In this document: piece after piece, positions 1 through 64,000 of the stretch
Layout of the letters: each line of letters starts with the position of its first letter
How positions within the stretch are numbered: position 1 is the first letter of the stretch
Notes under the pieces: generated by a model
What the model was told of the DNA's origin: nothing
Databases searched by the model: none
Seen by the model: only the letters and a program-made list of their open reading frames with translations
NCBI RefSeq assembly: GCF_900182905.1
Contig: NZ_FXUF01000013.1
Span: 1-64,000 of the forward strand
Length of the DNA stretch: 64,000 bases
DNA from: Anoxynatronum buryatiense
GTDB taxonomy: Bacteria > Bacillota > Clostridia > Peptostreptococcales > Tindalliaceae
Reading direction: 5' to 3'
Made by a program: the position numbers and the translations under genes

Positions 1-71
1 TCCCAGTAGGCTTCGTTCTCATAGGCGTAAGTGATGCCGGTTTGCTTATTGGTTTGATAAACGATGCTCAT
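1..71 (-). CDS. 5' end of a transposase gene (IS1634/IS4-like), cut by the window edge
   Basis: Only the first 23 codons are visible, running off the left edge. The protein begins MSIVYQTNKQTGITYAYEN, which resembles the start of IS1634/IS4-type DDE transposases of Firmicutes. A GGAGGG ribosome binding site lies about seven bases upstream of the ATG at 71. An in-frame ATG at 77 is too close to that site. Whether the gene is intact cannot be seen. Confidence 0.45.
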   Translation of the reverse strand, partial: MSIVYQTNKQTGITYAYENEAYW

Positions 72-81
72 ACCCATCCCT

Positions 82-111
82 CCTCGTTATATATTATAAT
101 ATATAACGAGG
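82..111. repeat. 30-bp perfect AT-rich palindrome
   Basis: The two 15-base halves, CCTCGTTATATATTA and its reverse complement, meet with no spacer. The palindrome starts 11 bases upstream of the transposase start codon, so it could be an operator, part of the element end, or a cruciform target. A partial echo (CGTTATATATC) lies near 172-182. Confidence 0.6.
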
Positions 112-189
112 ATCATGTCAATCAAAAAGTGCTTGATTTTGTTGAAATATCAATGTTTTTTATCGATTTCATCGTTATATATCTCGGGA

Positions 190-245
190 AGGCAGGATAG
201 AACCCTCCGTCTTTCTGTGATATCAGACCGCCGGAGGGGTTTATC
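190..245. other. Weak hairpin in a gene-poor stretch (112-871)
   Basis: AACCCTCCG and CGGAGGGGTT can pair with one bulge across a 22-base loop. The rest of the 760-base gap upstream of the glycosylase gene holds no convincing gene, only the two tandem-repeat tracts listed separately. Confidence 0.3.
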
Positions 246-504
246 TATACAGGCCCCCACACGGCAGAAAGTTCACCGATAAAAATATGAAAGGCATATT
301 CTCGTTCAGAACCTAACATTCTGATGAAATGCGCCATCGAAAACCCTCCATTTCATTGCATGGGTGTTTTTTCTTGCTGCTTGCATGAGTGTTTCTTCAA
401 CAACGTACCATATTCACCAAATCACTTCGTTGATTTTAAATGAATTTTATGTAAATTTCTGTTTACACCACCGGCTATCGGTGATTCTTCGGCGGGTTCA
501 CCGT

Positions 505-600
505 CCGTGTCTGATTCAATCTCAGACTCAATGTCAGATTCAATGTCAGACTCGCTTTCTGATTCACTTTCTGATTCAGCGTCGGTGTCCGTTTGAAAAT
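505..600. repeat. Degenerate tandem repeat of TCTGATTC/TCAGACTC units
   Basis: About ten imperfect 8-12 base units related to TCAGATTC follow each other. Read on the minus strand they encode a Glu-Ser/Asp-Ser-rich stretch like serine-aspartate repeats, but that reading frame runs antisense into the glycosylase gene and has no start context. I treat the tract as non-coding repeat DNA. Confidence 0.6.
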
Positions 601-710
601 CAAACTCAGAAAAATGAACTGAGCCGGAACAGGAAACAGTTGACAACCCGTGAATATCGGATGATGATAGACATACAGAGATAAACCGGGAACTAATAAG
701 AGAGAGACGG

Positions 711-767
711 TCCATGTGAGAAAAATCCATGGGAGAATGATCCATGTGAGAGAAAAATCCATGTGGG
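711..767. repeat. Four imperfect copies of a TCCATGTGAGAAAA unit
   Basis: Units with the core TCCATG occur at about 712, 728, 741 and 759, separated by purine-rich filler. The tract lies about 100 bases upstream of the glycosylase gene. No regulatory role is evident. Confidence 0.5.
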
Positions 768-871
768 GAGAACGCCAAAGTGAGGCGTGAGCAATATGGG
801 GGGAGAAGATCAATGATGCAGTTGCAAAACAGTCTGTTGAATGTACTTATTATCCGGGGATGTGACAACCT

Positions 872-1477
872 ATGAAACCGGTTTTTAGATATGGAGAGAA
901 AGAAGTGAACTACCTGAAAAGCAGAGACCGCAGGTTGGGCGACATGATTGACCGCATGGGTCCACTGGAAGTGGAGACAATGCCCGATGTGTTCACAGCG
1001 CTGGTGTTTAGCATTATCAACCAGCAGGTATCCAGTAAGGCGGCTGATACGGTGTGGGCCCGGCTGCTGGAAATCACCGGCACCATGACCCCTGAAACCA
1101 TTCTGGCCACAGACCCGGAAGTGCTTCAAAAATGCGGCACCACCCACAAGAAGATCAGCTATATTCGGGGCATCGCAGATGCGGTGGCGACGGGTCAGGT
1201 TGATTTCAGCCAACTACACTTTATGAGTGATCAGCAGGTGATTAAACAATTGTCCTCCCTTCATGGCATCGGGCCCTGGACGGCTGAAATGTTATTGCTC
1301 TTCTCTCTCCATCGTTATGATGTGATCAGCTATGATGACCTGGCGATCCGCCGGGCCATGATGAAGCTCTACGACCTGGACCAGTTATCAAAGGAACAGT
1401 TTCAGCGCTACCGAAAGAGATACTCACCCTATGGGTCAGTGGCGTCACTGTATCTCTGGGAACTGTCGGTGGAATAA
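872..1477 (+). CDS. DNA-3-methyladenine glycosylase II, HhH-GPD superfamily
   Basis: This 201-residue protein belongs to the HhH-GPD base-excision glycosylases (AlkA-like) that remove alkylated purines from DNA in the cytoplasm. The helix-hairpin-helix with LHGIGPWTAEM lies at residues 130-140. The catalytic aspartate is the second Asp of SYDDLAIRR (about residue 156), equivalent to AlkA Asp238. The QQVSSKAAD stretch at 51-59 is the usual DNA-contact region. There is no N-terminal TATA-binding-like AlkA domain and no iron-sulfur cysteine set, so this is the short bacterial type. The ATG at 872 has a weak ribosome binding site. A GTG at 905 with GGAGAG upstream is an alternative, but it would remove family-conserved N-terminal residues. 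The gene stands alone and converges on the MATE gene. Confidence 0.9.
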   Translation: MKPVFRYGEKEVNYLKSRDRRLGDMIDRMGPLEVETMPDVFTALVFSIINQQVSSKAADTVWARLLEITGTMTPETILATDPEVLQKCGTTHKKISYIRGIADAVATGQVDFSQLHFMSDQQVIKQLSSLHGIGPWTAEMLLLFSLHRYDVISYDDLAIRRAMMKLYDLDQLSKEQFQRYRKRYSPYGSVASLYLWELSVE

Positions 1478-1565
1478 AGCCGGTGCCGATGCCGATGGCC
1501 ATGAAGAAACGCCTCTCATGAAGAAGCGCCTGCCGTTTGGTAAAATACGCATATCCCAAATCACA

Positions 1566-1606
1566 AAAAGCCTGCATCAGCAATGATTCATCTGATGCAG
1601 GCTTTT
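1566..1606. terminator. Bidirectional intrinsic terminator between convergent genes
   Basis: A perfect 15-bp stem (AAAAGCCTGCATCAG at 1566-1580 with its complement at 1592-1606) closes an 11-base loop. It carries A and T tracts on both sides, so it serves both the glycosylase gene and the MATE gene. Confidence 0.9.
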
Positions 1607-1610
1607 CACT

Positions 1611-2945
1611 TTAAAAACGGCCGCCTTTTCTAAAAAACCTGAGATAATACCCTGCCATGAAAATAGCTGTCACCGCCCAGGTGATGGGGTATGTGATGGC
1701 AATTCCCTTCACACTGTCCACCCGCGACATGATAAGGTAAAGAAGTGCTATTCTTAAAATGCCTATGTTCGCCAGGGTGATGACCATGGGTGGCAGCGTC
1801 CTGCCTGCCCCTCTGATACTTCCACCTGTCACTTCCATTATCAGGTATATCCAATAAAAGGGGACCGTGATGCTGATAATGTTGATACCCAGATCTATCA
1901 CGCCAGCATCTCGATTGATCAGGCCAAAGGCCTGTCGCCCAAAAATCATCACCAGGGCACTTAAGAGGATGGTGACGATGCTCCCCATCACCAGGCAGAC
2001 CAGCGTACCTTGTCGAACCCTGTCAAATGCCCGGGCACCCATATTTTGACTTGTAAAGGTGGTGATTGCCTGTCCAAAGGCCATGATGGGCAGATACACA
2101 ATTAACTCCACTTTAAAATAAGCAGTAAAAGCGGCAAGGGCATCCACCCCCAGGCTGTTCACATGATACTGCACCACCACATTCGACAGCGTAATCAATA
2201 ATGCCTGTAACCCAATGGGGACGCCTATTCCCACGATTTTTCCAAAATGGCTGCTGTCAATTCCCAGTTGCCTCCAGGAGAACCGGTATGCTTCATCACA
2301 GTTTCCCAGATAGATCAGCACCAAGACAGCGGCGACTGTTTGAGAAAACAACGTGGCCCAGGCCACCCCTTCAACACCCTTTTTTAATACCAGCAGAAAA
2401 AAAGCATTCATGATCACATTGGTCAGCCCGCCCGCCAGCTGAATATACATGGTCATCTTGGCATTACCCATGGCTCTGATGATACTGGCCCCCATGTTGA
2501 AGGTGATCATCGAAACCGAGCTGATGAAATAGACCCTCATGTACGTAATGGCAATGATTCTGATTTCATGGGGTGTGTTGATCCATTCCACGAAGGATGG
2601 TGCAAAGATGTATCCGATGACCATAATCAAGCCGCCACAAAGGAAGCCAATCCCCATTCCGCTGTGAACGACTTTCTTCAGTTCCTTTTGGTCACCACCG
2701 CCAAAAGCCATGGATGTGACAACGCCTGATCCAATTGACAGGCCCGAAAAAAAGCCAACCAGACAGGTCACAAAAAGGGTGGAAGCGCCTACGGCTGCAG
2801 TGGCTTCTTTTCCCAGCACATTGCCCACAAAAATTAAATCAACGGTGTTATAGAGTTGTTGGATAAAGCTGGTTCCCAGTAAGGGTAACGCAAAGAAAAG
2901 AATTTTTTTCCATATAACGCCTTCTGTCATATCTCCGCTTTTCAT
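1611..2945 (-). CDS. MATE family multidrug/sodium efflux transporter
   Basis: This 444-residue protein has about twelve hydrophobic segments in two related halves, typical of MATE antiporters (NorM/DinF type). These export cationic compounds across the cell membrane using an ion gradient. The N-terminus (MTEGVIWKKILFFALPLLG, residues 6-24) carries the TxGxxWKxIxxFxxPxxxG pattern of clostridial MATE proteins. The first helix contains LLGTSFIQQLYNTVDLIFVG with the usual QxxYNxxDxxxVG motif. The ATG at 2945 is preceded by TTTGGAG. A promoter with an internal 12-bp palindrome lies about 110 bases upstream, suggesting repression by an unlinked regulator. The substrate cannot be told from sequence. 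Confidence 0.92.
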   Translation of the reverse strand: MKSGDMTEGVIWKKILFFALPLLGTSFIQQLYNTVDLIFVGNVLGKEATAAVGASTLFVTCLVGFFSGLSIGSGVVTSMAFGGGDQKELKKVVHSGMGIGFLCGGLIMVIGYIFAPSFVEWINTPHEIRIIAITYMRVYFISSVSMITFNMGASIIRAMGNAKMTMYIQLAGGLTNVIMNAFFLLVLKKGVEGVAWATLFSQTVAAVLVLIYLGNCDEAYRFSWRQLGIDSSHFGKIVGIGVPIGLQALLITLSNVVVQYHVNSLGVDALAAFTAYFKVELIVYLPIMAFGQAITTFTSQNMGARAFDRVRQGTLVCLVMGSIVTILLSALVMIFGRQAFGLINRDAGVIDLGINIISITVPFYWIYLIMEVTGGSIRGAGRTLPPMVITLANIGILRIALLYLIMSRVDSVKGIAITYPITWAVTAIFMAGYYLRFFRKGGRF

Positions 2946-3055
2946 TGATCAGTCTCCAAAAGATGTATTAGGTGCCCAGCACCCAAGAAAACACGCCATT
3001 TTCTCCCAACGGCTTGATGTGTTGATAATGATACTCAATCCATCCAACTCATTCT

Positions 3056-3084
3056 ATCCTATGTACGGCCGTACTTTCTGTCAA
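3056..3084 (-). promoter_or_regulatory. Sigma-A promoter of the MATE gene with palindromic operator
   Basis: On the minus strand a -35 TTGACA (3079-3084) and a -10 TAGGAT (3056-3061) are separated by 17 bases. The spacer contains the perfect palindrome GTACGGCCGTAC (3063-3074), a position typical of TetR- or MerR-type operators. The rest of the 386-base gap 2946-3331 holds only an extended -10-like TGCTATACT near 3226-3235, probably serving the ATP-grasp gene on the plus strand. Confidence 0.6.
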
Positions 3085-3331
3085 GTTCTTTCTGCTTTAA
3101 TCTGCGTTTTTGCTTAAAATACTCGATGATTGGCGTAGGTACCGCTTTTTCCCACTGCCACAGGAAAAGAAGGGCCGTTAACCCATCGGCATCGAAATGA
3201 AAACCCTTCTCATTAAGACACTTCTATGCTATACTGACCTTCATGGAGATTAATGAAAACAGTGCGCATTCATTTTGTTTTCATTCTTTGATGCTGCACG
3301 ATTTCATCCTACATCTTAAGGAGGTTCTCAC

Positions 3332-4228
3332 GTGAATCGAAAGCAATCCGTTGCCATTTTAGTCAGTGAAAAATATGCCTTAACCCCCCATGCCGATGAC
3401 CTGGCGCTTAAGGAACATCTTGAAAGTTTTGGTCTCCAGGCCACTTTGGTTCCCTGGGATGATGCTTCTGTCTCTTTTGATGCCTTTGATTTGGCCATTG
3501 TTCGATCCTGCTGGGACTACCAGCACCATGTCTCCGCGTTTTTGGATCGGATGCAACACATTGGGCAGCAATGTATCCTTGTGAACCCGACTGCCACCAT
3601 TGTTTGGAACAGCGATAAGCGCTATTTGCAGGAGATTGCCGCTCGGGGTATTCCCATCGTCCCCTGTCATTTTGTGGATTCTGCCGATGCCTTAACCCCA
3701 AACTGTTGGCCTTTTACCGCCGAAAAGCTGATTATCAAACCCACTGTCAGCGCCAGTGGTTATGACACCCACCTGGTGAACGCCCATGACTTCAGCGCCA
3801 TTCAGGAATGTGTGCGGTCATTTGGAGAACAAAAAACGGCCATCATCCAACCCTTTATCTCAAGTGTCAAGACTGCAGGGGAGCGATCAGCCGTCATCAT
3901 CGACGGTATGCCTATGTTTGTGATGAAAAAAACACCCGCTGATGAAGGTTTTTTAGTGCATGAACACTGGGGGGGCACTTACACCGAAACCACTCTCACT
4001 GAAAAAGACCAGCTGTTTTTATCCCGCCTGGTGGATGTGTTGAATCCCATGCCCCTTTATATGCGGGTTGATTTTCTATATGACCATCAGGGAGATCCAT
4101 TGTTACTGGAACTGGAACTGATTGAGCCGAATCTTTACTTGTCCCGCAATCCGGCGGGTTTGGAGCTTCTGGGGCAGGCCATTACTCGTATTCTCAGTGA
4201 GCCTTCCCACTTCAGCGAATGTTCATAA
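3332..4228 (+). CDS. ATP-grasp ligase, DcsG/RimK-like
   Basis: This 298-residue protein resembles the ATP-grasp family that includes D-cycloserine cyclo-ligase DcsG and glutathione-synthetase-like enzymes. These join a carboxylate to an amine or thiol through an acyl-phosphate. The diagnostic stretch is the N-terminal VRSCWDYQHH, followed by VNPTATIVWNSDKRYL (about residues 88-103). Next come KLIIKPTVSASGYDT (ATP-binding lysine region) and the metal-binding end MRVDFLYDHQG...LLLELELIEPNLY. The start is GTG, with AAGGAGGT nine bases upstream. The gene is monocistronic and ends at a strong terminator. The substrate is unknown; a peptide-like or amino-acid-derived product is a reasonable inference. 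Confidence 0.8.
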   Translation: MNRKQSVAILVSEKYALTPHADDLALKEHLESFGLQATLVPWDDASVSFDAFDLAIVRSCWDYQHHVSAFLDRMQHIGQQCILVNPTATIVWNSDKRYLQEIAARGIPIVPCHFVDSADALTPNCWPFTAEKLIIKPTVSASGYDTHLVNAHDFSAIQECVRSFGEQKTAIIQPFISSVKTAGERSAVIIDGMPMFVMKKTPADEGFLVHEHWGGTYTETTLTEKDQLFLSRLVDVLNPMPLYMRVDFLYDHQGDPLLLELELIEPNLYLSRNPAGLELLGQAITRILSEPSHFSECS

Positions 4229-4381
4229 ACCGATTCAAACCCTCGTTGCCATCACCACGGCTTCTCAGGCCGCTGCAATGCGCATCGCTTTGATCCTGTT
4301 CATCTTAGGCTGTGCCAAATATTCCGAAGACGGCAGCCTCTTTTTTTGCAAAGTGCATTGTTCAAAAGCCTGTCATCGCAC

Positions 4382-4422
4382 AAAAGCCTGTATCAGAATT
4401 TCCCTATCTGATACAGGCTTTT
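4382..4422. terminator. Bidirectional intrinsic terminator
   Basis: A 15-bp perfect stem (4382-4396 with 4408-4422) closes an 11-base loop and has A and T tracts on both flanks. It matches the terminator at 1566-1606 except for one compensated base pair and the loop. The ATP-grasp gene ends 153 bases upstream; no gene is seen in between. Confidence 0.88.
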
Positions 4423-4424
4423 GT

Positions 4425-4556
4425 CTTACACTTCTTACACTTCTTACACTTCTTACACTTCTTACACTTCTTACACTTCTTACACTTCTTACACTTCTTA
4501 CACTTCTTACACTTCTTACACTTCTTACACTTCTTACACTTCTTACACTTCTTACA
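4425..4556. repeat. 9-bp minisatellite (CTTACACTT), 14 perfect copies plus a partial
   Basis: Fourteen identical CTTACACTT units run from 4425 to 4550, then six bases of a fifteenth. The tract begins two bases after the terminator stem and lies between two convergent genes. All three plus-strand frames stay open through it (LTL, HFL and SYT periodic peptides), which is an artefact of the 9-base period. Perfect identity suggests recent expansion by slippage. Confidence 0.97.
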
Positions 4557-4617
4557 TGTATCTCTTTTTCTTCTTCTTTTTTTATTTCTATTTTTCGTTT
4601 AGAATCTTTTCAACCAT

Positions 4618-5520
4618 TCATTTCTCACTGCTTGTCCAATCCTGCTTTTGACAAAATTCTTTATAGAGATGAATATTGGGGTTATCATTGCCTTTCTGCC
4701 AGGCAAGCACAAAATCAAGGTACATCCGTTCACTGTCAATGTCCACATAGGCAACCGATTCATGCCCCTTTATTTTGAAGGATCTTGGAATGGGTGTGAC
4801 TCCCATGCCAGCCGATGCCATGGCAATCCCTGTCTCATATTTATCCACAAATTTTGCGTTTTCCATATCAAGGCCGGCTTCCGTAAGGCCTATGTTAATG
4901 GCCCTCAGTGTTTTTTCCGCATCCGAATTGTTGCTCATCACGATTTTCTGTCCGTTTAGAGATTCTGGTGCAACCATCTGATACTGATTGAGGGGATTGG
5001 TCTTCGAAACCGCCACTGCCGAGTAATCCCGAAATAAATACACGCTCTCAATTGTGGCTATTTCTTCAATTTCCCTTTTCTCAGAGAAAAAAACATCAAT
5101 TCTTCCACCAAGCAGCATCTGGGTTAATTGGCCCCAACCGCCGATATGAACATCCACTTCTATGTCCGGGTACTGCTGGTGAAATTCGCGAATACGCTGA
5201 TGAATATTGGCCCATTCCACAGGACCGTGGTATCCGATAGCCAGATGGTTTTTGCCTTCAGCGTGCAGCTTTTGCGCCTGGATCATCACATTCTCATAGT
5301 CTGCGACTATTTGGGTAAACTTTTCCTGGACAAGCTTTCCCGCTTCGGTCATTTCCACCTTGTGGCGGCTTCTTTTCAATAGTTTAACGCCCATTTCCTT
5401 TTCCATCATATTGATTTTCTGACTCATCGCCGGTTGAGAAATAAACACTTCTTTTGCTGCCATGGAAAGATTCTGATAACGGGCAACGCTTAAAAAGCAC
5501 TTCATGCTGAAGATATCCAT
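4618..5520 (-). CDS. LysR family transcriptional regulator
   Basis: This 300-residue protein has an N-terminal winged helix-turn-helix (residues 1-60; LSMAAKEVFISQPAMSQKINMMEKEMG is split as AAKEVFISQPAMSQKI) and a periplasmic-binding-protein-like effector domain (about 90-290). The start at 5520 is preferred because GAGGTGGGG lies just upstream; the frame extends 23 codons further without a ribosome binding site. It is transcribed divergently from the FMN/FAD lipoprotein gene with 206 bases between, the classic arrangement for a LysR protein controlling its neighbour. That target is inferred. Confidence 0.9.
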   Translation of the reverse strand: MDIFSMKCFLSVARYQNLSMAAKEVFISQPAMSQKINMMEKEMGVKLLKRSRHKVEMTEAGKLVQEKFTQIVADYENVMIQAQKLHAEGKNHLAIGYHGPVEWANIHQRIREFHQQYPDIEVDVHIGGWGQLTQMLLGGRIDVFFSEKREIEEIATIESVYLFRDYSAVAVSKTNPLNQYQMVAPESLNGQKIVMSNNSDAEKTLRAINIGLTEAGLDMENAKFVDKYETGIAMASAGMGVTPIPRSFKIKGHESVAYVDIDSERMYLDFVLAWQKGNDNPNIHLYKEFCQKQDWTSSEK

Positions 5521-5726
5521 TTGATTCCCCACCTCGCTAAGAAAACCTTTTCCCTGCACATCAAACTTCCGGTAGCTGTAGCGTACCATTGAAACGTTGT
5601 ACCGTCAATGGTTTCCCTGCTTTTGTCATTGCTTGAATAGGAAACTGTTATATGCTTATAAGTAGGTGTACGCTCCTTCAGCGACGTATTTATGTTATTT
5701 TTATATCAAGACAGGAGATGATATGA
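5521..5726. promoter_or_regulatory. Divergent regulatory region between the LysR gene and the flavoprotein gene
   Basis: The gap contains dyad CTTATAAG (within ATATGCTTATAAGTAGG near 5651-5666) and a looser inverted pair around 5586-5612 (ACCATTGAAAC and GTCAATGGT). LysR proteins bind such dyads with a T-N11-A core. No experimental support is visible. Confidence 0.35.
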
Positions 5727-7445
5727 ATGAAAAGAAATCAATTGAAAATCTATTCTTTGCTTCTCTGCTTTGCACTGCTTTTCACAGTAGGCTGCAGCCA
5801 GCCCGCATCACAGGAACCCTCGGCACCGGCTGAAGACCCGGCGGCTGAAGTGCCGGAATCCGGCATGACTGCCGGCACTTACGAAACCGTCTGCCGCGGA
5901 TTTTATGGTGATTTTGATATCGCTGTCACCGTGAGTGATTCTGAGATTTTGGATATTGAACTGGGTGAATACCAGGAAACAGAAGCTGTTGGCGGTGTCG
6001 CCCTGCGACTGATGAAGGATAACATACTGGCCGCCAATACAGCCGGTGTTGACCTGATCTCCGGTGCAACGGTAACTACTGCCGCCTTTCGTGCAGCCGT
6101 CATTGACTCCCTGAGACAGGCCAATGCTCCGGAAGCTCTCACTGCTGCACCGGAACAGCCGGCAATGCAAGAGCTGGCTGTTGAAACCGATGTGCTGGTC
6201 ATTGGCGCCGGTGCCGCCGGATTTGCCGCTGCCATCTCAGCTGCTGAAAACGGCGCTGATGTCACGCTCATCGAGAAGCAGGACATCGTGGGTGGTTCCA
6301 CCATTATTTCAGCCGGTATTGTGTATGCTGCCCTGGACGAAAGCGATGTGGCTCCCATGGTGGACTACTACATGGAGCGGGCTGAGCAGCATGCCGACCG
6401 GGAACTGCTGACATTTTATGCAGAAAACTCCATTGATACCATTGCTTTTCTGGACAGCATCGGTGTTCACTGGATGATGAATGTGCCTGCCGGTACTGCT
6501 CCCCAGCCCCGTGCCCATTTCTCCATGTACGAAGACGGCACCTTCATGATTGGTTCAGCTTTGATCGAACCCCTGGAAGAGGAGGCCCGTAGACTGGGTG
6601 TCACCATCCTCACAGGCATCAAGGCCACTGAGTTGTTGATGGAAGAAGGCGTTGTGAAGGGTGCCAGGGCAGTTTCCAAAGATACCAACTATACCTTCTC
6701 TTCAGAAGCTGTTGTGATGGCCACCGGCGGTTTTGATGCCAGTGAAACATTGAAAGAGCAGTATATGCCCGTTGCAGCCGGCGACTTCCCCTTATCCAAC
6801 AAAGGCAATGTGGGTGAAGGCCTCCTCATGGGAATGGATGTGGGCGCTGCCACAGATTTCAAGAATGGTGCCATCGGCTTCCAGATTGTTCATGGCAGTC
6901 TGCCAAATTCTGGATACAATGCTTCGGCCATGTTTGCCCCCTTATACGTTCAAACTGACGGCACCTTCGTTGCCCCGGGCAAAGATTACCCCATTAACTA
7001 CACGAACATGAAAAAAGTGGGAGATGATCTTTTCTACGGCCTTTACGATGCCACTGGGGCAGACAGTGCTCAACCTGCCATTGACCGGGGCTATGGGTAT
7101 CAGGCAGACACCGTGGAAGCCCTGGCGGAAGCTGCGGGGATGGATGCTGCCAAGCTGCAGGCAGCCTTTAATCAGGGAGACGACCTTGTCAACGCCCCCT
7201 TCTATGCCGTCGAAGCCCGGCCCAGCACCATTGGTTCCATGGGTGGCCTGTTAATCAATACCCGGGCAGAAGTGCTTGCTGAAGCCGATAATCAGCCTAT
7301 CCCGGGCCTTTATGCCGCCGGTGAAGTTGCCAACAGCGCTTTCTACTATCAGGAGTATCCTTCCTCCGGTTCATCCATCTCCATCGGGTTAACTTATGGT
7401 CGTGAAGCCGGCAAAAATGCGGCTGCCTGGGCCTTGGGCGAGTAA
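5727..7445 (+). CDS. Surface flavoprotein reductase: lipoprotein with FMN-binding and FAD_binding_2 domains
   Basis: This 572-residue lipoprotein (lipobox LLFTVGCS, Cys23) is exported and anchored to the outer face of the membrane. An FMN-binding domain spans about residues 45-125, with the covalent flavinylation motif DLISGATV; Thr115 is the expected FMN attachment site, made by an ApbE-type flavin transferase. A fumarate reductase/urocanate reductase-type FAD domain starts at residue 153 with VLVIGAGAAGFAAA and ends with GLYAAGEVANSAFY. No heme motif (CxxCH) is present. Such proteins reduce small enoate-like acceptors outside the cell, probably as respiratory electron sinks. The ATG at 5727 has AGGAG nine bases upstream. 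Control by the divergent LysR gene is likely. The acceptor cannot be read from sequence. Confidence 0.88.
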   Translation: MKRNQLKIYSLLLCFALLFTVGCSQPASQEPSAPAEDPAAEVPESGMTAGTYETVCRGFYGDFDIAVTVSDSEILDIELGEYQETEAVGGVALRLMKDNILAANTAGVDLISGATVTTAAFRAAVIDSLRQANAPEALTAAPEQPAMQELAVETDVLVIGAGAAGFAAAISAAENGADVTLIEKQDIVGGSTIISAGIVYAALDESDVAPMVDYYMERAEQHADRELLTFYAENSIDTIAFLDSIGVHWMMNVPAGTAPQPRAHFSMYEDGTFMIGSALIEPLEEEARRLGVTILTGIKATELLMEEGVVKGARAVSKDTNYTFSSEAVVMATGGFDASETLKEQYMPVAAGDFPLSNKGNVGEGLLMGMDVGAATDFKNGAIGFQIVHGSLPNSGYNASAMFAPLYVQTDGTFVAPGKDYPINYTNMKKVGDDLFYGLYDATGADSAQPAIDRGYGYQADTVEALAEAAGMDAAKLQAAFNQGDDLVNAPFYAVEARPSTIGSMGGLLINTRAEVLAEADNQPIPGLYAAGEVANSAFYYQEYPSSGSSISIGLTYGREAGKNAAAWALGE

Positions 7446-7510
7446 GTCAAGAATCCATCGGATTTTCATTTTTCAGATAAACGTTTGATTAACTTTGATG
7501 CACTTTTGGT

Positions 7511-7557
7511 AATCGGGTAGATGGCTGACCCACTAAGGGTCAGCCATCTACCCGATT
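7511..7557. terminator. 47-base perfect hairpin; contains the 3' tail of the group II intron
   Basis: A 21-bp perfect stem (7511-7531 with 7537-7557) closes the five-base loop ACTAA between two convergent genes, so it probably terminates both. Bases 7523-7557 are identical (35/35) to the last 35 bases of the group II intron at 19577-19611 (domain VI hairpin plus 3' tail), in sense orientation. The left arm adds an inverted copy of the tail. Confidence 0.85.
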
Positions 7558-7610
7558 TATGACATTTGACTATAGTACTTTGAACCTCCGATTTCTATGA
7601 TCTTCCCGGT

Positions 7611-8273
7611 TTAGGGTCGAACAACAGTGAACACAGCCCAATTTTCTGTTCCGGGGTCCGTTAGATATATGTCTATTCCTGTAAACTTGAGAGTGAGAGA
7701 ATCTTGATTCACCCCTTCACTCAGATTAACCACTATATTGTTGAAGGTAACCTGTCCGTCAGCATCTGCCGATGCACTCAAGGTGCCAGACAAGTTGGAT
7801 CCACCTCCGTAACCTTGGGGTATTTCTGCTGTTAAGCTTATACCGGCATCAGGCCCATCTATCAATGCATTGCCGAATCTGTCTTTCAGCTGAAGCTTGA
7901 TTTCCGGCAAAGTCTGGCCGTTGTTGTAGGTTCCCCCCTGTACGGGTCCACTTATGGTTGTCGCTGAAAATAGTCTGTCTGCAGTAATAACCTGTGTAGT
8001 AGTGGCATCCAAGTAACCTGTGGCTTTGATTCTGATTGTATGGGCACCTCTTACCTGCAATGGAGGAATTTGGTTTGGGTTCAATCGAATGCCCCCACCA
8101 TCGCTCTCAAATACAATCTCTAAGCCCTCCATTTTCCCATACTCTATTCCATCCACCTCTACCACAGTGATGGCATTTGCATAGGACTCATCATAGGGGC
8201 TACAGTCAATGCTTATCCAATAATTAGGTGTATTGTCCGTGGTGTCTGGTATCAGCGTCGGTGGTGCCGTCAA
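7611..8273 (-). pseudogene. Detached C-terminal module of the giant surface protein (frameshifted)
   Basis: This 220-residue frame begins at a TTG codon four bases inside the end of the giant gene and has no ribosome binding site or signal peptide. It encodes a Shr-like hemoglobin-interacting (formerly DUF1533) domain (APPTLIPDTTDN...IRIKATGYLDATT) followed by a beta-sandwich module (GPVQGGTYNNGQTLPEIKLQL...). The same two-domain unit recurs upstream in the giant protein. Inserting one base near the giant gene's stop (around 8272-8276) would join the frames. It is best read as the original C-terminus cut off by a frameshift; translational coupling at the overlap is a less likely alternative. 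Confidence 0.75.
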
Positions 8274-11200
8274 TCTCCCAACAAGAAATTGGCCACCAAG
8301 GTAGTGTCTTGTCCGTTCATTTGATAACCGTAAGAGGCAGCTGTGCTGACTACCACACCCTCACGCGTCCAGTTGTGAAATGTGTATCCTTCGTTGGCCA
8401 CTGCGGTCACCGGCACTTCATCAGAGCCCCCGAAATAGTTGCTTGTGACCCCACCCTCAAGGGTAACGGTACCGCCGTTGGTGGGAGAAGCTTCCAGGGT
8501 CAATTGGTATAATTGGGTAAAACTGGCCCACAAGGTAGTGTCTTCCCCCGGCATAGTATAGTCCAGGACCGCCTCTGCGCTAACAAACGGCCCGTTGATT
8601 CCTCCCCATGACCAGCCAGCGAATTCGTAGCCCACACTGGGCTGGGCGGTGACCGTGACAGTGAAGCCTTGTAAAAATACACCGCTGCTGGTTCCCGCAG
8701 AGGTGGTGGCCGTGCCAACGGCTCCGCTATCCGGGAAAACTTCCAGGGTTAAAGTATACCCTTCCGAGACTGGGATACTGAATTCATCACTCACCACAGA
8801 TGCACTGGAGCCTTCCAATGTAAAGCTTAACTGTGCGTTTAGAATAGTTGATTCAGTCCCGTTGGTGGCCGTCAAATCAGGAAAATAGGCGTTTCCTGCA
8901 TTGGCGGCTCTTGTGGTCGTTCCTCCCAGTGTCCAATCCCCTCCACCAAATTTTTCCACCGACACTTCTGCCCCAACAGAGGGGCCTTGGAAGCATTCGT
9001 TGTTGTACGCATCTTTAAGCTTGACCATGGGCGGAGTGGCGAAATGACCCCCATTAGCGGTTGGCCCCACGGGTTGGATGTCAATCTCTATAATCGTTGC
9101 CAAACCCGGGGTAATGGTTTGATAGGTGTCGGTTACAGCATAATTTTCAGCTCCAATGGATACGTGGTGGCTTCCTGGTTCCTGCAGACCCAGAATTTTC
9201 GAGGTGTCAAGAACCATCTTGCCAGCCTCCAGCGTTACCCCTTCTTGACCAAATACCTGGGTGTTTGTTTTGATGATGATGCTGTTAACCGCTGCCCTCC
9301 ATGCTGGATCATCCACAAAGGTGATTTCAATGGTATTGCCGGCATAGTTGTCTGTGGTATCTGGTGTTAGTATGGGTGCAGACTGACTGCCAAAGGCTGG
9401 AACAGTGAAATCCTCACTGAAAATAGTGAAGCTTGGTAGTCCTGTAAAGGTATAGCTTATTTGAGCGTCGGTGATTACTTCAGCACCGGAGGGGTTTGAG
9501 GCAGTTAAATCTGTAAAGGTGGCGACACCGTTCACCGCTGTTACTGTACTGGTGCCTCCCAGTGTCCAGGAATCTCCGACAGCTCTCTGCAAAGTGATGG
9601 ACGCACTGCTGGAAGGGCCATCGGCGCATGCATTGCCATAAGTGTCATAGAGAGTTAATACAGGCTGTTGTTCCAGTTGCCCTCCGCTCACAGAAGGTCC
9701 CAGGGGCTGGGTGGTAAATTCAGCGCTTGCCTGTGGCCCGGCAGTAACACTTTGGCTCACCACTGCATTGTTATAACCTGAAGCCTCTACCGTTATCGTA
9801 TAGGTGCCCGGTGTCTGCAGCTGGGTAATGTTTCCGGTTAAGAGTGTCAGAATCCCTGCTCCGATATTGTATTGTCCCGGTGCTGAGGGTGTTAAGGTGT
9901 CATTGCCCACCTTGACTGCCGAAATGGCGTTGATCCAATCTGCCCAATCTCCCGCTGAGAGAGTGATGGTAATATTGTTCCCCGCGTAATTGTCGGTGGT
10001 ATCTGCTGTCAGGGTGGGGGCCGCCAAGCCAGTTGCCCCTGGGATGGCAAAGCTTTCGCTATAGAAATACTTATTGGGGCTGCCAATCACCTCATACATG
10101 AGCTGGGCATCTGTGATGGCCAGTCCTGATGGGTTGGTGACGGTGAGGTCTGCGAAAGAAACCACACCATTGACGGCGCTGACCGTGGTTGTGCCTCCCA
10201 GTGTCCAGTTGCTGCCTGTTTTCTTTTCCAGTGTGATTTCTCTGTTGCTGGATGGCCCGTCGGTGCAGGGGTTGTTGTATTTGTCATAAAGGGTCACAAC
10301 TGGCTGTGTAGCCAACAGCCCCCCATTTTCCACTGGTCCCACCGGTTGTGTGGAAAATGCTGCCCGGTCAAAGAATGTGGCAGTGATGTCCTGCATCACC
10401 ACAGCATCGGCATACCCGGTGCTTTTTACCCTTATTTCTTTACTGCCGGGGCTTAGGAAGGCATTTATTTTGCTTCCGTACAGTGAGATCTGCCCGTCCA
10501 CCGCAGCATCCCCTGTGTTGAGGTAATATTGAATGTTGTCAGGCTGAAGAGAAAGAACCTCTCCCTCCACCGAAATCTCTGTAATGGCATTGGCCCATGC
10601 CTGTCCGTCGCTGAAAGTGATCATAAGGGTTTGTCCGGCATAGTTTTCCGTGGTGTCTGCGATCAAGTCAGGTGGCATAATTAGGTTAGCTGATCGGCTG
10701 ACAATAATGGTGTATATTTTTGTGTTGATGCCGTTTTCTGCTGTTACCTGCAATGTCATTTCAGTGTCGGTTCCAGGTATCCCCAAAGCCACAGACAATG
10801 GGGTGCCGCTTCCCATAGGGGTGCCGTTGAGTGTCATGGAAGCGCCTGCATGTGAGGGAGAAGCTATGATGTCCACAGCACCGACATCGTCGGCCACTTC
10901 CACCGTATAGCTTAAGGTGTTTGCTGCAAAGGCAGGTGATAAGCTCTGGCCAACCACGGATAATGAGTTTAGATTGGCATTGTCAGATAGATTTTCCCAT
11001 CTGTGATAGGGGGTGGTCACATCTTCCTGTATGGTCCAGATGGTGTTAAAATTCCATTCTGGGAAGCTGGCTTGCTTTTTCATGTTCTCCAATGTCAGAC
11101 CATTGGCCCCACTGCCTTGGTTCACAACTGCGATTCCCGCATTGTAGTGGTTGTGGTGTATGGTGCCTGATCCTCCCGGTGCAGATGTGTCATGTTTTCC

Positions 11201-13978
11201 AAGGAAGGCGCCAATGGTTGAGCTGCTGCCTGAAATGGCAACATCAGCATAATTGTACCCGGTATCAGATGGCGAACCTCCTAATAGATGGGCTGCATTG
11301 TTTTGAATCTGACCCACAAATCCGCCTGCAACGGTACCTGTGTAGGCAACACTGCCTATTGCGTAACTGTTGGTAATGGTTCCGATGTTTCTGCCTGCAA
11401 ATCCGCCCACATAGGTTCTGCCGGAAACAGTGCTGATGGCATAGCACTGGTCTGCTGTGGCGAAATAGTTTAGACCCACAAAACCACCGGTATCCTGAGC
11501 ATAATCTCCGGTAATGGCCACATTTCCATCGGCAAAACAGCCCGTGATGGTTCCATGATTCATATAGCCGACAAAGCCGCCTATCTCTTTGATGCCTGTA
11601 ACAATTCCATGAGCGCTGCTGCCGGTGATGGTATTGTTACCCGAATTGCCAATAAAACCGCCTACTTTGTGGGTAATTGTGGAACTGGATGTTTCTCCTA
11701 TAACCCGTACATCGGCGCTACTGCTAGATATGATGCTTTGATGGGCATAACCGATCAAGCCCCCTACTGAATGAAGGCCTTTTACCTTAGTGCTGTTTTC
11801 AACAACGCAATTGGTAATATTTGTTTCAATTGCCTCTCCAACCAGTGCGCCGACTGATCCGGTGTTGGGCACATCAATGTCCACACCTTTGAGTCCAATA
11901 TTACTTAAACCAGCCTCCTTCGTATGGCTAAATAAACCAGAACCTGATTTGTATGTTTGGCTGTTGTCTGCAATTTTCATGTTTTCGATATAGTAGTCAT
12001 TTCCGTTATAATTCGCCATAAAAGGCTCACCCTCAGTAACCAGGGTTTGGTCGTAAACACCGATGGGTTGCCAGTCTATGTTGTTTAAGTCGATGTCTGA
12101 AGTCTGTTGGAAATATAATCCTGAAACTGCGACATAGTAGCGAACTTTGTCCAGATCAGCCGCCGTGGCCACCCGGAAAGGATCTGCCGCCGTACCGCTG
12201 CCGGAAAGGCCTACTGCCACTGGCTGGGAGATAACAGCTGTCTGGTAGCCTGTGGCTTCCACGGTCACAGTAAAGGAACTCACTGCTTGCATGGCAGGGA
12301 TGGACGACGTATTCAGCCTTAGTTTTCCGGCTGTCAGTTCATACTGCGTTCCGGCGGTTAAGGCACCACCATCCACTTTTACCGCTGTTACCGCATTTCG
12401 CCAGACACTATTGTCTGTAAAAAGAATGTCCAGATTGGTTTTAACGAAATTACCTATGGTGTCAGCCGACAGCACAGGTGGTATGTCAGCTCCGCCAACG
12501 GGAATGTTTTCGTAGGTAACAGCAACCGTCGTGTTGGCACCCATGGTGAAGGTGTGCCGGTTTACCGGTGCTGCCAGTAAGTCTGCCTTCCGGTTGACTC
12601 CGTTAACGGAAAAGGTGGCCACTTGCTTCCCTGAGGGAGGTGTGACGGTCACTGTTACGGAAGTATTGGCAGCCAGAGACCCTGCCGCTGGATTTGAGGC
12701 AATGCCTTCCCCACTAAGTGCCAGGGTATAGGTGACCTGGGGTGGCGGGTCGGGGGTTGTTGATCCACCTGTTCCACCTCCACCACCGCCTCCGCCTCCT
12801 GTAGCAGTCGGACTGGAAGATGTTGAGGCTGGTTTGTCGTTGTCTTTCATCACCGTCACTGATTCGCCAATGGTAGCTTCCCCATTCTTTTCCTCAATGG
12901 TACCCATTCCTTCCACTTTGGTGCTGTCATTTTCGGTGCTCAACAGACCAACGATCGTGTTTTCCGACAAGTCAAGAAGGAACTCTTTTCCAGATTCTGT
13001 GACCAGTAGTTCGTCCACCCGTGTGTCTCCCTGGGTTTTGATGGTCACCTCTGATGCTTCCACTGTCACCCGGCTGAAATTTCCTACCAGGATAATCAAT
13101 TCACCAGGCTCAGTGGTGGCAATGATTATTTCCAATCCCTCCACGTTGGTGGCTACAATACGGGTGCCTCCCTCAGGGGTGTTTCGGACAATGATGTTCC
13201 CGTACTCCCCTCCATTTATAAAAATGCTCTCAGTACCGCCGCCTTCAATGAAGGTGTCCCCATCAACAGTTATGTTGTTTAGCGTAACGTCGCCCACTCC
13301 AACGCTTTCAGCTATGAGAAGGGTTCCGGTAATGTGCTGGTTCTGCAGTACAACATCTTCTGAAGAAATCACCACGTTCCCGTTAGTGGTGCTGGTGCCT
13401 TCTGATGGCCCGTAGATTCCCGGGGCATCAAAGACAATGGTTTCTGTGACATCAAGACTTAACGGTAAAAAATAGGCTGTACGGCTGGTTCCATCCCAGT
13501 TATACGCTACTCCCAAGGCCGATGCAAGGCGGGACAATGGTACCATGACACGGCCTGGTGGTACGATTTCTACCTCCGTGTCCATCTCCATGAAACCTTG
13601 CCCGTTTTTCATAAGCTGACGGCTGCCGATACGTAGGATCAATGTATCAGTCCCGTTTTCCACCACAACAGACCGGGTATCTGCCTCCCAGACCACCGAT
13701 GCTCCCAGTGCCTGTGCCGCATACCTGACAGGTACCATGACCCGGTTGTCTTTCAGATAGGGCGCTGTGTCTGCCAGGTGCCATTCCCCGTCCAGGGCGT
13801 ATCCTGGTTTGTCAATGGTAAAAGCCACCGCTCCCGGTGGAAAATCCTTTTCGGACGTGGTTTCCAGTGCCCATGTGGGTACGGTGGAGCCCACCAGCAA
13901 CAGCAGTGCCATGAGAATTGCCAGATAACAGTTGTGATGGTGTTTGAAAGCCTTATGTTTATGCCTCATATTCATCAT
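8270..13978 (-). CDS. Giant secreted multidomain surface protein (Cu-amine-oxidase-N, GLUG, Shr-like HID and InlB-type repeats)
   Basis: This 1902-residue protein has a signal peptide (hydrophobic core LAILMALLLLVGS, cleavage after about TWA). In order it carries: a copper-amine-oxidase-like N-terminal domain (residues 46-172, with VMVPVRYAAQALGA and VMVPLSRLASALGV); a repetitive beta-rich region (180-370); a Ser/Gly linker with nine glycines; an InlB-like repeat; a Shr-like hemoglobin-interacting (HID) domain; a long stretch of GLUG motifs (GGFVGYMNHGTITGC, GGFAGRNIGTITNSY); a cadherin-like beta sandwich; three more HID domains alternating with beta-sandwich units; and two InlB-type repeats. 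There is no LPXTG motif or SLH domain, so anchoring is unclear, perhaps because the end was lost to the frameshift after 8273. The ATG at 13978 follows AGGAGGAGGG. A surface adhesin or ligand-binding role is inferred. Confidence 0.85.
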   Translation of the reverse strand: MMNMRHKHKAFKHHHNCYLAILMALLLLVGSTVPTWALETTSEKDFPPGAVAFTIDKPGYALDGEWHLADTAPYLKDNRVMVPVRYAAQALGASVVWEADTRSVVVENGTDTLILRIGSRQLMKNGQGFMEMDTEVEIVPPGRVMVPLSRLASALGVAYNWDGTSRTAYFLPLSLDVTETIVFDAPGIYGPSEGTSTTNGNVVISSEDVVLQNQHITGTLLIAESVGVGDVTLNNITVDGDTFIEGGGTESIFINGGEYGNIIVRNTPEGGTRIVATNVEGLEIIIATTEPGELIILVGNFSRVTVEASEVTIKTQGDTRVDELLVTESGKEFLLDLSENTIVGLLSTENDSTKVEGMGTIEEKNGEATIGESVTVMKDNDKPASTSSSPTATGGGGGGGGGTGGSTTPDPPPQVTYTLALSGEGIASNPAAGSLAANTSVTVTVTPPSGKQVATFSVNGVNRKADLLAAPVNRHTFTMGANTTVAVTYENIPVGGADIPPVLSADTIGNFVKTNLDILFTDNSVWRNAVTAVKVDGGALTAGTQYELTAGKLRLNTSSIPAMQAVSSFTVTVEATGYQTAVISQPVAVGLSGSGTAADPFRVATAADLDKVRYYVAVSGLYFQQTSDIDLNNIDWQPIGVYDQTLVTEGEPFMANYNGNDYYIENMKIADNSQTYKSGSGLFSHTKEAGLSNIGLKGVDIDVPNTGSVGALVGEAIETNITNCVVENSTKVKGLHSVGGLIGYAHQSIISSSSADVRVIGETSSSTITHKVGGFIGNSGNNTITGSSAHGIVTGIKEIGGFVGYMNHGTITGCFADGNVAITGDYAQDTGGFVGLNYFATADQCYAISTVSGRTYVGGFAGRNIGTITNSYAIGSVAYTGTVAGGFVGQIQNNAAHLLGGSPSDTGYNYADVAISGSSSTIGAFLGKHDTSAPGGSGTIHHNHYNAGIAVVNQGSGANGLTLENMKKQASFPEWNFNTIWTIQEDVTTPYHRWENLSDNANLNSLSVVGQSLSPAFAANTLSYTVEVADDVGAVDIIASPSHAGASMTLNGTPMGSGTPLSVALGIPGTDTEMTLQVTAENGINTKIYTIIVSRSANLIMPPDLIADTTENYAGQTLMITFSDGQAWANAITEISVEGEVLSLQPDNIQYYLNTGDAAVDGQISLYGSKINAFLSPGSKEIRVKSTGYADAVVMQDITATFFDRAAFSTQPVGPVENGGLLATQPVVTLYDKYNNPCTDGPSSNREITLEKKTGSNWTLGGTTTVSAVNGVVSFADLTVTNPSGLAITDAQLMYEVIGSPNKYFYSESFAIPGATGLAAPTLTADTTDNYAGNNITITLSAGDWADWINAISAVKVGNDTLTPSAPGQYNIGAGILTLLTGNITQLQTPGTYTITVEASGYNNAVVSQSVTAGPQASAEFTTQPLGPSVSGGQLEQQPVLTLYDTYGNACADGPSSSASITLQRAVGDSWTLGGTSTVTAVNGVATFTDLTASNPSGAEVITDAQISYTFTGLPSFTIFSEDFTVPAFGSQSAPILTPDTTDNYAGNTIEITFVDDPAWRAAVNSIIIKTNTQVFGQEGVTLEAGKMVLDTSKILGLQEPGSHHVSIGAENYAVTDTYQTITPGLATIIEIDIQPVGPTANGGHFATPPMVKLKDAYNNECFQGPSVGAEVSVEKFGGGDWTLGGTTTRAANAGNAYFPDLTATNGTESTILNAQLSFTLEGSSASVVSDEFSIPVSEGYTLTLEVFPDSGAVGTATTSAGTSSGVFLQGFTVTVTAQPSVGYEFAGWSWGGINGPFVSAEAVLDYTMPGEDTTLWASFTQLYQLTLEASPTNGGTVTLEGGVTSNYFGGSDEVPVTAVANEGYTFHNWTREGVVVSTAASYGYQMNGQDTTLVANFLLGD

Positions 13979-14182
13979 TTCCCTCCTCCTGAGATTTCTT
14001 TTTCAAATCTTGAACATACCATGATGAGCTTGCCTTTCCATTGGTGCACACTCCCACATATGAGCCTATCACGTTGTCCTAAAGCCATAACAGGCCGCCT
14101 GTCCAAAAATAGACGCTTTTCGCAGGACATATGTCCACGTTTTCTACTTACCAGGCAGGCACCGGATATTTGCATAAAAAAA
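13979..14182. other. 5' region of the giant surface-protein gene
   Basis: This short region lies between the terminator of the signalling operon and the giant gene and must hold its promoter. I see a plausible ribosome binding site but no clear promoter and no known riboswitch consensus. Confidence 0.4.
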
Positions 14183-14201
14183 AAGGGGGTTCGTCCCCCT
14201 T
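14183..14201 (-). terminator. Intrinsic terminator of the signalling operon
   Basis: On the minus strand AAGGGGG and CCCCCTT pair around a five-base loop and are followed by a run of nine T residues, just 20 bases after the response-regulator stop codon. It separates the sensor operon from the giant surface-protein gene. Confidence 0.92.
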
Positions 14202-14220
14202 GTTTCATGACTGCCACTGG

Positions 14221-14835
14221 TTAATCATCTGGCAGGATATATCCATTTGACACGGCATAAACAGCAAATTTCATGATGCTGTCATAGCCGGTTTTGTTAA
14301 GAATGTTGGTGATAACGGCTTTTACTGAACCCTCTGACATGATCAGTTCTTTGGCTATTTCTTTTCTGCTTTTTGCTTTGCAGACCAGTTTCAACACATT
14401 GATTTCCGTTTTGGTAAATGTCAGATTGCCTGGCAGCACTGAAGGTGATTTGCCGGGAAAGGTACCATAGCCCTCCATGGTGCTGCGGATGGTCGTGAGA
14501 AGGGTTTCGCTGTGTACGTTTTTATAGAGAAAACTGTCCACCCCGGCTTTTCGGGCTGAGTCAAGGTACGTGATTTCCGGCATTCCAGTCATGATGATGA
14601 CCTTGATCTCCGGAAAGACAGTTCGAAGCTTATCTGCTGCAACAATGCCGTTCTCGTTGTGTTCTGTCCTGACGTCCATCAACACCAGGTCAGGAGAACT
14701 TGTCCTGCAGGCTTCCATTGCTTTTCCAGCACTTCCGATACCGGCCACCACTTTCATGTCTGGCTGGGCATCAATGAGGCTGGTCAGCGAATCTCTCACA
14801 ATCACCTGGTCTTCCACAATGAGTACTTTGATCAT
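14221..14835 (-). CDS. LuxR/NarL-type response regulator
   Basis: This protein of about 204 residues has a receiver domain (MIKVLIVEDQVIVRDSL; phospho-acceptor Asp in PDLVLMDVRTEH; Thr/Lys switch residues in IIMTG and FLYKNVH). A C-terminal LuxR helix-turn-helix follows (TKTEINVLKLVCKAKSRKEIA... SEGSVKAVITNIL). The start at 14835 has GGGAGA at the right distance; the frame stays open upstream. Its first 65 bases overlap the 3' end of the kinase gene, so the two are translationally coupled. The cognate kinase is the adjacent gene. The giant surface-protein gene, next downstream after a terminator, is the most obvious target by position. Confidence 0.9.
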   Translation of the reverse strand: MIKVLIVEDQVIVRDSLTSLIDAQPDMKVVAGIGSAGKAMEACRTSSPDLVLMDVRTEHNENGIVAADKLRTVFPEIKVIIMTGMPEITYLDSARKAGVDSFLYKNVHSETLLTTIRSTMEGYGTFPGKSPSVLPGNLTFTKTEINVLKLVCKAKSRKEIAKELIMSEGSVKAVITNILNKTGYDSIMKFAVYAVSNGYILPDD

Positions 14836-16255
14836 ACACATTCTCCCTTCCTGTGGTTGGCACATGGGCGCAGATGGTGAAACCCGGATTGGTGTTATAT
14901 ATGAATTTGCCCGAGAGGGACTCAATCTGCCTGCGCATACCAGCCAGCCCTCCCCCTTCTCTTATGGGTTCCCGGGGCGGTGTTCCGTCATTGCGTACTT
15001 TTAATGTGAAATGGTTCCCATGATCTTCCAGGGCGACATACACATTGTCCGCGGCGCCGTGGCGCACTGCGTTGGTGGCACTCTCCCGTATGACTTGAAG
15101 AATAGTAAAGGCCGCTTCCGTATCAGGAGGCAGGGTTCCTTCCAGATGAACCTGGGTGCCGATGGTTGCGTAGGACTGGGTTATGGACATCAGCAAGTGC
15201 TCAGGTGATTTTTCCGTTGGGCTTACCACGTCTTGTGTCAGGTCTTCCACCAGCGATTTGATGTGTTTGAGGCCGTCTTCCCAGTCCACGTCCTTGTCCA
15301 GCAGCCGGTTCAGTATCGTAAGGCGCTGACCCAGAATATCATGTACCCTGGTTTTAAGCTCCACAATTTCTCTCTCTTTCACCAACTGTTCCACCTGCTC
15401 CAAGGAGTTCATCAGCTTCCCTTCAGTCTGCTTCAGCCTATGGTAGTTGGCTTCCAGCTCTCTGTTCATCAGGTCTTCACTGGTGATGTCGAAGGCAAGC
15501 AGTTGCCAGTACTGTTTTCTGCTTACTTCGATCATTTGCAGGGATAACAGCCACGCCCTGTCATCTTTCAGCCGGATCAGTACTTTGTCCCTGTCCAGTT
15601 TTTGCACCCTAACATGCCCGGTGCTTTCATTATTAACCAATGTTTCCCACATTTCTACAATATCCAGTTCCGGATTGATGTCAAGGGACATGAACAGGTT
15701 TTTCATGGAAGGGTTTAAGATTAACGTGCTCCCACGGGCATTGGCATAGAGTATGCCTCCGGGATAAGCATTCACTGCTTCTTTGACAGACAGCTTGGTC
15801 ACATGATTTTTGATGATGCCCCATTCTGCATCCAACATCACCGCACTACGCAGCAGTATGTAGAGGTTTATTCCAAGGAATAGTGTGTGGGTGTAGTCCG
15901 TATAAAAACCCGGCAGCAGTGTGGCTGTCAGCAGAGCGCAGAGCATCGGCTCACTCTTATGCTCCGCCACCTGAATCCAAAATCCCAGAATGACCAAGGG
16001 AATGGCCAGGTACCGGCACTGGTAAAAATACCCCGCAGGATAATTGCGATGATACATGGTAATGGTTAGTTGCAAAATTGATGATAGTAAGTAAATCCAC
16101 AGGAATACTTCGAAGGCCCCGATCAGTTTTGATGCCTTATGTGTTCTCTGGTAATGCATGAAATGAAGCCGTATGGCTTGGATCACAAATGCCAGTATCA
16201 GGAGAACTGAAAAATAGATCCGGGTCACTGGTGCCAGCCGGTATAGTTCAATCAT
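14771..16255 (-). CDS. Membrane histidine kinase, HisKA_3/NarX-like catalytic core
   Basis: This 494-residue protein has about six transmembrane segments in residues 1-150, then a PAS-like region (about 160-270) and a coiled coil. The dimerisation/phospho-acceptor helix contains VHDILGQRLTIL (His in the HDxLGQ context of HisKA_3). The ATP-binding domain carries an N box ESATNAVRHG, and IREGGGLAGMRRQIESLSG serves as the G box. This class pairs with LuxR-type regulators, which matches the next gene. Its start overlaps the upstream sensor gene by eight bases. The tail after TTGREN reads across the response-regulator start and looks non-conserved. The stimulus is unknown. Confidence 0.88.
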   Translation of the reverse strand: MIELYRLAPVTRIYFSVLLILAFVIQAIRLHFMHYQRTHKASKLIGAFEVFLWIYLLSSILQLTITMYHRNYPAGYFYQCRYLAIPLVILGFWIQVAEHKSEPMLCALLTATLLPGFYTDYTHTLFLGINLYILLRSAVMLDAEWGIIKNHVTKLSVKEAVNAYPGGILYANARGSTLILNPSMKNLFMSLDINPELDIVEMWETLVNNESTGHVRVQKLDRDKVLIRLKDDRAWLLSLQMIEVSRKQYWQLLAFDITSEDLMNRELEANYHRLKQTEGKLMNSLEQVEQLVKEREIVELKTRVHDILGQRLTILNRLLDKDVDWEDGLKHIKSLVEDLTQDVVSPTEKSPEHLLMSITQSYATIGTQVHLEGTLPPDTEAAFTILQVIRESATNAVRHGAADNVYVALEDHGNHFTLKVRNDGTPPREPIREGGGLAGMRRQIESLSGKFIYNTNPGFTICAHVPTTGRENVYDQSTHCGRPGDCERFADQPH

Positions 16256-18707
16256 TGGCTTGACCTCCCCCAGGCAGTTTTAAATCGATGATTAGTTCAT
16301 CCTCATTATGAGCAAAAGTAAGGGTTACCCCAGTCACTGATGAAATTCTTCTAAAAGCCGGGACTTCCTTTAATCCGGCAACTTTCCATGCCCCCTTTGT
16401 TTCCAAGGCAATGCGTACCACAAGATCCCCTTCTTCTACTGACAGGTGAAGGAGGATGACAGCCGGAGTTGTTAGGAGGGGGCTTTCCAGTAACTCCTGG
16501 AAGTCGTCATACAATATGGATGCAGATTTGCTGCTTAAGGTAATGTTGTCCGTTTCCGTTACCATGCCCATGATGCCCATGTTTTCAGCTTCCCACAGTG
16601 ACTCCCTCAACCACAGGGCTATTTCAGCCCCGCTGCAGTCTTCACCCCCGGCTTCAAGCAATGCCAGTTGGATGCGACGTTTGCAGTAATTGACAATCAC
16701 TTTTATGTGTGCCAGTCGCCGTTGCATAACATCGGTATTTCTTTCAGCACCTTCCTTCTTGAACCATTGGTTTACATGGCTGTTGATGGTCTTCACCTTG
16801 TCTTTTACCACTGTCTCTATTTGGTCGTAAAGCTGTTGTTGTGTCCGCAGTCGAACAAGTTCACCTTCTATGTTCAGGGTGCGGGTTAATACCTGGTTCT
16901 GCCCTTCAATTGTCCTGTTTTGCTGCTCCAGGGTTTTTCTCATTTGAATCACCGTGTCAAGAGACTGGGTGACAACAGCATAACCTCCCTGGATCCGGTT
17001 AACGTCATAGAGATAATTCTCACATCCTGGTAACCTAAAGCTCATTGACAAGTTTTCCTTTGCCATTTGCTGCTTCAAATGCTCAGCCAGGGTTTCAGGC
17101 AACTGCCTGGCACATTCTGTTTCATATTCAACCTGCATTGTGTCGGAAAGTATGTGCAGGTTTACAGGTGCCTTGTGCAATAGTTTGCCCAGCTGTGTGT
17201 TATTTGGAATGAGTCTGTTGCGAAAACAAATCTCCAGAAACGCAAGTGCAAATATTCCGTAGGCAATGCTGAATTCTGATTGTCTCATGAGGGAAATGCC
17301 CAGGGAATACCCACCAAAGTAAACGGTGGAAGCCGTCAGCAACAATAGCAGTGGTACGGCTCTTTTCCACTTTGATTCGGTTTTTTCTTTCATGGCTAAG
17401 AACACAAAGACAAATATAAGGAAGAATGACCAAAAGAAAATGAAATAATAAACCCATCCGTAAGAGTAGTACAGGTCATACATGTTACCACTGGTTCCAC
17501 GGTAGAAGTAAAACACCCTTTGATGAACATCGTTGGTAAGCACCAACAATGAGAGCAGGCATGATACCAGCATGCTGGCGTTTCTCAGTCGCCGGCCCAT
17601 GGGGCTGCTATCTGTGTTGATCAGTATTTGTCCCACCCAGAGCAGTAGAACGGGAAGGAATGTAAGTGGTATATAAAACAGATACCAAAGGGCCCGGTCG
17701 AAGGGACTGCTTTGTGTCATTATTTTTATTGTGCGGACCAACATCCAGAACAGCAGCAAACCACTGATTGCAAACAACTTCTGCTGCGATGCTTTTTCAG
17801 AGATACGCATTAGCAGAAAGCCGCTCCACACAACAATTACCATCATAAAGCCCAGGTAAGACAGTGTGTTTTCCAGGCCATTGGAGGGTGTCAGCAGCCG
17901 TTCTCTAAGCACCTTTCTGCGAAAATCTGCAATGTAAAAGACAGTTTTTAGTGTTTCTCCAGGGCGATGATCTGCTATGGAAGCAACAGCATATGCACCT
18001 TCATCCGGGTATATGCCAAGGTCACAGTCACCGTTGGGAAGGCGGAAGCCTGCTCCCATTAAATCACCCGGACTTACCAGCGGCAGTTGGGTTGACTGCG
18101 TGCTCATAATCCCCACGGGTAATGACAGTGTGCCTTCTTCCGGCACAATTATTTCCAGTCGTTTTCCTTCCTTTATCAATTGTGCAGCCTGGTGGTCAAA
18201 GAGAATCGCCACCGGTGCCACTTCAGGTTCACCAGACACCAGTCGTCCCTCATTGTGAAGCAACCGTAAAAGACGCAGCGAATTGGTGTTTTCACCATTG
18301 TTGCCATCCAGGCCAATCGACATGGCCTGCAGACTGGAACCAAACACTACATGGCTCAGTTGAAACCTGTAAGGAAAGTAAACTGCATAGTCACCCTTTT
18401 CCAAACAGCGCCAACCGCTTATTTGATCACTGACCAGATCTCTGTCAACTGCAATGATGATGGTACTGATAAAATCTCTGCGATATTCTTTTGCAACACC
18501 TGCTTCCAATAATGCCTGAGCCTGGAGTTCATAAGCAATGTGCAGAGGCTCATCTGTTATGGGCAACAAAGCATCATAGTGTGGTATATCGTTGCGAAAC
18601 TGAACAGAAAGGTCCGGAGAGCCTCTGGTAATCACATTTATTGCGAGGAGCATAAAGACAAGGATGCCCACAACTGCGATGTATGTCCATTTCCCTTTTC
18701 TGGTCAT
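16248..18707 (-). CDS. Large membrane sensor protein with kinase-like C-terminus, no clear phospho-acceptor
   Basis: This protein of about 819 residues has an N-terminal membrane anchor (residues 7-25), an extracellular domain of about 260 residues, and about eight membrane segments (roughly 290-500). A cytoplasmic part follows with a coiled coil (MRKTLEQQNRTIEGQNQVLTRTLNIEGELV), then a region that only faintly resembles a histidine-kinase ATPase domain (LKLPGGG at the end). I find no H-box motif and no N box, so it is probably a signal-input partner rather than an active kinase. The start at 18707 is chosen for AAAGGA nine to ten bases upstream; an ATG at 18728 is in frame. It overlaps the kinase gene, forming a three-gene operon. 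The architecture resembles 7TM-type extracellular sensors of Firmicutes. Confidence 0.7.
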   Translation of the reverse strand: MTRKGKWTYIAVVGILVFMLLAINVITRGSPDLSVQFRNDIPHYDALLPITDEPLHIAYELQAQALLEAGVAKEYRRDFISTIIIAVDRDLVSDQISGWRCLEKGDYAVYFPYRFQLSHVVFGSSLQAMSIGLDGNNGENTNSLRLLRLLHNEGRLVSGEPEVAPVAILFDHQAAQLIKEGKRLEIIVPEEGTLSLPVGIMSTQSTQLPLVSPGDLMGAGFRLPNGDCDLGIYPDEGAYAVASIADHRPGETLKTVFYIADFRRKVLRERLLTPSNGLENTLSYLGFMMVIVVWSGFLLMRISEKASQQKLFAISGLLLFWMLVRTIKIMTQSSPFDRALWYLFYIPLTFLPVLLLWVGQILINTDSSPMGRRLRNASMLVSCLLSLLVLTNDVHQRVFYFYRGTSGNMYDLYYSYGWVYYFIFFWSFFLIFVFVFLAMKEKTESKWKRAVPLLLLLTASTVYFGGYSLGISLMRQSEFSIAYGIFALAFLEICFRNRLIPNNTQLGKLLHKAPVNLHILSDTMQVEYETECARQLPETLAEHLKQQMAKENLSMSFRLPGCENYLYDVNRIQGGYAVVTQSLDTVIQMRKTLEQQNRTIEGQNQVLTRTLNIEGELVRLRTQQQLYDQIETVVKDKVKTINSHVNQWFKKEGAERNTDVMQRRLAHIKVIVNYCKRRIQLALLEAGGEDCSGAEIALWLRESLWEAENMGIMGMVTETDNITLSSKSASILYDDFQELLESPLLTTPAVILLHLSVEEGDLVVRIALETKGAWKVAGLKEVPAFRRISSVTGVTLTFAHNEDELIIDLKLPGGGQAND

Positions 18708-18728
18708 CAATGAACATCCTTTCCCCAT

Positions 18729-19078
18729 CCATTATGGTTCAGTTTCTTCATTTTTCCAGCTCTTCATGGCATTCTGGCACATACATGCCATTGCAGTTTG
18801 TTGCAGTTTACTTCTTATTTGAACCAACCCGGCTTTATGCTGATTGGGTAGAAATGAAACAGAATATGTAACCATTTTATGATCTACCTACCATGTATTA
18901 TAATTTTGTCTATTGTTAAATGCAATCAGATTTTTATCTTATAATCTTCAGCTGTTAACGTTTCACCCTAATCCGTTCATTTTTTAATTTCCACATACTT
19001 CCATCACAAAACCATCACATTCTCCCACTATAATGAACTTGTATGATCAAACAAATAGATTAAAGAAGATGTGATGAA
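18729..19078. promoter_or_regulatory. AT-rich divergent promoter region
   Basis: This 350-base gap separates the sensor operon (minus) from the small secreted-protein gene (plus). A TATAAT near 19029-19034 is a good -10 for the plus-strand gene. Two CATCAC repeats lie just upstream (about 19001-19018), where a regulator could bind. No gene is visible. Confidence 0.4.
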
Positions 19079-19435
19079 ATGAAAAAAGTATTACAAGTAG
19101 CCGCCGTCAGTTTATTGGTTGTTGGACTCAGTGCTTCCATGGCTTTTGCCGACACGCCAGGCAGAGGAAATGCCAATGGTGCACAGCTGCGGGATATGAC
19201 CAGTTCCGTGGAAGAGCGCCTGAATTTCAAACTGGAGCGCATTGACGAACTGGTGAACCTGGGCCGGTTGACTGAAGCGCAAGCCGTTGAATTCAAAGCT
19301 CTGATCACCGAGAGAATGGAAAACTGTACCAGTGACGCTATCGGTCAGAACGTAAAAGATCCTTTGTCTATTGGCTTTGGAAGAACGAATGAAAAAGGAT
19401 TCATGAGAGGTGCGGGAAACCACTTAAATCGATAG
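19079..19435 (+). CDS. Small secreted protein, DUF2680/YckD-like
   Basis: This 118-residue protein has a clear signal peptide (MKKVLQVAAVSLLVVGLSAS, cleavage near AFA-DT). The mature part is a short charged helix pair, KLERIDELVNLGRLTEAQAVEFKALITERM, resembling the DUF2680 family in which helices are built on the pattern L(T/S)xEQAxxxKxxIxxR. Function of the family is unknown. No strong ribosome binding site is obvious (AAGAAGATGTGATGAA precedes the ATG). It stands alone, with its own terminator, divergent from the signalling operon. Confidence 0.7.
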   Translation: MKKVLQVAAVSLLVVGLSASMAFADTPGRGNANGAQLRDMTSSVEERLNFKLERIDELVNLGRLTEAQAVEFKALITERMENCTSDAIGQNVKDPLSIGFGRTNEKGFMRGAGNHLNR

Positions 19436-19456
19436 GCAACTGTCATGCTACACCAG

Positions 19457-19484
19457 AAGGGGCGGAGTGATCCGTCCCTTTTTT
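19457..19484 (+). terminator. Intrinsic terminator of the small secreted-protein gene
   Basis: AAGGGGCGGA and TCCGTCCCTT pair (one G-T wobble) around GTGA, followed by a T tract. Confidence 0.88.
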
Positions 19485-19525
19485 CATCTGAAAACTATTA
19501 GAATGCATTATCCCGGGACGTAGCA

Positions 19526-19564
19526 CCGCTTATCGCCCTCTTTCTGAAGAGGGAAATAAGCGGT
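19526..19564. repeat. Hairpin in the 3' exon flank of the group II intron
   Basis: ACCGCTTAT and ATAAGCGGT form an outer stem and CCCTCTT/AAGAGGG an inner one. It lies 13 bases beyond the intron 3' end, in the DNA that was joined to the upstream terminator before insertion. Confidence 0.6.
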
Positions 19565-19576
19565 GGGAGTCATCGG

Positions 19577-19652
19577 AATCGGGTAGATGGCTGACCCTTA
19601 GTGGGTCAGCCGACCTCCCACAGAACCGTACGTACCGTTCGGTATACGGCTC
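19577..19652 (-). ncRNA. Group II intron domains V and VI (catalytic core and branch-point helix)
   Basis: Domain V is the 32-base helix with catalytic AGC triad (GAGCCG at its 5' side) closed by GTACGGTTC. Domain VI follows after GGGAGGTC as a nine-bp stem with loop ACTAA, then a 12-base tail to the splice site. Confidence 0.85.
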
Positions 19653-19661
19653 CTCCCTTGT

Positions 19662-21080
19662 TTACACACGAACAGTCTCATAATAGTTGAGAAAATTGAG
19701 ATATCCTGCCTTTTTAAGTCTCTCAGCAGAGAGGGCTTTGGCGATAATTGGGTTACGGGCACAGCGCCAGTAGCCCTTTCTCATGTTTGCGCCTTCCCTT
19801 GCTACCCAGTCTATGATTTTCAGTTTTCTGAGCATGGTATATCGCGTTCTTACTCTTTTCCACTGTTTCCAAATTACCATTCGAGTACGTCTCCGTAACC
19901 ATTGGTCTATTCTTTGCAGCAGGCTTTTCATGTCTGCGAGTTTAAAGTAATTCACCCATCCGGTAATGAACTGTTTGAGTTTTACTTTTCTTTGCTCGTA
20001 TCCCATTCCGTTGCTTCGTGATGTGATGTGGCGTATTCTGTCTTTCATCCTTGCTACGCTTTTGGGGTGTACTCGCAAACTCGCTTCTTTCTTGCTGTTG
20101 ATGTAGAACGCATACCCTAAGAATTTTACCTTGCCTACATAGGCTACTTGTGTCTTTTCCCGGTTCACTTTGAGAAATAGTTTTCCTTCCACGAAGGGGA
20201 TGATGTTCTTTAGTGTTCTTTCTGCCGCTCTTTTGCTTTTGCAGAAGATGAGCAGGTCATCCGCGTAGCGGACAAACCTGTGCCCTCTGCGTCCCAGTTC
20301 TCTATCCAGTTCGTTCAGCAGGATGTTGCTACAAAGGGGACTAAGTGGTCCTCCCTGTGGTACGCCCAGTTTTGTTTCTTCGAATCGGCCCCTTGTGATG
20401 GCTCCGGCTTGCAGGTATTTATGGATGAGAGAGATGACTCTCCCGTCCTTGATACTCCGCGCCAGTATCTCCACCAATTTACTTTGGTTCACTGTGTCGA
20501 AGAACTTTTCCAGATCCATGTCCACGACGTATTTGTATCCGTCGCGAATGTTTTCCTGGCATGCCTTAACGGCATCATGGGTGCTTTTTCCTGGCTGGAA
20601 CCCGAAACTGTTCTTTGAGAACTGTGGTTTATAGATTGGCGTCAGAATCTGTGCAATGGCCTGTTGTATGACTCGGTCTACGGCTGTTGGTATTCCCAAC
20701 TTTCTTTTCTTCCCGTTTTCTTTGGGTATTTCTACCCGCCGTACGGGTTGTGGACGGTATTTTCCGTCCTTGATGGTCTGCCGGAGTTCTTCTTTGTTGT
20801 CTTGGAGATATTGTAGAAGTTCTTCCACTTTCATCCCGTCGACTCCGCCTGCTCCTTTGTTCTTCTTAACCCGTTTGTAGGCTTGGTTAAGGTTTTTGGG
20901 GCACAGGATTTCCTCCAGCATTCCATCTTTGGATCTGTCGGCGTTGGTGATGTTGTTTTCAGTTATCCTTGAACTGGTAAGCGCTCCCGCATACTCTTCG
21001 TGTTCCGCACTATCCCTTTGCGGCCAGCCACTGCTCTCACAGTGTTTTCTGCTATCATTCTGGTTCTTGGTAACTTTCAT
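19662..21080 (-). CDS. ltrA: Group II intron reverse transcriptase/maturase
   Basis: This 472-residue protein splices and mobilises the surrounding intron. Reverse-transcriptase motifs are in order: GAGGVDGM, RPQPVRRVEIPKENGKKRKLGIPT, QFSKNSFGFQPGKSTHDA, VDMDLEKFFDTVNQ, LGVPQGGPLSPL and the catalytic FVRYADDLLIF. The C-terminal maturase domain includes FITGWVNYFKLADM. I see no C-terminal HNH endonuclease, consistent with class C introns. The first roughly 45 residues are poorly conserved, so the true start may be internal. It ends ten bases before domain V, the normal position. Confidence 0.95.
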   Translation of the reverse strand: MKVTKNQNDSRKHCESSGWPQRDSAEHEEYAGALTSSRITENNITNADRSKDGMLEEILCPKNLNQAYKRVKKNKGAGGVDGMKVEELLQYLQDNKEELRQTIKDGKYRPQPVRRVEIPKENGKKRKLGIPTAVDRVIQQAIAQILTPIYKPQFSKNSFGFQPGKSTHDAVKACQENIRDGYKYVVDMDLEKFFDTVNQSKLVEILARSIKDGRVISLIHKYLQAGAITRGRFEETKLGVPQGGPLSPLCSNILLNELDRELGRRGHRFVRYADDLLIFCKSKRAAERTLKNIIPFVEGKLFLKVNREKTQVAYVGKVKFLGYAFYINSKKEASLRVHPKSVARMKDRIRHITSRSNGMGYEQRKVKLKQFITGWVNYFKLADMKSLLQRIDQWLRRRTRMVIWKQWKRVRTRYTMLRKLKIIDWVAREGANMRKGYWRCARNPIIAKALSAERLKKAGYLNFLNYYETVRV

Positions 21081-21485
21081 TGACTATCACCTCCAAGGGT
21101 TCCGCCCTTCACAGCACTATTTTCTGTACTGCTACTATGGCTTCATCTGACTCCTCACGATAAATCTTTTCCAACCGGGTTCGGCAAATACGCCTCTGCC
21201 GTCCGTGAGGCCTCCCCGGGTAAGGGTCGCAGTCTTTCTCTCCATCTACCTGCCGCATTTACACAAACTGATTCTGGGTAGTTATTGGACTTTGACCTGT
21301 TAGGCGGCCTTATCCTCAGTTTATGCCTGATGCGATTTCTGTTCGTCAGGCCAGAGATTTGCCGTCGCCTTCCTTTACACTCCACCTCACGATGGACGCG
21401 CTTGGCCTTGGCTATACACTTCCCACTACCGGGCGTGTTCGGGACTTTCACCCGTTAGACTGCGCCCATGCCGGGCGCACAGCGA

Positions 21486-21529
21486 AAAAGCACCGGTTCC
21501 AGGAATGTCTCCTGAGAACCAGTGCTTTT
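21486..21529 (-). terminator. Terminator hairpin that served as the intron target
   Basis: On the minus strand AAAAGCACTGGTTC pairs with GAACCGGTGCTTTT (one wobble), with an inner CAGGA/TCCTG stem and a T run. The intron begins six bases after the stem. It would have terminated transcription coming from the broken YczE-like gene. Confidence 0.88.
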
Positions 21530-21569
21530 GTATGTGTTGATCCGTTTATTGATGCATTTGTTAATCTAT

Positions 21570-21637
21570 CTACTGCTCTACTGCTCTATTTCTCTGATTC
21601 TCTATTTCTCTGTTTCTCTATTTCTCTGCCTGTTTCG
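21570..21637. repeat. Pyrimidine-rich tandem repeat (TCTCTATT/TCTCTGTT units)
   Basis: Imperfect 8-bp units (CTGCTCTA, TTTCTCTG, ATTCTCTA) repeat about eight times immediately beyond the terminator hairpin. The broken YczE-like frame reads into it on the minus strand as an Arg-Glu-rich tail, which is not native. Confidence 0.7.
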
Positions 21638-21692
21638 CTGTCATTCATGTTACACCATTTTATCTGACAGCCCCTCTGAGAAAGTACTTTGG

Positions 21693-22230
21693 CTGGCGAC
21701 TCGCCGGGGTGCCACATGATCCCGCCAAAACTGCACCACATTTTTCTGTTCAACAGCGTGAGCATCAGCCCATCCCTGGGGCTGGCTCCCAAGCCGCAGC
21801 TCATGTAGAGAGATACCCCATAGGAAAGAACGAAAAGCCCTGCCATGGAGAAACCCACCTGAGACACCAGGCCCGAAGGCGTGGGCACCACTGCCATCAG
21901 CTCCAGCAGATCGATGAAAAAACCCACAAAAAACATGTCGAAAATCGTGCCGATACCGGGATAGAATTTGAACAGCGTCATCATAACGATGATGAACAAC
22001 CCGATGATCTGGCTCCAGACACCAAAAGAAATACCGGTGACATTCGCCAGCCCCGCGTTGAGAATTCCCCAGGGGAACAGCCCGATATTGGCGTGAATCA
22101 TCATCACCGTTCCCAGCGCTGCGAGAAAAAGACCAATGATGAGCTTGGGAAAAAGACAGAACAAAGATTTGGTGAATGGCTGACCTTTTGGTCTGATTAT
22201 GTAAGCGTCAAACCTTCCCCACATGTTCAT
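21693..22230 (-). pseudogene. YczE-like membrane protein, broken copy
   Basis: This is a near-identical duplicate of the gene at 29828-30565 with two lesions. A 175-base deletion between short TGAGC repeats (intact positions 29931 and 30106) removes the last membrane segments and shifts the frame. The IS66 remnant's left end sits at 22201, replacing the native start. The reading frame now begins inside IS66 (ATG at 22230 with GGAGGG upstream), reads through the insertion end, continues in the YczE frame (IIRPKGQPFTKSLF), and ends in repeat DNA. The protein lacks its C-terminal third and is unlikely to work. Confidence 0.85.
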
Positions 22231-23192
22231 AATCCCTCCACAATGAGATAATAGCATCAAAGAAAGCGATGGACCATGAATCATGCAACCATCCGCGAAC
22301 TGCAAATCAGCCAAGTTGAAGCATACCGGAGCAGTGATAAACCTGCAAAGGTCTGGTGCGAAGAAAACCAGTTGAACCTTCACACTTTGAAATACTGGAT
22401 CAGGAAACTGAACCGTCAGGCAAAGGACAGCACCAGCCCCAATGGGTGCGTTTAAATCAGAATCCACCTACTTCTGTTGGCATCACCCTTCGAATGGGAA
22501 CTATCACCATTGAAGTCACAGATGGGTTTGATTCCCAGCTCCTTGGTGAAGTCATCCAAGTGTACCTGGCTGTGGGACCCACCGATCTCAGAAAATCCAT
22601 TGACTGCCTGTCCGTCATTGTTCAGGAACACTTTCAGCTGGATACCTTTTCCAGAGGCCTGTATGTGTTCTGCAACCGGCTCTTTGAGCTGGAAAGGGAG
22701 TTGCCAGAAGACCGTTACACTGCCCGCCTGGAACAGTCAAGGCCTGTGCTGGAGGCCTTCTTGGCGTGGCTGAAAGAAAACAAACCTCCGCCCTTCCCAA
22801 GTCACCCCTGGGAAAAGCCATTACTTACTGCTTAAACCAGTGGCTCCGGCTGGAAGGGATGGCCGACTGGAAATGTCCAACAATCGGGCAGATCGGGGCA
22901 TCAAACCCTTTGTCATTGGCCGGAAGAACTGGCTCTTTGCCAACACCTCCAAGGGAGCCAAAGCCAGTGCCATTATCTACATCATTGTAGAAACTGCCAA
23001 AGCCAATGGCTGAGTCTTACCTATTTGAAAAACTCCCCAACATGGATCTGATCGATCCAGCAGTGATGGAGAATGTTCTTCCCTGGTCAAAAGCGTTGCC
23101 GGCTTCTTGCTTCAGTGGTGCTAAGCCGCTGGTTTAGTTCATTTTATCAGGGCAGTGGTTCAGGGTCTATGTGGACAGTAATTGACGCTTAC
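22201..23192 (+). mobile_element. IS66 family remnant, copy A (both ends present, interior deleted)
   Basis: The left end GTAAGCGTCAAAC (22201) and right end GTAATTGACGCTTAC (ending 23192) are matching IS66-type inverted ends. The interior is about 1 kb instead of the usual 2.5 kb, because most of tnpB and the first half of tnpC are missing. No 8-bp target duplication matches across the ends, so the flanks have been rearranged. Confidence 0.85.
22276..23136 (+). pseudogene. Fused remains of IS66 tnpA, tnpB and tnpC
   Basis: The first 60 codons (22276-22455) encode a TnpA N-terminus (helix-turn-helix, NLHTLKYWIRKLNRQ). A frameshift leads to the TnpA C-terminus (GTITIEVTDGFD), then the TnpB start (VYLAVGPTDLRKSIDCL...GLYVFCN). 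That joins directly to the TnpC C-terminal half (RLFELERELPEDRYTARLEQ). The tnpB-tnpC joint is at the shared bases TGCAACCGGC, so it looks like a microhomology deletion. Further small deletions and frameshifts follow before the TnpC end (SCFSGAKPLV). Confidence 0.85.
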
Positions 23193-23327
23193 GTAGAAAA
23201 AGAGGGATTAAGAACTTTGTTTTGGCACGATGATTTGCATACTTTTTATCTGATTGGAAAAGTTGATGAAGAAACGATTGTCAGAATGGCGGAAAGCTTA
23301 AAGTTAAAAAAACAATTTTTAATGTAA
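23193..23327 (+). pseudogene. 3' fragment of a DUF4367-like gene
   Basis: Right after the IS66 end, 44 codons remain of a protein ending LFWHDDLHTFYLIGKVDEETIVRMAESL, a pattern typical of the C-terminus of DUF4367 proteins. The 5' part is absent, presumably removed by IS66-linked rearrangement. It has no start of its own. Confidence 0.5.
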
Positions 23328-23372
23328 CAGATTATATGATTACTCCGTTCTTAATTACAAGGAGGTGATCAT

Positions 23373-23744
23373 ATGGCAAAGTTAAAAATTATTAAATGCT
23401 GATTGTTATATTAATGATCTGTATGTTCACAGGACCAGTTTATGCATTTGATGAATTTGAGAGGAGGTCAAGTGTAAATTCTGAAGAATCAATCAATCCT
23501 TTGTTTGCGCATGCTATATTGTTTCAAAACAATTTTGACATCGCTTCAAACGGTTAAGTGTCGGTTTCATCTTACTTAACAGCTAGTAATGTGGATTCCC
23601 TTGGAATCACAATTAGTTTGCAACAATACGTCGATAATAGATGGAAAACAATATAATCGTGGTCAAATACGAATAATGGTGCTTACATGGGACTTAATGA
23701 TAGTTACTTGGTTTAGATGTTGCGTATTAACACGGGAGGTTACT
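23373..23744 (+). pseudogene. Decayed gene for a small secreted protein (DUF6147-like)
   Basis: An ATG with AAGGAGGTG upstream is followed after a few codons by a frameshift. It then continues with a hydrophobic signal-like stretch (IVILMICMFTGPVYA) and a secreted-type body with in-frame stops (LTASNVDSLGITISLQQYV, NRWKTI). The pattern of SLGITISLQ followed by SWSN resembles small clostridial secreted proteins with a beta-sandwich (DUF6147-like), but this assignment is tentative. The high AT content differs from the chromosome around it. Confidence 0.45.
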
Positions 23745-24179
23745 ATGTCAAAAAAAATAGCTTTTCATCATTTAATTACCTTGTTAATATTCGTCATATA
23801 TGCATTAGTAGGACAATACATTGAAGATTATATTAATCACTACCGAATGCAGACCTACAATCCACTTATTGTGATAAATATGATTGTTACAATGGCTTTT
23901 AACAGCGGGGTAGGAATATTACTCGCTTATGATTACTTTTTGAATGAAAAAAAGAAGGAGGGAAGTTGGAAAGTAGATAAATATAAATTATTCATAATTT
24001 GCATACCAGCTTTATTTTTATCAGTCGGATCATGGATATATTATTTAAGGATTCCAGTATTATCACATATACTCCAATTATTAGTTCATTTGAGAATCAC
24101 CGCATTGAATATTTTTCAAATACTATTTGGCTATACTTTAACAACCAGCTTTTTCAAAAATGATAGCAAAAGTCATTAA
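23745..24179 (+). CDS. Hypothetical membrane protein
   Basis: This 144-residue protein has four predicted membrane segments (about residues 6-25, 41-62, 83-103 and 113-135) and a Lys-rich loop (LNEKKKEGSWKVDKYK). I recognise no family. The ATG at 23745 has GGGAGGT five bases upstream, a convincing site. It follows the decayed secreted-protein gene closely, so they were probably one operon. Its low GC marks it as part of an acquired island between insertion-sequence remnants. It is the only apparently intact gene there. Confidence 0.65.
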   Translation: MSKKIAFHHLITLLIFVIYALVGQYIEDYINHYRMQTYNPLIVINMIVTMAFNSGVGILLAYDYFLNEKKKEGSWKVDKYKLFIICIPALFLSVGSWIYYLRIPVLSHILQLLVHLRITALNIFQILFGYTLTTSFFKNDSKSH

Positions 24180-24324
24180 TCAGTATGACTAATATTCAAT
24201 TCTATTCTGAGTTTAAAGGCGCCTTCGCACAGGGGAAATGCCCCTTGGCCCCCTTAAAAACCAAGACACCCGCAACTTAAAAACTACACTATAATACTAT
24301 TAGGTCATTAAGGAGGTGTCTCTC

Positions 24325-25130
24325 ATGGGAAGTCGCCGAAAATACAGTGATGAAGAAAAACTGCAGATGGTCAGTCGCTCTCTGAAAGGACAGTCCTTAC
24401 ATGAAATCAGTGAAGAAACAGGGATCCACCCCGCTCTCCTCAGTCGATGGCGTAAGGAATATGTGGAGACAAGCCAGTTTGGTCATAAAAAGCAGTCTTC
24501 GCCCCCGCTTTTGTTGCCAGAAGAAGCTCAGAAAGAACTGGACCGTCTTAAAAATTGACTGGAAGAAAAGAACCTTGAAATCGCAGTTCTTCGGGATATG
24601 CTAAAAAACCACTGACCTCCCTGAAGAAAACCCAGGTATTGATAAAGTGGCACGCCATGGGCTATCGGGTTCAACTGCTGTGCCATCTTGTCGGGCTGTC
24701 CAGAGCTTCCTACTGCCGACTCACCGCATTGGGCGAATGTAAGGGGAAACCAGTCCTGGCAGTGGTTCCTTCCAGTGTTACAAGATACAGCTACGACCTA
24801 AAGGGCACAAAATATGATGATCCTGGGCTGAAGAAATTGTTAGAAGACATCGTTGCCGGCGAAGGATATAACTATGGGTATCGAAAACTCACCTTTTGCT
24901 TGCGAGCAAAGCACCATATCCACATTAACAAGAAAAAGGTGTATCGTTTGTGCAAAGAAGCCCATCTTCTTAAGCCTGCAAGGAAGCCTAAAAGAAAGTC
25001 TCCCCGAGTATTGGCAAGAAATCGCTTTGTCACAGGTCCCAATCAGTTGTGGCAGGGAGATATCAAGTACGGTTACATCCATGGTGAAGAAAGAAGCTTC
25101 TACATCCTGTCTTTCATTGATGTGTTTGAA
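24325..25130 (+). pseudogene. IS3 family transposase remnant (orfA with stop, orfB truncated)
   Basis: orfA starts at the ATG 24325 (AAGGAGG upstream) with an IS3-type helix-turn-helix (SRRKYSDEEKLQMVSRSLKG... LLSRWRKEY). It stops at 24558 within the leucine-zipper region. orfB follows in another frame with the HTH_21-type segment (LLCHLVGLSRASYCRL, YNYGYRKLTFCLR) and the start of the integrase core (QLWQGDIKYGYIHGEERSFYILSFIDVF). It breaks off at about 25130, directly joined to IS66 tnpC sequence. The catalytic C-terminal part is missing, so it is inactive. Confidence 0.85.
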
Positions 25131-25284
25131 ATGTTCCCATCCGCCTGTATGGCTACCAGACCACCCAGGCCAGCAAACACCCTTGACGCCTTCCTGAAAG
25201 GCTTCAAGGGGTATCTGCACACTGACGGGTATCAGGGCTACAATCAGATTCCCGGGGTGAAAGTCATCGGCTGTTGGGCTCATT
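25131..25284 (+). pseudogene. IS66 copy B tnpC, segment left of the RIT element
   Basis: The segment encodes YGYQTTQASKHP (one frame) then FLKGFKGYLHTDGYQGYN and VIGCWAH, the core of an IS66 transposase. It is abutted on the left by IS3 orfB and interrupted on the right by the RIT element exactly after the codons for GCWAH. The reading continues at 28791 as ARRMF. Confidence 0.88.
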
Positions 25285-25309
25285 ATCCGAGCAATATGAT
25301 TATCCGAGA
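25278..25309. repeat. Left terminal inverted repeat of the RIT element
   Basis: A 32-base sequence beginning GGCTCATTATCCGAGCAA matches the complement of 28732-28763 at 31 of 32 positions. Internally it holds two direct ATTATCCGAG copies (from 25283 and 25300) flanking CAATATG. Confidence 0.9.
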
Positions 25310-25412
25310 GGATATCTGAAAGCAGCGTAAAAACCGACTCAATCTGATATCTTCTCCAATAATACTCATCTCCGATAGAATGGGATTACAAACATTCTAA
25401 GGAGGTATTATT

Positions 25413-26645
25413 GTGAATCCAGAAGAAATTAGAAACCTATCGTTTGGAGGATTGCTTGACGAATTATTGCAAGATCTCGAGGAAAAGTCTTATGCTAAAC
25501 TGACGTTGTGCAACTATCGCCGGACACTCAGAAAAATTGACTCTTTTATGGTTAAACAAGGTATCGATGTATACACTCCCGAAATTGGCATACAGTACTA
25601 CGAAATCTACATTGCTGAGAATGAACTGGGCTCCTCACGGCAAAGATTTATATTCACAACAATCCGAAGGCTAAATGACTTTTATTGCGGCAAGGATTAT
25701 CAAATTCAGGAGAAACAGAAAATAGATCAGATGCCAAGAAATTATGAGCATGTGTTGGTTCTGTATGCTACAGCGTGTGCTGAATCGGGTAACAAGGAAA
25801 ACACTATCGAGAAGAAGAAACGATGTGTTCGCGTTTTCTTTAGAAAATGCATGTCACTTGGGTGTTTAGACATTCTATCCTTGAACGCAGCTTGCATCAC
25901 GCGAGCTTGCCTGGCAATCAAGAACAAGGATACTTTGGACGTGGTCAGAGCATTCCTGATATTTTTAAGCAGCAGAGGAATGCTCGAAACAGATTTTTCA
26001 CCACTTGTTCCACGATACAAACAACCCGTTAAAATACCAGAAACCTTTAGTGAAGAAGAAGTCTGTAGATTTGAGGCTGCCGTCAACCGCTCAAGTGATG
26101 TTGGTAAGAGAGACTATGCAATGCTGCTCTTGACGACAAGGCTGGGTATGAGATCTGGAGATATCGCAAAGCTGTCTCTGGATGAGCTGGATTTTGAGCA
26201 CGAAGAAATTTGTTTCATACAACAGAAGAACGGAGAGATGCTACAACTCCCGATGTTGTTGGAAGTCAAAAAAGCATTGACTGAATACATTAGCAATGTA
26301 CGTCCCAGTGTAGCAATTAAGTCGGTATTCTTGCGACACAGAGCACCCTACCAGGGAATCACCACTTCTGTCCTTCGATTTGCAACAGCAAAGTATTTTG
26401 ATTTAGCCGGCATTGATATATCCGCACGAAAGCATGGCCCTCATACATTTAGGTCATCTTTGGCCAGTTCAATGGTCAATGATAATGTTCCATACGAAGC
26501 TGTCAGGACTATCTTGGGACATTCTGATCCCGATGCAATAAAGCACTATGCAAAGCTCAACATAGAAAAGCTGCGTGAGTGTGCCATAGAAGTACCAGAA
26601 CCGACGGGCTCATTTAAAGCATTCCTTGAAGGTGAACGGCCATGA
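25413..26645 (+). CDS. ritA: RIT element tyrosine recombinase A
   Basis: This 410-residue tyrosine recombinase has a SAM-like core-binding region (about residues 10-180) and a catalytic domain (about 205-390). The catalytic Arg is in TRLGMRSGDIAKLSL, the HxxR box in GPHTFRSSLASSM, then LGHSDP and the nucleophile Tyr in IKHYAKLN. It cuts and rejoins DNA at element ends through a covalent 3'-phosphotyrosine. The start is GTG with AAGGAGGT upstream. Its last four bases overlap the next gene (ATGA). Confidence 0.92.
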   Translation: MNPEEIRNLSFGGLLDELLQDLEEKSYAKLTLCNYRRTLRKIDSFMVKQGIDVYTPEIGIQYYEIYIAENELGSSRQRFIFTTIRRLNDFYCGKDYQIQEKQKIDQMPRNYEHVLVLYATACAESGNKENTIEKKKRCVRVFFRKCMSLGCLDILSLNAACITRACLAIKNKDTLDVVRAFLIFLSSRGMLETDFSPLVPRYKQPVKIPETFSEEEVCRFEAAVNRSSDVGKRDYAMLLLTTRLGMRSGDIAKLSLDELDFEHEEICFIQQKNGEMLQLPMLLEVKKALTEYISNVRPSVAIKSVFLRHRAPYQGITTSVLRFATAKYFDLAGIDISARKHGPHTFRSSLASSMVNDNVPYEAVRTILGHSDPDAIKHYAKLNIEKLRECAIEVPEPTGSFKAFLEGERP

Positions 26646-27625
26646 TCCAGTTTAGGAGTGTATTGCAAGATGAAATTACCGATTTCTTGGCACTTCGCAA
26701 AGAAACAAAAAGCAAAAGCACCTATGACCACGATTGCCACACGTTTAGGTTTTTAGACAACTACCTCTGTTCTATCAATTGTGACGATAAGAATCTCACA
26801 GAAGAACAGATGACCGGCTGGAGTAGTACCCTTGGAGGAAAGAGCAGTTCTATTGCCAACGTGGTGCGTGTTATCAAAACCTTTCTGGTGTACCTTAAGG
26901 GATATGGAGTTAATGCTTATATTCCACCAGTTCCAAAGGTCAGCGATGATTACATTCCGTATATATTCTCTGATGGTGAATTGAAACTTATATTCTCCAT
27001 TGCAGATACCTTGCAAAAGACAAAACCACGAAAGAATAATCTTATTCACGTGGAGTTTCCGATGATTTTGCGCCTCATGTGTGGATGCGGGCTTCGCATC
27101 GGTGAAACGCTTTCGTTAAGAGTAAAAGATGTAGATTTTGATATCGGTGTGCTGACACTGAGGCACACTAAAGGTGATAAGCAAAGGCTTTCACCTATGC
27201 ATCCTTCTTTGACAAAAATCATGAGACAATACTGCATGGCCATGGGGATGATCGGTTGTCCCGAAGCATATCTTTTTCCCACCTCGGATCCGACGGAGCC
27301 GGTGACTGCACATAATACCCAGCATAAGTTCGATTTCATACTGGAACAGGGTAATATCTTCCTGCTTGGAAGAAAGAAACATCAGAGAGGCCCATGCTTG
27401 CATTGCCTTAGGCATGTGTTTGTATTCCAGTCTTTTGCTAAGGCAGAACAAGAAGGTCGCAGAATTGATGACATTGTTCCATACCTTTCCATCTATCTGG
27501 GGCATGACAGTCTGAAAGAAACAGAAAAATACATGAAGTTTAGCAGCGAAATGTTTCCGGATGCCATGGAACTGTTTGATGGTTACACTGCGCAAGTATT
27601 TCCGGAGGTGAATTTTAGTGAATAA
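26642..27625 (+). CDS. ritB: RIT element tyrosine recombinase B
   Basis: This 327-residue tyrosine recombinase starts within the ATGA overlap with recombinase A. Catalytic Arg is in CGCGLRIGETLSLRVKD, the HxxR box in CLHCLRHVFVFQSF, then LGHDSL and the nucleophile Tyr in TEKYMKFSS. The N-terminal core-binding domain covers about residues 5-110. Tight overlaps imply fixed stoichiometry of the three recombinases. The role division among the three is unknown for this family. Confidence 0.92.
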   Translation: MIQFRSVLQDEITDFLALRKETKSKSTYDHDCHTFRFLDNYLCSINCDDKNLTEEQMTGWSSTLGGKSSSIANVVRVIKTFLVYLKGYGVNAYIPPVPKVSDDYIPYIFSDGELKLIFSIADTLQKTKPRKNNLIHVEFPMILRLMCGCGLRIGETLSLRVKDVDFDIGVLTLRHTKGDKQRLSPMHPSLTKIMRQYCMAMGMIGCPEAYLFPTSDPTEPVTAHNTQHKFDFILEQGNIFLLGRKKHQRGPCLHCLRHVFVFQSFAKAEQEGRRIDDIVPYLSIYLGHDSLKETEKYMKFSSEMFPDAMELFDGYTAQVFPEVNFSE

Positions 27626-28646
27626 ACCTTCGCGATTTTTGGAGTTGCTGAACAGTTTTTTTACAAGCTACATGCCCTGTTCCATTGGAGCAAGCCCTCA
27701 CACGGTTACATCCTACAAATATGCTTTTCGGTTACTACTGGAGTTCATGTATTCCACAAAGGGAATTCCTGCCGATAAGATCTCCTTTGAACAACTGGAT
27801 TTTCAAACCCTGACAGAATTCCTTGACTGGATAGAGAAGGATCGTGGCTGCAGTGCATCAACAAAAAACCAGAGACTTTCAGCTATCATGTCTTTTTCGG
27901 ACTATGCTCAGAACCGGGATTTTGCTGCTGCTTCAGTATTTCGAAGCGGTGTTATTAAAATTCCCGTGAAAAAAGCTCAGAAAAAGCAAAGAGCGGTGCT
28001 ATCCGTGCAGGAAGTCTCAATACTCCTTCGCTTACCTAACGACAGTAAGAATATCGGCCTCAGAGACAAGGTGCTACTTAGCTTAATGTATGCAAGTGGA
28101 GCAAGAGCACAGGAACTATGCGACCTGACGGTAGGAAGCGTACAGTTTAACACAAAAGGAGCTACCCTGAACATCAAAGGGAAAGGCGGGAAGTCAAGGC
28201 GCGTTGGTATTCCAGACAATTGCTCAAAGATGCTGCAGAAATACATTTCGCACCGCCGACTGAACGCAAAGCCTGACAAGCATGTTTTCTCAAGTCAAAC
28301 CCATGAGCACATGACTATTTCCTGCGTTGAAGGGATTTTTAAGAAATACGTACGACAGGCTAAGGTTGAGAATCCAAGCTTGTTCAAAGAAGACAGTTAT
28401 CCACCTCATTCCATGAGGCACTCAACTGCAAGTCACATGCTGGAAGCTGGTGTTCCAATTGTAGTCATAAAGAATTTTCTTGGTCACGCATCGCTCCAAA
28501 CAACGCAAATCTATGCAGAATTGTCAAAGAACGTGGTGGATAAACACTTGAAAGAATGGAATGAAAAATGGTTCTTTCATGACTCTGAAGAAACGAGAGA
28601 ATCTAAAGACAAAAATGAGCTGCCGGATTTCTTGTCGATTAGATAA
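27618..28646 (+). CDS. ritC: RIT element tyrosine recombinase C
   Basis: This 342-residue XerC/D-like recombinase starts at a GTG overlapping the previous gene by eight bases (GGAGGTGAA upstream inside that gene). Catalytic Arg is in YASGARAQELCDL, Lys in KGKGGKSRR, HxxR in PHSMRHSTASHML, then LGHASL and nucleophile Tyr in TQIYAELSK. It has an N-terminal SAM-like domain and a short acidic-lysine tail. Confidence 0.92.
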   Translation: MNKPSRFLELLNSFFTSYMPCSIGASPHTVTSYKYAFRLLLEFMYSTKGIPADKISFEQLDFQTLTEFLDWIEKDRGCSASTKNQRLSAIMSFSDYAQNRDFAAASVFRSGVIKIPVKKAQKKQRAVLSVQEVSILLRLPNDSKNIGLRDKVLLSLMYASGARAQELCDLTVGSVQFNTKGATLNIKGKGGKSRRVGIPDNCSKMLQKYISHRRLNAKPDKHVFSSQTHEHMTISCVEGIFKKYVRQAKVENPSLFKEDSYPPHSMRHSTASHMLEAGVPIVVIKNFLGHASLQTTQIYAELSKNVVDKHLKEWNEKWFFHDSEETRESKDKNELPDFLSIR

Positions 28647-28731
28647 ATCATAGGCTTAGGTCAGATCATGGTTAGGTTATCCGAGAAAAAGCAGAAAGTC
28701 TCTTGAAATTAGGCGATTTTTAACATTTCTT

Positions 28732-28763
28732 CTTGGATAATCATATTGCTCGGATAATGAGCC
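28732..28763. repeat. Right terminal inverted repeat of the RIT element
   Basis: Complementary to 25278-25309 with one mismatch. It ends ATAATGAGCC and is followed by the recombination-site-like dyad at 28757-28790. Confidence 0.9.
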
Positions 28764-28790
28764 TTATCTTACTTCTCGAATAAGGCTCAT
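28757..28790. other. Probable recombinase core site at the right RIT junction
   Basis: ATGAGCCTTAT (28757-28767) and ATAAGGCTCAT (28780-28790) are perfect 11-base inverted arms around a 12-base spacer. This is the layout of a tyrosine-recombinase crossover site. The outer half ends in the GGCTCAT shared with the left boundary. A matching full site is not present at the left boundary. Confidence 0.65.
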
Positions 28791-29387
28791 GCTCGGCGTA
28801 TGTTCACCGATGCCTTGAAGGTGCTCACCAAGGAGAAGGAACCCCTCTCCCATACCAGGTCCTCCGAAGGGCTGGCCTTTTGCAACCGGCTCTTTGAGCT
28901 GGAAAGGGAGTTGAAAGACCTTTCGCCAGAAGACCGTTACACTGCCCGCCTGGAACAGTCACGGCCTGTGCTGGAGGCTTTCTTGGCGTGGCTCAAAGAA
29001 AACAAACGTGCCGCCCTTCCCAAGTCACCCCTGGGAAAAGTCATCACTTACTGCTTAAATCAGTGGCCCCGACTGGAAGGGATTCTCCTGGATGGCCGGC
29101 TGGAAATCTCCAACAACCGGGCAGAGCGGGGCATCAAGCCCTTTGTCATCGGTCGAAAGAACTGGCTCTTTGCCAACACTCCCAAGGGAGCTAAGGCCAG
29201 TGCCATTATCTACAGCATTGTGGAAACGGCCAAAGCCAATGGTCTGAGTCCTTTTCACTATCTAATGCACCTATTTGAAAAACTCCCCAACATGGATCTG
29301 ACCGATCCAGTAGCGATGGAAAATGTCCTTCCCTGGTCAAAAGCGCTGCCAGCTTCTTGCTTCAGTGGTGCTAAGCCGTTGGTTTAG
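28791..29387 (+). pseudogene. IS66 copy B tnpC, segment right of the RIT element
   Basis: In-frame continuation of the IS66 transposase from ARRMFTDALKVL to the stop after SCFSGAKPLV, including the C-terminal motif LEISNNRAERGIKPFVIGRK with the conserved NNxAER pattern. Without the RIT element this would join the segment at 25131-25284, but the 5' half of the gene is also missing, so the transposase was already dead or partial. Confidence 0.88.
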
Positions 29388-29442
29388 TTCATTGTATCAG
29401 GGCAGCGGTTCAAGGTCTATGTGGGCAGTAATTGACGCTTAC
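29388..29442 (+). mobile_element. Right end of IS66 copy B
   Basis: The end GTAATTGACGCTTAC at 29428-29442 matches the right end of copy A. From here to 29827 there is no gene: the gap holds a terminator hairpin and a tandem-repeat tract. Confidence 0.85.
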
Positions 29443-29615
29443 TTTCCATCGGGTCAATCCAACCGTTCAGCTAACAATCTCCGACTATTGTTGTAAGTAT
29501 CTTACACCACAAACCCCTGTATTAATCATGAAATCTGTTTTCACTTTCAGACGAACAAAACCCTGTACTGCCTTTATCTACAGTTCTTTTTCTGATGCTT
29601 TTCTAAACCACAAAA

Positions 29616-29656
29616 AAATCACTGGCCGCAGAAGTGGTTCCTGGAGTCAGTGATTT
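29616..29656. terminator. Terminator-like hairpin
   Basis: AAATCACTG (29616-29624) pairs with CAGTGATTT (29648-29656), with A tract before and T-rich sequence after. It most likely ends minus-strand transcription from the YczE-like gene, about 170 bases past its stop. Confidence 0.65.
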
Positions 29657-29677
29657 AAATGGCTTTTTTACCGAACT

Positions 29678-29776
29678 GTTATCAAGTTCCTGTCAAATCG
29701 TTATCAAGTTGTTATCAAGTTGTTATCAAGTGGCTAAAATGCTTAAGGTGCTTAAAATGCTATAAGATGCTTAAGC
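29678..29776. repeat. 11-bp tandem repeat (GTTATCAAGTT) followed by TGCTTAA repeats
   Basis: Four GTTATCAAGTT/G units occur (29678, 29700, 29711, 29722), three of them contiguous. They are followed by four looser copies of GCTTAA(AG). The tract lies between the terminator hairpin and the YczE-like gene 3' end. Confidence 0.85.
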
Positions 29777-29827
29777 TATTTTAGATATTCAAGAGAATAA
29801 CCGCGATATATAGCTTTGATGGCATAT

Positions 29828-30565
29828 TTAGAGGCTTTCATCCATGGCGGTAACCGGTCTTTCGCCGGCGACTCGCCGGGGTGCCACATGTTCCCGCCAA
29901 AACTGCACCACATTTTTCTGTTCAACAGCGTGAGCGTCAAAACCTGTCCATTGAAAGACCATGGCCATCACTTTACCGCCTGTCAGTGCCAGCAGAATGG
30001 TGCCAAACCCAAAGGGACCGCCCAGTGCCAGACCTAACAGGGTGACAGTCACTTCGATGGCGGTTTTCACCACCCCTGCTGATTTACTGGTCAGTTTCAT
30101 GAGCATGAGCATCAGCCCATCCCGGGGGCCGGCTCCCAAGCCGCAGCTCATGTAGAGAGATACCCCATAGGAAAGAACGAAAAGCCCCGCCATGGAGAAG
30201 CCCACCTGAGACACCAGGCCCGAAGGCGTGGGCACCACTGCCATCAGCTCCAGCAGATCGATGAAAAAACCCACAAAAAACATGTCGAAAATCGTGCCGA
30301 TACCAGGATAGAATTTGAACAGCGTCATCATAATGATGATGAACAATCCGATGATCTGGCTCCAGACACCAAAGGAAACACCGGTGACATTCACCAGCCC
30401 CGCATTGAGAATTCCCCAGGGGAACAGCCCGATGTTGGCGTGAATCATCATCACCGTTCCCAGTGCTGCCAAAAAAAGACCAATGATGAGCTTGGGAAAA
30501 AGCCAGAACAAGGATTTGGTGAATGGTTGACCTTTTGGTCTGATTATCATGTTCACAACGCTCAT
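29828..30565 (-). CDS. YczE/YitT-like integral membrane protein
   Basis: This protein of about 245 residues has five to six membrane segments and the signature CGLGAGPRDGLML (about residues 145-157) plus WSQIIGLFIII and GIGTIFDMFFVGFFIDL, as in the YczE family of membrane proteins of unknown transport function. The tail after VFQWTGFD is hydrophilic. The start is uncertain: ATG 30565 has AAAGGTTGGGG upstream, ATG 30583 and ATG 30547 are alternatives. It is divergent from a LysR gene, with phased 10-bp repeats between. A broken duplicate lies at 21693-22230. Confidence 0.82.
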   Translation of the reverse strand: MSVVNMIIRPKGQPFTKSLFWLFPKLIIGLFLAALGTVMMIHANIGLFPWGILNAGLVNVTGVSFGVWSQIIGLFIIIMMTLFKFYPGIGTIFDMFFVGFFIDLLELMAVVPTPSGLVSQVGFSMAGLFVLSYGVSLYMSCGLGAGPRDGLMLMLMKLTSKSAGVVKTAIEVTVTLLGLALGGPFGFGTILLALTGGKVMAMVFQWTGFDAHAVEQKNVVQFWREHVAPRRVAGERPVTAMDESL

Positions 30566-30680
30566 CTTACCCCAACCTTTCATGTGGGTTGCTGCGGCAC
30601 CGCCGCTCATTAAGGTGACCCAGTTTCGATGTTCCGGTTTCATCACCATCTCTATGCATCGGAGATTAGCTGCTCTTTGA

Positions 30681-30750
30681 GGTGATGTTAGGTGATGTTA
30701 AGTGATGTTAAGTGATGCTAGGTGATGCTAGGTGATGCTAGGTGATGTTA
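30681..30750. repeat. Seven 10-bp tandem repeats (RGTGATGYTA)
   Basis: Seven contiguous decamers vary only at two positions (GGTGATGTTA, AGTGATGTTA, AGTGATGCTA, GGTGATGCTA). They lie in the promoter region between the YczE-like gene and a LysR gene. A 10-base period places each copy on the same face of the helix. Confidence 0.95.
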
Positions 30751-30907
30751 TTTGTTGATGATTTTTGGTTGAGGTCAAAGGTAGAATCATCTTTCTTGGA
30801 ATAACTTGCATTCTTCTTGTAATCATGATTATAATGGAAACAGCAGCATTAGTAAAATGAATGTTTTTAATTGCTGGCATGAGACTTATTCATGAAAGGG
30901 TGGCGAC

Positions 30908-31804
30908 ATGCGTTATCGCATCTTTCAGAAAATCATTGAAACAGGAAGTTTTACTTTAGCGGCGGAAGCCCTTCACCTGACACAGTCTGCCGTCAGTCAT
31001 GCGGTCGCTGCCCTGGAAAAGGAAATGGGATTCCTTCTCTTTCACCGATCAAAAGGGGCTGTTCGCCCAACCGAGGAAGGCATCTCCATGATTCCCTATG
31101 TGGATGCCCTGGTGGCGGCCGAAGACCGGCTGCTGAACCAGGTACATGCCGTGAATCAACTGGAGTCGGGCAAACTTCGGGTAGGCAGCTTTGCCAGTGC
31201 CTCCACCCGTATTCTGCCTGACATTTTCAAAGTTTTTGATGAACGGTATCCCAATATTGCCATTGATTTTTTCGACGATGGGTATGAAATGATTAAGGAG
31301 CAATTGCTTCAGGCACGAATTGATGTGGGGTTTTTGCTGGATACCCACTTGGATGACCGGTTTTATGCCCTCCCCTATTTTGTGGATGAAGTGGTGGCAG
31401 TGCTGCCCCGTCACCACAGCAGCGTACTGGCTGAAGCGCCTGCCCGACTCTGCGGGTCACTGCCACTGGAAGCACTGTCTCATTACCCCCTCATCATGCC
31501 CGACAATGCCCAGGACACTTATCTGGAACAGCTCTTTCAGGCTCACCAGGTGCGCCCCCGCATCAAATACCGGTTTCAGCTGATGTCAACGGTTTTCGCC
31601 ATGGTGGAGGTGGGGCTGGGGATCACGCTGGTGGCTGAATCGGCGCTGGCCAAGACCGCCTATGAAGTGGATCGGCTTCCTCTAAAACCCCGGGTATACC
31701 GCAACATTCATCTGGTCACCACCCACCGGCAATTGGCTTCTCCTGTGGTGCAGGCGTTTTTGCAGGTGGCCCGCCAGGTGCGGCCTCACCCGTTGACACC
31801 ATGA
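30908..31804 (+). CDS. LysR family transcriptional regulator
   Basis: This 298-residue protein has an N-terminal helix-turn-helix (FTLAAEALHLTQSAVSHAV, residues 15-33) and an effector-binding domain (about 88-290) starting LRVGSFASASTRILPDIF. The ATG at 30908 has GAAAGGGTGG upstream. It is divergent from the YczE-like gene. Downstream on the same strand is a racemase gene after 205 bases. The ligand is unknown; either neighbour may be its target. Confidence 0.9.
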   Translation: MRYRIFQKIIETGSFTLAAEALHLTQSAVSHAVAALEKEMGFLLFHRSKGAVRPTEEGISMIPYVDALVAAEDRLLNQVHAVNQLESGKLRVGSFASASTRILPDIFKVFDERYPNIAIDFFDDGYEMIKEQLLQARIDVGFLLDTHLDDRFYALPYFVDEVVAVLPRHHSSVLAEAPARLCGSLPLEALSHYPLIMPDNAQDTYLEQLFQAHQVRPRIKYRFQLMSTVFAMVEVGLGITLVAESALAKTAYEVDRLPLKPRVYRNIHLVTTHRQLASPVVQAFLQVARQVRPHPLTP

Positions 31805-32009
31805 GCACAAAACTGTTGACAGTGTCATCCTCATTGTCAGTATCAAGCTCAAAAGGGGTTGGCCGGCATCCATCACACCTTCCCCTGGATCAAGTGCGTG
31901 AATCCAGCCTACTAGAGCAAAGCATTCAGCCGTGAAACATCCTTCGAGCCTCTATCGTCTACATATTTATAGCAGCACTATCACAAAATAACCAAAAGGG
32001 AGTGATTCT

Positions 32010-32708
32010 ATGCCTTCGCCAAATACTTCTTCAGTCAATGATGCCCCCTCCATCAACCGGCCCGTGGGGATCATCGGCGGCACTCATTTTGACGCCCGCC
32101 TGGGGGAAGCTTTTTTTCAGCAGCAGGGTGTGACCACCGTTGCCCGGGGGATTTCCGACACCCCGGAGGAGGCTTCGGCCCTTCAAATTCTTTCACCCTT
32201 TAAGCTTCATCGCATGGTGGTGAATGAGCTAAACCGTTTGAAGCAGGATCACGATATTCACACTGTCTGCCTGTACTGCAATTCTCTCAGCGCTGCCATC
32301 GACCCCGCCGCGGCGGCTGAGGAAACCGGCCTGCGGGTGATCACGCCTCTGGATGTTTATCGTCTGGGAGCTGACCGGTACCGGCGCATGGGTCTTATGG
32401 CCGCCAACTGTCAGTCACTGGGCGGCATCGAAAAAGTAATTTTGACACAAAATGAGGCGGCCCAAGTGATCGGCGCCGCCATGCTTGAAATTGCCGTTGA
32501 AATTGAAAAAGGGACAGATCCCCGGGAGATTCTTCGCTCATTCGGACTTCTGCAGCTGGTGCGGTTTTTTGAAGCAGCGGCAGTGGAAGTGCTGATTCTC
32601 GGCTGCACCCACTTCCCTTACCTGAAGGCTTCTCTGGAGGGTGTCACTGCCATTCCCCTGCTGGACCCGGCTGCGGAAATGGTGTGGTTGTGCCAGTCAG
32701 GGGAATGA
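32010..32708 (+). CDS. Aspartate/glutamate/hydantoin racemase family protein
   Basis: This 232-residue protein has a conserved start PVGIIGGTHFDARLG (about residues 18-32). The two catalytic cysteines of PLP-independent racemases are in VCLYCNSLSAA and VLILGCTHFPYLKASL. The family interconverts D- and L-Asp/Glu or related amino acids, or acts on hydantoins and maleate; the exact substrate is not determined. The ATG at 32010 has AAAGGGAGTG upstream. A decayed fragment of a close relative lies at 42188-42300 beside the amidohydrolase gene, hinting that racemase and hydrolase genes were once linked. Confidence 0.85.
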   Translation: MPSPNTSSVNDAPSINRPVGIIGGTHFDARLGEAFFQQQGVTTVARGISDTPEEASALQILSPFKLHRMVVNELNRLKQDHDIHTVCLYCNSLSAAIDPAAAAEETGLRVITPLDVYRLGADRYRRMGLMAANCQSLGGIEKVILTQNEAAQVIGAAMLEIAVEIEKGTDPREILRSFGLLQLVRFFEAAAVEVLILGCTHFPYLKASLEGVTAIPLLDPAAEMVWLCQSGE

Positions 32709-32800
32709 CCATAAGAATCTTGATGAAGTGATGGACGAAAAAAATCGATCAGTCGTTGATGGTGGCGTCATTCAATCCCTATCACAAGGAGCGGATCCCC

Positions 32801-33541
32801 ATGAGAAAAGTTCAATCACTTACCCCTTTGTTGCCGGTGCTGTTGGCAGCCCAGCTGCTGCTCACAGGCTGCACATCCTCACCGGCGAACACCCCCAATG
32901 ACGCGTCCCGCGACGCAGAAACCGCCAATTTGCAGACAACCATTGAAGAACAGCATGTCCTGATTGCAGCACTGCGAGAAGAAAAGGAGCAGCTGGACAG
33001 CCAGGTGTCTTTTCTGGAAAACCAACTGAACCAAGCTGCCTCCGAATCTTTGCTGATGACAGCCCTGACATTGGTAGAGCTCATCGCCAACCAGGATTTT
33101 GAAGCTGTGGCCCTCTATGTGGACCCAGATGAAGGCATTCGTTTCTCCCCTTATGGTTACGTTAATGTGAGCGAGGATTTGGTTTTTTTGCCCCAGGAAT
33201 TGGAAACCCTTCTCCAGGATTCAACCGTGTATACCTGGGGCGGTTTTGACGGCTCCGGGCACCCCATTGATAAAACCTTTGCCCAATATTATGACCGTTT
33301 CATTTATGATCAGCATTTTGCCAGCCCTCACCTGATTGGCAACAACACCATTGTTGGCACCGGCAACTCCCTCATTAATCTGAGTGAGGTGTATCCTGCT
33401 GCCGAGTTTGTGGAGTTTCACTTTACAGGCTTTGATCCCGACTATGGAGGAATCGACTGGTGCAGTCTGCGGCTTGTATTGGAAGAACAGCATGGCAGCT
33501 GGATCTTGCGGGGCATCGTCCATGATCAATGGACGATCTGA
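32801..33541 (+). CDS. Hypothetical lipoprotein with N-terminal coiled coil
   Basis: This 246-residue protein starts MRKVQSLTPLLPVLLAAQLL with lipobox LLTGCTSS. A coiled coil follows (ETANLQTTIEEQHVLIAALR, EEKEQLDSQVSFLENQL, about residues 42-82), then a globular C-terminal domain rich in aromatic residues (VYTWGGFDGSGHPIDKTF, HFTGFDPDYGGIDWCSLRL). I recognise the latter as similar to clostridial lipoproteins of unknown function. AAGGAG lies eight bases before the ATG. It would be anchored outside the membrane. It follows the racemase gene by 92 bases on the same strand. Confidence 0.7.
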   Translation: MRKVQSLTPLLPVLLAAQLLLTGCTSSPANTPNDASRDAETANLQTTIEEQHVLIAALREEKEQLDSQVSFLENQLNQAASESLLMTALTLVELIANQDFEAVALYVDPDEGIRFSPYGYVNVSEDLVFLPQELETLLQDSTVYTWGGFDGSGHPIDKTFAQYYDRFIYDQHFASPHLIGNNTIVGTGNSLINLSEVYPAAEFVEFHFTGFDPDYGGIDWCSLRLVLEEQHGSWILRGIVHDQWTI

Positions 33542-33586
33542 CAGCAACCATTCTGACACATATTCAGTTGCGCCTGAAACGTACTG

Positions 33587-34774
33587 TTAGTGTGATCGGT
33601 TGTTTGAAGCAGTCTTAATTGTTTTCACCAGATCGGTGTACTCTTTTTGCCTCCTGGCAAATTTTTCATACAGGTTTTCTTGGCTCACTTGATCTATTAT
33701 CAGGTAGAGTTTATCTCTTAATTCATTCAGCTTTTTGTTATCATGCCTGGCCGATAGTTCTTCAAGGATTTCCCCCACCTTATCTTTCATGTTGTGATGA
33801 TCGATCATTTTGCTCATGTAAAAGGACAATGATTCTAAACCCTGGCTATCCAAATGACTTTGAGACTTGAATCTTCCCCAATCATATATAAAACGTGTCA
33901 GGTTTTTTTCCAGATAGAACAAATACTCTTTTTTGGCTTCATAAGGAGGTTTGTGAATAATCGTTAAGGCTTGATCCGGTACGAAGAATGAACGATACCG
34001 CGCATCATGTTTGTTCGTGGCTGTTAACGCATTGCCGTTTTCATACAATAGCCTTGTGGCTAACAAAAATGAAAAATCTTCGCCCCGCGTCACATCTTCT
34101 GGGTGAAACATGGTTTCAAATACATCCTTGTGGATAATCATATTCCCTCCAAAACCAAATATAGACTCTTTAATCGTAGGATCACTCATAAGTTTTGTCA
34201 TGTCTTTATTCATCGAAGAAAACTTTTCCCAGCTTTTCAAATCGTCTTTCGTTGTGATCATCACTGTTCTGTTCTTCTCGTACGGCGCAGTAAAAATGGA
34301 TTTATCGCTATGCTGGCATAGTAATGCCCTCAGCGTGACAAGATACGATTCTCTCAGTATTTCATCATCGTCAATTTGAATGACATAATCCATGTCATCT
34401 TCTGCCGCATATAAGAACCCCTGGTTGCGAATCGTCGAATAGTTCTCCACTGAATAAAAATCTGAATCATATTTTTTTTGATTCCCAGCAATATGGCTAT
34501 TTGTGATAATTTCATACGGGTATTTTGAAGTTTCGACAATTTTGTTGATTTTTGCCTCGATGATCGCGTCATTGGCAGTCGCTTTGGAAACATCTATCCC
34601 GAACAGATAAAGTTTAACATCCTCTTCAATCGCCGCTAACGCATTAATCGATTGAATGGTGTGGGAGAGCGTTTCAACCTTTTCAAATTCATCAAGATAA
34701 GTCGGATGATCAAAAGTATGATAGACGTTTTTGTCTGCTGCTACGTAAACATTTATTACAATGCCCAGTTTCAT
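33587..34774 (-). CDS. Glycosyltransferase-like protein (GT-A fold), last gene of the ABC operon
   Basis: This 395-residue protein starts MKLGIVINVYVAAD, has the body of a GT-A nucleotide-sugar transferase (SINALAAIEEDVKLYLFGID), and a metal-binding acidic cluster YVIQIDDDEIL (about residues 131-141). A second segment GRGEDFSF-like (TRGEDFSFLLATRLL) matches the catalytic acidic region seen in family 2-type transferases. There is no signal peptide or membrane segment, so it acts in the cytoplasm. It lies 20 bases after the LacI gene. The donor and acceptor are unknown. Its place with a phosphodiester glycosidase suggests a role in making or remodelling a phospho-glycan, which is inference. Confidence 0.65.
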   Translation of the reverse strand: MKLGIVINVYVAADKNVYHTFDHPTYLDEFEKVETLSHTIQSINALAAIEEDVKLYLFGIDVSKATANDAIIEAKINKIVETSKYPYEIITNSHIAGNQKKYDSDFYSVENYSTIRNQGFLYAAEDDMDYVIQIDDDEILRESYLVTLRALLCQHSDKSIFTAPYEKNRTVMITTKDDLKSWEKFSSMNKDMTKLMSDPTIKESIFGFGGNMIIHKDVFETMFHPEDVTRGEDFSFLLATRLLYENGNALTATNKHDARYRSFFVPDQALTIIHKPPYEAKKEYLFYLEKNLTRFIYDWGRFKSQSHLDSQGLESLSFYMSKMIDHHNMKDKVGEILEELSARHDNKKLNELRDKLYLIIDQVSQENLYEKFARRQKEYTDLVKTIKTASNNRSH

Positions 34775-34794
34775 ATGGTCTCTCCCCGCTTCAT

Positions 34795-35796
34795 TTATGG
34801 TGTTTCAGTCGTTTCTCTGATGATAAAGTTACTTTTAATAATTTTAGACGGTGGCGTCTTTCCTTCAAAAATATCTTTAAGGGATTCAATCATTGCTTTC
34901 GCTATTTCATCTGAATTCTGATCGATGGTCGTGAGCGAAGGGGAATAATACGCCGACATCGGAATGCCATCAAATCCAACCACTTTCGTTTGTTCTGGAA
35001 TCGCTATTTTTCTGATGTTGAGCGCTTTTAATACTCCCAGCGCTTTCTCGTCTCCCGATACAATTATTCCATCAGGCATTTTCTCTTTAGGCACGCTCAT
35101 GACATGATTGTACCCATCTTGAGAGGTGCGAATGTCTGTGATGATTTCATGTTCTAATTGAAAGCGGGTTACCCCATCTATGAATCCCTGTTGCCTTTCT
35201 TCGTTCACTGTATACGCCAGGCTTCCTAAATAGAAGTGAATCTTTCGGCAGCCAAGATTCTTTAGATAAATGACCGCATTATAAATGGCATCATAATTAT
35301 CGATATCCACATAAGGGTTTTTTTGATTGATTAATGATTTGCCCAACGTGACTGTCGGCAGATCATCTTCCCTTTGTGTGTGGTCTGTCGATGGTTTTTT
35401 CCTCGTATTCAGCTGTAGTAAGCCGTCTGCTATCCCTTCAGCAAAGATCGAATTGCGGTTGGTATCTAAATGATCAATTTGGTGAAGGATTAGTTTGTAT
35501 CCATACTTTTTGGCATATCCATTCAAACTTTGAAATAAATTCATGTACCATTGTCCAATGAAAGGCGTGTTTTGTTTTTCCACACTGACAATAATGTGGT
35601 AGATGGATTTGACTCTCAAATTTTTTGCATAAATATTAACATTGAAGTGCGTTTCATCTAAGATTGCCTGCACTTTTTCCCTTGTCTTGGTTTTCACATT
35701 AGGATGATTGTTAATAACCCTTGATACCGTTCGAATGGATACACCTGATAGTTCACTGATGTCTTTGATGGTTAGATTTTTATTTTTCATATTCAT
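34795..35796 (-). CDS. LacI/GalR family transcriptional repressor
   Basis: This 333-residue protein has a LacI-type headpiece (LTIKDISELSGVSIRTVSRV, residues 8-27; hinge NLRVKS at about 58-63) and a sugar-binding-protein-like effector domain (about 65-330) with VGFDGIPMSAYYSPSLTTI. LacI proteins usually respond to sugars or sugar phosphates. It is the fifth gene of the ABC operon, seven bases after the glycosidase-domain gene. The palindrome TTGCCA-N4-TGGCAA at the operon start is a fitting operator, implying autoregulation. ATG 35796 or 35790 may be the start. Confidence 0.92.
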   Translation of the reverse strand: MNMKNKNLTIKDISELSGVSIRTVSRVINNHPNVKTKTREKVQAILDETHFNVNIYAKNLRVKSIYHIIVSVEKQNTPFIGQWYMNLFQSLNGYAKKYGYKLILHQIDHLDTNRNSIFAEGIADGLLQLNTRKKPSTDHTQREDDLPTVTLGKSLINQKNPYVDIDNYDAIYNAVIYLKNLGCRKIHFYLGSLAYTVNEERQQGFIDGVTRFQLEHEIITDIRTSQDGYNHVMSVPKEKMPDGIIVSGDEKALGVLKALNIRKIAIPEQTKVVGFDGIPMSAYYSPSLTTIDQNSDEIAKAMIESLKDIFEGKTPPSKIIKSNFIIRETTETP

Positions 35797-35803
35797 TACC
35801 TAT

Positions 35804-37936
35804 TCATTTTTTATTTTCCTGATTGCATTTCAGCTGAAACACAAAAAAGGAATTGACGGGTCTCACCATGCCAGTCGCATTGTATTTTGAAGCACAGGGA
35901 ATATTTAATTCGGTAAAAACACCTTGGCTGGCATATCCCAGACAACTGGATGCCCCGCCATCTAAATTCACCAGCCAATCTAAATCTTGATGCTCCCTTA
36001 AGACATGCACCACCACCTCATCAAATCTAACTCCTTCACTCTCCTTAATTCTACCCGAAAAAGAATATAGCAACATTTCGCCAGCCAGTGTCTTTCCAAT
36101 GACGCTGCGAGGTCCTCTTTTGAATTCGTGCACAATGGTTTCTTGTGACTTTAAAGAATTCTCATGCAACCACCCTTCATTCTCAAAATTTGATAATTGC
36201 TTGGCGTAGGTTTCAACTAAGTTCTCACCATTTTTATAGAGAAAGGTGCCGCCGCCCGCTGCCACCACGACCTGATCCCACGTGCTTTTAGGTATGTCTT
36301 TCGGATAATCAATTTCCATGTGCATGGATACTGTTGCCATTTCACTGATAAGATTAAAATCAAAGTATTTGAAAGATAAGACAATGGCCGTTGGCGGTAC
36401 GGTTCGAGTCCCATAAAAAAAGTCCTGCAGCACATTATTAATGAACACTAAATTGTAGCGGTTCTTCATCTTCTCAGCTGAATTGCCATCAAATGGCGTC
36501 ATCAAGAAAACGGCTTGTTCCCCGTCCATGGGATTGATCTGACTTTCTTCCAGTTCATACGTGCTGTTTAAAAGCTTGATTTTAGCTTTGTTAATGACTC
36601 TATTGCCAGCAATTACATCCCCATCCCTTGTAATGCCAACGAATGCTTTGTTAAACAAAGGCGGTAGTTCTATCCCCTCTTGATAGTATAAATAATCCAT
36701 ATAAAAATTCTTAAGGGTTAATTTCTTTTCTTTAGGGGAGATGCCGGCATTATATTCATCTCTCAGTTTTTCTGTGTAAAAATACAACCCGTTTAAGTAT
36801 ACATAATCACCACTTTTGTTTTTGAAGTAAGCCCTCGGATACACCAGGTCTTTTTGGGTTTGATACGGAGAGACAAATGTGACATGCTGTAATTCTTTTG
36901 GATGAATGACGGCTTTCGCATACTGCAACGGGGGATTTGCACGATGATATAAGCTGATTTGCGAAGGTAATGACGGCGTGTGCTGCATGTCATATTCATA
37001 ATAATTAGAAGCTAATCGTTTGTCGTTTTCATGTAACTGGTGCGCATAATGGTAGAGTGAATAGGCTCCCTTCTCAACCATCGTGCAATTTTTGTAAGCG
37101 AACTCATTCTTTTTTATATATGCCAGAAAGGGATGCACGCCATCCCCATACACTTCAAATAAATTGGTGAAGCCCTGTGAATAAGGATTCAACGCATTTC
37201 CGATGATTAGTTTATCTCCCGGTATATCATTGACCCGATACAGGCTTAATTCGCCCAACAGAATGGTTAACCGCTCCTGCTGACCAAATGATGGATGGGC
37301 TGGATTGATGTACGGCTCGTCTGATTGATCCAATTGGATGTCAATCTCTAATTTGTCGAACCGTCGTACTAAATGCAACAGCTCTTCATACGTGGGCTCA
37401 TTGATGACCTCATGCACCTTAACCAACACACTGATTGAATGCGTTGCTCCTATTTTTTCCAAATATCTTAACATCAGTTCAAGCTGTTGATAGTGCTCGC
37501 TCACAATCAATAAAGGCTTGCCGCGAAAAGTAGGCAGGCACCTGTTTTCTTCCCATACAAGACGTAACGAGTTGCGTTTATTTTCATCAATATTATAAAA
37601 TGCGATCTCTGTCAATGATATGTTACCATGATTTCTTTTGAAGTCATTCATCCTGTTAATACCAGGCAAAAACTGTTTTCTAATTCTCACTAAGTCACCA
37701 TATATCTCTAAATTGTACTTGGTGCGATACTGTGCATCGTTTAAAAAATAGCCTTCTATTTCACGATAATATTGCTTTTTCAGATCATCGTCTTCAAAAG
37801 AAACTTCGGCCACTTTATCATACAGCATATGTTTACCCTTTGATAAGTCGATTTGAAACTCAAAAAATTCAAAGCGATTATATTGATTATATGATTGTAT
37901 CCATGCTCTCATGAAGTCACTTTTAAACTCTTTCAT
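35804..37936 (-). CDS. Phosphodiester glycosidase (NAGPA-domain) protein with large unknown N-terminus
   Basis: This 710-residue protein has no signal peptide. The C-terminal third (about residues 480-705) matches the NAGPA/DUF2233 phosphodiester glycosidase domain: GPRSVIGKTLAGEMLLYSFSG is split by RSVIGKT, and LDWLVNLDGGASSCLGY holds the conserved NLDGG(A/G)SS active region, ending TGMVRPVNSFFVF. This domain splits sugar-1-phosphate-alcohol phosphodiesters (as in uncovering GlcNAc-P-mannose). The first 470 residues are unrecognised. ATG 37936 is chosen for GGAGGAAC upstream. It follows the permease gene by 31 bases. A cytoplasmic hydrolase acting on an imported phosphodiester or phospho-glycan is the natural inference. 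Confidence 0.75.
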   Translation of the reverse strand: MKEFKSDFMRAWIQSYNQYNRFEFFEFQIDLSKGKHMLYDKVAEVSFEDDDLKKQYYREIEGYFLNDAQYRTKYNLEIYGDLVRIRKQFLPGINRMNDFKRNHGNISLTEIAFYNIDENKRNSLRLVWEENRCLPTFRGKPLLIVSEHYQQLELMLRYLEKIGATHSISVLVKVHEVINEPTYEELLHLVRRFDKLEIDIQLDQSDEPYINPAHPSFGQQERLTILLGELSLYRVNDIPGDKLIIGNALNPYSQGFTNLFEVYGDGVHPFLAYIKKNEFAYKNCTMVEKGAYSLYHYAHQLHENDKRLASNYYEYDMQHTPSLPSQISLYHRANPPLQYAKAVIHPKELQHVTFVSPYQTQKDLVYPRAYFKNKSGDYVYLNGLYFYTEKLRDEYNAGISPKEKKLTLKNFYMDYLYYQEGIELPPLFNKAFVGITRDGDVIAGNRVINKAKIKLLNSTYELEESQINPMDGEQAVFLMTPFDGNSAEKMKNRYNLVFINNVLQDFFYGTRTVPPTAIVLSFKYFDFNLISEMATVSMHMEIDYPKDIPKSTWDQVVVAAGGGTFLYKNGENLVETYAKQLSNFENEGWLHENSLKSQETIVHEFKRGPRSVIGKTLAGEMLLYSFSGRIKESEGVRFDEVVVHVLREHQDLDWLVNLDGGASSCLGYASQGVFTELNIPCASKYNATGMVRPVNSFFVFQLKCNQENKK

Positions 37937-37967
37937 GGATGTTCCTCCAGTTTGATGTTCCTCCAAT

Positions 37968-39674
37968 TTAAAGAACTTTCTTTTGTTTGCCATAAACTAA
38001 TGACAATGAAATCGTTGAAATCAGCATCAAAATCACCGAGTAGACCAATACAAGCGCTTGAGCATTGGGATTAATTTGACTTTCGGCATTATTCTTCATG
38101 ACAACACCCAATGGCTCATACAGCGGGTGATAGAGTAATACAGACAAATCATAATCTGCCAACAGCGCATTAAAATTAAGGACAAAAATCGCCAGAATAA
38201 AGGGGCGAATGACAGGGAATACGATTTTACGAAAAATATAAAACGGTCTCGCTCCCATGCTTTTAGCCGCTTCTTCTAATGAATGGTCCACATTGTACAA
38301 GGCCGCATTGGTCATGCGTAAAGTGAAAGGAATCTTGATAATGATGTACCCCACTAACAACATCACCGGTGTTCCTGTCAAAACCTTTCCAAACAACAAC
38401 ATTCTTTTGGTATCATATGTCACTATTAAACCCATGGCGATCAGTGTTGAAGGAAGCAGCCACGGGGTCATCAGTGCATAATCCACGACACTTCTGTAGA
38501 AGGATTTTCCACTCCTCAGGTACCGTGCCAGTGTCAAAATCAACGCACCCACCATGAAAGCTGCAAGGGTAGCATAGACGATACTTGTCAAGTAGGGTTT
38601 GTATGAGGAAGGTTGAAATAGCAGCGACGTGTAGTTTTGCAGCGTGAAAGAACTGATTCTGATATTTCCGGTGGCGATGGTATACCCATCAGTAAACGAG
38701 TAAATAATGATCAATAGAATTGGAATCACATAGATCAGAAAAATGGTATAGGCGCTGACATGCAAGAGTATATTAACCGCAGGATTTTTAATTTCTTGCT
38801 TTATCAACGTTGTTTTGACTTTTGAAACAGACATGTAGTGATACCTTGACTCTATTATTTTGGAAATAAACAAAGTGAAGATGGTCGCTATCCCGAGTAT
38901 GAGAGATAAGACCGTTGCAATATCACGCGAGGCAATGCTTTTTGAGAATCTGATAATCATCGGATTGATTGTCTGAAAATGTTCTCCTCCGATCATTAAT
39001 GGTGCTGAGGTCGCACCTAATCCAGTCAACACAATGAGGATGGTGATGGCAAAATAATTGGGGCTTAGCACCGGCAAGACCACTTTTGTTAAGATCGTCC
39101 AACTGGAAGCTCCCATACTTTTTGCCGCTTCTATGGTTTGGTAATCAATATTCTTTAAAGCGTCAGATAAAAATATAATATGAAAACTTGTTAACGCAAA
39201 AGTCATCACAAATGTAACCGCACCATATCCTTCAAACCAGTGTGGATTCATCGCAGGAAAAATTTTCATTAGCATGTTCGTTATCACACCTGAGCTTCCA
39301 TACACAAAAAGATAGCCGGACGCCAGTACAATTCCACCGTATACTAACGTACTGCTATACCCGATTTTCAGAAACCGGCTGCCTTTTATTTTGAAATAAT
39401 CAGACACCAAAACAATGAACGTCCCCAATAGGTTGACGGTGATTGCCAACGTTCCCGCCAGAATAAAACTATTTTTTAGACTTCGCATGGCCCTGCCTGA
39501 TTTCATAAAACGTTCAATGGCAGAAATCGTGAAGCGGCCATCCTGAAAAAAAGTTTCAAAGATCAAGTTGATATTTGGAAATATCAGAAAAGCAAAAAGC
39601 AACCATGTCGTTCCACTCAAAAATAAGAAGTGCATTGCATTTACCTTTTTCATTTTAGCCATTATATGTTTCAT
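37968..39674 (-). CDS. ABC transporter permease, fused double domain (FbpB/ThiP/AfuB type)
   Basis: This 568-residue protein has about twelve membrane segments in two tandem BPD_transp_1 domains. Each has an EAA loop: IEAAKSMGASSWTILTKVVLPVLSP in the first half (EAAKSMGASS about residues 182-191) and LEEAAKSMGARPFYIFRKI in the second. Fused permeases of this type import ferric iron, thiamine, polyamines, 2-aminoethylphosphonate or, for AfuABC, hexose phosphates. AAGGGGAG lies seven bases upstream of the ATG. It is the third gene of the operon. The LacI and glycosidase neighbours favour a sugar-phosphate-like cargo over iron. Confidence 0.9.
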   Translation of the reverse strand: MKHIMAKMKKVNAMHFLFLSGTTWLLFAFLIFPNINLIFETFFQDGRFTISAIERFMKSGRAMRSLKNSFILAGTLAITVNLLGTFIVLVSDYFKIKGSRFLKIGYSSTLVYGGIVLASGYLFVYGSSGVITNMLMKIFPAMNPHWFEGYGAVTFVMTFALTSFHIIFLSDALKNIDYQTIEAAKSMGASSWTILTKVVLPVLSPNYFAITILIVLTGLGATSAPLMIGGEHFQTINPMIIRFSKSIASRDIATVLSLILGIATIFTLFISKIIESRYHYMSVSKVKTTLIKQEIKNPAVNILLHVSAYTIFLIYVIPILLIIIYSFTDGYTIATGNIRISSFTLQNYTSLLFQPSSYKPYLTSIVYATLAAFMVGALILTLARYLRSGKSFYRSVVDYALMTPWLLPSTLIAMGLIVTYDTKRMLLFGKVLTGTPVMLLVGYIIIKIPFTLRMTNAALYNVDHSLEEAAKSMGARPFYIFRKIVFPVIRPFILAIFVLNFNALLADYDLSVLLYHPLYEPLGVVMKNNAESQINPNAQALVLVYSVILMLISTISLSLVYGKQKKVL

Positions 39675-39758
39675 ATTAACTCCCCTTGTGCAATTAAGTG
39701 GAGCCGAGGCAGTTCAACCAGGGCCGAAGTTTTTTCGAAAACAGCGCCATTCATTGGC

Positions 39759-40757
39759 CTAAAAAGTTAAAATGGCATTTTTATCAATGTAAATGTCTAC
39801 GTGATCCCCAATGGCACAATCGTTTCTTTCGTTATCGATCACATAACTTCTCATCAGGTCACCTTGGTACTGATAGGTGTATTTACTCAGATTTCCATAA
39901 TACTCTTTCTCTACAAGTACCACCCCCAATTTATGATATCTCTCAGGGCTCGGGTGAGGGGGTTCTAAATAGATCTTTTCCAGTCTGATGTAGGCTTGAA
40001 GCTTGATGTCTATTTCCAACTCTTTTTTCAGATTCCCCGGCAATAAATTAATGTCCCCAATAAAATTCGTTACAAATTCAGTTTTCGACTCATTGTAGAT
40101 TTCTTTTGGTGTGCCTACTTGCTCTAAATAACCCTTATTAAACACTGCGATTCTATCTGAAATGGTTAAAGCTTCTTCTTGATCATGGGTGACATAGATG
40201 GTGGTGATCCCAAATTCTCTTTGCAGCCTTTTCAGCTCCATTCGAAGCTGCCCTCTCAAATTTGCATCCAAATTTGAAAGTGGTTCATCTAAAGCAAGTA
40301 TTTTAGGTTTCATGACTAACGCCCGTGCAATTGCGACTCGTTGTTGCTGGCCTCCACTTAACTCTGAGACTCTTTTATTCAACTGCTCATTGTTTAAATC
40401 TACTTTCTCTGCTATTTCCCAAACCATTTGCTCAATCAACGTTTTGGATTTTTTTTGCAACTGAAGGCCAAATGCAATATTGTCAAACACATTCATTGTC
40501 GGGAATAGCGCATAGCTCTGGAAAACAATGCCTATCTCTCTTTCTTCCACCGGTTTATCGTTCACCCTGACTCCTTCGATCAGAATAGTGCCCTGAGAAG
40601 GCTTAATAAAACCCACCAGACTACGTAACGTGGTTGTTTTACCGCAGCCAGATGGCCCTAGCAACGTGAAAAACTCACCTTCGTTAATGATTAAATTAAG
40701 GTTTTGGATTGCCACAAAATCCCCGTACCTGATCTCTACGTTATCGAATGTAATCAT
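39759..40757 (-). CDS. ABC transporter ATP-binding protein
   Basis: This protein of about 332 residues has Walker A GPSGCGKTTTLRSLVG (about residues 34-49), Q-loop IGIVFQSYALFPTMNV, signature LSGGQQQRVAIARAL, Walker B ILALDEPLSNLDANLR and the switch His in YVTHDQEEAL. The C-terminal region (about 240-332) is a TOBE-like regulatory domain (PGNLKKELEIDIKLQAYIRL). It energises the fused permease from the cytoplasmic side. The start at 40757 has GAAGGAGTG upstream; the frame extends further without a site. It follows the binding-protein gene by 80 bases. Confidence 0.94.
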   Translation of the reverse strand: MITFDNVEIRYGDFVAIQNLNLIINEGEFFTLLGPSGCGKTTTLRSLVGFIKPSQGTILIEGVRVNDKPVEEREIGIVFQSYALFPTMNVFDNIAFGLQLQKKSKTLIEQMVWEIAEKVDLNNEQLNKRVSELSGGQQQRVAIARALVMKPKILALDEPLSNLDANLRGQLRMELKRLQREFGITTIYVTHDQEEALTISDRIAVFNKGYLEQVGTPKEIYNESKTEFVTNFIGDINLLPGNLKKELEIDIKLQAYIRLEKIYLEPPHPSPERYHKLGVVLVEKEYYGNLSKYTYQYQGDLMRSYVIDNERNDCAIGDHVDIYIDKNAILTF

Positions 40758-40837
40758 TTTACACTCCTTCAACTTTTTCAATCGCTTTAATAGCGACAGC
40801 CGAAGAATGAACTCGGCTGTCGCAGGATTGAGTTGTT

Positions 40838-41869
40838 TTATCTCATGATTTCCAACTCTATTTTTTCGGCCCACTTTTCGATATGGGCACCAACAAAGCC
40901 CCAATCAATGTCTTGAACAGTAAGGGATTCGTCAATGGCTCTAATATATTCTGGCGCAAATGAAAGTGCTTCTTTGTTAGCCGGTAAAGAATAAAATTCT
41001 TCAGCCCATTTGCCTTGTACTTCTGCCGAGCCAAACCAATCTAAAAACTTCTTCGCTTCATCAATGTTTGAAGATCCGTCAATAATACCAATCTGTTCAA
41101 CCACATAAGGAACGCCCACCGCCGGCTTCGCATAGTAAGACTTGACGCCATATTGCTCTTCCCGGGCTGCAAGTCCACTTGACCACATTTGGCCCATTGG
41201 CGTTGTTCCTTCTGCTAATAGCGCATAAAATTCTTCACCCTCTTTTGCAATGTATCCATTGTCATAGAGTTGTTTAACAGCTTCCCAGCCTTCTTCGGAT
41301 ACACCCAACTCTCCGTTCTCATCTAGATACCGTACTAAGATGCCGCTAATAACCGCCCTCGTTGTGCCGCCTGAAAGACTTGAAAACAGAAAATACTGAC
41401 CATGAAATGCTGGGTTCTCCCATAAATCTGTCCAATCCTGGGGACCCGTTGCTTCACTATACACATCTTGGCTGTATATCAGTAATATGGCTTGCTTGAC
41501 CAATGAATGATAGTATCCATCCTTATCGTTCATGCCTTCCTCAACTTCACCGGCCCATTCAGGAACATATTCAAGGAGAACGTTTTCATTTTTTAAGGAT
41601 TCAAATCCCATTGTGTTTAAACCAAAAACGATGTCGGCAACCGGATTATTCTTTTCTGCAATCAGACGATTGGCAAGATCTCCACCACCAACCTGAACTG
41701 CCGTGACAGTAAAGCCTGCTTCTTTCGCTTTTTCCTCTACCCATTCACCACGACCATCAGTGAGGGAATTGGAGTAAATAACCAACTCGCCACTACCCTC
41801 TTTTTGTCCACAAGCTGGTAATGTCAACAACATCATCGCAATCACTATCAGACAAATCCATTTTTTCAT
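40838..41869 (-). CDS. ABC transporter substrate-binding lipoprotein (Fe3+/sugar-phosphate type family 1)
   Basis: This 343-residue lipoprotein (MKKWICLIVIAMMLLTLPAC, modified Cys20) belongs to the ferric-type binding proteins (SBP_bac family) with GELVIYSNSLTDGRGEWVEE at its mature start. Iron-binding members use a Tyr pair near the C-terminal lobe; here PAVGVPYVVEQIGII and EEFYSLPANKEALSF are seen but no clear YY pair. This, with the operon context, leaves a sugar-phosphate, phosphonate or polyamine ligand open. It is the first gene, with GAGGAGG nine bases before its ATG, behind a strong promoter. Confidence 0.88.
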   Translation of the reverse strand: MKKWICLIVIAMMLLTLPACGQKEGSGELVIYSNSLTDGRGEWVEEKAKEAGFTVTAVQVGGGDLANRLIAEKNNPVADIVFGLNTMGFESLKNENVLLEYVPEWAGEVEEGMNDKDGYYHSLVKQAILLIYSQDVYSEATGPQDWTDLWENPAFHGQYFLFSSLSGGTTRAVISGILVRYLDENGELGVSEEGWEAVKQLYDNGYIAKEGEEFYALLAEGTTPMGQMWSSGLAAREEQYGVKSYYAKPAVGVPYVVEQIGIIDGSSNIDEAKKFLDWFGSAEVQGKWAEEFYSLPANKEALSFAPEYIRAIDESLTVQDIDWGFVGAHIEKWAEKIELEIMR

Positions 41870-41896
41870 GACTGTCCTCCTCTGAGTATTATTATT

Positions 41897-41946
41897 TTGC
41901 CATCGTTGGCAATTTGAATTATACACTCTTATGGATGCTTTATCAA
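41897..41946 (-). promoter_or_regulatory. Promoter and LacI-type operator of the ABC operon
   Basis: On the minus strand -35 TTGATA (41941-41946), a 17-base spacer and -10 TATAAT (41918-41923) form a near-ideal sigma-A promoter. Five bases beyond the -10 begins the perfect dyad TTGCCAACGATGGCAA (41897-41912; six-base arms, four-base centre), covering the expected transcription start, so repressor binding would block initiation. It is 28 bases upstream of the first start codon. Confidence 0.78.
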
Positions 41947-41989
41947 GTGTTTTTAGATGAATATTGTACTTATCTAGTGATAATGTCAC

Positions 41990-42187
41990 CTAAAGGTTAA
42001 CTTGAGAAAATATCACCTCATACGATAAACTACCGTCATGAAAAAGAGGTTCTTATCATTTGAGCAAACAACCACTGGACCGATTCAACATCATTTCTCT
42101 TGCCATTGCAGGATATCTTATGTGCAAAGAAGCTGTGACAGATTTCTTATTTGAGATTGAATAATGGGTATGGATTCAGACGATGAT
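41990..42187. other. Gap with no recognised gene
   Basis: A 33-codon open stretch from a TTG at 42060 (LSKQPLDRFNIISLAIAGYL) has no ribosome binding site and no recognised relative. It may be a gene remnant like the racemase fragment that follows. Confidence 0.3.
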
Positions 42188-42300
42188 ACTGTCAGTCACT
42201 GGGAGATATCGAAAAGTGAGTTTGACGCAAAGTGAGGCGGCCCAATGCATTGGGGCCGCCATTCTGGAAATTGCTATTGACATTGAAAAAGCGACCGTTC
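42188..42300 (+). pseudogene. Fragment of an Asp/Glu racemase gene
   Basis: About 113 bases align with positions 32408-32520 of the intact racemase gene. They share CAGTCACTGGG at the start, GAGGCGGCCCAA in the middle, and the codons for an LEIA-type helix and IEKAT, at roughly 80% identity by eye. The rest of the gene is gone. It ends 10 bases before the amidohydrolase stop codon, on the opposite strand. Confidence 0.75.
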
Positions 42301-42310
42301 CTGTCTCTGA

Positions 42311-43927
42311 TCACCCGTTGATGATGGCCCCGTCCATCATGGTAAACGTCACCCGGGTACGGCGAATGGCTTCCGGGTCAATGTCAAAAAGATTCTGGTC
42401 GAGAATCACCATGTCGGCCAGCCTGCCCGGTGCCAGGGTGCCCAGTGCTGCCTCTCTGCCGGCACTGTAGGCCGAACCGTAGGTGTAGCCCCGAAGTACT
42501 TCTGCCATGGTCAATTTTTCTGAGGGAGTCCATCCGCCGGTGGGCTCCCCGTCGTTATGCAGCCGGGTGACTGCCCGGTAGATCTCCAGAAAAGGGTTGT
42601 TACTCACCACAGGGCAATCGCTGCCAATGGCCAGGAGCCCGGTTTCCCGCTGGAAAGACTTCATGGCAAACATGCGGGCAGCCCGTTCTTCTCCCATCAC
42701 CTGGCGAAAGGGGGTGGCGGCAAAGGTTTGGGTCATTGCCAGATGCTCCGGCATAAAGGAGGGAATCACCTCCAGCTGCCGGTACCGGGGAATATCTGTC
42801 GGGTCCACCAACTCATTATGCTCAATGGTGTGGCGTACAGCCCGAGGGCCATGCAACTTTACTGCTGCTTCAATATAATCCAGTGCCAGTCTGGCGGAAC
42901 GGTCTCCACAGGAATGAAGGCAGATGCTGAAGTTCCGCCGGTGGCCTTCACCAATGGCGTGGCCGATGGCTTCCAGGTCGCAGAGGCTGGCGCCCCGGTC
43001 TCCCGGCGGACCGTCAGCATAATCTTCCAGCATCAGTGCCGTGTGGGTGGTGGAGACACCATCCATAAATTGTTTCAAATGACGTACCTGCAGCCGTTCA
43101 CTGGCGTAGGTGCGGCGCCAGTTTTCTGCTTCATCCAAATCTCCCAGTAAATCAGGGGCCGCATGCACCCGCAGGGGCAGCTCACCGTCAGCTTCCATCT
43201 GAGCATACACCTGCAAATTGCCCAGGTTACGGCCAAAATAGGGCTGCATATCTTTCACGGCTGTGATGCCATAGCCAGCGGCACTTTTCAGGTAGTCCCT
43301 GATATACTCTTTTTCCTGTGAAGGTGATAAATCAAAGGCCAGCCGACCCACCAATCCCAGGGCAGCCTCTTCCAAAAACCCGGTGGCTTCGCCGGCATCA
43401 TCCCGGTGAATGGTGCCATAGGGCGGGTTGGGGGTATCCCGGGTAATGCCGGCCAGTTCAAGAGCCTTGGTATTTACCCAGGCACCGTGTGCTTCAGCAT
43501 TGACAAGTATCACCGGTCGATGAGGCAGCCATTGATCCAGCGAGTGGCGGGTCGGCAGCCGGGGTTCTTCCCAAAACACATGGTACCAGTTGAAACCGAT
43601 GACCCACTCCTGGTCTGGAACGGATGCGGCGTAGCCCTGCACCATGGCAGCCGCATCGGCTTCGGTGCGGGCCTCTCCCAGATTGACACACTGCTGGTAC
43701 ATGCCGGCCAGCACCAGATGGGTATGGCTGTCGAAGAAGGCGGGCATCACCAGCCCGTCGCCGGCATCCAGGATTCTGGTGGCTGTACCGGTCAAGGCAT
43801 CTGCCTCCTGCCGGCTGGTGCCCACCTGCAGAATGCGGTTTCCCTGCACAGCCACAAATCCGGCAAAGGGTTCTGGCTGAATGCTGTCGAAAATGGCCTT
43901 CCCCCAAATAAGATAATCTGCTTTCAT
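42311..43927 (-). CDS. Amidohydrolase, YtcJ-like metal-dependent hydrolase
   Basis: This 538-residue protein of the amidohydrolase superfamily (Amidohydro_3) has a composite beta-sandwich and TIM barrel. Metal-binding HxH is in MPAFFDSHTHLVLAGM (about residues 61-76), HSCGDRSARLALDYIE and HTIEHNELV supply the other histidines, and IGSDCPVVSNNPFLEIY carries the final Asp. YtcJ-type enzymes cleave C-N bonds of amides or cyclic imides; the substrate is unknown. It starts 14 bases after the nitrilase-like gene stop, as the last gene of the probable sigma-54 operon. Confidence 0.9.
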   Translation of the reverse strand: MKADYLIWGKAIFDSIQPEPFAGFVAVQGNRILQVGTSRQEADALTGTATRILDAGDGLVMPAFFDSHTHLVLAGMYQQCVNLGEARTEADAAAMVQGYAASVPDQEWVIGFNWYHVFWEEPRLPTRHSLDQWLPHRPVILVNAEAHGAWVNTKALELAGITRDTPNPPYGTIHRDDAGEATGFLEEAALGLVGRLAFDLSPSQEKEYIRDYLKSAAGYGITAVKDMQPYFGRNLGNLQVYAQMEADGELPLRVHAAPDLLGDLDEAENWRRTYASERLQVRHLKQFMDGVSTTHTALMLEDYADGPPGDRGASLCDLEAIGHAIGEGHRRNFSICLHSCGDRSARLALDYIEAAVKLHGPRAVRHTIEHNELVDPTDIPRYRQLEVIPSFMPEHLAMTQTFAATPFRQVMGEERAARMFAMKSFQRETGLLAIGSDCPVVSNNPFLEIYRAVTRLHNDGEPTGGWTPSEKLTMAEVLRGYTYGSAYSAGREAALGTLAPGRLADMVILDQNLFDIDPEAIRRTRVTFTMMDGAIING

Positions 43928-43941
43928 AACGTCCCTTCTTC

Positions 43942-44817
43942 CTAATCAGTGATCACTTTCTGCAAAATTTCGCCATAGCTGTCCACCCGCCGGTCCCGGT
44001 GAAACTGGAGAATATCCCGGGCTTTTCTGATCTCTGCCAGATCAAGGGTGGCCATGAGAATTTCATCTTCTGTGCGGCCAGACTCGGCCAGCACCTTCCC
44101 CCAGGGATCGCTGATGAAGCTGCGGCCGTAAAAATCCATATGCCCCTCATCGCTCTCTTCCCGGCCCACCCGGTTCACGGTGGCCACGTACATGTTGTTG
44201 TGAATGCCGTGGGCACGAATGGCATCTACCCAGGTTTGGGAGGTGTCCAAATCTGGATTGTCTGGCTCAGAGCCAATGGCTGACGGGTAGAAAACAATGT
44301 CTGCTCCCTTCAGTGCCAGAATGCGGGAAGGTTCTGGGAACCACTCGTCCCAGCAGATGAGCACACCAATGTTGCCGAAGCGGGTTTTAAAAACGGGATA
44401 GCCGGTGTCACCGGGGGTAAAGTAGTATTTTTCAATGTACTGGGGCCCTTCAGGAATATGGTGCTTCCGATATTTCCCCAGATAGGTGCCGTCGGCGTCA
44501 AAAACGATGGCTGTGTTGAAGTAGACACCGTCCATGGCATACTCATAAATGGATACCAGCATCACCACCTGCAGTTCCCTTGCCAGGGCCTGCATTTTTT
44601 CATAGGTGGGGCCTGGAATGGGTTCTGCCCAGCCATATTTTTCAACGTCAATGGTCTGGGGAAAATATTGACCTGCAAAAAGTTCCTGGGTGCAAATCAC
44701 CTGCGCCCCTTTTGCGGCAGCTTCTCTGGCCATCTGCATGGCCTTTTCCACATTGGCTTCCCGGTCGGTACCGCAGGCATGCTGCAGCATAGCAATGGTC
44801 ATGGTTCCTTTTTTCAT
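43942..44817 (-). CDS. Carbon-nitrogen hydrolase, N-carbamoylputrescine amidase-like
   Basis: This 291-residue nitrilase-superfamily enzyme has the Glu-Lys-Cys triad in ICTQELFAGQYF (Glu about 41), LGKYRKHHIPEG (Lys) and GVLICWDEWFPEPSR (Cys). The CWDEWFPE context, HIPEGPQYIEKYYFTPGDTGY and NRVG(R)E match N-carbamoylputrescine amidases (AguB) closely, releasing ammonia and CO2 from an N-carbamoyl amine, though an N-carbamoyl amino acid is possible. ATG 44817 is preferred for GGGGAG upstream. It lies 88 bases after the antiporter gene and 14 before the amidohydrolase gene. Confidence 0.85.
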   Translation of the reverse strand: MKKGTMTIAMLQHACGTDREANVEKAMQMAREAAAKGAQVICTQELFAGQYFPQTIDVEKYGWAEPIPGPTYEKMQALARELQVVMLVSIYEYAMDGVYFNTAIVFDADGTYLGKYRKHHIPEGPQYIEKYYFTPGDTGYPVFKTRFGNIGVLICWDEWFPEPSRILALKGADIVFYPSAIGSEPDNPDLDTSQTWVDAIRAHGIHNNMYVATVNRVGREESDEGHMDFYGRSFISDPWGKVLAESGRTEDEILMATLDLAEIRKARDILQFHRDRRVDSYGEILQKVITD

Positions 44818-44905
44818 ATGCGTTCTCTCCCCATTGATTATTAGACTTCCTTGATTTGACGCTGCTGCAATCATTGATTTCTCTCATCTGTTAATGCTCC
44901 CTGAA

Positions 44906-46273
44906 TTACGCCATGATGGTGCCCATCACCACAAAGAGAATGATTCCCAGCAGGGTGGGCAGGGCCACCAGAGGTATGGCTGTTTTGGCATAGTCCATGT
45001 TTTTGATCTGGGAAGAAGCACAGGTGAGGGTAACGGCATCGCCGTAAAAACAGGTATGACTTCCGAAGGCTGCGGCTGAAATGATGGCACCGCTCACTAA
45101 AAAGAGGTCCACTCCCAAAGAGGTGCCCAGGGGGATAATAATGGGGAAAGCGATGGCAGCCACTCCCCAGAAGCTTCCCGTGGCAAAAGCCAGGAACCCC
45201 ACCACCATGAATGAAATGGCGGGCAGCAGTGCGGGACTCATCAATGGCTCAACGGTTTCAATGACAAAGGGGGTCAGCCCCAGCCCTTCGTTGGCCTGTT
45301 GCAGGAAAAAGGCAGCCACAATGATGCCCAGCACCAGCACCATATCTTTGAAGCCTTCCAGTGCATGGTCAAAAAAGGCATTCAGACTCATCAGTTTTTG
45401 AGGTATGAACATGACGGCACAGGTGACGATGGCCAAAATAACCCCCACCAGCATATCTTCGGTGTAGATGGTGACACCTGCCAGCAACAGCATGGGCAGG
45501 GCGAAATTAATGACTCTGGGCACGCCTTCAGGCTGGGATTCCAGCACAGCGGCTTCGCCGTTTTCATCCAGCTGGGAAGCAGGAAATACCTTGCCCGTGG
45601 TTTCAGCCCGTTCTTCCGCCTGCTTCATAGGACCGAAGCGGGGCAGTATTTTCAGGGCAAACAAGGGGACAATCAGCACTGCCACCCAGGCATAGAGAAT
45701 GTAGGGAATGGTGGCAATGTAAGCACTGGTACCACTGCCGCCCACCATGACATTGTTGGCTTCCAGCTGTCCCGCCATGAAGGCTGACCACGTGGAAAAA
45801 GGAATCAGCACACAGACGGCCGCTCCCGTGGAATTAATGACATAAGCCAGCATTTCCCGGGGCACCTTGTAGTGATCAGTGACTTTGCGCATGGCAGCTC
45901 CCACCGAAAGAGCGTTGAGATAGTCATCCACAAAAACGATGATCCCCAGCACCCAGGTGATGATGAGAGCAGCTCCCCTGGATTTGGTATGCTTGGTGGC
46001 CATGGCCGAAAACCCCAGGGCTCCGCCGGATTTTTCCAGCAGCTTAATAAGACTGCCGAAAAGACCGCACACGAGAATAATCCAAACAGTGACACCATCC
46101 ATCATGACCAGGTAGACGGCATCCAGCCAGGCAGGAAAAAATCCGGCCCCTTCCAGCAGGATAAAACCCACCACTGAGCCAATAAGCAACGGTTCAAAAG
46201 TGCGGCGGGTGACAAAAGCCAGGATGACCACCACCAAAACGGGGACTAAGCTGATGAGTCCATAATGTTCCAT
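44906..46273 (-). CDS. NhaC-family Na+/H+ antiporter or substrate antiporter
   Basis: This 455-residue membrane protein has about eleven to twelve hydrophobic helices and the NhaC-type features LVCGLFGSLIKLLEKSGGALGF, VDDYLNALSVGAAMR (conserved DD) and ATGSFWGVAAIAFPI(I). The family exchanges Na+ for H+ but also includes amino-acid or organic-acid exchangers, which its operon with two amide hydrolases makes plausible. ATG 46273 has AAAGGAGTG upstream. A sigma-54-like promoter lies 330 bases upstream, with a 14-bp repeat tract in the long leader. Confidence 0.88.
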   Translation of the reverse strand: MEHYGLISLVPVLVVVILAFVTRRTFEPLLIGSVVGFILLEGAGFFPAWLDAVYLVMMDGVTVWIILVCGLFGSLIKLLEKSGGALGFSAMATKHTKSRGAALIITWVLGIIVFVDDYLNALSVGAAMRKVTDHYKVPREMLAYVINSTGAAVCVLIPFSTWSAFMAGQLEANNVMVGGSGTSAYIATIPYILYAWVAVLIVPLFALKILPRFGPMKQAEERAETTGKVFPASQLDENGEAAVLESQPEGVPRVINFALPMLLLAGVTIYTEDMLVGVILAIVTCAVMFIPQKLMSLNAFFDHALEGFKDMVLVLGIIVAAFFLQQANEGLGLTPFVIETVEPLMSPALLPAISFMVVGFLAFATGSFWGVAAIAFPIIIPLGTSLGVDLFLVSGAIISAAAFGSHTCFYGDAVTLTCASSQIKNMDYAKTAIPLVALPTLLGIILFVVMGTIMA

Positions 46274-46449
46274 TTTCTTCACTCCTTTGCTGTTTTCATT
46301 GATCATTGTGATAACGGCTTTTGATTGACCCTCCTTTCAGCGGGCATCTCACACAGACTGCATCCAGCACCACCAACATTTCCCCTTGTTGCGGCCACTG
46401 GTTCAAGACGGGTGATCTACCCACAGATTGGTGCTTAATGCTTATTTCT

Positions 46450-46519
46450 AAGTGCTTGATGCTAAGTGCTTGATGCTAAGTGCTTGATGCTAAGTGCTTG
46501 ATGCTAAGTGCTTGATGCT
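46450..46519. repeat. 14-bp tandem repeat (AAGTGCTTGATGCT), five perfect copies
   Basis: Five identical 14-base units stand head to tail, with degenerate copies on both sides (46430-46449 and 46520-46530). The tract lies in the predicted untranslated leader between the sigma-54-like promoter and the antiporter gene. Confidence 0.95.
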
Positions 46520-46599
46520 AAATGCGCTGCTGGTCAACGCATCTCCCCTTTAACAATTGACCACTTCATCGTAATGCATCCACTGCATGAATGATCTTT

Positions 46600-46615
46600 T
46601 GCATTAATCGTGCCA
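46600..46615 (-). promoter_or_regulatory. Predicted sigma-54 (-24/-12) promoter of the nhaC operon
   Basis: The minus strand reads TGGCACGATTAATGCA, matching the consensus TGGCACG-N4-TTGCW except one base of the -12 box. The GG and GC doublets have the required spacing. A sigma-54 activator gene lies 300 bases upstream, and the antiporter gene is next downstream. Confidence 0.65.
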
Positions 46616-46724
46616 TCATTGATGATTACCTGTCATTTTTATGAATAATTGCACTTATCATGTCATTTCAGGCATTTCAACGCACATCAAACTTGATGCT
46701 TGTTTCCTTTGATTTCCGTGAAAA

Positions 46725-46760
46725 GGGGAAGGGCGTCATTTTATAATGACACCCTTCCCC
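46725..46760. terminator. GC-rich hairpin
   Basis: GGGGAAGGGCGTCATT pairs with AATGACACCCTTCCCC (one mismatch) around a four-base loop, between the activator 3' end and the sigma-54-like promoter. It probably acts as a second terminator for the activator operon. Confidence 0.75.
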
Positions 46761-46792
46761 TCAATTTCTTTCTTTTCCCTGCAAATGCTATC

Positions 46793-46849
46793 AAAAAGAC
46801 AGTGTCATTTTTAAATGACACTGTCTTTTTTAAATGACACTGTCTTTTT
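46793..46849 (-). terminator. Terminator with duplicated stem arm
   Basis: AAAAAGACAGTGTCATTT (46793-46810) pairs perfectly with 46813-46830. The second arm is then repeated at 46832-46849, so two alternative hairpins can form. It lies about 60 bases after the activator stop codon and would end minus-strand transcription from the iorA-iorB-activator operon. Confidence 0.85.
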
Positions 46850-46907
46850 TAACTGACATTTCGGCTATAGCCACTCCCCTGTCTAAAGGGCGTGGACGCC
46901 CAGGGGA

Positions 46908-48287
46908 TTAGTGGGATTTACCACTGATCTTCAGGCGTTTCATTTTTTGATAGAGTACCGGCCGGGCAATCTTCAAAGCCTGGGCTGTGCGGGTTTTGTT
47001 CCACTGATGGTCCTTCAGTGTTTGTAGAATCAACGCTCTTTCGGCCTGAAAGCACACTGCTTCAATGGGTGACGGGTGATCTGCAGTTGTTCCGGAAATC
47101 CCTGCGTACTGGCAGAACCCCACTTCCAGATGCTCTTGTCGCAGGGTTTCTCCCTCCGCATAAATCATGGTCCGTTCCAGTGTATTTTGAAGTTCTCTCA
47201 CGTTTCCCGGCCAATGATACTGGCTGAAGAGAGTCAACACTTCAGGCTCCACCCGAGCAACCCGGGTTCCCAGCAGGTTGTTCAGCTGGTTCACAGTGAC
47301 CTCCACCAGCTCCGGCAGGTCTTCCAGGCGCTCCCGAAGAGCAGGCATATGGACTTCCACCACATTCAGGCGATAGTAAAGGTCTTCACGAAACTGCTGC
47401 CGTTCCACCTGTTCGGCCAGATCAGTGTTGGTGGCGGCAATGATGCGCACATCCACTGGAATGGTTTTTTCGCCGCCAATCCGTTCCACCTCCCGTTCCT
47501 GAAGCACCCGCAAAAGCTTGGGCTGAAGGGCCAGGGGCATTTGATGCACCTCGTCAATGAACAGGGTTCCCTTATGGGCCAGCTCAAACTTTCCTTTTTT
47601 CCCTGTTTTTCGGGCTCCTGTGAAAGACCCTTCGTCATACCCGAAAAGCTCTGAGTCTGCCAGGCTTTCCGGCAGGGTGGAGGCATTGATTTTGATGAAC
47701 TCCCGCAACTTTCGAAGGCTCAAGTGGTGAATGGCGTGAGCCGCCAGCTCTTTTCCCGTTCCTGTTTCGCCGGTAATGAGCACCGTGGAATTGGTTTTAG
47801 CGGCATATTCGATGCGCCGCCTCACCTTCTGCATCAGCTGAGAACTGCCAATGAGGTTCTCCAGTGTATATTTGGTGGTGCGCAGGTGTTTGATTTCTTC
47901 TTTATAGTAGTTCACTACCTCTGTCTGAAACACTTTGTAGTTATCCACGAACTCATCCATGGGATCATAAGACTGGAAAAGGTCATATTCCAGCAATCCC
48001 ACTTTAACACCATTCTTTTTCAGGGGTACGTGCACACTGGCTCCTACCCGGCCATGGATATGGTAAAAGACCACTTCAGATTTTTCCAGCTTCAGCCCTT
48101 CCATCATTTTGGTATCTGGAAACACCTGGGTCACGGGCTTGCCAAGTGAAGGCCCCAGCTCTACCCCCAGGTAGTCGGCACACTGCTGGTTCATGTAGAT
48201 CAGATTACCCTGAAGGTCAATGGCCATGGCACCATAGACATGATCCAGGTAAAAATTGGCTTCTTCTCTGGTAAAGGACAGTTTCAT
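46908..48287 (-). CDS. PAS domain sigma-54-dependent transcriptional activator
   Basis: This 459-residue activator has an N-terminal PAS sensor (about residues 10-110; GAMAIDLQGNLIYMNQQCADYLG) and an AAA+ domain (about 145-375). The latter has Walker A ITGETGTGKELAAHAIH, the sigma-54 contact loop GSFTGA (standard GAFTGA with Ala to Ser), Walker B GTLFIDEVHQMPL and LYYRLNVVEVHMPALRER. A Fis-type helix-turn-helix closes it (WNKTRTAQALKIARPVLYQKMKRL). ATG 48287 is chosen because AGGAGG is too near ATG 48293. It follows iorB by 63 bases in the same direction. The predicted target is the nhaC operon downstream, and possibly iorA-iorB. Confidence 0.92.
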   Translation of the reverse strand: MKLSFTREEANFYLDHVYGAMAIDLQGNLIYMNQQCADYLGVELGPSLGKPVTQVFPDTKMMEGLKLEKSEVVFYHIHGRVGASVHVPLKKNGVKVGLLEYDLFQSYDPMDEFVDNYKVFQTEVVNYYKEEIKHLRTTKYTLENLIGSSQLMQKVRRRIEYAAKTNSTVLITGETGTGKELAAHAIHHLSLRKLREFIKINASTLPESLADSELFGYDEGSFTGARKTGKKGKFELAHKGTLFIDEVHQMPLALQPKLLRVLQEREVERIGGEKTIPVDVRIIAATNTDLAEQVERQQFREDLYYRLNVVEVHMPALRERLEDLPELVEVTVNQLNNLLGTRVARVEPEVLTLFSQYHWPGNVRELQNTLERTMIYAEGETLRQEHLEVGFCQYAGISGTTADHPSPIEAVCFQAERALILQTLKDHQWNKTRTAQALKIARPVLYQKMKRLKISGKSH

Positions 48288-48350
48288 GGGCATTCCTCCT
48301 GCAGGCTGCCATTCTTTTTCAGTTGTGCCAATGGCAACGAAACTCTATCT

Positions 48351-48953
48351 TTACTCCCAGGCCGCCGCCAGTTCCCGGCCACGGCGCCAGGCCTTATGAT
48401 TCACTTCCCGAAGCTTTTCTGGGTAGGTGTCATCAATGGCCTGGTGCCAGCTTTTTTCACTGATGGGGATCCAGTGGGAAAGGCACCCCACCAGCAGGGT
48501 GTTAGCGGCTTTTCCGTTGCCACACTTCATGGCTTCAGCCACGGCGTCCAGTTGGTGGGTCCGGCGAACCGCCTGCATTTTTTCAATGGCTTCAACCGGG
48601 TAGGGCTCTTGCTCTTGCTGCACCCGGGTGGGGGCCACCTGGCGGGTGTTCATTAAAAGTCGGCCCTGGGGCTTGATGAGGTGTTGCCACCGGAGGGTTT
48701 CCAGAGGTTCCAGTCCAATGAGGTAGTCACCCTCTCCCGGGGGAATGTTGGGGGAATGAATGTGATCGCCAAAGCGAATGGACCCCCACACCATGCCTCC
48801 CCGCTGGGAGAGTCCGATGACGTCGTTGCTTTTCAGGTCAAACCCTTCCAAAAAAGCGGCCTGACAAATGAGCTGGGTGGTCATCACCAGCCCCTGGCCC
48901 CCAATACCGGCCAGCATCACATTGATGGGTGTTGGGTTGGCGACTGTGGTCAT
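48351..48953 (-). CDS. iorB: Indolepyruvate:ferredoxin oxidoreductase, beta subunit
   Basis: This 200-residue protein resembles the gamma-domain subunit of 2-oxoacid:ferredoxin oxidoreductases, with NVMLAGIGGQGLVMTTQLIC near the start, RGGMVWGSIRFGDHIHSP, and a family-typical helical tail. With IorA it oxidatively decarboxylates aryl pyruvates (from Trp, Phe, Tyr) to aryl-acetyl-CoA, reducing ferredoxin. The start codon overlaps the iorA stop (ATGA), giving a coupled pair. Confidence 0.9.
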   Translation of the reverse strand: MTTVANPTPINVMLAGIGGQGLVMTTQLICQAAFLEGFDLKSNDVIGLSQRGGMVWGSIRFGDHIHSPNIPPGEGDYLIGLEPLETLRWQHLIKPQGRLLMNTRQVAPTRVQQEQEPYPVEAIEKMQAVRRTHQLDAVAEAMKCGNGKAANTLLVGCLSHWIPISEKSWHQAIDDTYPEKLREVNHKAWRRGRELAAAWE

Positions 48954-50965
48954 CGGTTTTCCTCCTTTTCAAGGGATTCTGCACCATGGGAGGGTGTGGT
49001 TTTCTTGCCTCCGGCGCCTTCAGTACTTTCAAGACTTTCAGCTTCTTTGGCGCCCGCCTTGCTCCCGCTCTTATTCCGGTCCACCGGCCGGCTGATGGCG
49101 TTCACCGGGCACACCTGGGCGCAGATGCTGCACCCCACGCACATGGTGGGATCAATGGAAGACTTCAGCTTGTCGTAGCCTTCGTAAGCCTTCATGCGCA
49201 GGGGCGGGCAGTTGGTTTTGATGCAGGTGCGGCAGCCAATGCAGATGGCTGGGTCCACCTGATATATGGGATTTTTGATTTTGAAATGTAACGCACAGGG
49301 TCGGGTGGTGATGATCACCGACAATCCCGGGGTTTTGATGGCTTTATTGATGGCTTCACTGGCTTCTTTGTAGCGAAACTGGTCCACCACCTGTACATCG
49401 GCCACTCCCATGGCTTTTAAAACCTGGGGAATGTCGACAAAGGGCTGGGTATTCGTTTCTGAACGCCCGCCGGTGGCAGCATTGGCCTGACCGCCGGTCA
49501 TGGCGGTGGTGCCGTTGTCCAGCAGTAAGATAGTGAGATTATCCTCCGGCTCCAACCCCGTGAGGAGGTTCACCATCCCCGGCATGCCTGAATGAAAAAA
49601 AGTGCCGTCACCGATGACGGAAACCAGGGGGATGGGGCGTCCAGCCTGGCGATTGGCCTTTAACATCCCCTTGGAGATTCCCAGGGTGGCCCCCATGCTG
49701 ATGAGGGAGTGAGAGGCTTCAAAGGGAGGAAACAGCCCCATGGAGTAACAGCCGATGTCGTTGTTCACCATCACCTTGCTCTTTTTTAAAATGTCAAAGA
49801 CTGGCCGGTGAGGGCATCCGGCGCAGAAAAGGGGCGGTCGGGAGGGCACCTGAACTGCTTGCCCGGCAACTTCTTCAGAAACAGCGCCTTCCCTGGCATG
49901 GGCATCTTCACTGGAAGCGACACTTTCTGCCAGATTCACTTCTTTCAGATTTGCCGACTGGTACGCGGGTTGTTTCACCAGTCCTGCTTTCATCAGGCCG
50001 ACCTCAATGGTTTCGGTGTGCAGCTCGCCGGTGAAGGGAAACAGGCTTTTTCCCTCGCAGGCAATACCCATCACCTTCAGCTGGTTTTCGATGAAGGGGG
50101 TCAGTTCTTCCACCACAATCACTTTTTCGTATTGTGCTGCCAGGGCTTTCAGCTTTTTTTCCGGCAGAGGGAAGGGCATCCCCAGTTTCAGAATACTCAC
50201 AGGCTGGTTCAGATTCTCCAGCTCTTTCAAATTGTGATGGGGCAGGCCGCTGGTGATGATGAGGGTGGCCGCACCGGGCGTCTCTTCCAGCTGCATCAGC
50301 CCTTCCATCTCCGGCCCTTCTGCCAGCTTTTCCAGCCGCTCTTTCATCTGGTATTGTTTATCGAAAGTGTTGGGAGGGATCATGGCATAATTGGGGACTT
50401 CCCGGGGAAAGGGCGTGCCCCTGTGTGTTTCCCGTTCTCCCAACACCACGAGACAGCGCCCGTGGCATACCCGGCTGGTGATCTGCACCATCATTGGCAG
50501 ATGATAGGCTTCACTGATTTCAAGGGCCATGCGGGTATAGTCCTTAGCCTCCTGACTGTTGGAGGGCACCAGCACCGCCATGTTGGCGAAGCGGGCAAAA
50601 TTCCGATTATCCTGTTCATTCTGAGAGCTGTTCATTCCCGGATCATCACCGGAAATCAGTACGAACCCGCCCCGGGTGGGTGTCTGGGTAAAGGTCATGA
50701 GGGGGTCAGCCGCAATGTTCACCCCCACATGCTTCATGCTGGCCAGTGCCCGAACCCCCGCGAGAGAAGCGCCAATGGCCACCTCCAGGGCAACTTTTTC
50801 GTTGGTGGAAAACTCTGATTCAACTTCAGGGAATTGATGCAGACTTTCCAGCACTTCCACGGTGGGAGAACCGGGATAACTGGCCGCCACCAAGCCACCG
50901 GCTTCCCAAAAGCCCCGTGCAACGGCCTGATTGCCTGTCATCACTGTTTTTTGGGGACTGCTCAT
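48950..50965 (-). CDS. iorA: Indolepyruvate:ferredoxin oxidoreductase, alpha subunit
   Basis: This 671-residue protein has a TPP-dependent pyrimidine domain (GNQAVARGFWEAGGLVAASYPGSP is split after GFWEAGG) and a TPP-binding domain (GDGTFFHSGMPGMVNLL). A C-terminal ferredoxin domain carries two 4Fe-4S motifs, ICIGCRTCIKTNCP and MCVGCSICAQVCPVN. A Lys/Glu/Ser-rich tail (KSGSKAGAKEAESLESTEG) extends beyond the usual end. ATG 50965 has CAGGAGGGATCC upstream; an in-frame start at 51019 has none. The insert between the two halves (about residues 340-370, SANLKEVNLAESVASSEDAH) is longer than usual and acidic. Aryl-pyruvate fermentation is the likely role. Confidence 0.92.
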   Translation of the reverse strand: MSSPQKTVMTGNQAVARGFWEAGGLVAASYPGSPTVEVLESLHQFPEVESEFSTNEKVALEVAIGASLAGVRALASMKHVGVNIAADPLMTFTQTPTRGGFVLISGDDPGMNSSQNEQDNRNFARFANMAVLVPSNSQEAKDYTRMALEISEAYHLPMMVQITSRVCHGRCLVVLGERETHRGTPFPREVPNYAMIPPNTFDKQYQMKERLEKLAEGPEMEGLMQLEETPGAATLIITSGLPHHNLKELENLNQPVSILKLGMPFPLPEKKLKALAAQYEKVIVVEELTPFIENQLKVMGIACEGKSLFPFTGELHTETIEVGLMKAGLVKQPAYQSANLKEVNLAESVASSEDAHAREGAVSEEVAGQAVQVPSRPPLFCAGCPHRPVFDILKKSKVMVNNDIGCYSMGLFPPFEASHSLISMGATLGISKGMLKANRQAGRPIPLVSVIGDGTFFHSGMPGMVNLLTGLEPEDNLTILLLDNGTTAMTGGQANAATGGRSETNTQPFVDIPQVLKAMGVADVQVVDQFRYKEASEAINKAIKTPGLSVIITTRPCALHFKIKNPIYQVDPAICIGCRTCIKTNCPPLRMKAYEGYDKLKSSIDPTMCVGCSICAQVCPVNAISRPVDRNKSGSKAGAKEAESLESTEGAGGKKTTPSHGAESLEKEENR

Positions 50966-51141
50966 CTTGGATCCCTCCTGATATAATGGTGGTGGTATCT
51001 CTTTCCCATAGATACCCAATTAAAGAAGGAGTAACAGAGGAGGTTCCTGAAAAAGAAAAGACGCTGTTAACCGCCATGATCAAAAGTGGATTTCTTTGAA
51101 ATCATGTGCCACCAACCATGTGAAAAGGAGCGTGTTCACCC

Positions 51142-51552
51142 ATGAACAACACCAGCACGTCCAAGCCGTCCCCCAATATCACCCAGTGGCTCAGTGAAGC
51201 CAAGGCCGATCCCCGATCTTCTCAGGTCGGCATGTTTCTGGTTCACAACGGCGTCGTACGGGAAACCCCCAAGGCAAAAGTGCGCCAGGGCATTGATGAC
51301 GGCACCACCGTACAGGGCATGGACTTTTCTTTCGATGCTGCAAAAGTAGAGGCTGCCATTGCTGAAACCTATGAAATGGCAGGCATTTTTTACATCAGGG
51401 CATGGCTTAATGAAGGCCGTCTGACAGTGGGAGACGACATCATGTACGTGCTCATTGGCGGTGACATTCGCCCCCATGTGGTGGATGCCCTCCAGGCACT
51501 GGTGGAAAAAATCAAAACCCAGTGTGTCACCGAAATCGAACTGAAGGCCTAA
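51142..51552 (+). CDS. MoaE-like molybdopterin-synthase family protein
   Basis: This 136-residue protein resembles a short clostridial branch annotated as MoaE: VGMFLVHNGVVRETPKAKVR (N-terminal), FDAAKVEAAIAETYEMAG and LTVGDDIMYVLIGGDIRPHVVDALQALVEKIK. MoaE makes molybdopterin from precursor Z with thiocarboxylated MoaD. No moaD or other molybdopterin gene is nearby, and classical MoaE catalytic lysines are not obvious, so an altered function is possible. AAAAGGAG lies 11 bases upstream. A double-MerR gene follows after 27 bases. Confidence 0.75.
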   Translation: MNNTSTSKPSPNITQWLSEAKADPRSSQVGMFLVHNGVVRETPKAKVRQGIDDGTTVQGMDFSFDAAKVEAAIAETYEMAGIFYIRAWLNEGRLTVGDDIMYVLIGGDIRPHVVDALQALVEKIKTQCVTEIELKA

Positions 51553-51579
51553 CCCAAACGCCGCCGGAGGTGAGCGCTT

Positions 51580-52455
51580 ATGTACCGCACCAGTGACATT
51601 GCCCGGAAAACCGGCATTCATCCCAACACGGTTCGGTTTTATGAACGCCTGGGGTTAATTTCTCCTGTCGCCCGCAGCACCAATGGCTACCGGGTTTTTG
51701 ATGACCGCCATTTGGTGCAGGTAAAGGTGCTTCGCTGCATTTATCTGGACGAATGGCCGGGTGAAGCCATTCGCAAGGCTTCTCTGAAAATCGTTGAAGC
51801 TCTGAAGGTCTGGGATCTGGAAACAGCCCGGCGTCATGCCCAGTCGTATCAGGCAACCATTGCCGCAGAAGCGGAAAAAGCCCTCTTGGCTATAGAAATT
51901 CTCAGCCAATGGGCGGCTAATTCCGAACTTATTTCTGAAACTGATTGGGTACCCAATGGTGCTTTGACATCTCCCAGTACTTTCACATCCCGGCGAACCA
52001 CCGGAGAAACCCTCCTGGAATCCTTTTACCCCTTGAAAATGCTTAACTCAGAGGAATTGCCTGCCTCTAAAGACATTCCAAACCCCAGTGACGTTCTAAA
52101 CCGCAGGGAAGCCGCCGCCCTCATCGGCGTCACCCCGGAGGCCCTGCGCAACTGGGAGCGGAATGACCTGATTCAGGTGCCCCGGCAGGGCCGGCACCAG
52201 ACCCGGTTTTACCGGCCACGGGAAATTCAGCGTCTCCAGGTGATCTATCTGCTGCGCCAGGCCCGGTTCAGCATGTCTGCCATTCACCGCTGTTTCACGC
52301 TGCTGGATGCAGGGCATCCCGAGGAAGCGTTGAACGCGCTGAAGCATCCCCATGCGGAAGCCCTCTGGACAGGCGACCGGTGGCTGGCAGTGCTGGAAAT
52401 GTTCGCCGCCAAGGCTGATGAGATTGACGACCTTCTCCGATCCATTGGTTGTTAA
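51580..52455 (+). CDS. Transcriptional regulator with two MerR-type DNA-binding domains
   Basis: This 291-residue protein has a first MerR winged helix at residues 1-70 (YRTSDIARKTGIHPNTVRFY, ERLGLISPVARSTNGYRVF) and a second at about 170-240 (LNRREAAALIGVTPEALRNW, ERNDLIQVPRQGRHQTRFY). A helical region lies between and after them. No metal-binding Cys is seen, so a small-molecule or structural role is more likely than metal sensing. GGAGGTGAGCG lies before the ATG. It follows the MoaE-like gene by 27 bases, probably one operon. Confidence 0.88.
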   Translation: MYRTSDIARKTGIHPNTVRFYERLGLISPVARSTNGYRVFDDRHLVQVKVLRCIYLDEWPGEAIRKASLKIVEALKVWDLETARRHAQSYQATIAAEAEKALLAIEILSQWAANSELISETDWVPNGALTSPSTFTSRRTTGETLLESFYPLKMLNSEELPASKDIPNPSDVLNRREAAALIGVTPEALRNWERNDLIQVPRQGRHQTRFYRPREIQRLQVIYLLRQARFSMSAIHRCFTLLDAGHPEEALNALKHPHAEALWTGDRWLAVLEMFAAKADEIDDLLRSIGC

Positions 52456-52456
52456 T

Positions 52457-52565
52457 CATTTCAGCCTCCTGTCTATTTGCCACTTATCGTTTCAGCCACC
52501 TGTCTATTTGCTTCCTATCGTTTCAGCCACCCATCTTTTCTGTCAATCATCTTTTCAACCCTCCA
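52457..52565. repeat. 31-bp tandem repeat, three and a half degenerate copies
   Basis: Units begin ATCATTTCAGCC or ATCGTTTCAGCC at about 52457, 52487, 52518 and 52545, the first two sharing CTGTCTATTTGC. They are contiguous, with no spacers. The tract fills the gap between the MerR gene and the peptidase gene. Confidence 0.8.
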
Positions 52566-52674
52566 TTGATACACCACCCCCTTGACAGATGGTAAGATGC
52601 CTGTGAAGGATGATCCGCAGACAATGATCAGCAGAGATGATCCTTCCATAAAATCTGATACGGGGGTATTTTAC

Positions 52675-53913
52675 ATGGAAGCAAATGTCTCAATGCCATC
52701 AAGTCTTGATCGTCATCTGGAAAAACTGGTGGTGGAAATGGGCCACCGGTCGGTGGGCAGCCCGGCCAACCAGAAGGCAGTGGCTTATGCCGCCGACACG
52801 CTAAATGCCTTGGGCTGGGAGGTGGCGCTTAACGCCTTTGACTGCATGGACTGGGATGAAGCACCGGTTCGCCTGCAGGTTGGCAGTCACCACTTCACCG
52901 CCTATGCCAGCCCCTATTCCCCTCCCTGTAACGTGAGGGTACCGCTGGTGGCGGCTGATTCACTGACCCAGCTTCAGGCTGCTGATCTGGAGCACCGGAT
53001 TCTCTTCATAAGTGGCGATCTGGCCAAAGAACAGCTGATGCCCAAAAACTTTGTTTTCTACAACCCGGAGGAACACCGGCATCTGATTGCCCTGCTGGAA
53101 GAAAAGAATCCTGCCGCCATCATCTGCGCCACAGGCCCGGGAGAAGGGCTCTCCAAGGGACTGAATCCTTACCCGGTTTTTGAAGACGGCGACTTTCACA
53201 TTCCCTCTGTTTATATGAAAGAAGAAGATGGAGAGCGCCTGCTTCACATCTGGCAGCAGCAGCCCGATGAGGAAATCTTGCTCGCTCACCAAAGCCGGCG
53301 CATCCCTTCCACCGGGCATAATCCAGTGGCCCGGAAAATAGGCACCGGCCAGAAAACCGATAGAAAGCGGATCCTCATCTGCGCCCATATCGACGCCAAA
53401 AAAACCACCCCCGGCGCCCTGGATAATACCACCGGCGTGGCGGTACTGCTGTCGTTGGCAGAAGCCCTGCAAGATTATCGGGGCCGGGACGATCTGGAAA
53501 TCATTCCCTTCAACGGCGAAGACTACTACGCTGTCTCCGGGCAAATGAACTACCTGCAGCAAAACGACGGAAAGTTTGATGACATCCGGCTGGTCATCAA
53601 CATCGACGGTGCCGGCCACGTTGATTCCAGAACAGCCCTTTCTTTCTACAACCTGTCGGAGGATGACATTGGAAAACTCTTGACCACCGCTGGCGGGTTT
53701 TCTTCTCTGGAGCAGGGGGAAGCCTGGTATGAAGGAGATCACTCCATTTTTCTCCAGCAGGGCGTTCCCTGCATGACCGCCACCTCCTCCAACCTTCGGG
53801 ATGGGGTCATGACCATTTCTCACACCAGCCATGATACCCTTGACAAGGTGAATCTGTCGCTGCTGGAAGAATTGGTTGCATTTCTCCGTGATGTGATCAT
53901 CACCCCGCCATAA
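52675..53913 (+). CDS. M28 family zinc aminopeptidase
   Basis: This protein of about 412 residues has the di-zinc M28 ligands in ILICAHIDAKKTTPGALDNTTG (split: CAHIDAK and PGALDNTTG), PFNGEDYYAVSGQ, VINIDGAGH and ISHTSHDTLDKV. A PA-like insert lies at about residues 60-200. The Asp before the catalytic Glu (NGED) follows the family. No signal peptide is seen, so it acts in the cytoplasm as a peptidase or dipeptide-processing enzyme. ATG 52675 aligns with the start of the folded domain, but in-frame ATG 52624 or 52597 could also be used; the frame opens at a TTG at 52582. Confidence 0.85.
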   Translation: MEANVSMPSSLDRHLEKLVVEMGHRSVGSPANQKAVAYAADTLNALGWEVALNAFDCMDWDEAPVRLQVGSHHFTAYASPYSPPCNVRVPLVAADSLTQLQAADLEHRILFISGDLAKEQLMPKNFVFYNPEEHRHLIALLEEKNPAAIICATGPGEGLSKGLNPYPVFEDGDFHIPSVYMKEEDGERLLHIWQQQPDEEILLAHQSRRIPSTGHNPVARKIGTGQKTDRKRILICAHIDAKKTTPGALDNTTGVAVLLSLAEALQDYRGRDDLEIIPFNGEDYYAVSGQMNYLQQNDGKFDDIRLVINIDGAGHVDSRTALSFYNLSEDDIGKLLTTAGGFSSLEQGEAWYEGDHSIFLQQGVPCMTATSSNLRDGVMTISHTSHDTLDKVNLSLLEELVAFLRDVIITPP

Positions 53914-53949
53914 TCTGAGAGCCCTTCACGTCTAAGCCAGCTCTTGAAT

Positions 53950-54060
53950 AAGTAGAAAGCTGATTTCAATGGGTGATCTTTACAGATCGCCCATTTACTT
54001 TCAGCCTCCCCTCATCAAACCGTACGTGAGGTTTTCCCTCATACAGCTTTCCTATACGCT
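53950..54060 (-). pseudogene. 3' relic of a second group II intron (domains V and VI)
   Basis: The minus strand of 54017-54049 folds as a domain V-like helix (AAGCTGTATGAGG...CCTCACGTACGG). It is followed by GAGGGGAGG and a hairpin TGGGCGATCTGTAAAGATCA (domain VI-like, 53970-53993). No maturase remains in the adjacent 150 bases up to the MFS gene. It is unrelated in detail to the intact intron at 19577-21480. Confidence 0.65.
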
Positions 54061-54207
54061 TCATCAAGTGCAGTTACGGCTGTTCCCTAAGCGAGTTTTA
54101 GCAGTCTGCCTTCAATCAGTTCTTTGACGGTCTGCCAGTTACTTCATTTGTTCCTGTTGGAACGACATTTATTATAGTGTAGAAGAAACAGTTCCCTGAT
54201 AGAGCAG

Positions 54208-55539
54208 TTACGTCTTGCCAGTCATTTCACCGACATGGTTGAGATATAAAAAAATGACCATGATCAATGTCAATAAGATCGTGGTGACCAGCACTGTCCA
54301 GTGCATGGCAACCCTCTCCAGAATCAGGCCGAAAAGCAAGGCACCCAGTGGTATGCCACCCCGTGAAATCATACCCACCAGTGAAAAAACCCGGGACATA
54401 TACTCATTTGGCGTGGCTTGCTGTATGCGGCTCTGCACCGGAATAGAAACAAACATGGCCCCTCCGCTGAAAAGTCCCAGCACCCCTGCCAACAAGATAA
54501 AATACAGGAGTGTGTCGTTACCGAGTAGTGTTAAACTGGAGGGAAAGAGCAGTATGGAAAACAGCAACATCGCGCTTAAAAGCAGGGTGCATCCTGCAAT
54601 CAGGGGATCGGTTACCTTCTCTTTCTTTTCTTTCTTATCTTTCTTATCTTTCTTATCTTTCTTATCTTTCTTATCTTTCTTATCTTTCTTGCCAAATAAG
54701 CTGCCTGCCAGAATACTGCCCAGCAGTGCCCCTGCAATGATGACTGTTTGCAAATACCCATAATGTGCATCTGAATAGGCTAAGCTTCCCTTAAAAAACA
54801 GTGGCAGCATGACGCTGAACACGGGTTGTATCACAAAATAGATAACCAGCAGAAAATAGCTCAGCTTGCGGATCAGATGATTGTTGACGACAAATTTTAT
54901 TCCTTCCAGCAGGTCATGCATCATTCCTTTGACACCTTCTGGTGCATTTTGTTGAAGATGGGTGTACCGGATCATCGTCTCACTGATGCCAGACATTAAA
55001 AATGAAATGCCATTCACAAAAAACACCATGGTCACGCCCACATGTGCATACAAGGCGGCTCCGATGATTGGGCCGATGAGCACAGATCCGCTCCTGGCAG
55101 TGGCGACCCTGGCATTGTACCGGGTCAACTCTCCTTTATCCACCAGCTGGGGCAGCATTCCCCTTGTGGCAGGTTCAAACAGGCCATTGAGTAATGAAAT
55201 CACGGCCTGCACTGCCAATAAGAGGGGGAGTGTCATCCGGCCCCAATGGGACATTAACCCCAAGCCTGCTATTACTCCCCCACTGACCATGTCTGTGGCA
55301 ACCATGATTTTTTTTCGGTTTATTCGGTCACCCATCACACCGGCAAATGGATAGACTAAAAGTGCCGGCAGTAGTGATAAGAAGGCAAACAGTCCGATGG
55401 TTGATGCTGACCCACCCATGTCAATGATGTAGAGTGGCATGATCATCATTTGGATGCTGGTGCCTGTATCTGAGACAATCCTTCCCCCCAGAAATAAAAG
55501 GAAGTTGGTATTAATCGATTTCTTTTCTCCTTTTCCATT
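54208..55539 (-). CDS. MFS transporter with lysine-rich repeat loop
   Basis: This 443-residue protein of the enterobactin-exporter-like MFS group has about twelve helices and the motif GVMGDRINRKKIMVATDMVSG (split: GVMGDRINRKK, the loop 2-3 motif). A cytoplasmic loop after about residue 233 contains KKDKKDKKDKKDKKDKKDKK followed by EKKEK, encoded by a 9-bp repeat. ATG 55539 lies 17 bases after the rifamycin phosphotransferase stop, so the two are one operon. Drug export is plausible; the substrate is unknown. Confidence 0.88.
   Translation of the reverse strand, partial: NGKGEKKSINTNFLLFLGGRIVSDTGTSIQMMIMPLYIIDMGGSASTIGLFAFLSLLPALLVYPFAGVMGDRINRKKIMVATDMVSGGVIAGLGLMSHWGRMTLPLLLAVQAVISLLNGLFEPATRGMLPQLVDKGELTRYNARVATARSGSVLIGPIIGAALYAHVGVTMVFFVNGISFLMSGISETMIRYTHLQQNAPEGVKGMMHDLLEGIKFVVNNHLIRKLSYFLLVIYFVIQPVFSVMLPLFFKGSLAYSDAHYGYLQTVIIAGALLGSILAGSLFGKKDKKDKKDKKDKKDKKDKKEKKEKVTDPLIAGCTLLLSAMLLFSILLFPSSLTLLGNDTLLYFILLAGVLGLFSGGAMFVSIPVQSRIQQATPNEYMSRVFSLVGMISRGGIPLGALLFGLILERVAMHWTVLVTTILLTLIMVIFLYLNHVGEMTGKT
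54634..54687. repeat. In-frame 9-bp repeat CTTATCTTT, six copies, encoding (Lys-Lys-Asp)n
   Basis: Six identical CTTATCTTT units with degenerate flanking copies keep the MFS frame open. The unit is the same length as, and similar in composition to, the intergenic CTTACACTT array at 4425. Confidence 0.95.
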
Positions 55540-55555
55540 CATATGCGTTACCCCA

Positions 55556-58180
55556 TTAGATAATTTCCACATACCCCTCCGTGCCATTGACACGAATTTG
55601 CTGTCCGTCGGTGATCAGGGTTGTGGCGTTTTCAACCCCTACCACCCCTGGAATACCGTACTCCCGGGTTACAACGGCTCCGTGGGTCATCAATCCCCCC
55701 ACCTCTGTGACGATCCCCTTGATAGACACAAACAAGGGTGTCCAGCTGGGATCCGTGAAGGCGGTTACCAAAATGTCACCATCTTCAATCACTGCGTCCT
55801 CCAGCTTCAACACTACCCTGGCCCTTCCTTCAACGGTGCCTGAGGAAACGGGCACTCCAACCAGGGCGCCTGCTGGCACATGGTTTGTGTTGTACGTTCC
55901 TGAGATCACTTCACCTTCAGAGGTCATCACCCTGGGTGGCGTCATTTTTTCAAATTGCCGGTACGCTTCTTTTCGCTGAGAAATAAGGCCATCATCCAGG
56001 GTTTGTGTGCGAACCGCATGGCGAAATTCCTCAAAGGACAGGTGGAAAACATCTTCTGCTTCCTTGATAAGTCCCTTTTCCTGTAACGCCTGGGCCTCTT
56101 TCAACAGAGCCCTTTTATACACCTGGAAACGCTTGATGAAAGAGTATTTGGGATACTCCCTGAAACCAATGACATTTCGTAAAACAGCAATCATTCTCCT
56201 GGTTCTTTTCGCTTTGCCCTTCCCCCCTGGCAATTGTTCCAATCGGCTTAAAAGTTCCCGCTCCTTCGCCAAGGCTTCCTGGCGTCCCTGCTCATACCTG
56301 GCGGTGCCTGAGACTTGCTCAACACTGCTAATGTTGCTGAGAATCATGGGCACGAGCATGGTTGGTTTTTCGCTCCAACGGGTTTTTGTGATGTCAATTT
56401 CACCGGGGCAACGCATACCGTATTGATGGAGAAAAATCCTTATTGCTTTTACCACTTCTTCTCCACCATCCACCTTTGACAGGTCTTCAAGAAAAGTTTT
56501 TTCTGATGGATGGTGCAGGTAGTCAATCACCTCTGGGTACCGGCGCGCCTGCTCTGCTATCTCTAACAGTGCAAATCCCATTTCTGTGGTCACATTGTTC
56601 TTCGCCGATTTGGAAAGCACATCGACTGCGCCTTTTTCGCCCAGCCATTTTTCCATTTTCTTGTTTATCCAGTTTGACACAAATCCTCCAACCACCATCA
56701 TCTTCATGTTTTCCCGGCCAGTCAGCACAGCTTTAAGGTTTTTTGTGTCCTCCTCAATGAACTCAAACAGGTCATCCCCTGACAAGGTGCTGATCTTCTG
56801 CTCCATGTCCTCAATTTGTTTTTCGTTGGACGCGATGAGGGTTTCAACGGCCTTGTCATCATTTTTCAAGTACACCTTGATGGCCGGAAGAATCCAGGAC
56901 AAGGCGCCCGAGCCTGCGTTAATGGATGTTTTACCCCTGGGAAGGTTTTTGACAAACCCCTTGCGCTGCATCAAATTCTCCAGGGCATTTTTCATCAGAA
57001 TGTCCGCATTTCCGGTACTGGCGATTAACACTTTTCTGCTAATGGGTGAAGCCAGGTCATAGGTTCCATCGATGAAAAGCCTTCCACCGGCTGGGGTTAG
57101 GTTTTGCCCAAACCAGAATGACAACATTTGGCAAAAGGAGATGCCCAGGGGTTTTATGTCTTCTGTCATCATCTGCAGGTGCCCTAAGGAGAAGTAGACG
57201 CGGTGCTTTGAATCTTCAGAGGCCGGCAGGGGGTATAAGGTGGTAATGGGCCGGCTTTGAACAATGTAAAACCTTCCCTCAAACAGGCACCATTCAATGT
57301 CTTGGGGATGCCCGAAGTATGCCTCAATGTGCCGACCGATTGCTTCCAGCTGTAAGATCTGTTCATCTGTTAAGGTTTGCATCTTTTGCTTATCTTTATC
57401 AATCTCACGCGCCACTGTTCCACCCTGGTTCAACGGACTGATTACTTTTTCTTTGATGGAGATATTTTTATCAATAATCCTTCCATCCCGCACTTTGTAA
57501 TTGTCTGCATTAACGATCCCTGACACCAGGGCTTCTCCCAGGCCAAAGCTGGCGTCAATGGAAAGTACCTTTCGGTTGAATGTGACCGGATCTGCCGTAA
57601 ACAGAATGCCGGAAGCTTCCGGATAAATCATTTCCTGAACAACCACGGACAACCATACTTTTCGGTGGTCGAATCCGTTTTGCATGCGATATATTACAGC
57701 TCTGTCTGTGAAGAGTGAAGCCCAGCATTTCCGAACGTGATGGAGGATGGCGTCGATGCCCATGATGTTCAGGTAGGTGTCCTGCTGCCCGGCAAAGGAA
57801 GCCAGGGGCAAGTCTTCAGCAGTTGCGCTGGAACGTATGGCATAGGCTTTATGTTCACCAAGCCTCACAAAAGATGCAGTGATTTCCTGTTTTATTTCTT
57901 CGGCCATTTCAAGGTTTTCAATGGTGTTTCGGATTTTTCCACTGATTTCACCAATCTTCCTAATATCCCTGGTTTTCAGTAAAGACAACTGGTCTAACAA
58001 TGTGCTGAGTGCTTCTTCCTTCATCATTGTCTTTTGATACGCTTCTGTGGTCACACAAAAACCTTCCGGCACCATGATGCCTTCCATGTGAGTGAGTTCC
58101 CCTAAATGCAGTCCTTTTCCGCCAACTTCCATTAGTTTCGTATGATCTATCTCATTAAAAGTGAGTACATATGTGTTCAT
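55556..58180 (-). CDS. rph: Rifamycin-inactivating phosphotransferase (Rph)
   Basis: This 874-residue three-domain enzyme closely resembles Listeria and Bacillus Rph. The ATP-grasp domain (about residues 1-310) starts YVLTFNEIDHTKLMEVGGKG and has YAIRSSATAEDLPLASFAGQ and DIEWCLFEGRFYIVQSRPIT. A rifamycin-binding region spans about 320-750 (YGMRCPGEIDITKTRW). The swivelling His domain (about 770-874) has the phospho-His in EVGGLMTHGAVVTREYGIPG (His about 833). It phosphorylates the ansa C21 hydroxyl of rifamycins, releasing AMP and phosphate. The ATG at 58180 has GGAGGGGA upstream. A phosphoenolpyruvate synthase function is less likely on motif grounds. It is divergent from a TetR gene with operator-like repeats between. 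Confidence 0.85.
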   Translation of the reverse strand: MNTYVLTFNEIDHTKLMEVGGKGLHLGELTHMEGIMVPEGFCVTTEAYQKTMMKEEALSTLLDQLSLLKTRDIRKIGEISGKIRNTIENLEMAEEIKQEITASFVRLGEHKAYAIRSSATAEDLPLASFAGQQDTYLNIMGIDAILHHVRKCWASLFTDRAVIYRMQNGFDHRKVWLSVVVQEMIYPEASGILFTADPVTFNRKVLSIDASFGLGEALVSGIVNADNYKVRDGRIIDKNISIKEKVISPLNQGGTVAREIDKDKQKMQTLTDEQILQLEAIGRHIEAYFGHPQDIEWCLFEGRFYIVQSRPITTLYPLPASEDSKHRVYFSLGHLQMMTEDIKPLGISFCQMLSFWFGQNLTPAGGRLFIDGTYDLASPISRKVLIASTGNADILMKNALENLMQRKGFVKNLPRGKTSINAGSGALSWILPAIKVYLKNDDKAVETLIASNEKQIEDMEQKISTLSGDDLFEFIEEDTKNLKAVLTGRENMKMMVVGGFVSNWINKKMEKWLGEKGAVDVLSKSAKNNVTTEMGFALLEIAEQARRYPEVIDYLHHPSEKTFLEDLSKVDGGEEVVKAIRIFLHQYGMRCPGEIDITKTRWSEKPTMLVPMILSNISSVEQVSGTARYEQGRQEALAKERELLSRLEQLPGGKGKAKRTRRMIAVLRNVIGFREYPKYSFIKRFQVYKRALLKEAQALQEKGLIKEAEDVFHLSFEEFRHAVRTQTLDDGLISQRKEAYRQFEKMTPPRVMTSEGEVISGTYNTNHVPAGALVGVPVSSGTVEGRARVVLKLEDAVIEDGDILVTAFTDPSWTPLFVSIKGIVTEVGGLMTHGAVVTREYGIPGVVGVENATTLITDGQQIRVNGTEGYVEII

Positions 58181-58199
58181 ACAAATCCCCTCCAGATAA

Positions 58200-58291
58200 A
58201 TATGAAATATTCATCTTGTTTATTTCATATTATACCTTCAAAACCAGGATGTCAATGTATTTATGAGATATATTATTGATATATTTCATAT
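58200..58291. promoter_or_regulatory. rph promoter with TetR operator-like repeats
   Basis: For rph (minus strand) a -35 TTGACA (58250-58255), 17-base spacer and -10 TAATAT (58227-58232) are present. Inverted ATATGAAAT copies lie at 58200-58208 and 58222-58230 (overlapping the -10). A second dyad of TATGAGATATAT/ATATATTTCATA spans 58262-58290. The adjacent TetR gene product is the expected ligand-responsive repressor. Confidence 0.68.
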
Positions 58292-58322
58292 TTTTTGATA
58301 CACTTAGGGTGAGGTGAATGAG

Positions 58323-58895
58323 ATGAATGGATTTGAACTTCGCAGGGAAAAGAAAAAGAAAGATATCTTGCAGGCTGCTCTCCAGCTTTTTTCAATGCAT
58401 GGCATCAAAAATGTGAGTATTGCTGAAATCGCCGAGAAAGCCAATGTGTCTCAGGTGAGTATCTATAACTTTTTTGAAAGCAAAGAAAACCTGGCAAGGC
58501 AGGCGTTCTTTAAAATGATGGATGACATCATGAGCCATTTGGATGAGTTGGTTGAAAGCGATTTGTCCTTCAGGGAAAAAGTCACTCAGATGCGGTCTGT
58601 GTCCATTGAATCTGGTAATCACTTTAACGACATCTTTAACCAGATTGATTTTATCAAGGACCCACAAATTCTGAAATTTCTCGATGAATATGGTAAAAAC
58701 AGATCCATCCCTTTGTTTATGAAACTCATTGAACAGGGAAAACGAGAAGGGTCTCTGGACAAGAACATTTCCTCTGAATCAGTTTTAATCTACATCAATG
58801 CCATCAGTAAAGCCCTTCAATCAAACCTGAGTAAAAAAGTGCGGGGTGATTTAGGCGACTTGTTCTTTTACGGCTTGTTTGGATCGAGTGATTAG
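58323..58895 (+). CDS. TetR family transcriptional regulator
   Basis: This 190-residue protein has a TetR helix-turn-helix at about residues 20-60 (IAEIAEKANVSQVSIYNFFE) and a helical ligand domain. ATG 58323 has GAGGTG upstream; a GTG at 58314 is in frame. It is divergent from rph with 142 bases between and several operator-like repeats, so it probably represses rph and the MFS gene. An M23 peptidase gene follows after 63 bases. Confidence 0.88.
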   Translation: MNGFELRREKKKKDILQAALQLFSMHGIKNVSIAEIAEKANVSQVSIYNFFESKENLARQAFFKMMDDIMSHLDELVESDLSFREKVTQMRSVSIESGNHFNDIFNQIDFIKDPQILKFLDEYGKNRSIPLFMKLIEQGKREGSLDKNISSESVLIYINAISKALQSNLSKKVRGDLGDLFFYGLFGSSD

Positions 58896-58957
58896 TTTAT
58901 CCATTAGTGACTAGTTTAACCATAACAGATAGGTTAACTTTGCACAGGAGGTATGAG

Positions 58958-59650
58958 ATGTTTATTGAACACGAGCCGATTATTGTACAATTTCCCTTGA
59001 GGGGTGAATGGCTCTCTCCCAACACTCCCGGAACAAGAATTCCGAGTCATGGCACCAACAAATTAGGAACAAGGTATGCGTATGACTTCATTCAGGTGGA
59101 TTGGAACAGAAAGGGCTGGCCTGCCTATCGCGTCAGCTTGCCGCAATATCTTCTATTGGGGGCTCGATTGCATGAATACTATTGTTGGGGCCAAGAGGTA
59201 TATGCGCCTTGTGATGGAATCATTGTCCAAGCTGAGGATGGTTATGTAGAAAGATCTCGAACGCATTTGCTCACAGATATGATTAATGCATATAAAAATG
59301 CACATTTTTTTGACCCGGAAAAAGACGACTTACAAACAGTTGCCGGCAACTACATCATTGTGAAATATGGTGATGATGTGTATGCTGCACTTGTCCATCT
59401 ACAAACAGGGTCTATTCTGGTATCAGTTGATCAGCGTGTAAAAAAAGGTGACGTTATTGGCAGAGTGGGTCATTCAGGCAATTCTTTCGCACCGCATTTG
59501 CATTTTCAGCTTATGGATAGCATTGACATGAACACTGCAAAGGGATTGCCTTGTGCTTTTGAGCAATACGAAGTATTCCAGGCTGGCGAGTGGAAAAAAG
59601 TGTTTAATGGTGTTCCTACCGATAAAGATCGGATCAGGTTTGGTATCTAA
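58958..59650 (+). CDS. M23 family metallopeptidase-like protein without signal peptide
   Basis: This 230-residue protein has an M23/LytM fold. Zinc ligands are in GTRIPSHGTNKLGTRYAYDF (His and Asp) and SGNSFAPHLHFQL (HxH), and a beta-barrel core is seen in PCDGIIVQAEDG and VKKGDVIGRVGHSG. No signal peptide or membrane segment is present, unusual for a cell-wall peptidase, so it may act inside the cell or not at all on murein. AGGAGGT lies seven to eight bases before ATG 58958. It follows the TetR gene closely. Confidence 0.8.
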   Translation: MFIEHEPIIVQFPLRGEWLSPNTPGTRIPSHGTNKLGTRYAYDFIQVDWNRKGWPAYRVSLPQYLLLGARLHEYYCWGQEVYAPCDGIIVQAEDGYVERSRTHLLTDMINAYKNAHFFDPEKDDLQTVAGNYIIVKYGDDVYAALVHLQTGSILVSVDQRVKKGDVIGRVGHSGNSFAPHLHFQLMDSIDMNTAKGLPCAFEQYEVFQAGEWKKVFNGVPTDKDRIRFGI

Positions 59651-59739
59651 AACCAACTGAATATACTCGTTCGTAACAGGCATCTATTCAGCCTGAAGAA
59701 ACAATGCTGAAGCAATCTTCTCTTTAGCTGACAACCGTC
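59651..59739. other. Gap with no feature
   Basis: No gene or structure is evident here before the IS3 remnant. Confidence 0.3.
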
Positions 59740-59935
59740 TTAGTCATTATTTCCCGGGGTTATCTGCGACAGATTATGGGTAGTACACGACCGCTTTCTA
59801 TGCCATTTTCGTAGATGGCGCTGGATTAGCTGTTCTTTGAACTTTGGGGTGTTGCTTCTGCGTGTTCGTTTGGTCATGGTTTTCAACTCCTCTAATTTAG
59901 GGCACATGCCCTTAACGGTTCTGTCCAATTAAGTA
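59740..59935 (-). pseudogene. IS3-family orfA fragment
   Basis: The frame from ATG 59877 begins MTKRTRRSNTPKFKEQLIQR, the typical start of an IS3-type orfA. After about 22 codons it turns non-homologous (KWHRKRSCTTHNLSQ). The sequence TGTCCAATTAAGTACAACC near 59924-59942 resembles an IS3 left end. No orfB is present. Confidence 0.6.
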
Positions 59936-60057
59936 CAACCTATCCAGTTTGTCACGTAGAAAAGCTGAACACCTCCATTGATGATGTTCAGCTTAATGTT
60001 CATTCTTTTGCTCAAATGCTTTCATGCTAAGGTTTAGATATTATTTCTTTTTTTTAC

Positions 60058-60504
60058 TCATCCGGTTTTTTCGGCTAATCCGATAAGAAGTCCTTCCACT
60101 CCACGAATGTAGCAAAGCCGATAAGTGTTCTCATAATTAACCACTTCTCCAACGACTTCCGCACCATGTTTCGCAAGCCTGGATAGCAGTTCGTCAAGAT
60201 TGTCAACCCTAAACATGATGCGGAGATATCCAAGCGAGTTCACTGGTGCAGTCCTGTGGTCTGCTATTGTATGCGGGGTGATAAATCGTGAAAGTTCAAG
60301 TCGGCTGTGTCCGTCAGGTGTCACCATCATTGCAATCTCTACCGACTGATTTTCAAGCCCTGTTACTCGTCCCGCCCATTCTCCTTCAACCATCGCTCGT
60401 CCTTCAAGTTTCAGTCCTATTTCAGTGAAAAAAGAAATGGCATTGTCAAGGGATTCAACAACAATACCGACATTGTTCATTTCCATTAATTTACTTTTTG
60501 TCAT
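60058..60504 (-). CDS. VOC (glyoxalase/dioxygenase) superfamily protein
   Basis: This 148-residue single-domain VOC protein starts with MNNVGIVVESLDNAISFFTE (residues 8-27) and ends with a paired segment, RLCYIRGVEGLLIGLAEK. It has the two beta-alpha-beta-beta-beta repeats expected, with metal-site-like residues (His near DGHSRLELSRF, Glu in GVEGLLIGL). Substrate is unknown. It stands alone on the minus strand, ahead of the IS3 fragment, with 152 bases between it and the alpha/beta hydrolase gene. Confidence 0.85.
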   Translation of the reverse strand: MTKSKLMEMNNVGIVVESLDNAISFFTEIGLKLEGRAMVEGEWAGRVTGLENQSVEIAMMVTPDGHSRLELSRFITPHTIADHRTAPVNSLGYLRIMFRVDNLDELLSRLAKHGAEVVGEVVNYENTYRLCYIRGVEGLLIGLAEKTG

Positions 60505-60656
60505 TGTTTATCTCCTTATGAAATTTTATTTTATCAAGGAAAGTATGGAACAACCCATCCACCAACGCCATTATGGCCGATTGTTACCCTCTCGAGTGTA
60601 TTTTAGAGCGCCCTTTAATGATGCAAGTGCATTATATGGTTCTTGTTGATGATTTA

Positions 60657-61436
60657 CTACGCAAAATATGTTGTGAATATTGGGAGCAATGCTCTTGCAT
60701 CAACCATATGATCTTGTCCTTTAAGAAGTGTGAACTCTGCGTTTGGGATAGCTTCTGCAACTTTACTGTTTACTTCACGCATTCCTGCAGGACTTTTTTC
60801 ACCGGTAATAATAAATACGGGAATGTTAATTTGTGCCACTTTTTCTATTGGAGGATAGTCCTTCGCAATAAAAATATCATAAGCTAGTGTGGGAGCAAGT
60901 TCTTTCATCGTTTTCCAACCGGGGAAAAGCGGTAAAAGAAGGCTGAATGCTTTAGGCATACCTATTCCATGTAAAAATGCTTTTATTGCTGCTGAGTGTT
61001 CTTTATTTTCCAGTAATGCTTCTATACGAAGTCCTAATCTCCTAAATTCGTCCGCTTCCTCATCGTCATGCACATACGGCAGATCGTAGAGTATCACTTT
61101 AAGCACTTTATGCTTTAATCGCATTGCTGCTTCAAGTGCCAAAATAGCTCCTGATGAGTGCCCGTATAGATAAGCTTGTCCACCGGCTGCATCGATCATA
61201 GCTTCGATGTCTTCAATTTCTCGCTCAGATGAATAGGGTAACGTGTTTCCACTGTCTCCTCTACCTCTTCTGTCGTAGCTATACACTGTAAACTTTGAAG
61301 CAAATACTTTTACATCCTTTTCAATCGGTTTAAATTTCCGAAAACAGGTTGCTCCAGTAATATAAATAAGCGGCGATCCGCTGCCTTCAACATCGTACGC
61401 AAGTTTTGTACCGTCTTTAGATGTTGTTATTCTCAT
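60657..61436 (-). CDS. Alpha/beta-fold hydrolase
   Basis: This 259-residue alpha/beta hydrolase has the oxyanion region (LIYITGATCFRKF), nucleophile elbow YLYGHSSGAILALEAAMR (Ser in GHSSG, about residue 96), acid region (VFIITGEKSPAGMREV) and catalytic His in LLKGQDHMVDARAL. The core YSYDRRGRGDSGNT matches esterase/haloperoxidase-like proteins. ATG 61436 has AGAAGGGA upstream; the frame extends 22 codons further without a site. It follows the effector-binding gene by 49 bases, so they are likely co-transcribed. Confidence 0.85.
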   Translation of the reverse strand: MRITTSKDGTKLAYDVEGSGSPLIYITGATCFRKFKPIEKDVKVFASKFTVYSYDRRGRGDSGNTLPYSSEREIEDIEAMIDAAGGQAYLYGHSSGAILALEAAMRLKHKVLKVILYDLPYVHDDEEADEFRRLGLRIEALLENKEHSAAIKAFLHGIGMPKAFSLLLPLFPGWKTMKELAPTLAYDIFIAKDYPPIEKVAQINIPVFIITGEKSPAGMREVNSKVAEAIPNAEFTLLKGQDHMVDARALLPIFTTYFA

Positions 61437-61485
61437 GCTTATCGTTCCCTTCTTGAACGCACTCGTGGCGAATTGGAACTTGTCA

Positions 61486-61965
61486 TTAGTGCTTAACCTC
61501 ACCGGCTATATCTATTTTTTTACCCGATATCGCAACTGCGCAAGCTTCCCTTTTGCATGAATTTTCCAATCTTACCATACATTTCACATCACTATCATCG
61601 ATATACCATTCAACACAATAACCATCGGGATCAATGTCCTGGAAAGAGATCAATTGTTTGAAAGCTGCACCGATTGATTCTATGTCGTTCATATAATCCG
61701 AAACCGTAATGCATCGATAGCTGCCTTTTTTAATGATCATTGTTTGGCATTTGATGTCTTTTTCGTGATCTGTCGCCATTACCTCTGCAGCTGCTTTATA
61801 TCCAATGATGCCCTTTTCAGGACGAGACAAGCCAAAGTATCTTCTCTCATTCGAAAAAGGGATGATGGCGTGAAGGGTTTCATGTGCCTCCAACACATGC
61901 TCCGGGAAGGATGTTGCTTCAACATAATACACCGTTATATCATTTTCTACGTTAATCACTTCCAT
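61486..61965 (-). CDS. GyrI-like/effector-binding-domain protein
   Basis: This protein of about 159 residues lacks a DNA-binding domain but resembles the GyrI-like small-molecule-binding fold (single SHS2-type effector domain): NDITVYYVEATSFPEHVLEAHETLH (split after SFPE), AAFKQLISFQDIDPDGYCVEWYI and DDSDVKCMVRL near the C-terminus. AGGAGGTG precedes GTG 61968 and ATG 61965; the exact start is uncertain. It is upstream of the alpha/beta hydrolase gene on the same strand. Confidence 0.6.
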   Translation of the reverse strand: MEVINVENDITVYYVEATSFPEHVLEAHETLHAIIPFSNERRYFGLSRPEKGIIGYKAAAEVMATDHEKDIKCQTMIIKKGSYRCITVSDYMNDIESIGAAFKQLISFQDIDPDGYCVEWYIDDSDVKCMVRLENSCKREACAVAISGKKIDIAGEVKH

Positions 61966-62253
61966 CACTTTGATGCACCTCCTCTCTGCCACTGTGATAC
62001 TCTTTGTTATTTTATTTTATCATTGTGTTTCCTTGTACACTTCTTATGGATTGCGGTCTTAGCGCCTTAATGCCAGGAAATCTTGTGTGAGCCAAGAAGG
62101 TGGAGCTTATGTTAATTCCAATAGAAAAAAGGACCGGATTTGACCAGTCCCCTCATGGTAACAACAAACACTGATTCCTCCAGAAAAATCGTTTAAGTTG
62201 CATTCTGAGTTGCTTTAAACCTCCTGAATCGATCAGATTATGAACCATCATGA
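61966..62253. other. Gap with no recognised gene
   Basis: The 288-base gap has no gene. It lies between the effector-binding gene and the end of the TetR gene, and should hold the promoter of the former and the terminator of the latter; neither is clear by eye. Confidence 0.3.
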
Positions 62254-62835
62254 TCATTTCTTAAATGCGCGTAGAATGTGTTCAATAATGACCTCCGCTT
62301 CGTGAGTGGCAGTTTCAACATCCTTGCTCTTCCCTATCCACATAACCGCTTCATTCATGGAGCCGGATAGGATTGAGGTTAATCCATCAATGGAGACATC
62401 CTTCAATTCTCCCATCTCAACCATATACGTGAGGTGCTCTTTTAAGTGTTTCTCTGAATGTTCATCGTCAATTTCTTCCCACATACTCCACCCCAGTACT
62501 GTGGGTGCATCTACTATGAGTATTCTGCGATACTCATCATTTAACATCGTTTGGATGAAGGCCATCGAACCACTGATTAACGCCTGCCAGGGATCTTTTT
62601 GAAGAATGGCTTTTTTCTCGACTTCTTTCGCCACCTTGTTCTGCAGTTCTTCCACAACAGCCTGAAACAACCCCTTCTTGCTTTTAAAGTGATGGTATAG
62701 TGAGCCTCTGGTTAAACCTGTCTGTTGAACGATTTCTTCCAGAGATACATTTGCATACCCTTTCTGGGAGAATTCTTTGCAAGCCACCTCAATTATTTTG
62801 GTTTTGCTCAACTCAGATTGCTCTTTGTTTTTCAT
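62254..62835 (-). CDS. TetR family transcriptional regulator
   Basis: This 193-residue protein has a TetR helix-turn-helix (VSLEEIVQQTGLTRGSLYHHF, about residues 29-49) and a C-terminal ligand domain like TetR_C. It starts one base after the stop of the VOC gene and is co-transcribed with it. The palindrome at 63290-63310 in the shared promoter is a likely operator, implying autoregulation. Ligand unknown. Confidence 0.92.
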   Translation of the reverse strand: MKNKEQSELSKTKIIEVACKEFSQKGYANVSLEEIVQQTGLTRGSLYHHFKSKKGLFQAVVEELQNKVAKEVEKKAILQKDPWQALISGSMAFIQTMLNDEYRRILIVDAPTVLGWSMWEEIDDEHSEKHLKEHLTYMVEMGELKDVSIDGLTSILSGSMNEAVMWIGKSKDVETATHEAEVIIEHILRAFKK

Positions 62836-62836
62836 G

Positions 62837-63259
62837 TTAAGCCTCCATTTGATACATTTTCATAAATTCCTCTGATGGTGGAATGTTTTCGATTACATCA
62901 ATGAGAATATCTGCCGGGTCTTTTATGATGAAATGTCTTTGTCCAAAGTCTTCATCCTTTATGCCTTTAACCACTTCCACGCCGTTGCTATTCGTCAGTT
63001 TTTCATACAGTACCGTGGCATCATCAACTTCAATATTAATCAGGAAACCCCCAGCCATTTTTCGGTATACTTCCGGTATTGTTTCATGCTGATGATCAAG
63101 AACAGCCAGTTCAAACTGTTTTTCATCCTGCTTTAACACAAGACTGATGTACCAGTCTGACTCAAAGGTCGTTTTAAATTTGAAAATTGAGGTATAGAAT
63201 TCTGCCACTTCTTTAACTTTATCTGTCATGATCACAGGATACACACTGCTAAGCTTCAT
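62837..63259 (-). CDS. VOC (glyoxalase) superfamily protein
   Basis: This 140-residue VOC protein has YPVIMTDKVKEVAEFYTSIF (residues 6-25), FLINIEVDDATVLYEKLTN and FIIKDPADILIDVIENI, typical of the bleomycin-resistance/glyoxalase group with two repeats. AAAAGGAGAGTGATTTGAT lies before the ATG at 63259. It is the first gene of a two-gene unit with a TetR repressor, a common arrangement for drug- or metabolite-responsive VOC proteins. Confidence 0.9.
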   Translation of the reverse strand: MKLSSVYPVIMTDKVKEVAEFYTSIFKFKTTFESDWYISLVLKQDEKQFELAVLDHQHETIPEVYRKMAGGFLINIEVDDATVLYEKLTNSNGVEVVKGIKDEDFGQRHFIIKDPADILIDVIENIPPSEEFMKMYQMEA

Positions 63260-63283
63260 ATCAAATCACTCTCCTTTTTCAGA

Positions 63284-63313
63284 TTGTAACATACATACTG
63301 TATGTATGTCAAT
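63284..63313 (-). promoter_or_regulatory. Promoter of the VOC-TetR operon with palindromic operator
   Basis: A -35 TTGACA (63308-63313) and a -10 (TTACAA 63285-63290 or TACAAT 63284-63289) flank the near-perfect dyad ACATACATAC-T-GTATGTATGT (63290-63310). The dyad fills the spacer and would block polymerase when bound. The TetR product of the operon is the obvious binder. Confidence 0.75.
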
Positions 63314-63396
63314 CAATGGGTATATCGATATCTGTCATGGTTGTTCATCAAATATGGGGTTGCGCCCTTTCGACTTAGATTTTGCACATAAAAAAA

Positions 63397-63653
63397 GAGA
63401 TAAAAGGAATTCTTTATCTCACAGACTGTAGGCAAAATATGATGAAGACAAGGAATTTGGTAAAGGGCAGCCTTAGAAATCTTGTCAGTGTTTTTTCGAA
63501 AAGGGGAGAAAACCGCCAGCGCCTGCTGTTTGAGCGCAGCGAGTTCAGGCGCTGTTTCGAGACTTTCGACTAAAAACACACGAGATTGGAATCAGCCGCT
63601 CTGGCCAAAGCCCTTTGTCTTCAACCTCAGAGATAAAGAGGGCTCTTTATCTC
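63397..63653. repeat. Pair of GAGATAAA hairpins flanking a palindrome-bearing segment
   Basis: Hairpin one (63397-63420) is GAGATAAA-N8-TTTATCTC. Hairpin two (63630-63653) is GAGATAAAGAG-GG-CTCTTTATCTC. Between them CAGCGCCTG and CAGGCGCTG (about 63516-63555) form a third dyad. The minus strand has a frame containing LVESLETAPELAALKQQALA, a phrase I associate with spurious repeat-derived proteins in Firmicutes. No real gene is present, and the layout suggests a short non-coding repeat element. Confidence 0.5.
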
Positions 63654-63755
63654 AATGAATTGTTTGCACAATTTCCTCAGCTGTCATTATTTATATGGCA
63701 GTTCCCTCTGCCCACTCCTTGATTCGCTCTAAGGCCTTGGATAATCTGCTTTCAA

Positions 63756-64000
63756 TTATTTCAGTCTTTCCAACACCCCTTTCCGCTTGACTAAGTGTTT
63801 ATAGTCCCACTGTATGTCTCGTGATTTTTCCAGCCATCGATGCAGATCGCCGGTGTTAATTTGATCTGCTGAAGTATGTAGGATAGATGCATCTTTGAAT
63901 TTTCCGGTACCTGGTTTTAGCTGCTCTTCCTCAAAGCCCAGTCCGCTCCAAAAAAACAGGCGGATGCCGGCTTTTAACTTACTATATCCTACTATGGGGT
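63756..64000 (-). CDS. C-terminal part of a DUF1801-like protein (cut by window edge)
   Basis: 81 codons run from the window edge to a TAA at 63756-63758. The translation PIVGYSKLKAGIRLFFWSGL, then PGTGKFKDASILHTSADQIN and a Lys-rich end (KRKGVLERLK), resembles the DUF1801/YdhG-like family (LFxWxG and GTGKxxxxxI patterns). The family has been linked to iron-chaperone-like roles but is poorly defined. The 5' end lies outside the window. Confidence 0.6.
   Translation of the reverse strand, partial: PIVGYSKLKAGIRLFFWSGLGFEEEQLKPGTGKFKDASILHTSADQINTGDLHRWLEKSRDIQWDYKHLVKRKGVLERLK

Follow-up and report, generated by a model that had tools for sequence, protein, structure and literature searches.

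The window, a stretch of 64,000 nucleotides from a contig of Anoxynatronum buryatiense, carries, as read from its sequence, an intact-looking RIT (recombinases in trio) element of known kind inside a remnant of an IS66 tnpC gene. Its features are arranged as follows.

25137-25282, + strand: upstream remnant of IS66 tnpC, with the last codons G-C-W-A-H at the left junction (PF03050, profile 106-155/156)
25277-25282, + strand: 6-bp core GGCTCA at the plain (linker-free) junction, matching 28784-28789 and, inverted, 28758-28763
25283-25321, + strand: IR-L, an inverted match to 28719-28757, with the same layout in relatives
25283-25291 and 25300-25308: the two boxes of IR-L, TTATCCGAG
25413-26645, + strand: ritA, tyrosine recombinase of 410 aa with two core-binding domains
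26642-27625, + strand: ritB, tyrosine recombinase of 327 aa, with a 4-bp ATGA overlap with ritA
27618-28646, + strand: ritC, tyrosine recombinase of 342 aa, with an 8-bp overlap with ritB
28719-28757, - strand: IR-R, with boxes at 28732-28740 and 28749-28757
28758-28763, - strand: inner core, TGAGCC on the + strand (inverted GGCTCA)
28764-28783, no strand: 20-bp linker TTATCTTACTTCTCGAATAA, interpreted as a head-to-head pair of recombinase boxes
28784-28789, + strand: outer core GGCTCA at the linker-side junction
28790-29387, + strand: downstream remnant of IS66 tnpC, from A-R-R-M-F onward (PF03050, profile 154-283, and PF13817)

The left end of the element meets IS66 directly via the 6-bp core, and the right end consists of the inner core, the linker and the outer core. 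The inverted arms (25277-25321 and 28719-28763) are 45 nt long, match at 89% and have their outer ends 3487 bp apart. Of the IS66 gene, ~145 bp remain before the RIT and ~600 bp after it; the gene is fused behind a truncated IS3 orfB and is split between GGC TGT TGG GCT CAT and GCT CGG CGT ATG. The first-pass annotation had placed the insertion exactly between the GCWAH and ARRMF codons, which is correct to the base, and its 32-base inverted repeats with 31/32 matches are recovered over the first 32 nt of the arms. Two of its points can be refined. It read GGCTCAT at both boundaries; the six bases GGCTCA are indeed the shared core, and the seventh base T is coincidental, because the related element L034 has the core GGCACA with C next on the IS66 side, which fixes the core length at 6 bp. 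It also bounded the element at 25278-28790; the right inverted repeat stops at 28763 and the 20-bp linker follows before the second GGCTCA. The linker, the third copy of the core and the clade-wide site lay beyond the view of that annotation.

RITs are defined by three adjacent recombinase genes overlapping by 4-8 bp (accessible text of PMC3414803) and by two successive core-binding domains in RitA (PMC8138268), with sizes of ~3.5 kb and inverted repeats of ~28-34 bp (PMC3414803 and PMC10214605, in their accessible parts). The window element agrees with these figures in size and repeats, and its three adjacent genes overlap by 4 bp and 8 bp. Profile comparison of RitA residues 1-105 with 106-205 gives a probability of 96.5%, which points to two successive core-binding domains; both parts also match the N-terminal domain of RitC (93.0 and 98.1%). 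The full catalytic sets proposed earlier are present as R...HxxR...H...Y in each translation, the catalytic columns are invariant in the RitA and RitC alignments, and PF00589 matches all three proteins. The assignment of the genes to RitA, RitB and RitC is supported by a tree in which 18 elements are represented by 53 proteins, with pHG1 plasmid proteins and L227, L228 and L229 among its rows, where each family forms one branch with support of 99-100. The predicted models, each built from five sequences, are poor: the RitA model (mean pLDDT 47.5) was left unused, as was the RitC model (mean pLDDT 55.3), in which the extra C-terminal helix expected of a RitC was sought. Over five pairs, dN/dS is 0.07-0.22 in ritA, ritB and ritC alike, a sign of purifying selection on all three, which fits the earlier description of the element as apparently complete.

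The window RIT is single in its own genome. In all eight members found of its clade, at least one end meets IS66 at the codons used by the window RIT, and the members occur in both orientations relative to IS66: the rit genes have the IS66 sense in the window and L036, and are reversed in L034, L208, L044 and L209/L295. The same genome also has an IS66 relative without an insertion, C16, whose alignment runs gap-free across the join with identity at 301 of 338 bases, as is expected if the target site has been read correctly; the core of C16 is GGTCCA, not GGCTCA. Further empty sites are found in the G873 copies L284, L287 and L288. In 6/6 clade loci with a visible linker, it adjoins the downstream IS66 half. 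The window linker recurs in L034, in L036 (inverted with respect to other clade members), in L208 and, with one change, in L044. As a palindrome it scores only 5/10 in this clade, and the linker of L295, which lies behind a second transposon and is the real one where the call in L209 is false, is a perfect palindrome. Two members of the clade, L035 and L037, lack a linker, and the attachment rule is not seen at their right ends. The tnpC gene of L036 holds two RITs, each at its own site and from its own clade.

The linker is also common in other clades. In our survey 87 loci entered the script and gave 81 trios, of which 21 have no usable inverted repeat, 6 lie at a contig edge and 54 were scored. 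Among the 21, the script matches of L234, L250, L254, L266 and L267 were discarded by hand as not terminal; repeat listings supplied the ends of L037, L219, L062 and of the L036 element on the minus strand. The script calls a linker at one end in 47 of the 54 scorable RITs, one call (L209) being false; within the same set L061-L063, L243 and L268 lack it too. The linker lies on the left in 24 elements and on the right in 23, false call included. A palindrome of at least 8/10 is present at one end in 42/54 and at both ends in 0/54, against a background of 2.5% for shuffled flanks and of 6.2% at random flank places, the latter control also scoring runs of N as palindromes. In five genomes, all with clades other than that of the window, copies 99-100% identical have the linker on opposite ends. 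In the pairs L236/L237, L230/L231, L226/L235 and L049/L261 the linker keeps the same circle orientation; in L221/L222 the linker is also on opposite ends, and its sequence differs at two bases. After removal of L209, L058, L246, L211 and near-identical repeats (n=34), the linker half-boxes agree with the IR box of the same element at 4.41 of 6 variable positions, compared with 2.77 for other elements (0/5000 shuffles).

The cores vary as well. All three are identical in 23/47 elements and all three differ in 14/47, the false L209 call being among the 14. Cores are shared between copies: the plain core CAAGGG of L231 is the inner core of L232, and the plain and inner cores of L226 are the inner and outer cores of L235. 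Among 11 named plasmid loci the linker is found in L227, L299 and L300; L227 and L299 are outside Bacillota, which gives 2/10 there. L301 has a strong repeat and no linker in register. The script finds no real RIT ends in the other 7, so their "empty sites" mean nothing. In viral contigs 15 stretches fit the peptide pattern and none is related to RitC; an IR pattern scan of these contigs gave at least 120 stretches and was not used. The class search centred on G877 covered 3 genomes.

Other clades use other conserved target codons, namely IS66 DE, the Walker A and B motifs of IstB, KG near the DDE glutamate, GG of the group II RT, and amidoligase. The target follows the RIT phylogeny with 7 classes and 6 changes in a tree that left out seven near copies. 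The target of L221-L223 we take to be IS21 IstA, from its EKGNVE motif. The TetR-like target of L217 and the IS3-type HSDRG target of L059, which also has rve-type Pfam matches, were named by eye and not counted as classes. Pfam gave no match for both target pieces of L221 and for one piece each of L233, L217, L051, L212, L210 and L227.

Hence, we suggest that the window element is probably an autonomous RIT of a Bacillota clade, which homes on the conserved G-C-W-A-H-A codons of IS66 tnpC via a circle whose linker has a crossover site on each side. In XerCD/dif, a 6-bp centre lies between two inverted boxes and two different recombinases act; in the RIT a pair of such sites would have one 20-bp linker in common, as part of a mobile element. 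In the putative circle the parts would adjoin in the order IR-R, TGAGCC, linker, GGCTCA, IR-L. Each core, placed between the inverted boxes of an IR and the linker, would form a dif-like crossover site of ~10-6-10 bp, and the complex of Rit recombinases would swap strands between the target core and one of the two circle cores. Use of the core between linker and IR-L would give rit genes in the IS66 sense, as in the window and L036; use of the core between IR-R and linker would give them reversed, as in the other oriented clade loci. In both cases the linker would remain beside the downstream IS66 half, and the 6-bp cores would be a record of former sites. Excision would restore the empty IS66 site GGCTGTTG-GGCTCA-TGCTCGG. 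As a guess, RitA, RitB and RitC may each use one of three kinds of box, those of the outer IR, the inner IR and the linker. The inverted linker of L036 means that the model needs an extra inversion, and the 23 elements with identical cores mean that it needs targets matching the element, or core equalisation.

The RITs of Cupriavidus metallidurans CH34 and of pHG1 likewise have three overlapping RitA/B/C tyrosine recombinases, ~3.5 kb and inverted repeats. They belong to a different clade with low identity (~32% for RitC of L227), and one end of the pHG1 RIT L227 bears a 20-bp palindrome scoring 10/10, with three GCGCTA cores in the element. The CH34 element ritA1B1C1 also interrupts an IS66 gene, described as tnpA in the accessible text of PMC2864759, whereas the window element lies in tnpC at GCWAH. 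Tn554 and SE/GInt elements share with the window element several tyrosine recombinases and site-specific targets. The 6-bp core at both junctions, GGCTCA here, is also as in Tn554 and SEs, and Tn554 has imperfect inverted repeats (PMC10214605, accessible part). However, Tn554 and SE have one large recombinase, and Tn554, SE and GInt an extra small protein (TnpC, Srap, GinD), whereas the window element has three recombinases of ordinary size (410, 327, 342 aa) and no further gene. The accessible sources report no side-switching linker for Tn554, SE or GInt.

It is possible, if short of probable, that the element moves by strand-biased copy-out, like SE elements and possibly Tn554: a circle would be copied out and the donor site would not be restored. 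The cores resemble the 6-bp footprint of SEs and Tn554 (accessible part of PMC10214605), plain and outer cores differ, several at wobble positions, and several genomes have 2-4 near-identical copies; yet no gene of the Tn554 TnpC or SE Srap type lies between the inverted repeats, and nothing in static sequence separates copy-out from cut-and-paste. We note that copy-out is a matter of how the element moves and agrees with the proposed attachment anatomy.

The constant site in IS66 could also be inherited, if one old insertion had produced a RIT-IS66 composite that then spread as a unit. The presence of all eight clade members in IS66 agrees with this, but both orientations, differing IS66 sequences and differing core triplets do not, nor do the two sites in the L036 tnpC and the repeated use of other codons by other clades; we consider shared inheritance unlikely. 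Still less credible, and in our judgement very improbable, is a linker that lies outside the RIT as a target-side feature or separate palindromic mini-element. It does always stand beside the same target half within a target class, but the empty IS66 copies are without it, its half-boxes are like the IR box of the element that carries it, and near-identical RITs in different targets share both the linker and its circle orientation.

Beyond homing of the window clade on IS66 tnpC, we are inclined to see RITs in general as a homing-like family with a dual crossover site of two dif-like cores and one 20-bp linker. Its lineages would be specialised on invariant active-site codons, mostly in genes of other transposons, as inteins and homing introns likewise are; the choice of core would set orientation and the cores would record earlier sites. 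Neither an attachment rule for RITs nor codon targeting was found in the literature covered, which lacks two key papers. The accessible text of the 2012 paper describes the inverted repeat and an overlapping palindrome, gives no target rule and reports no fit between RIT ends and the usual sites of recombinases (PMC3414803), and Table 1 of the 2023 paper, also accessible in part, enters RIT target specificity, empty site and movement as not tested (PMC10214605). The anatomy leads to single-base predictions of the circle junction sequence, a 6-bp exchange, two orientations and a target per clade. The docking site of the window RIT is made of highly conserved codons of another transposon, and the comparison with relatives suggests how RITs join and leave DNA.

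In 47 of 54 scored RITs (recombinases in trio; ritA, ritB and ritC) a script called a 20-bp linker between an inverted repeat and the target, one of the calls, L209, being false. The scored elements come from 87 loci with 81 trios and have inverted repeats and flanks of at least 30 nt. The linker is at the ritA end (IR-L) in 24 and at the ritC end (IR-R) in 23, the false call counted in. A 20-bp palindrome scoring at least 8/10 is found at one end in 42/54 and at both ends in 0/54; the background is 2.5% in shuffled flanks, and 6.2% in a cruder control that used random flank places and counted N runs as palindromes. Linker halves agree with the element's own inverted-repeat box at 4.41/6, versus 2.77 (0/5000 shuffles). 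The linker of the window's clade, the RITs at the GCWAH codons of IS66 tnpC, has a palindrome score of 5/10 and was recognised through identity among relatives; that of the relative in genome G873, TTATTCGAGAACTCGAATAA, is a perfect palindrome.

We suggest a circular intermediate, in which IR-R, core, linker, core and IR-L would be adjacent and two crossover sites would flank one linker. The cores are 6-bp junction sequences: plain at the linker-free junction, inner between inverted repeat and linker, outer between linker and target. Such a circle would predict linkers on opposite ends of near-identical copies. Opposite-end linkers are found in five genomes, in copies 99.0-100% identical, and the circle reading of the linker (IR-R to IR-L) is the same in four pairs, with two bases different in the fifth. 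The sixth pair, L238/L239, has the linker on the same end. These two RITs (genome G913) are identical and share the linker-side flank at least beside the junction, and their plain-side IstB halves differ, as if gene halves had been swapped by the RIT; misassembly may also account for this. In genome G991 the plain core CAAGGG of L231 is the inner core of L232, and genome G964 holds the following cores.

L226: plain TCCACC, inner ACCCCC, outer GCCGCC
L235: inner TCCACC, outer ACCCCC, plain GCCGCC

Both pairs are compatible with a copy of the first element having used its other crossover site, codon constraint limiting what 6 bp can tell.

The first-pass annotation of the window element was borne out in its main features. 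The three overlapping tyrosine recombinase genes lie on the + strand within 25277-28789 and all match PF00589 (Phage_integrase); the inverted repeats around them have arms of 45 nt (89%), and remnants of the interrupted IS66 tnpC flank them on both sides, the upstream piece at positions 106-155 and the downstream piece at 154-283 of the Pfam profile PF03050. The window IS66 copy is itself broken, because a truncated IS3 orfB is fused to the front of its upstream piece. More broken IS66 tnpC remains lie upstream, at 22356-23134. The proposed grouping with RitA, RitB and RitC also stood: in a 53-protein tree built from 18 elements, three of them the plasmid RITs L227 (pHG1), L228 (C. taiwanensis) and L229 (a Bacteroides), a branch with 99-100 support separates each family from the rest. 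The gene overlaps, 4 and 8 bp, are in the RIT range given in PMC3414803, and profile comparison finds in RitA two related N-terminal domains (96.5%), as stated for RitA in PMC8138268. Since dN/dS is 0.07-0.22 for each rit gene (five pairs), all three are kept by selection. The window element is a new and probably intact RIT.

The search for further copies in its own genome, suggested in the same annotation, gave a single occurrence in 4.16 Mb. The uninterrupted IS66 relative that it called for is present on contig C16 of this genome, where 301/338 bases equal the window's joined flanks, gapless at the join, with the core GGTCCA versus GGCTCA in the window. C16 also carries a second, distant RIT (L045:2395-5844), with RitA 27-28% identical, one internal TGA, perfect inverted repeats of 89 nt, a 10/10 palindromic linker and an adjoining uninterrupted IS66 piece. 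In G873, the IS66 copies L284, L287 and L288 have the empty site GGCCCA, and at L289 this site holds the element's end.

Close relatives came from a genome-contig scan (4 loci), 393 order genomes and 398 phylum genomes; 391 class genomes and 3 genomes around G877 gave none further. Clade recombinases occur at eight loci: the window, L034 (on the same contig as L207), L035, L036, L037, L044 (G121), L208 (G877) and L209/L295 (G873), and each of the eight meets IS66 at the GCWAH codons with at least one end. The rit genes run in the IS66 sense in the window and L036 and in the opposite sense in L034, L208, L044 and L209; in either orientation the linker adjoins the downstream IS66 half (6/6: window, L034, L036, L208, L044, L295). 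The three cores are identical inside each of five two-ended copies and different between copies.

Window: GGCTCA
L034: GGCACA
L036: GGCCCA
L208: GGCTCA
G873 copy: GGCCCA

The core is exactly 6 bp, as neither neighbouring base is shared in L034. At the linker end of L044, GTCGCA occurs twice. The linker is absent from L035 and L037, and IS66 was not found at the right end of L035. L037:1073-4544 has an upstream IS66 half joined to each end, from two different copies that face opposite ways, and the cores differ, which looks like one-ended exchange or inversion. A single IS66 tnpC at L036:1233-8104 is interrupted twice, at the HADET codons and at GCWAH, by RITs from different clades, with about 235 bp between them. 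In L295:4690-8060 a further transposon, with an rve-type transposase and an AAA-type ATPase gene (assigned by eye), interrupts IR-L with an apparent short target duplication.

When the joined flanks are read through, all elements of a target class have the core at the same codons.

Target classes of RITs, with numbers of elements
IS66 TnpC, GCWAH: 6
IS66 TnpC, D-E of HADET: 2 (L036 minus strand, L219)
IstB Walker A, G-K: 5 (L054, L218, L244, L248, L251)
IstB Walker B, D-E: 5 (L049, L238, L239, L247, L261)
K-G directly ahead of what we take to be the DDE glutamate: 8 (L221-L223, L230-L233, L265)
Group II RT, PQ-GG: 3 (L226, L235, L252); also Rhodococcus L299
Amidoligase, CG-IH: 3 (L053, L236, L237)

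Separate gene pieces meet at adjoining Pfam positions (IS66 72/75; IstB 102/106 and 159/162; RVT_1 121/125; amidoligase 111/115; Y1_Tnp 80/85). The linker keeps one fixed gene side inside each class, the window's included, with zero exceptions in 32 elements, which are not 32 independent events because some are near-identical copies or have a flank in common. Outside the classes are 17 of the 47 linker elements: 5 with single or weak assignments (L059, L257, L217, L212, L051), the false call and 11 without a class. On the RitC tree (32 rows) the seven classes take 6 changes, the minimum possible, against a shuffled mean of 17.1; branch support is weak for the IstB Walker A (53/75) and K-G (64/82) groups. 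The RIT of L300, on a Priestia megaterium plasmid, lies within the HELTH motif of what by eye is a peptidase-like gene; its linker scores 10/10 and all three of its cores are GTTGAC.

In the accessible parts of PMC3414803, PMC10214605, PMC8138268, PMC2864759 and PMC5385486, RITs are described inside an IS66 gene, a Tn6049-type transposase gene and radC, an inverted repeat with a palindrome overlapping it is noted, and tests of RIT targets or mobility do not appear. We found no nearer precedent in a literature scope that excludes Ricker et al. 2013 and Van Houdt et al. 2009, and on that scope neither the linker nor the target rule can be claimed as a first description. The value of the window element lies in its clean junctions, which together with its relatives lead to a specific, testable attachment mechanism.
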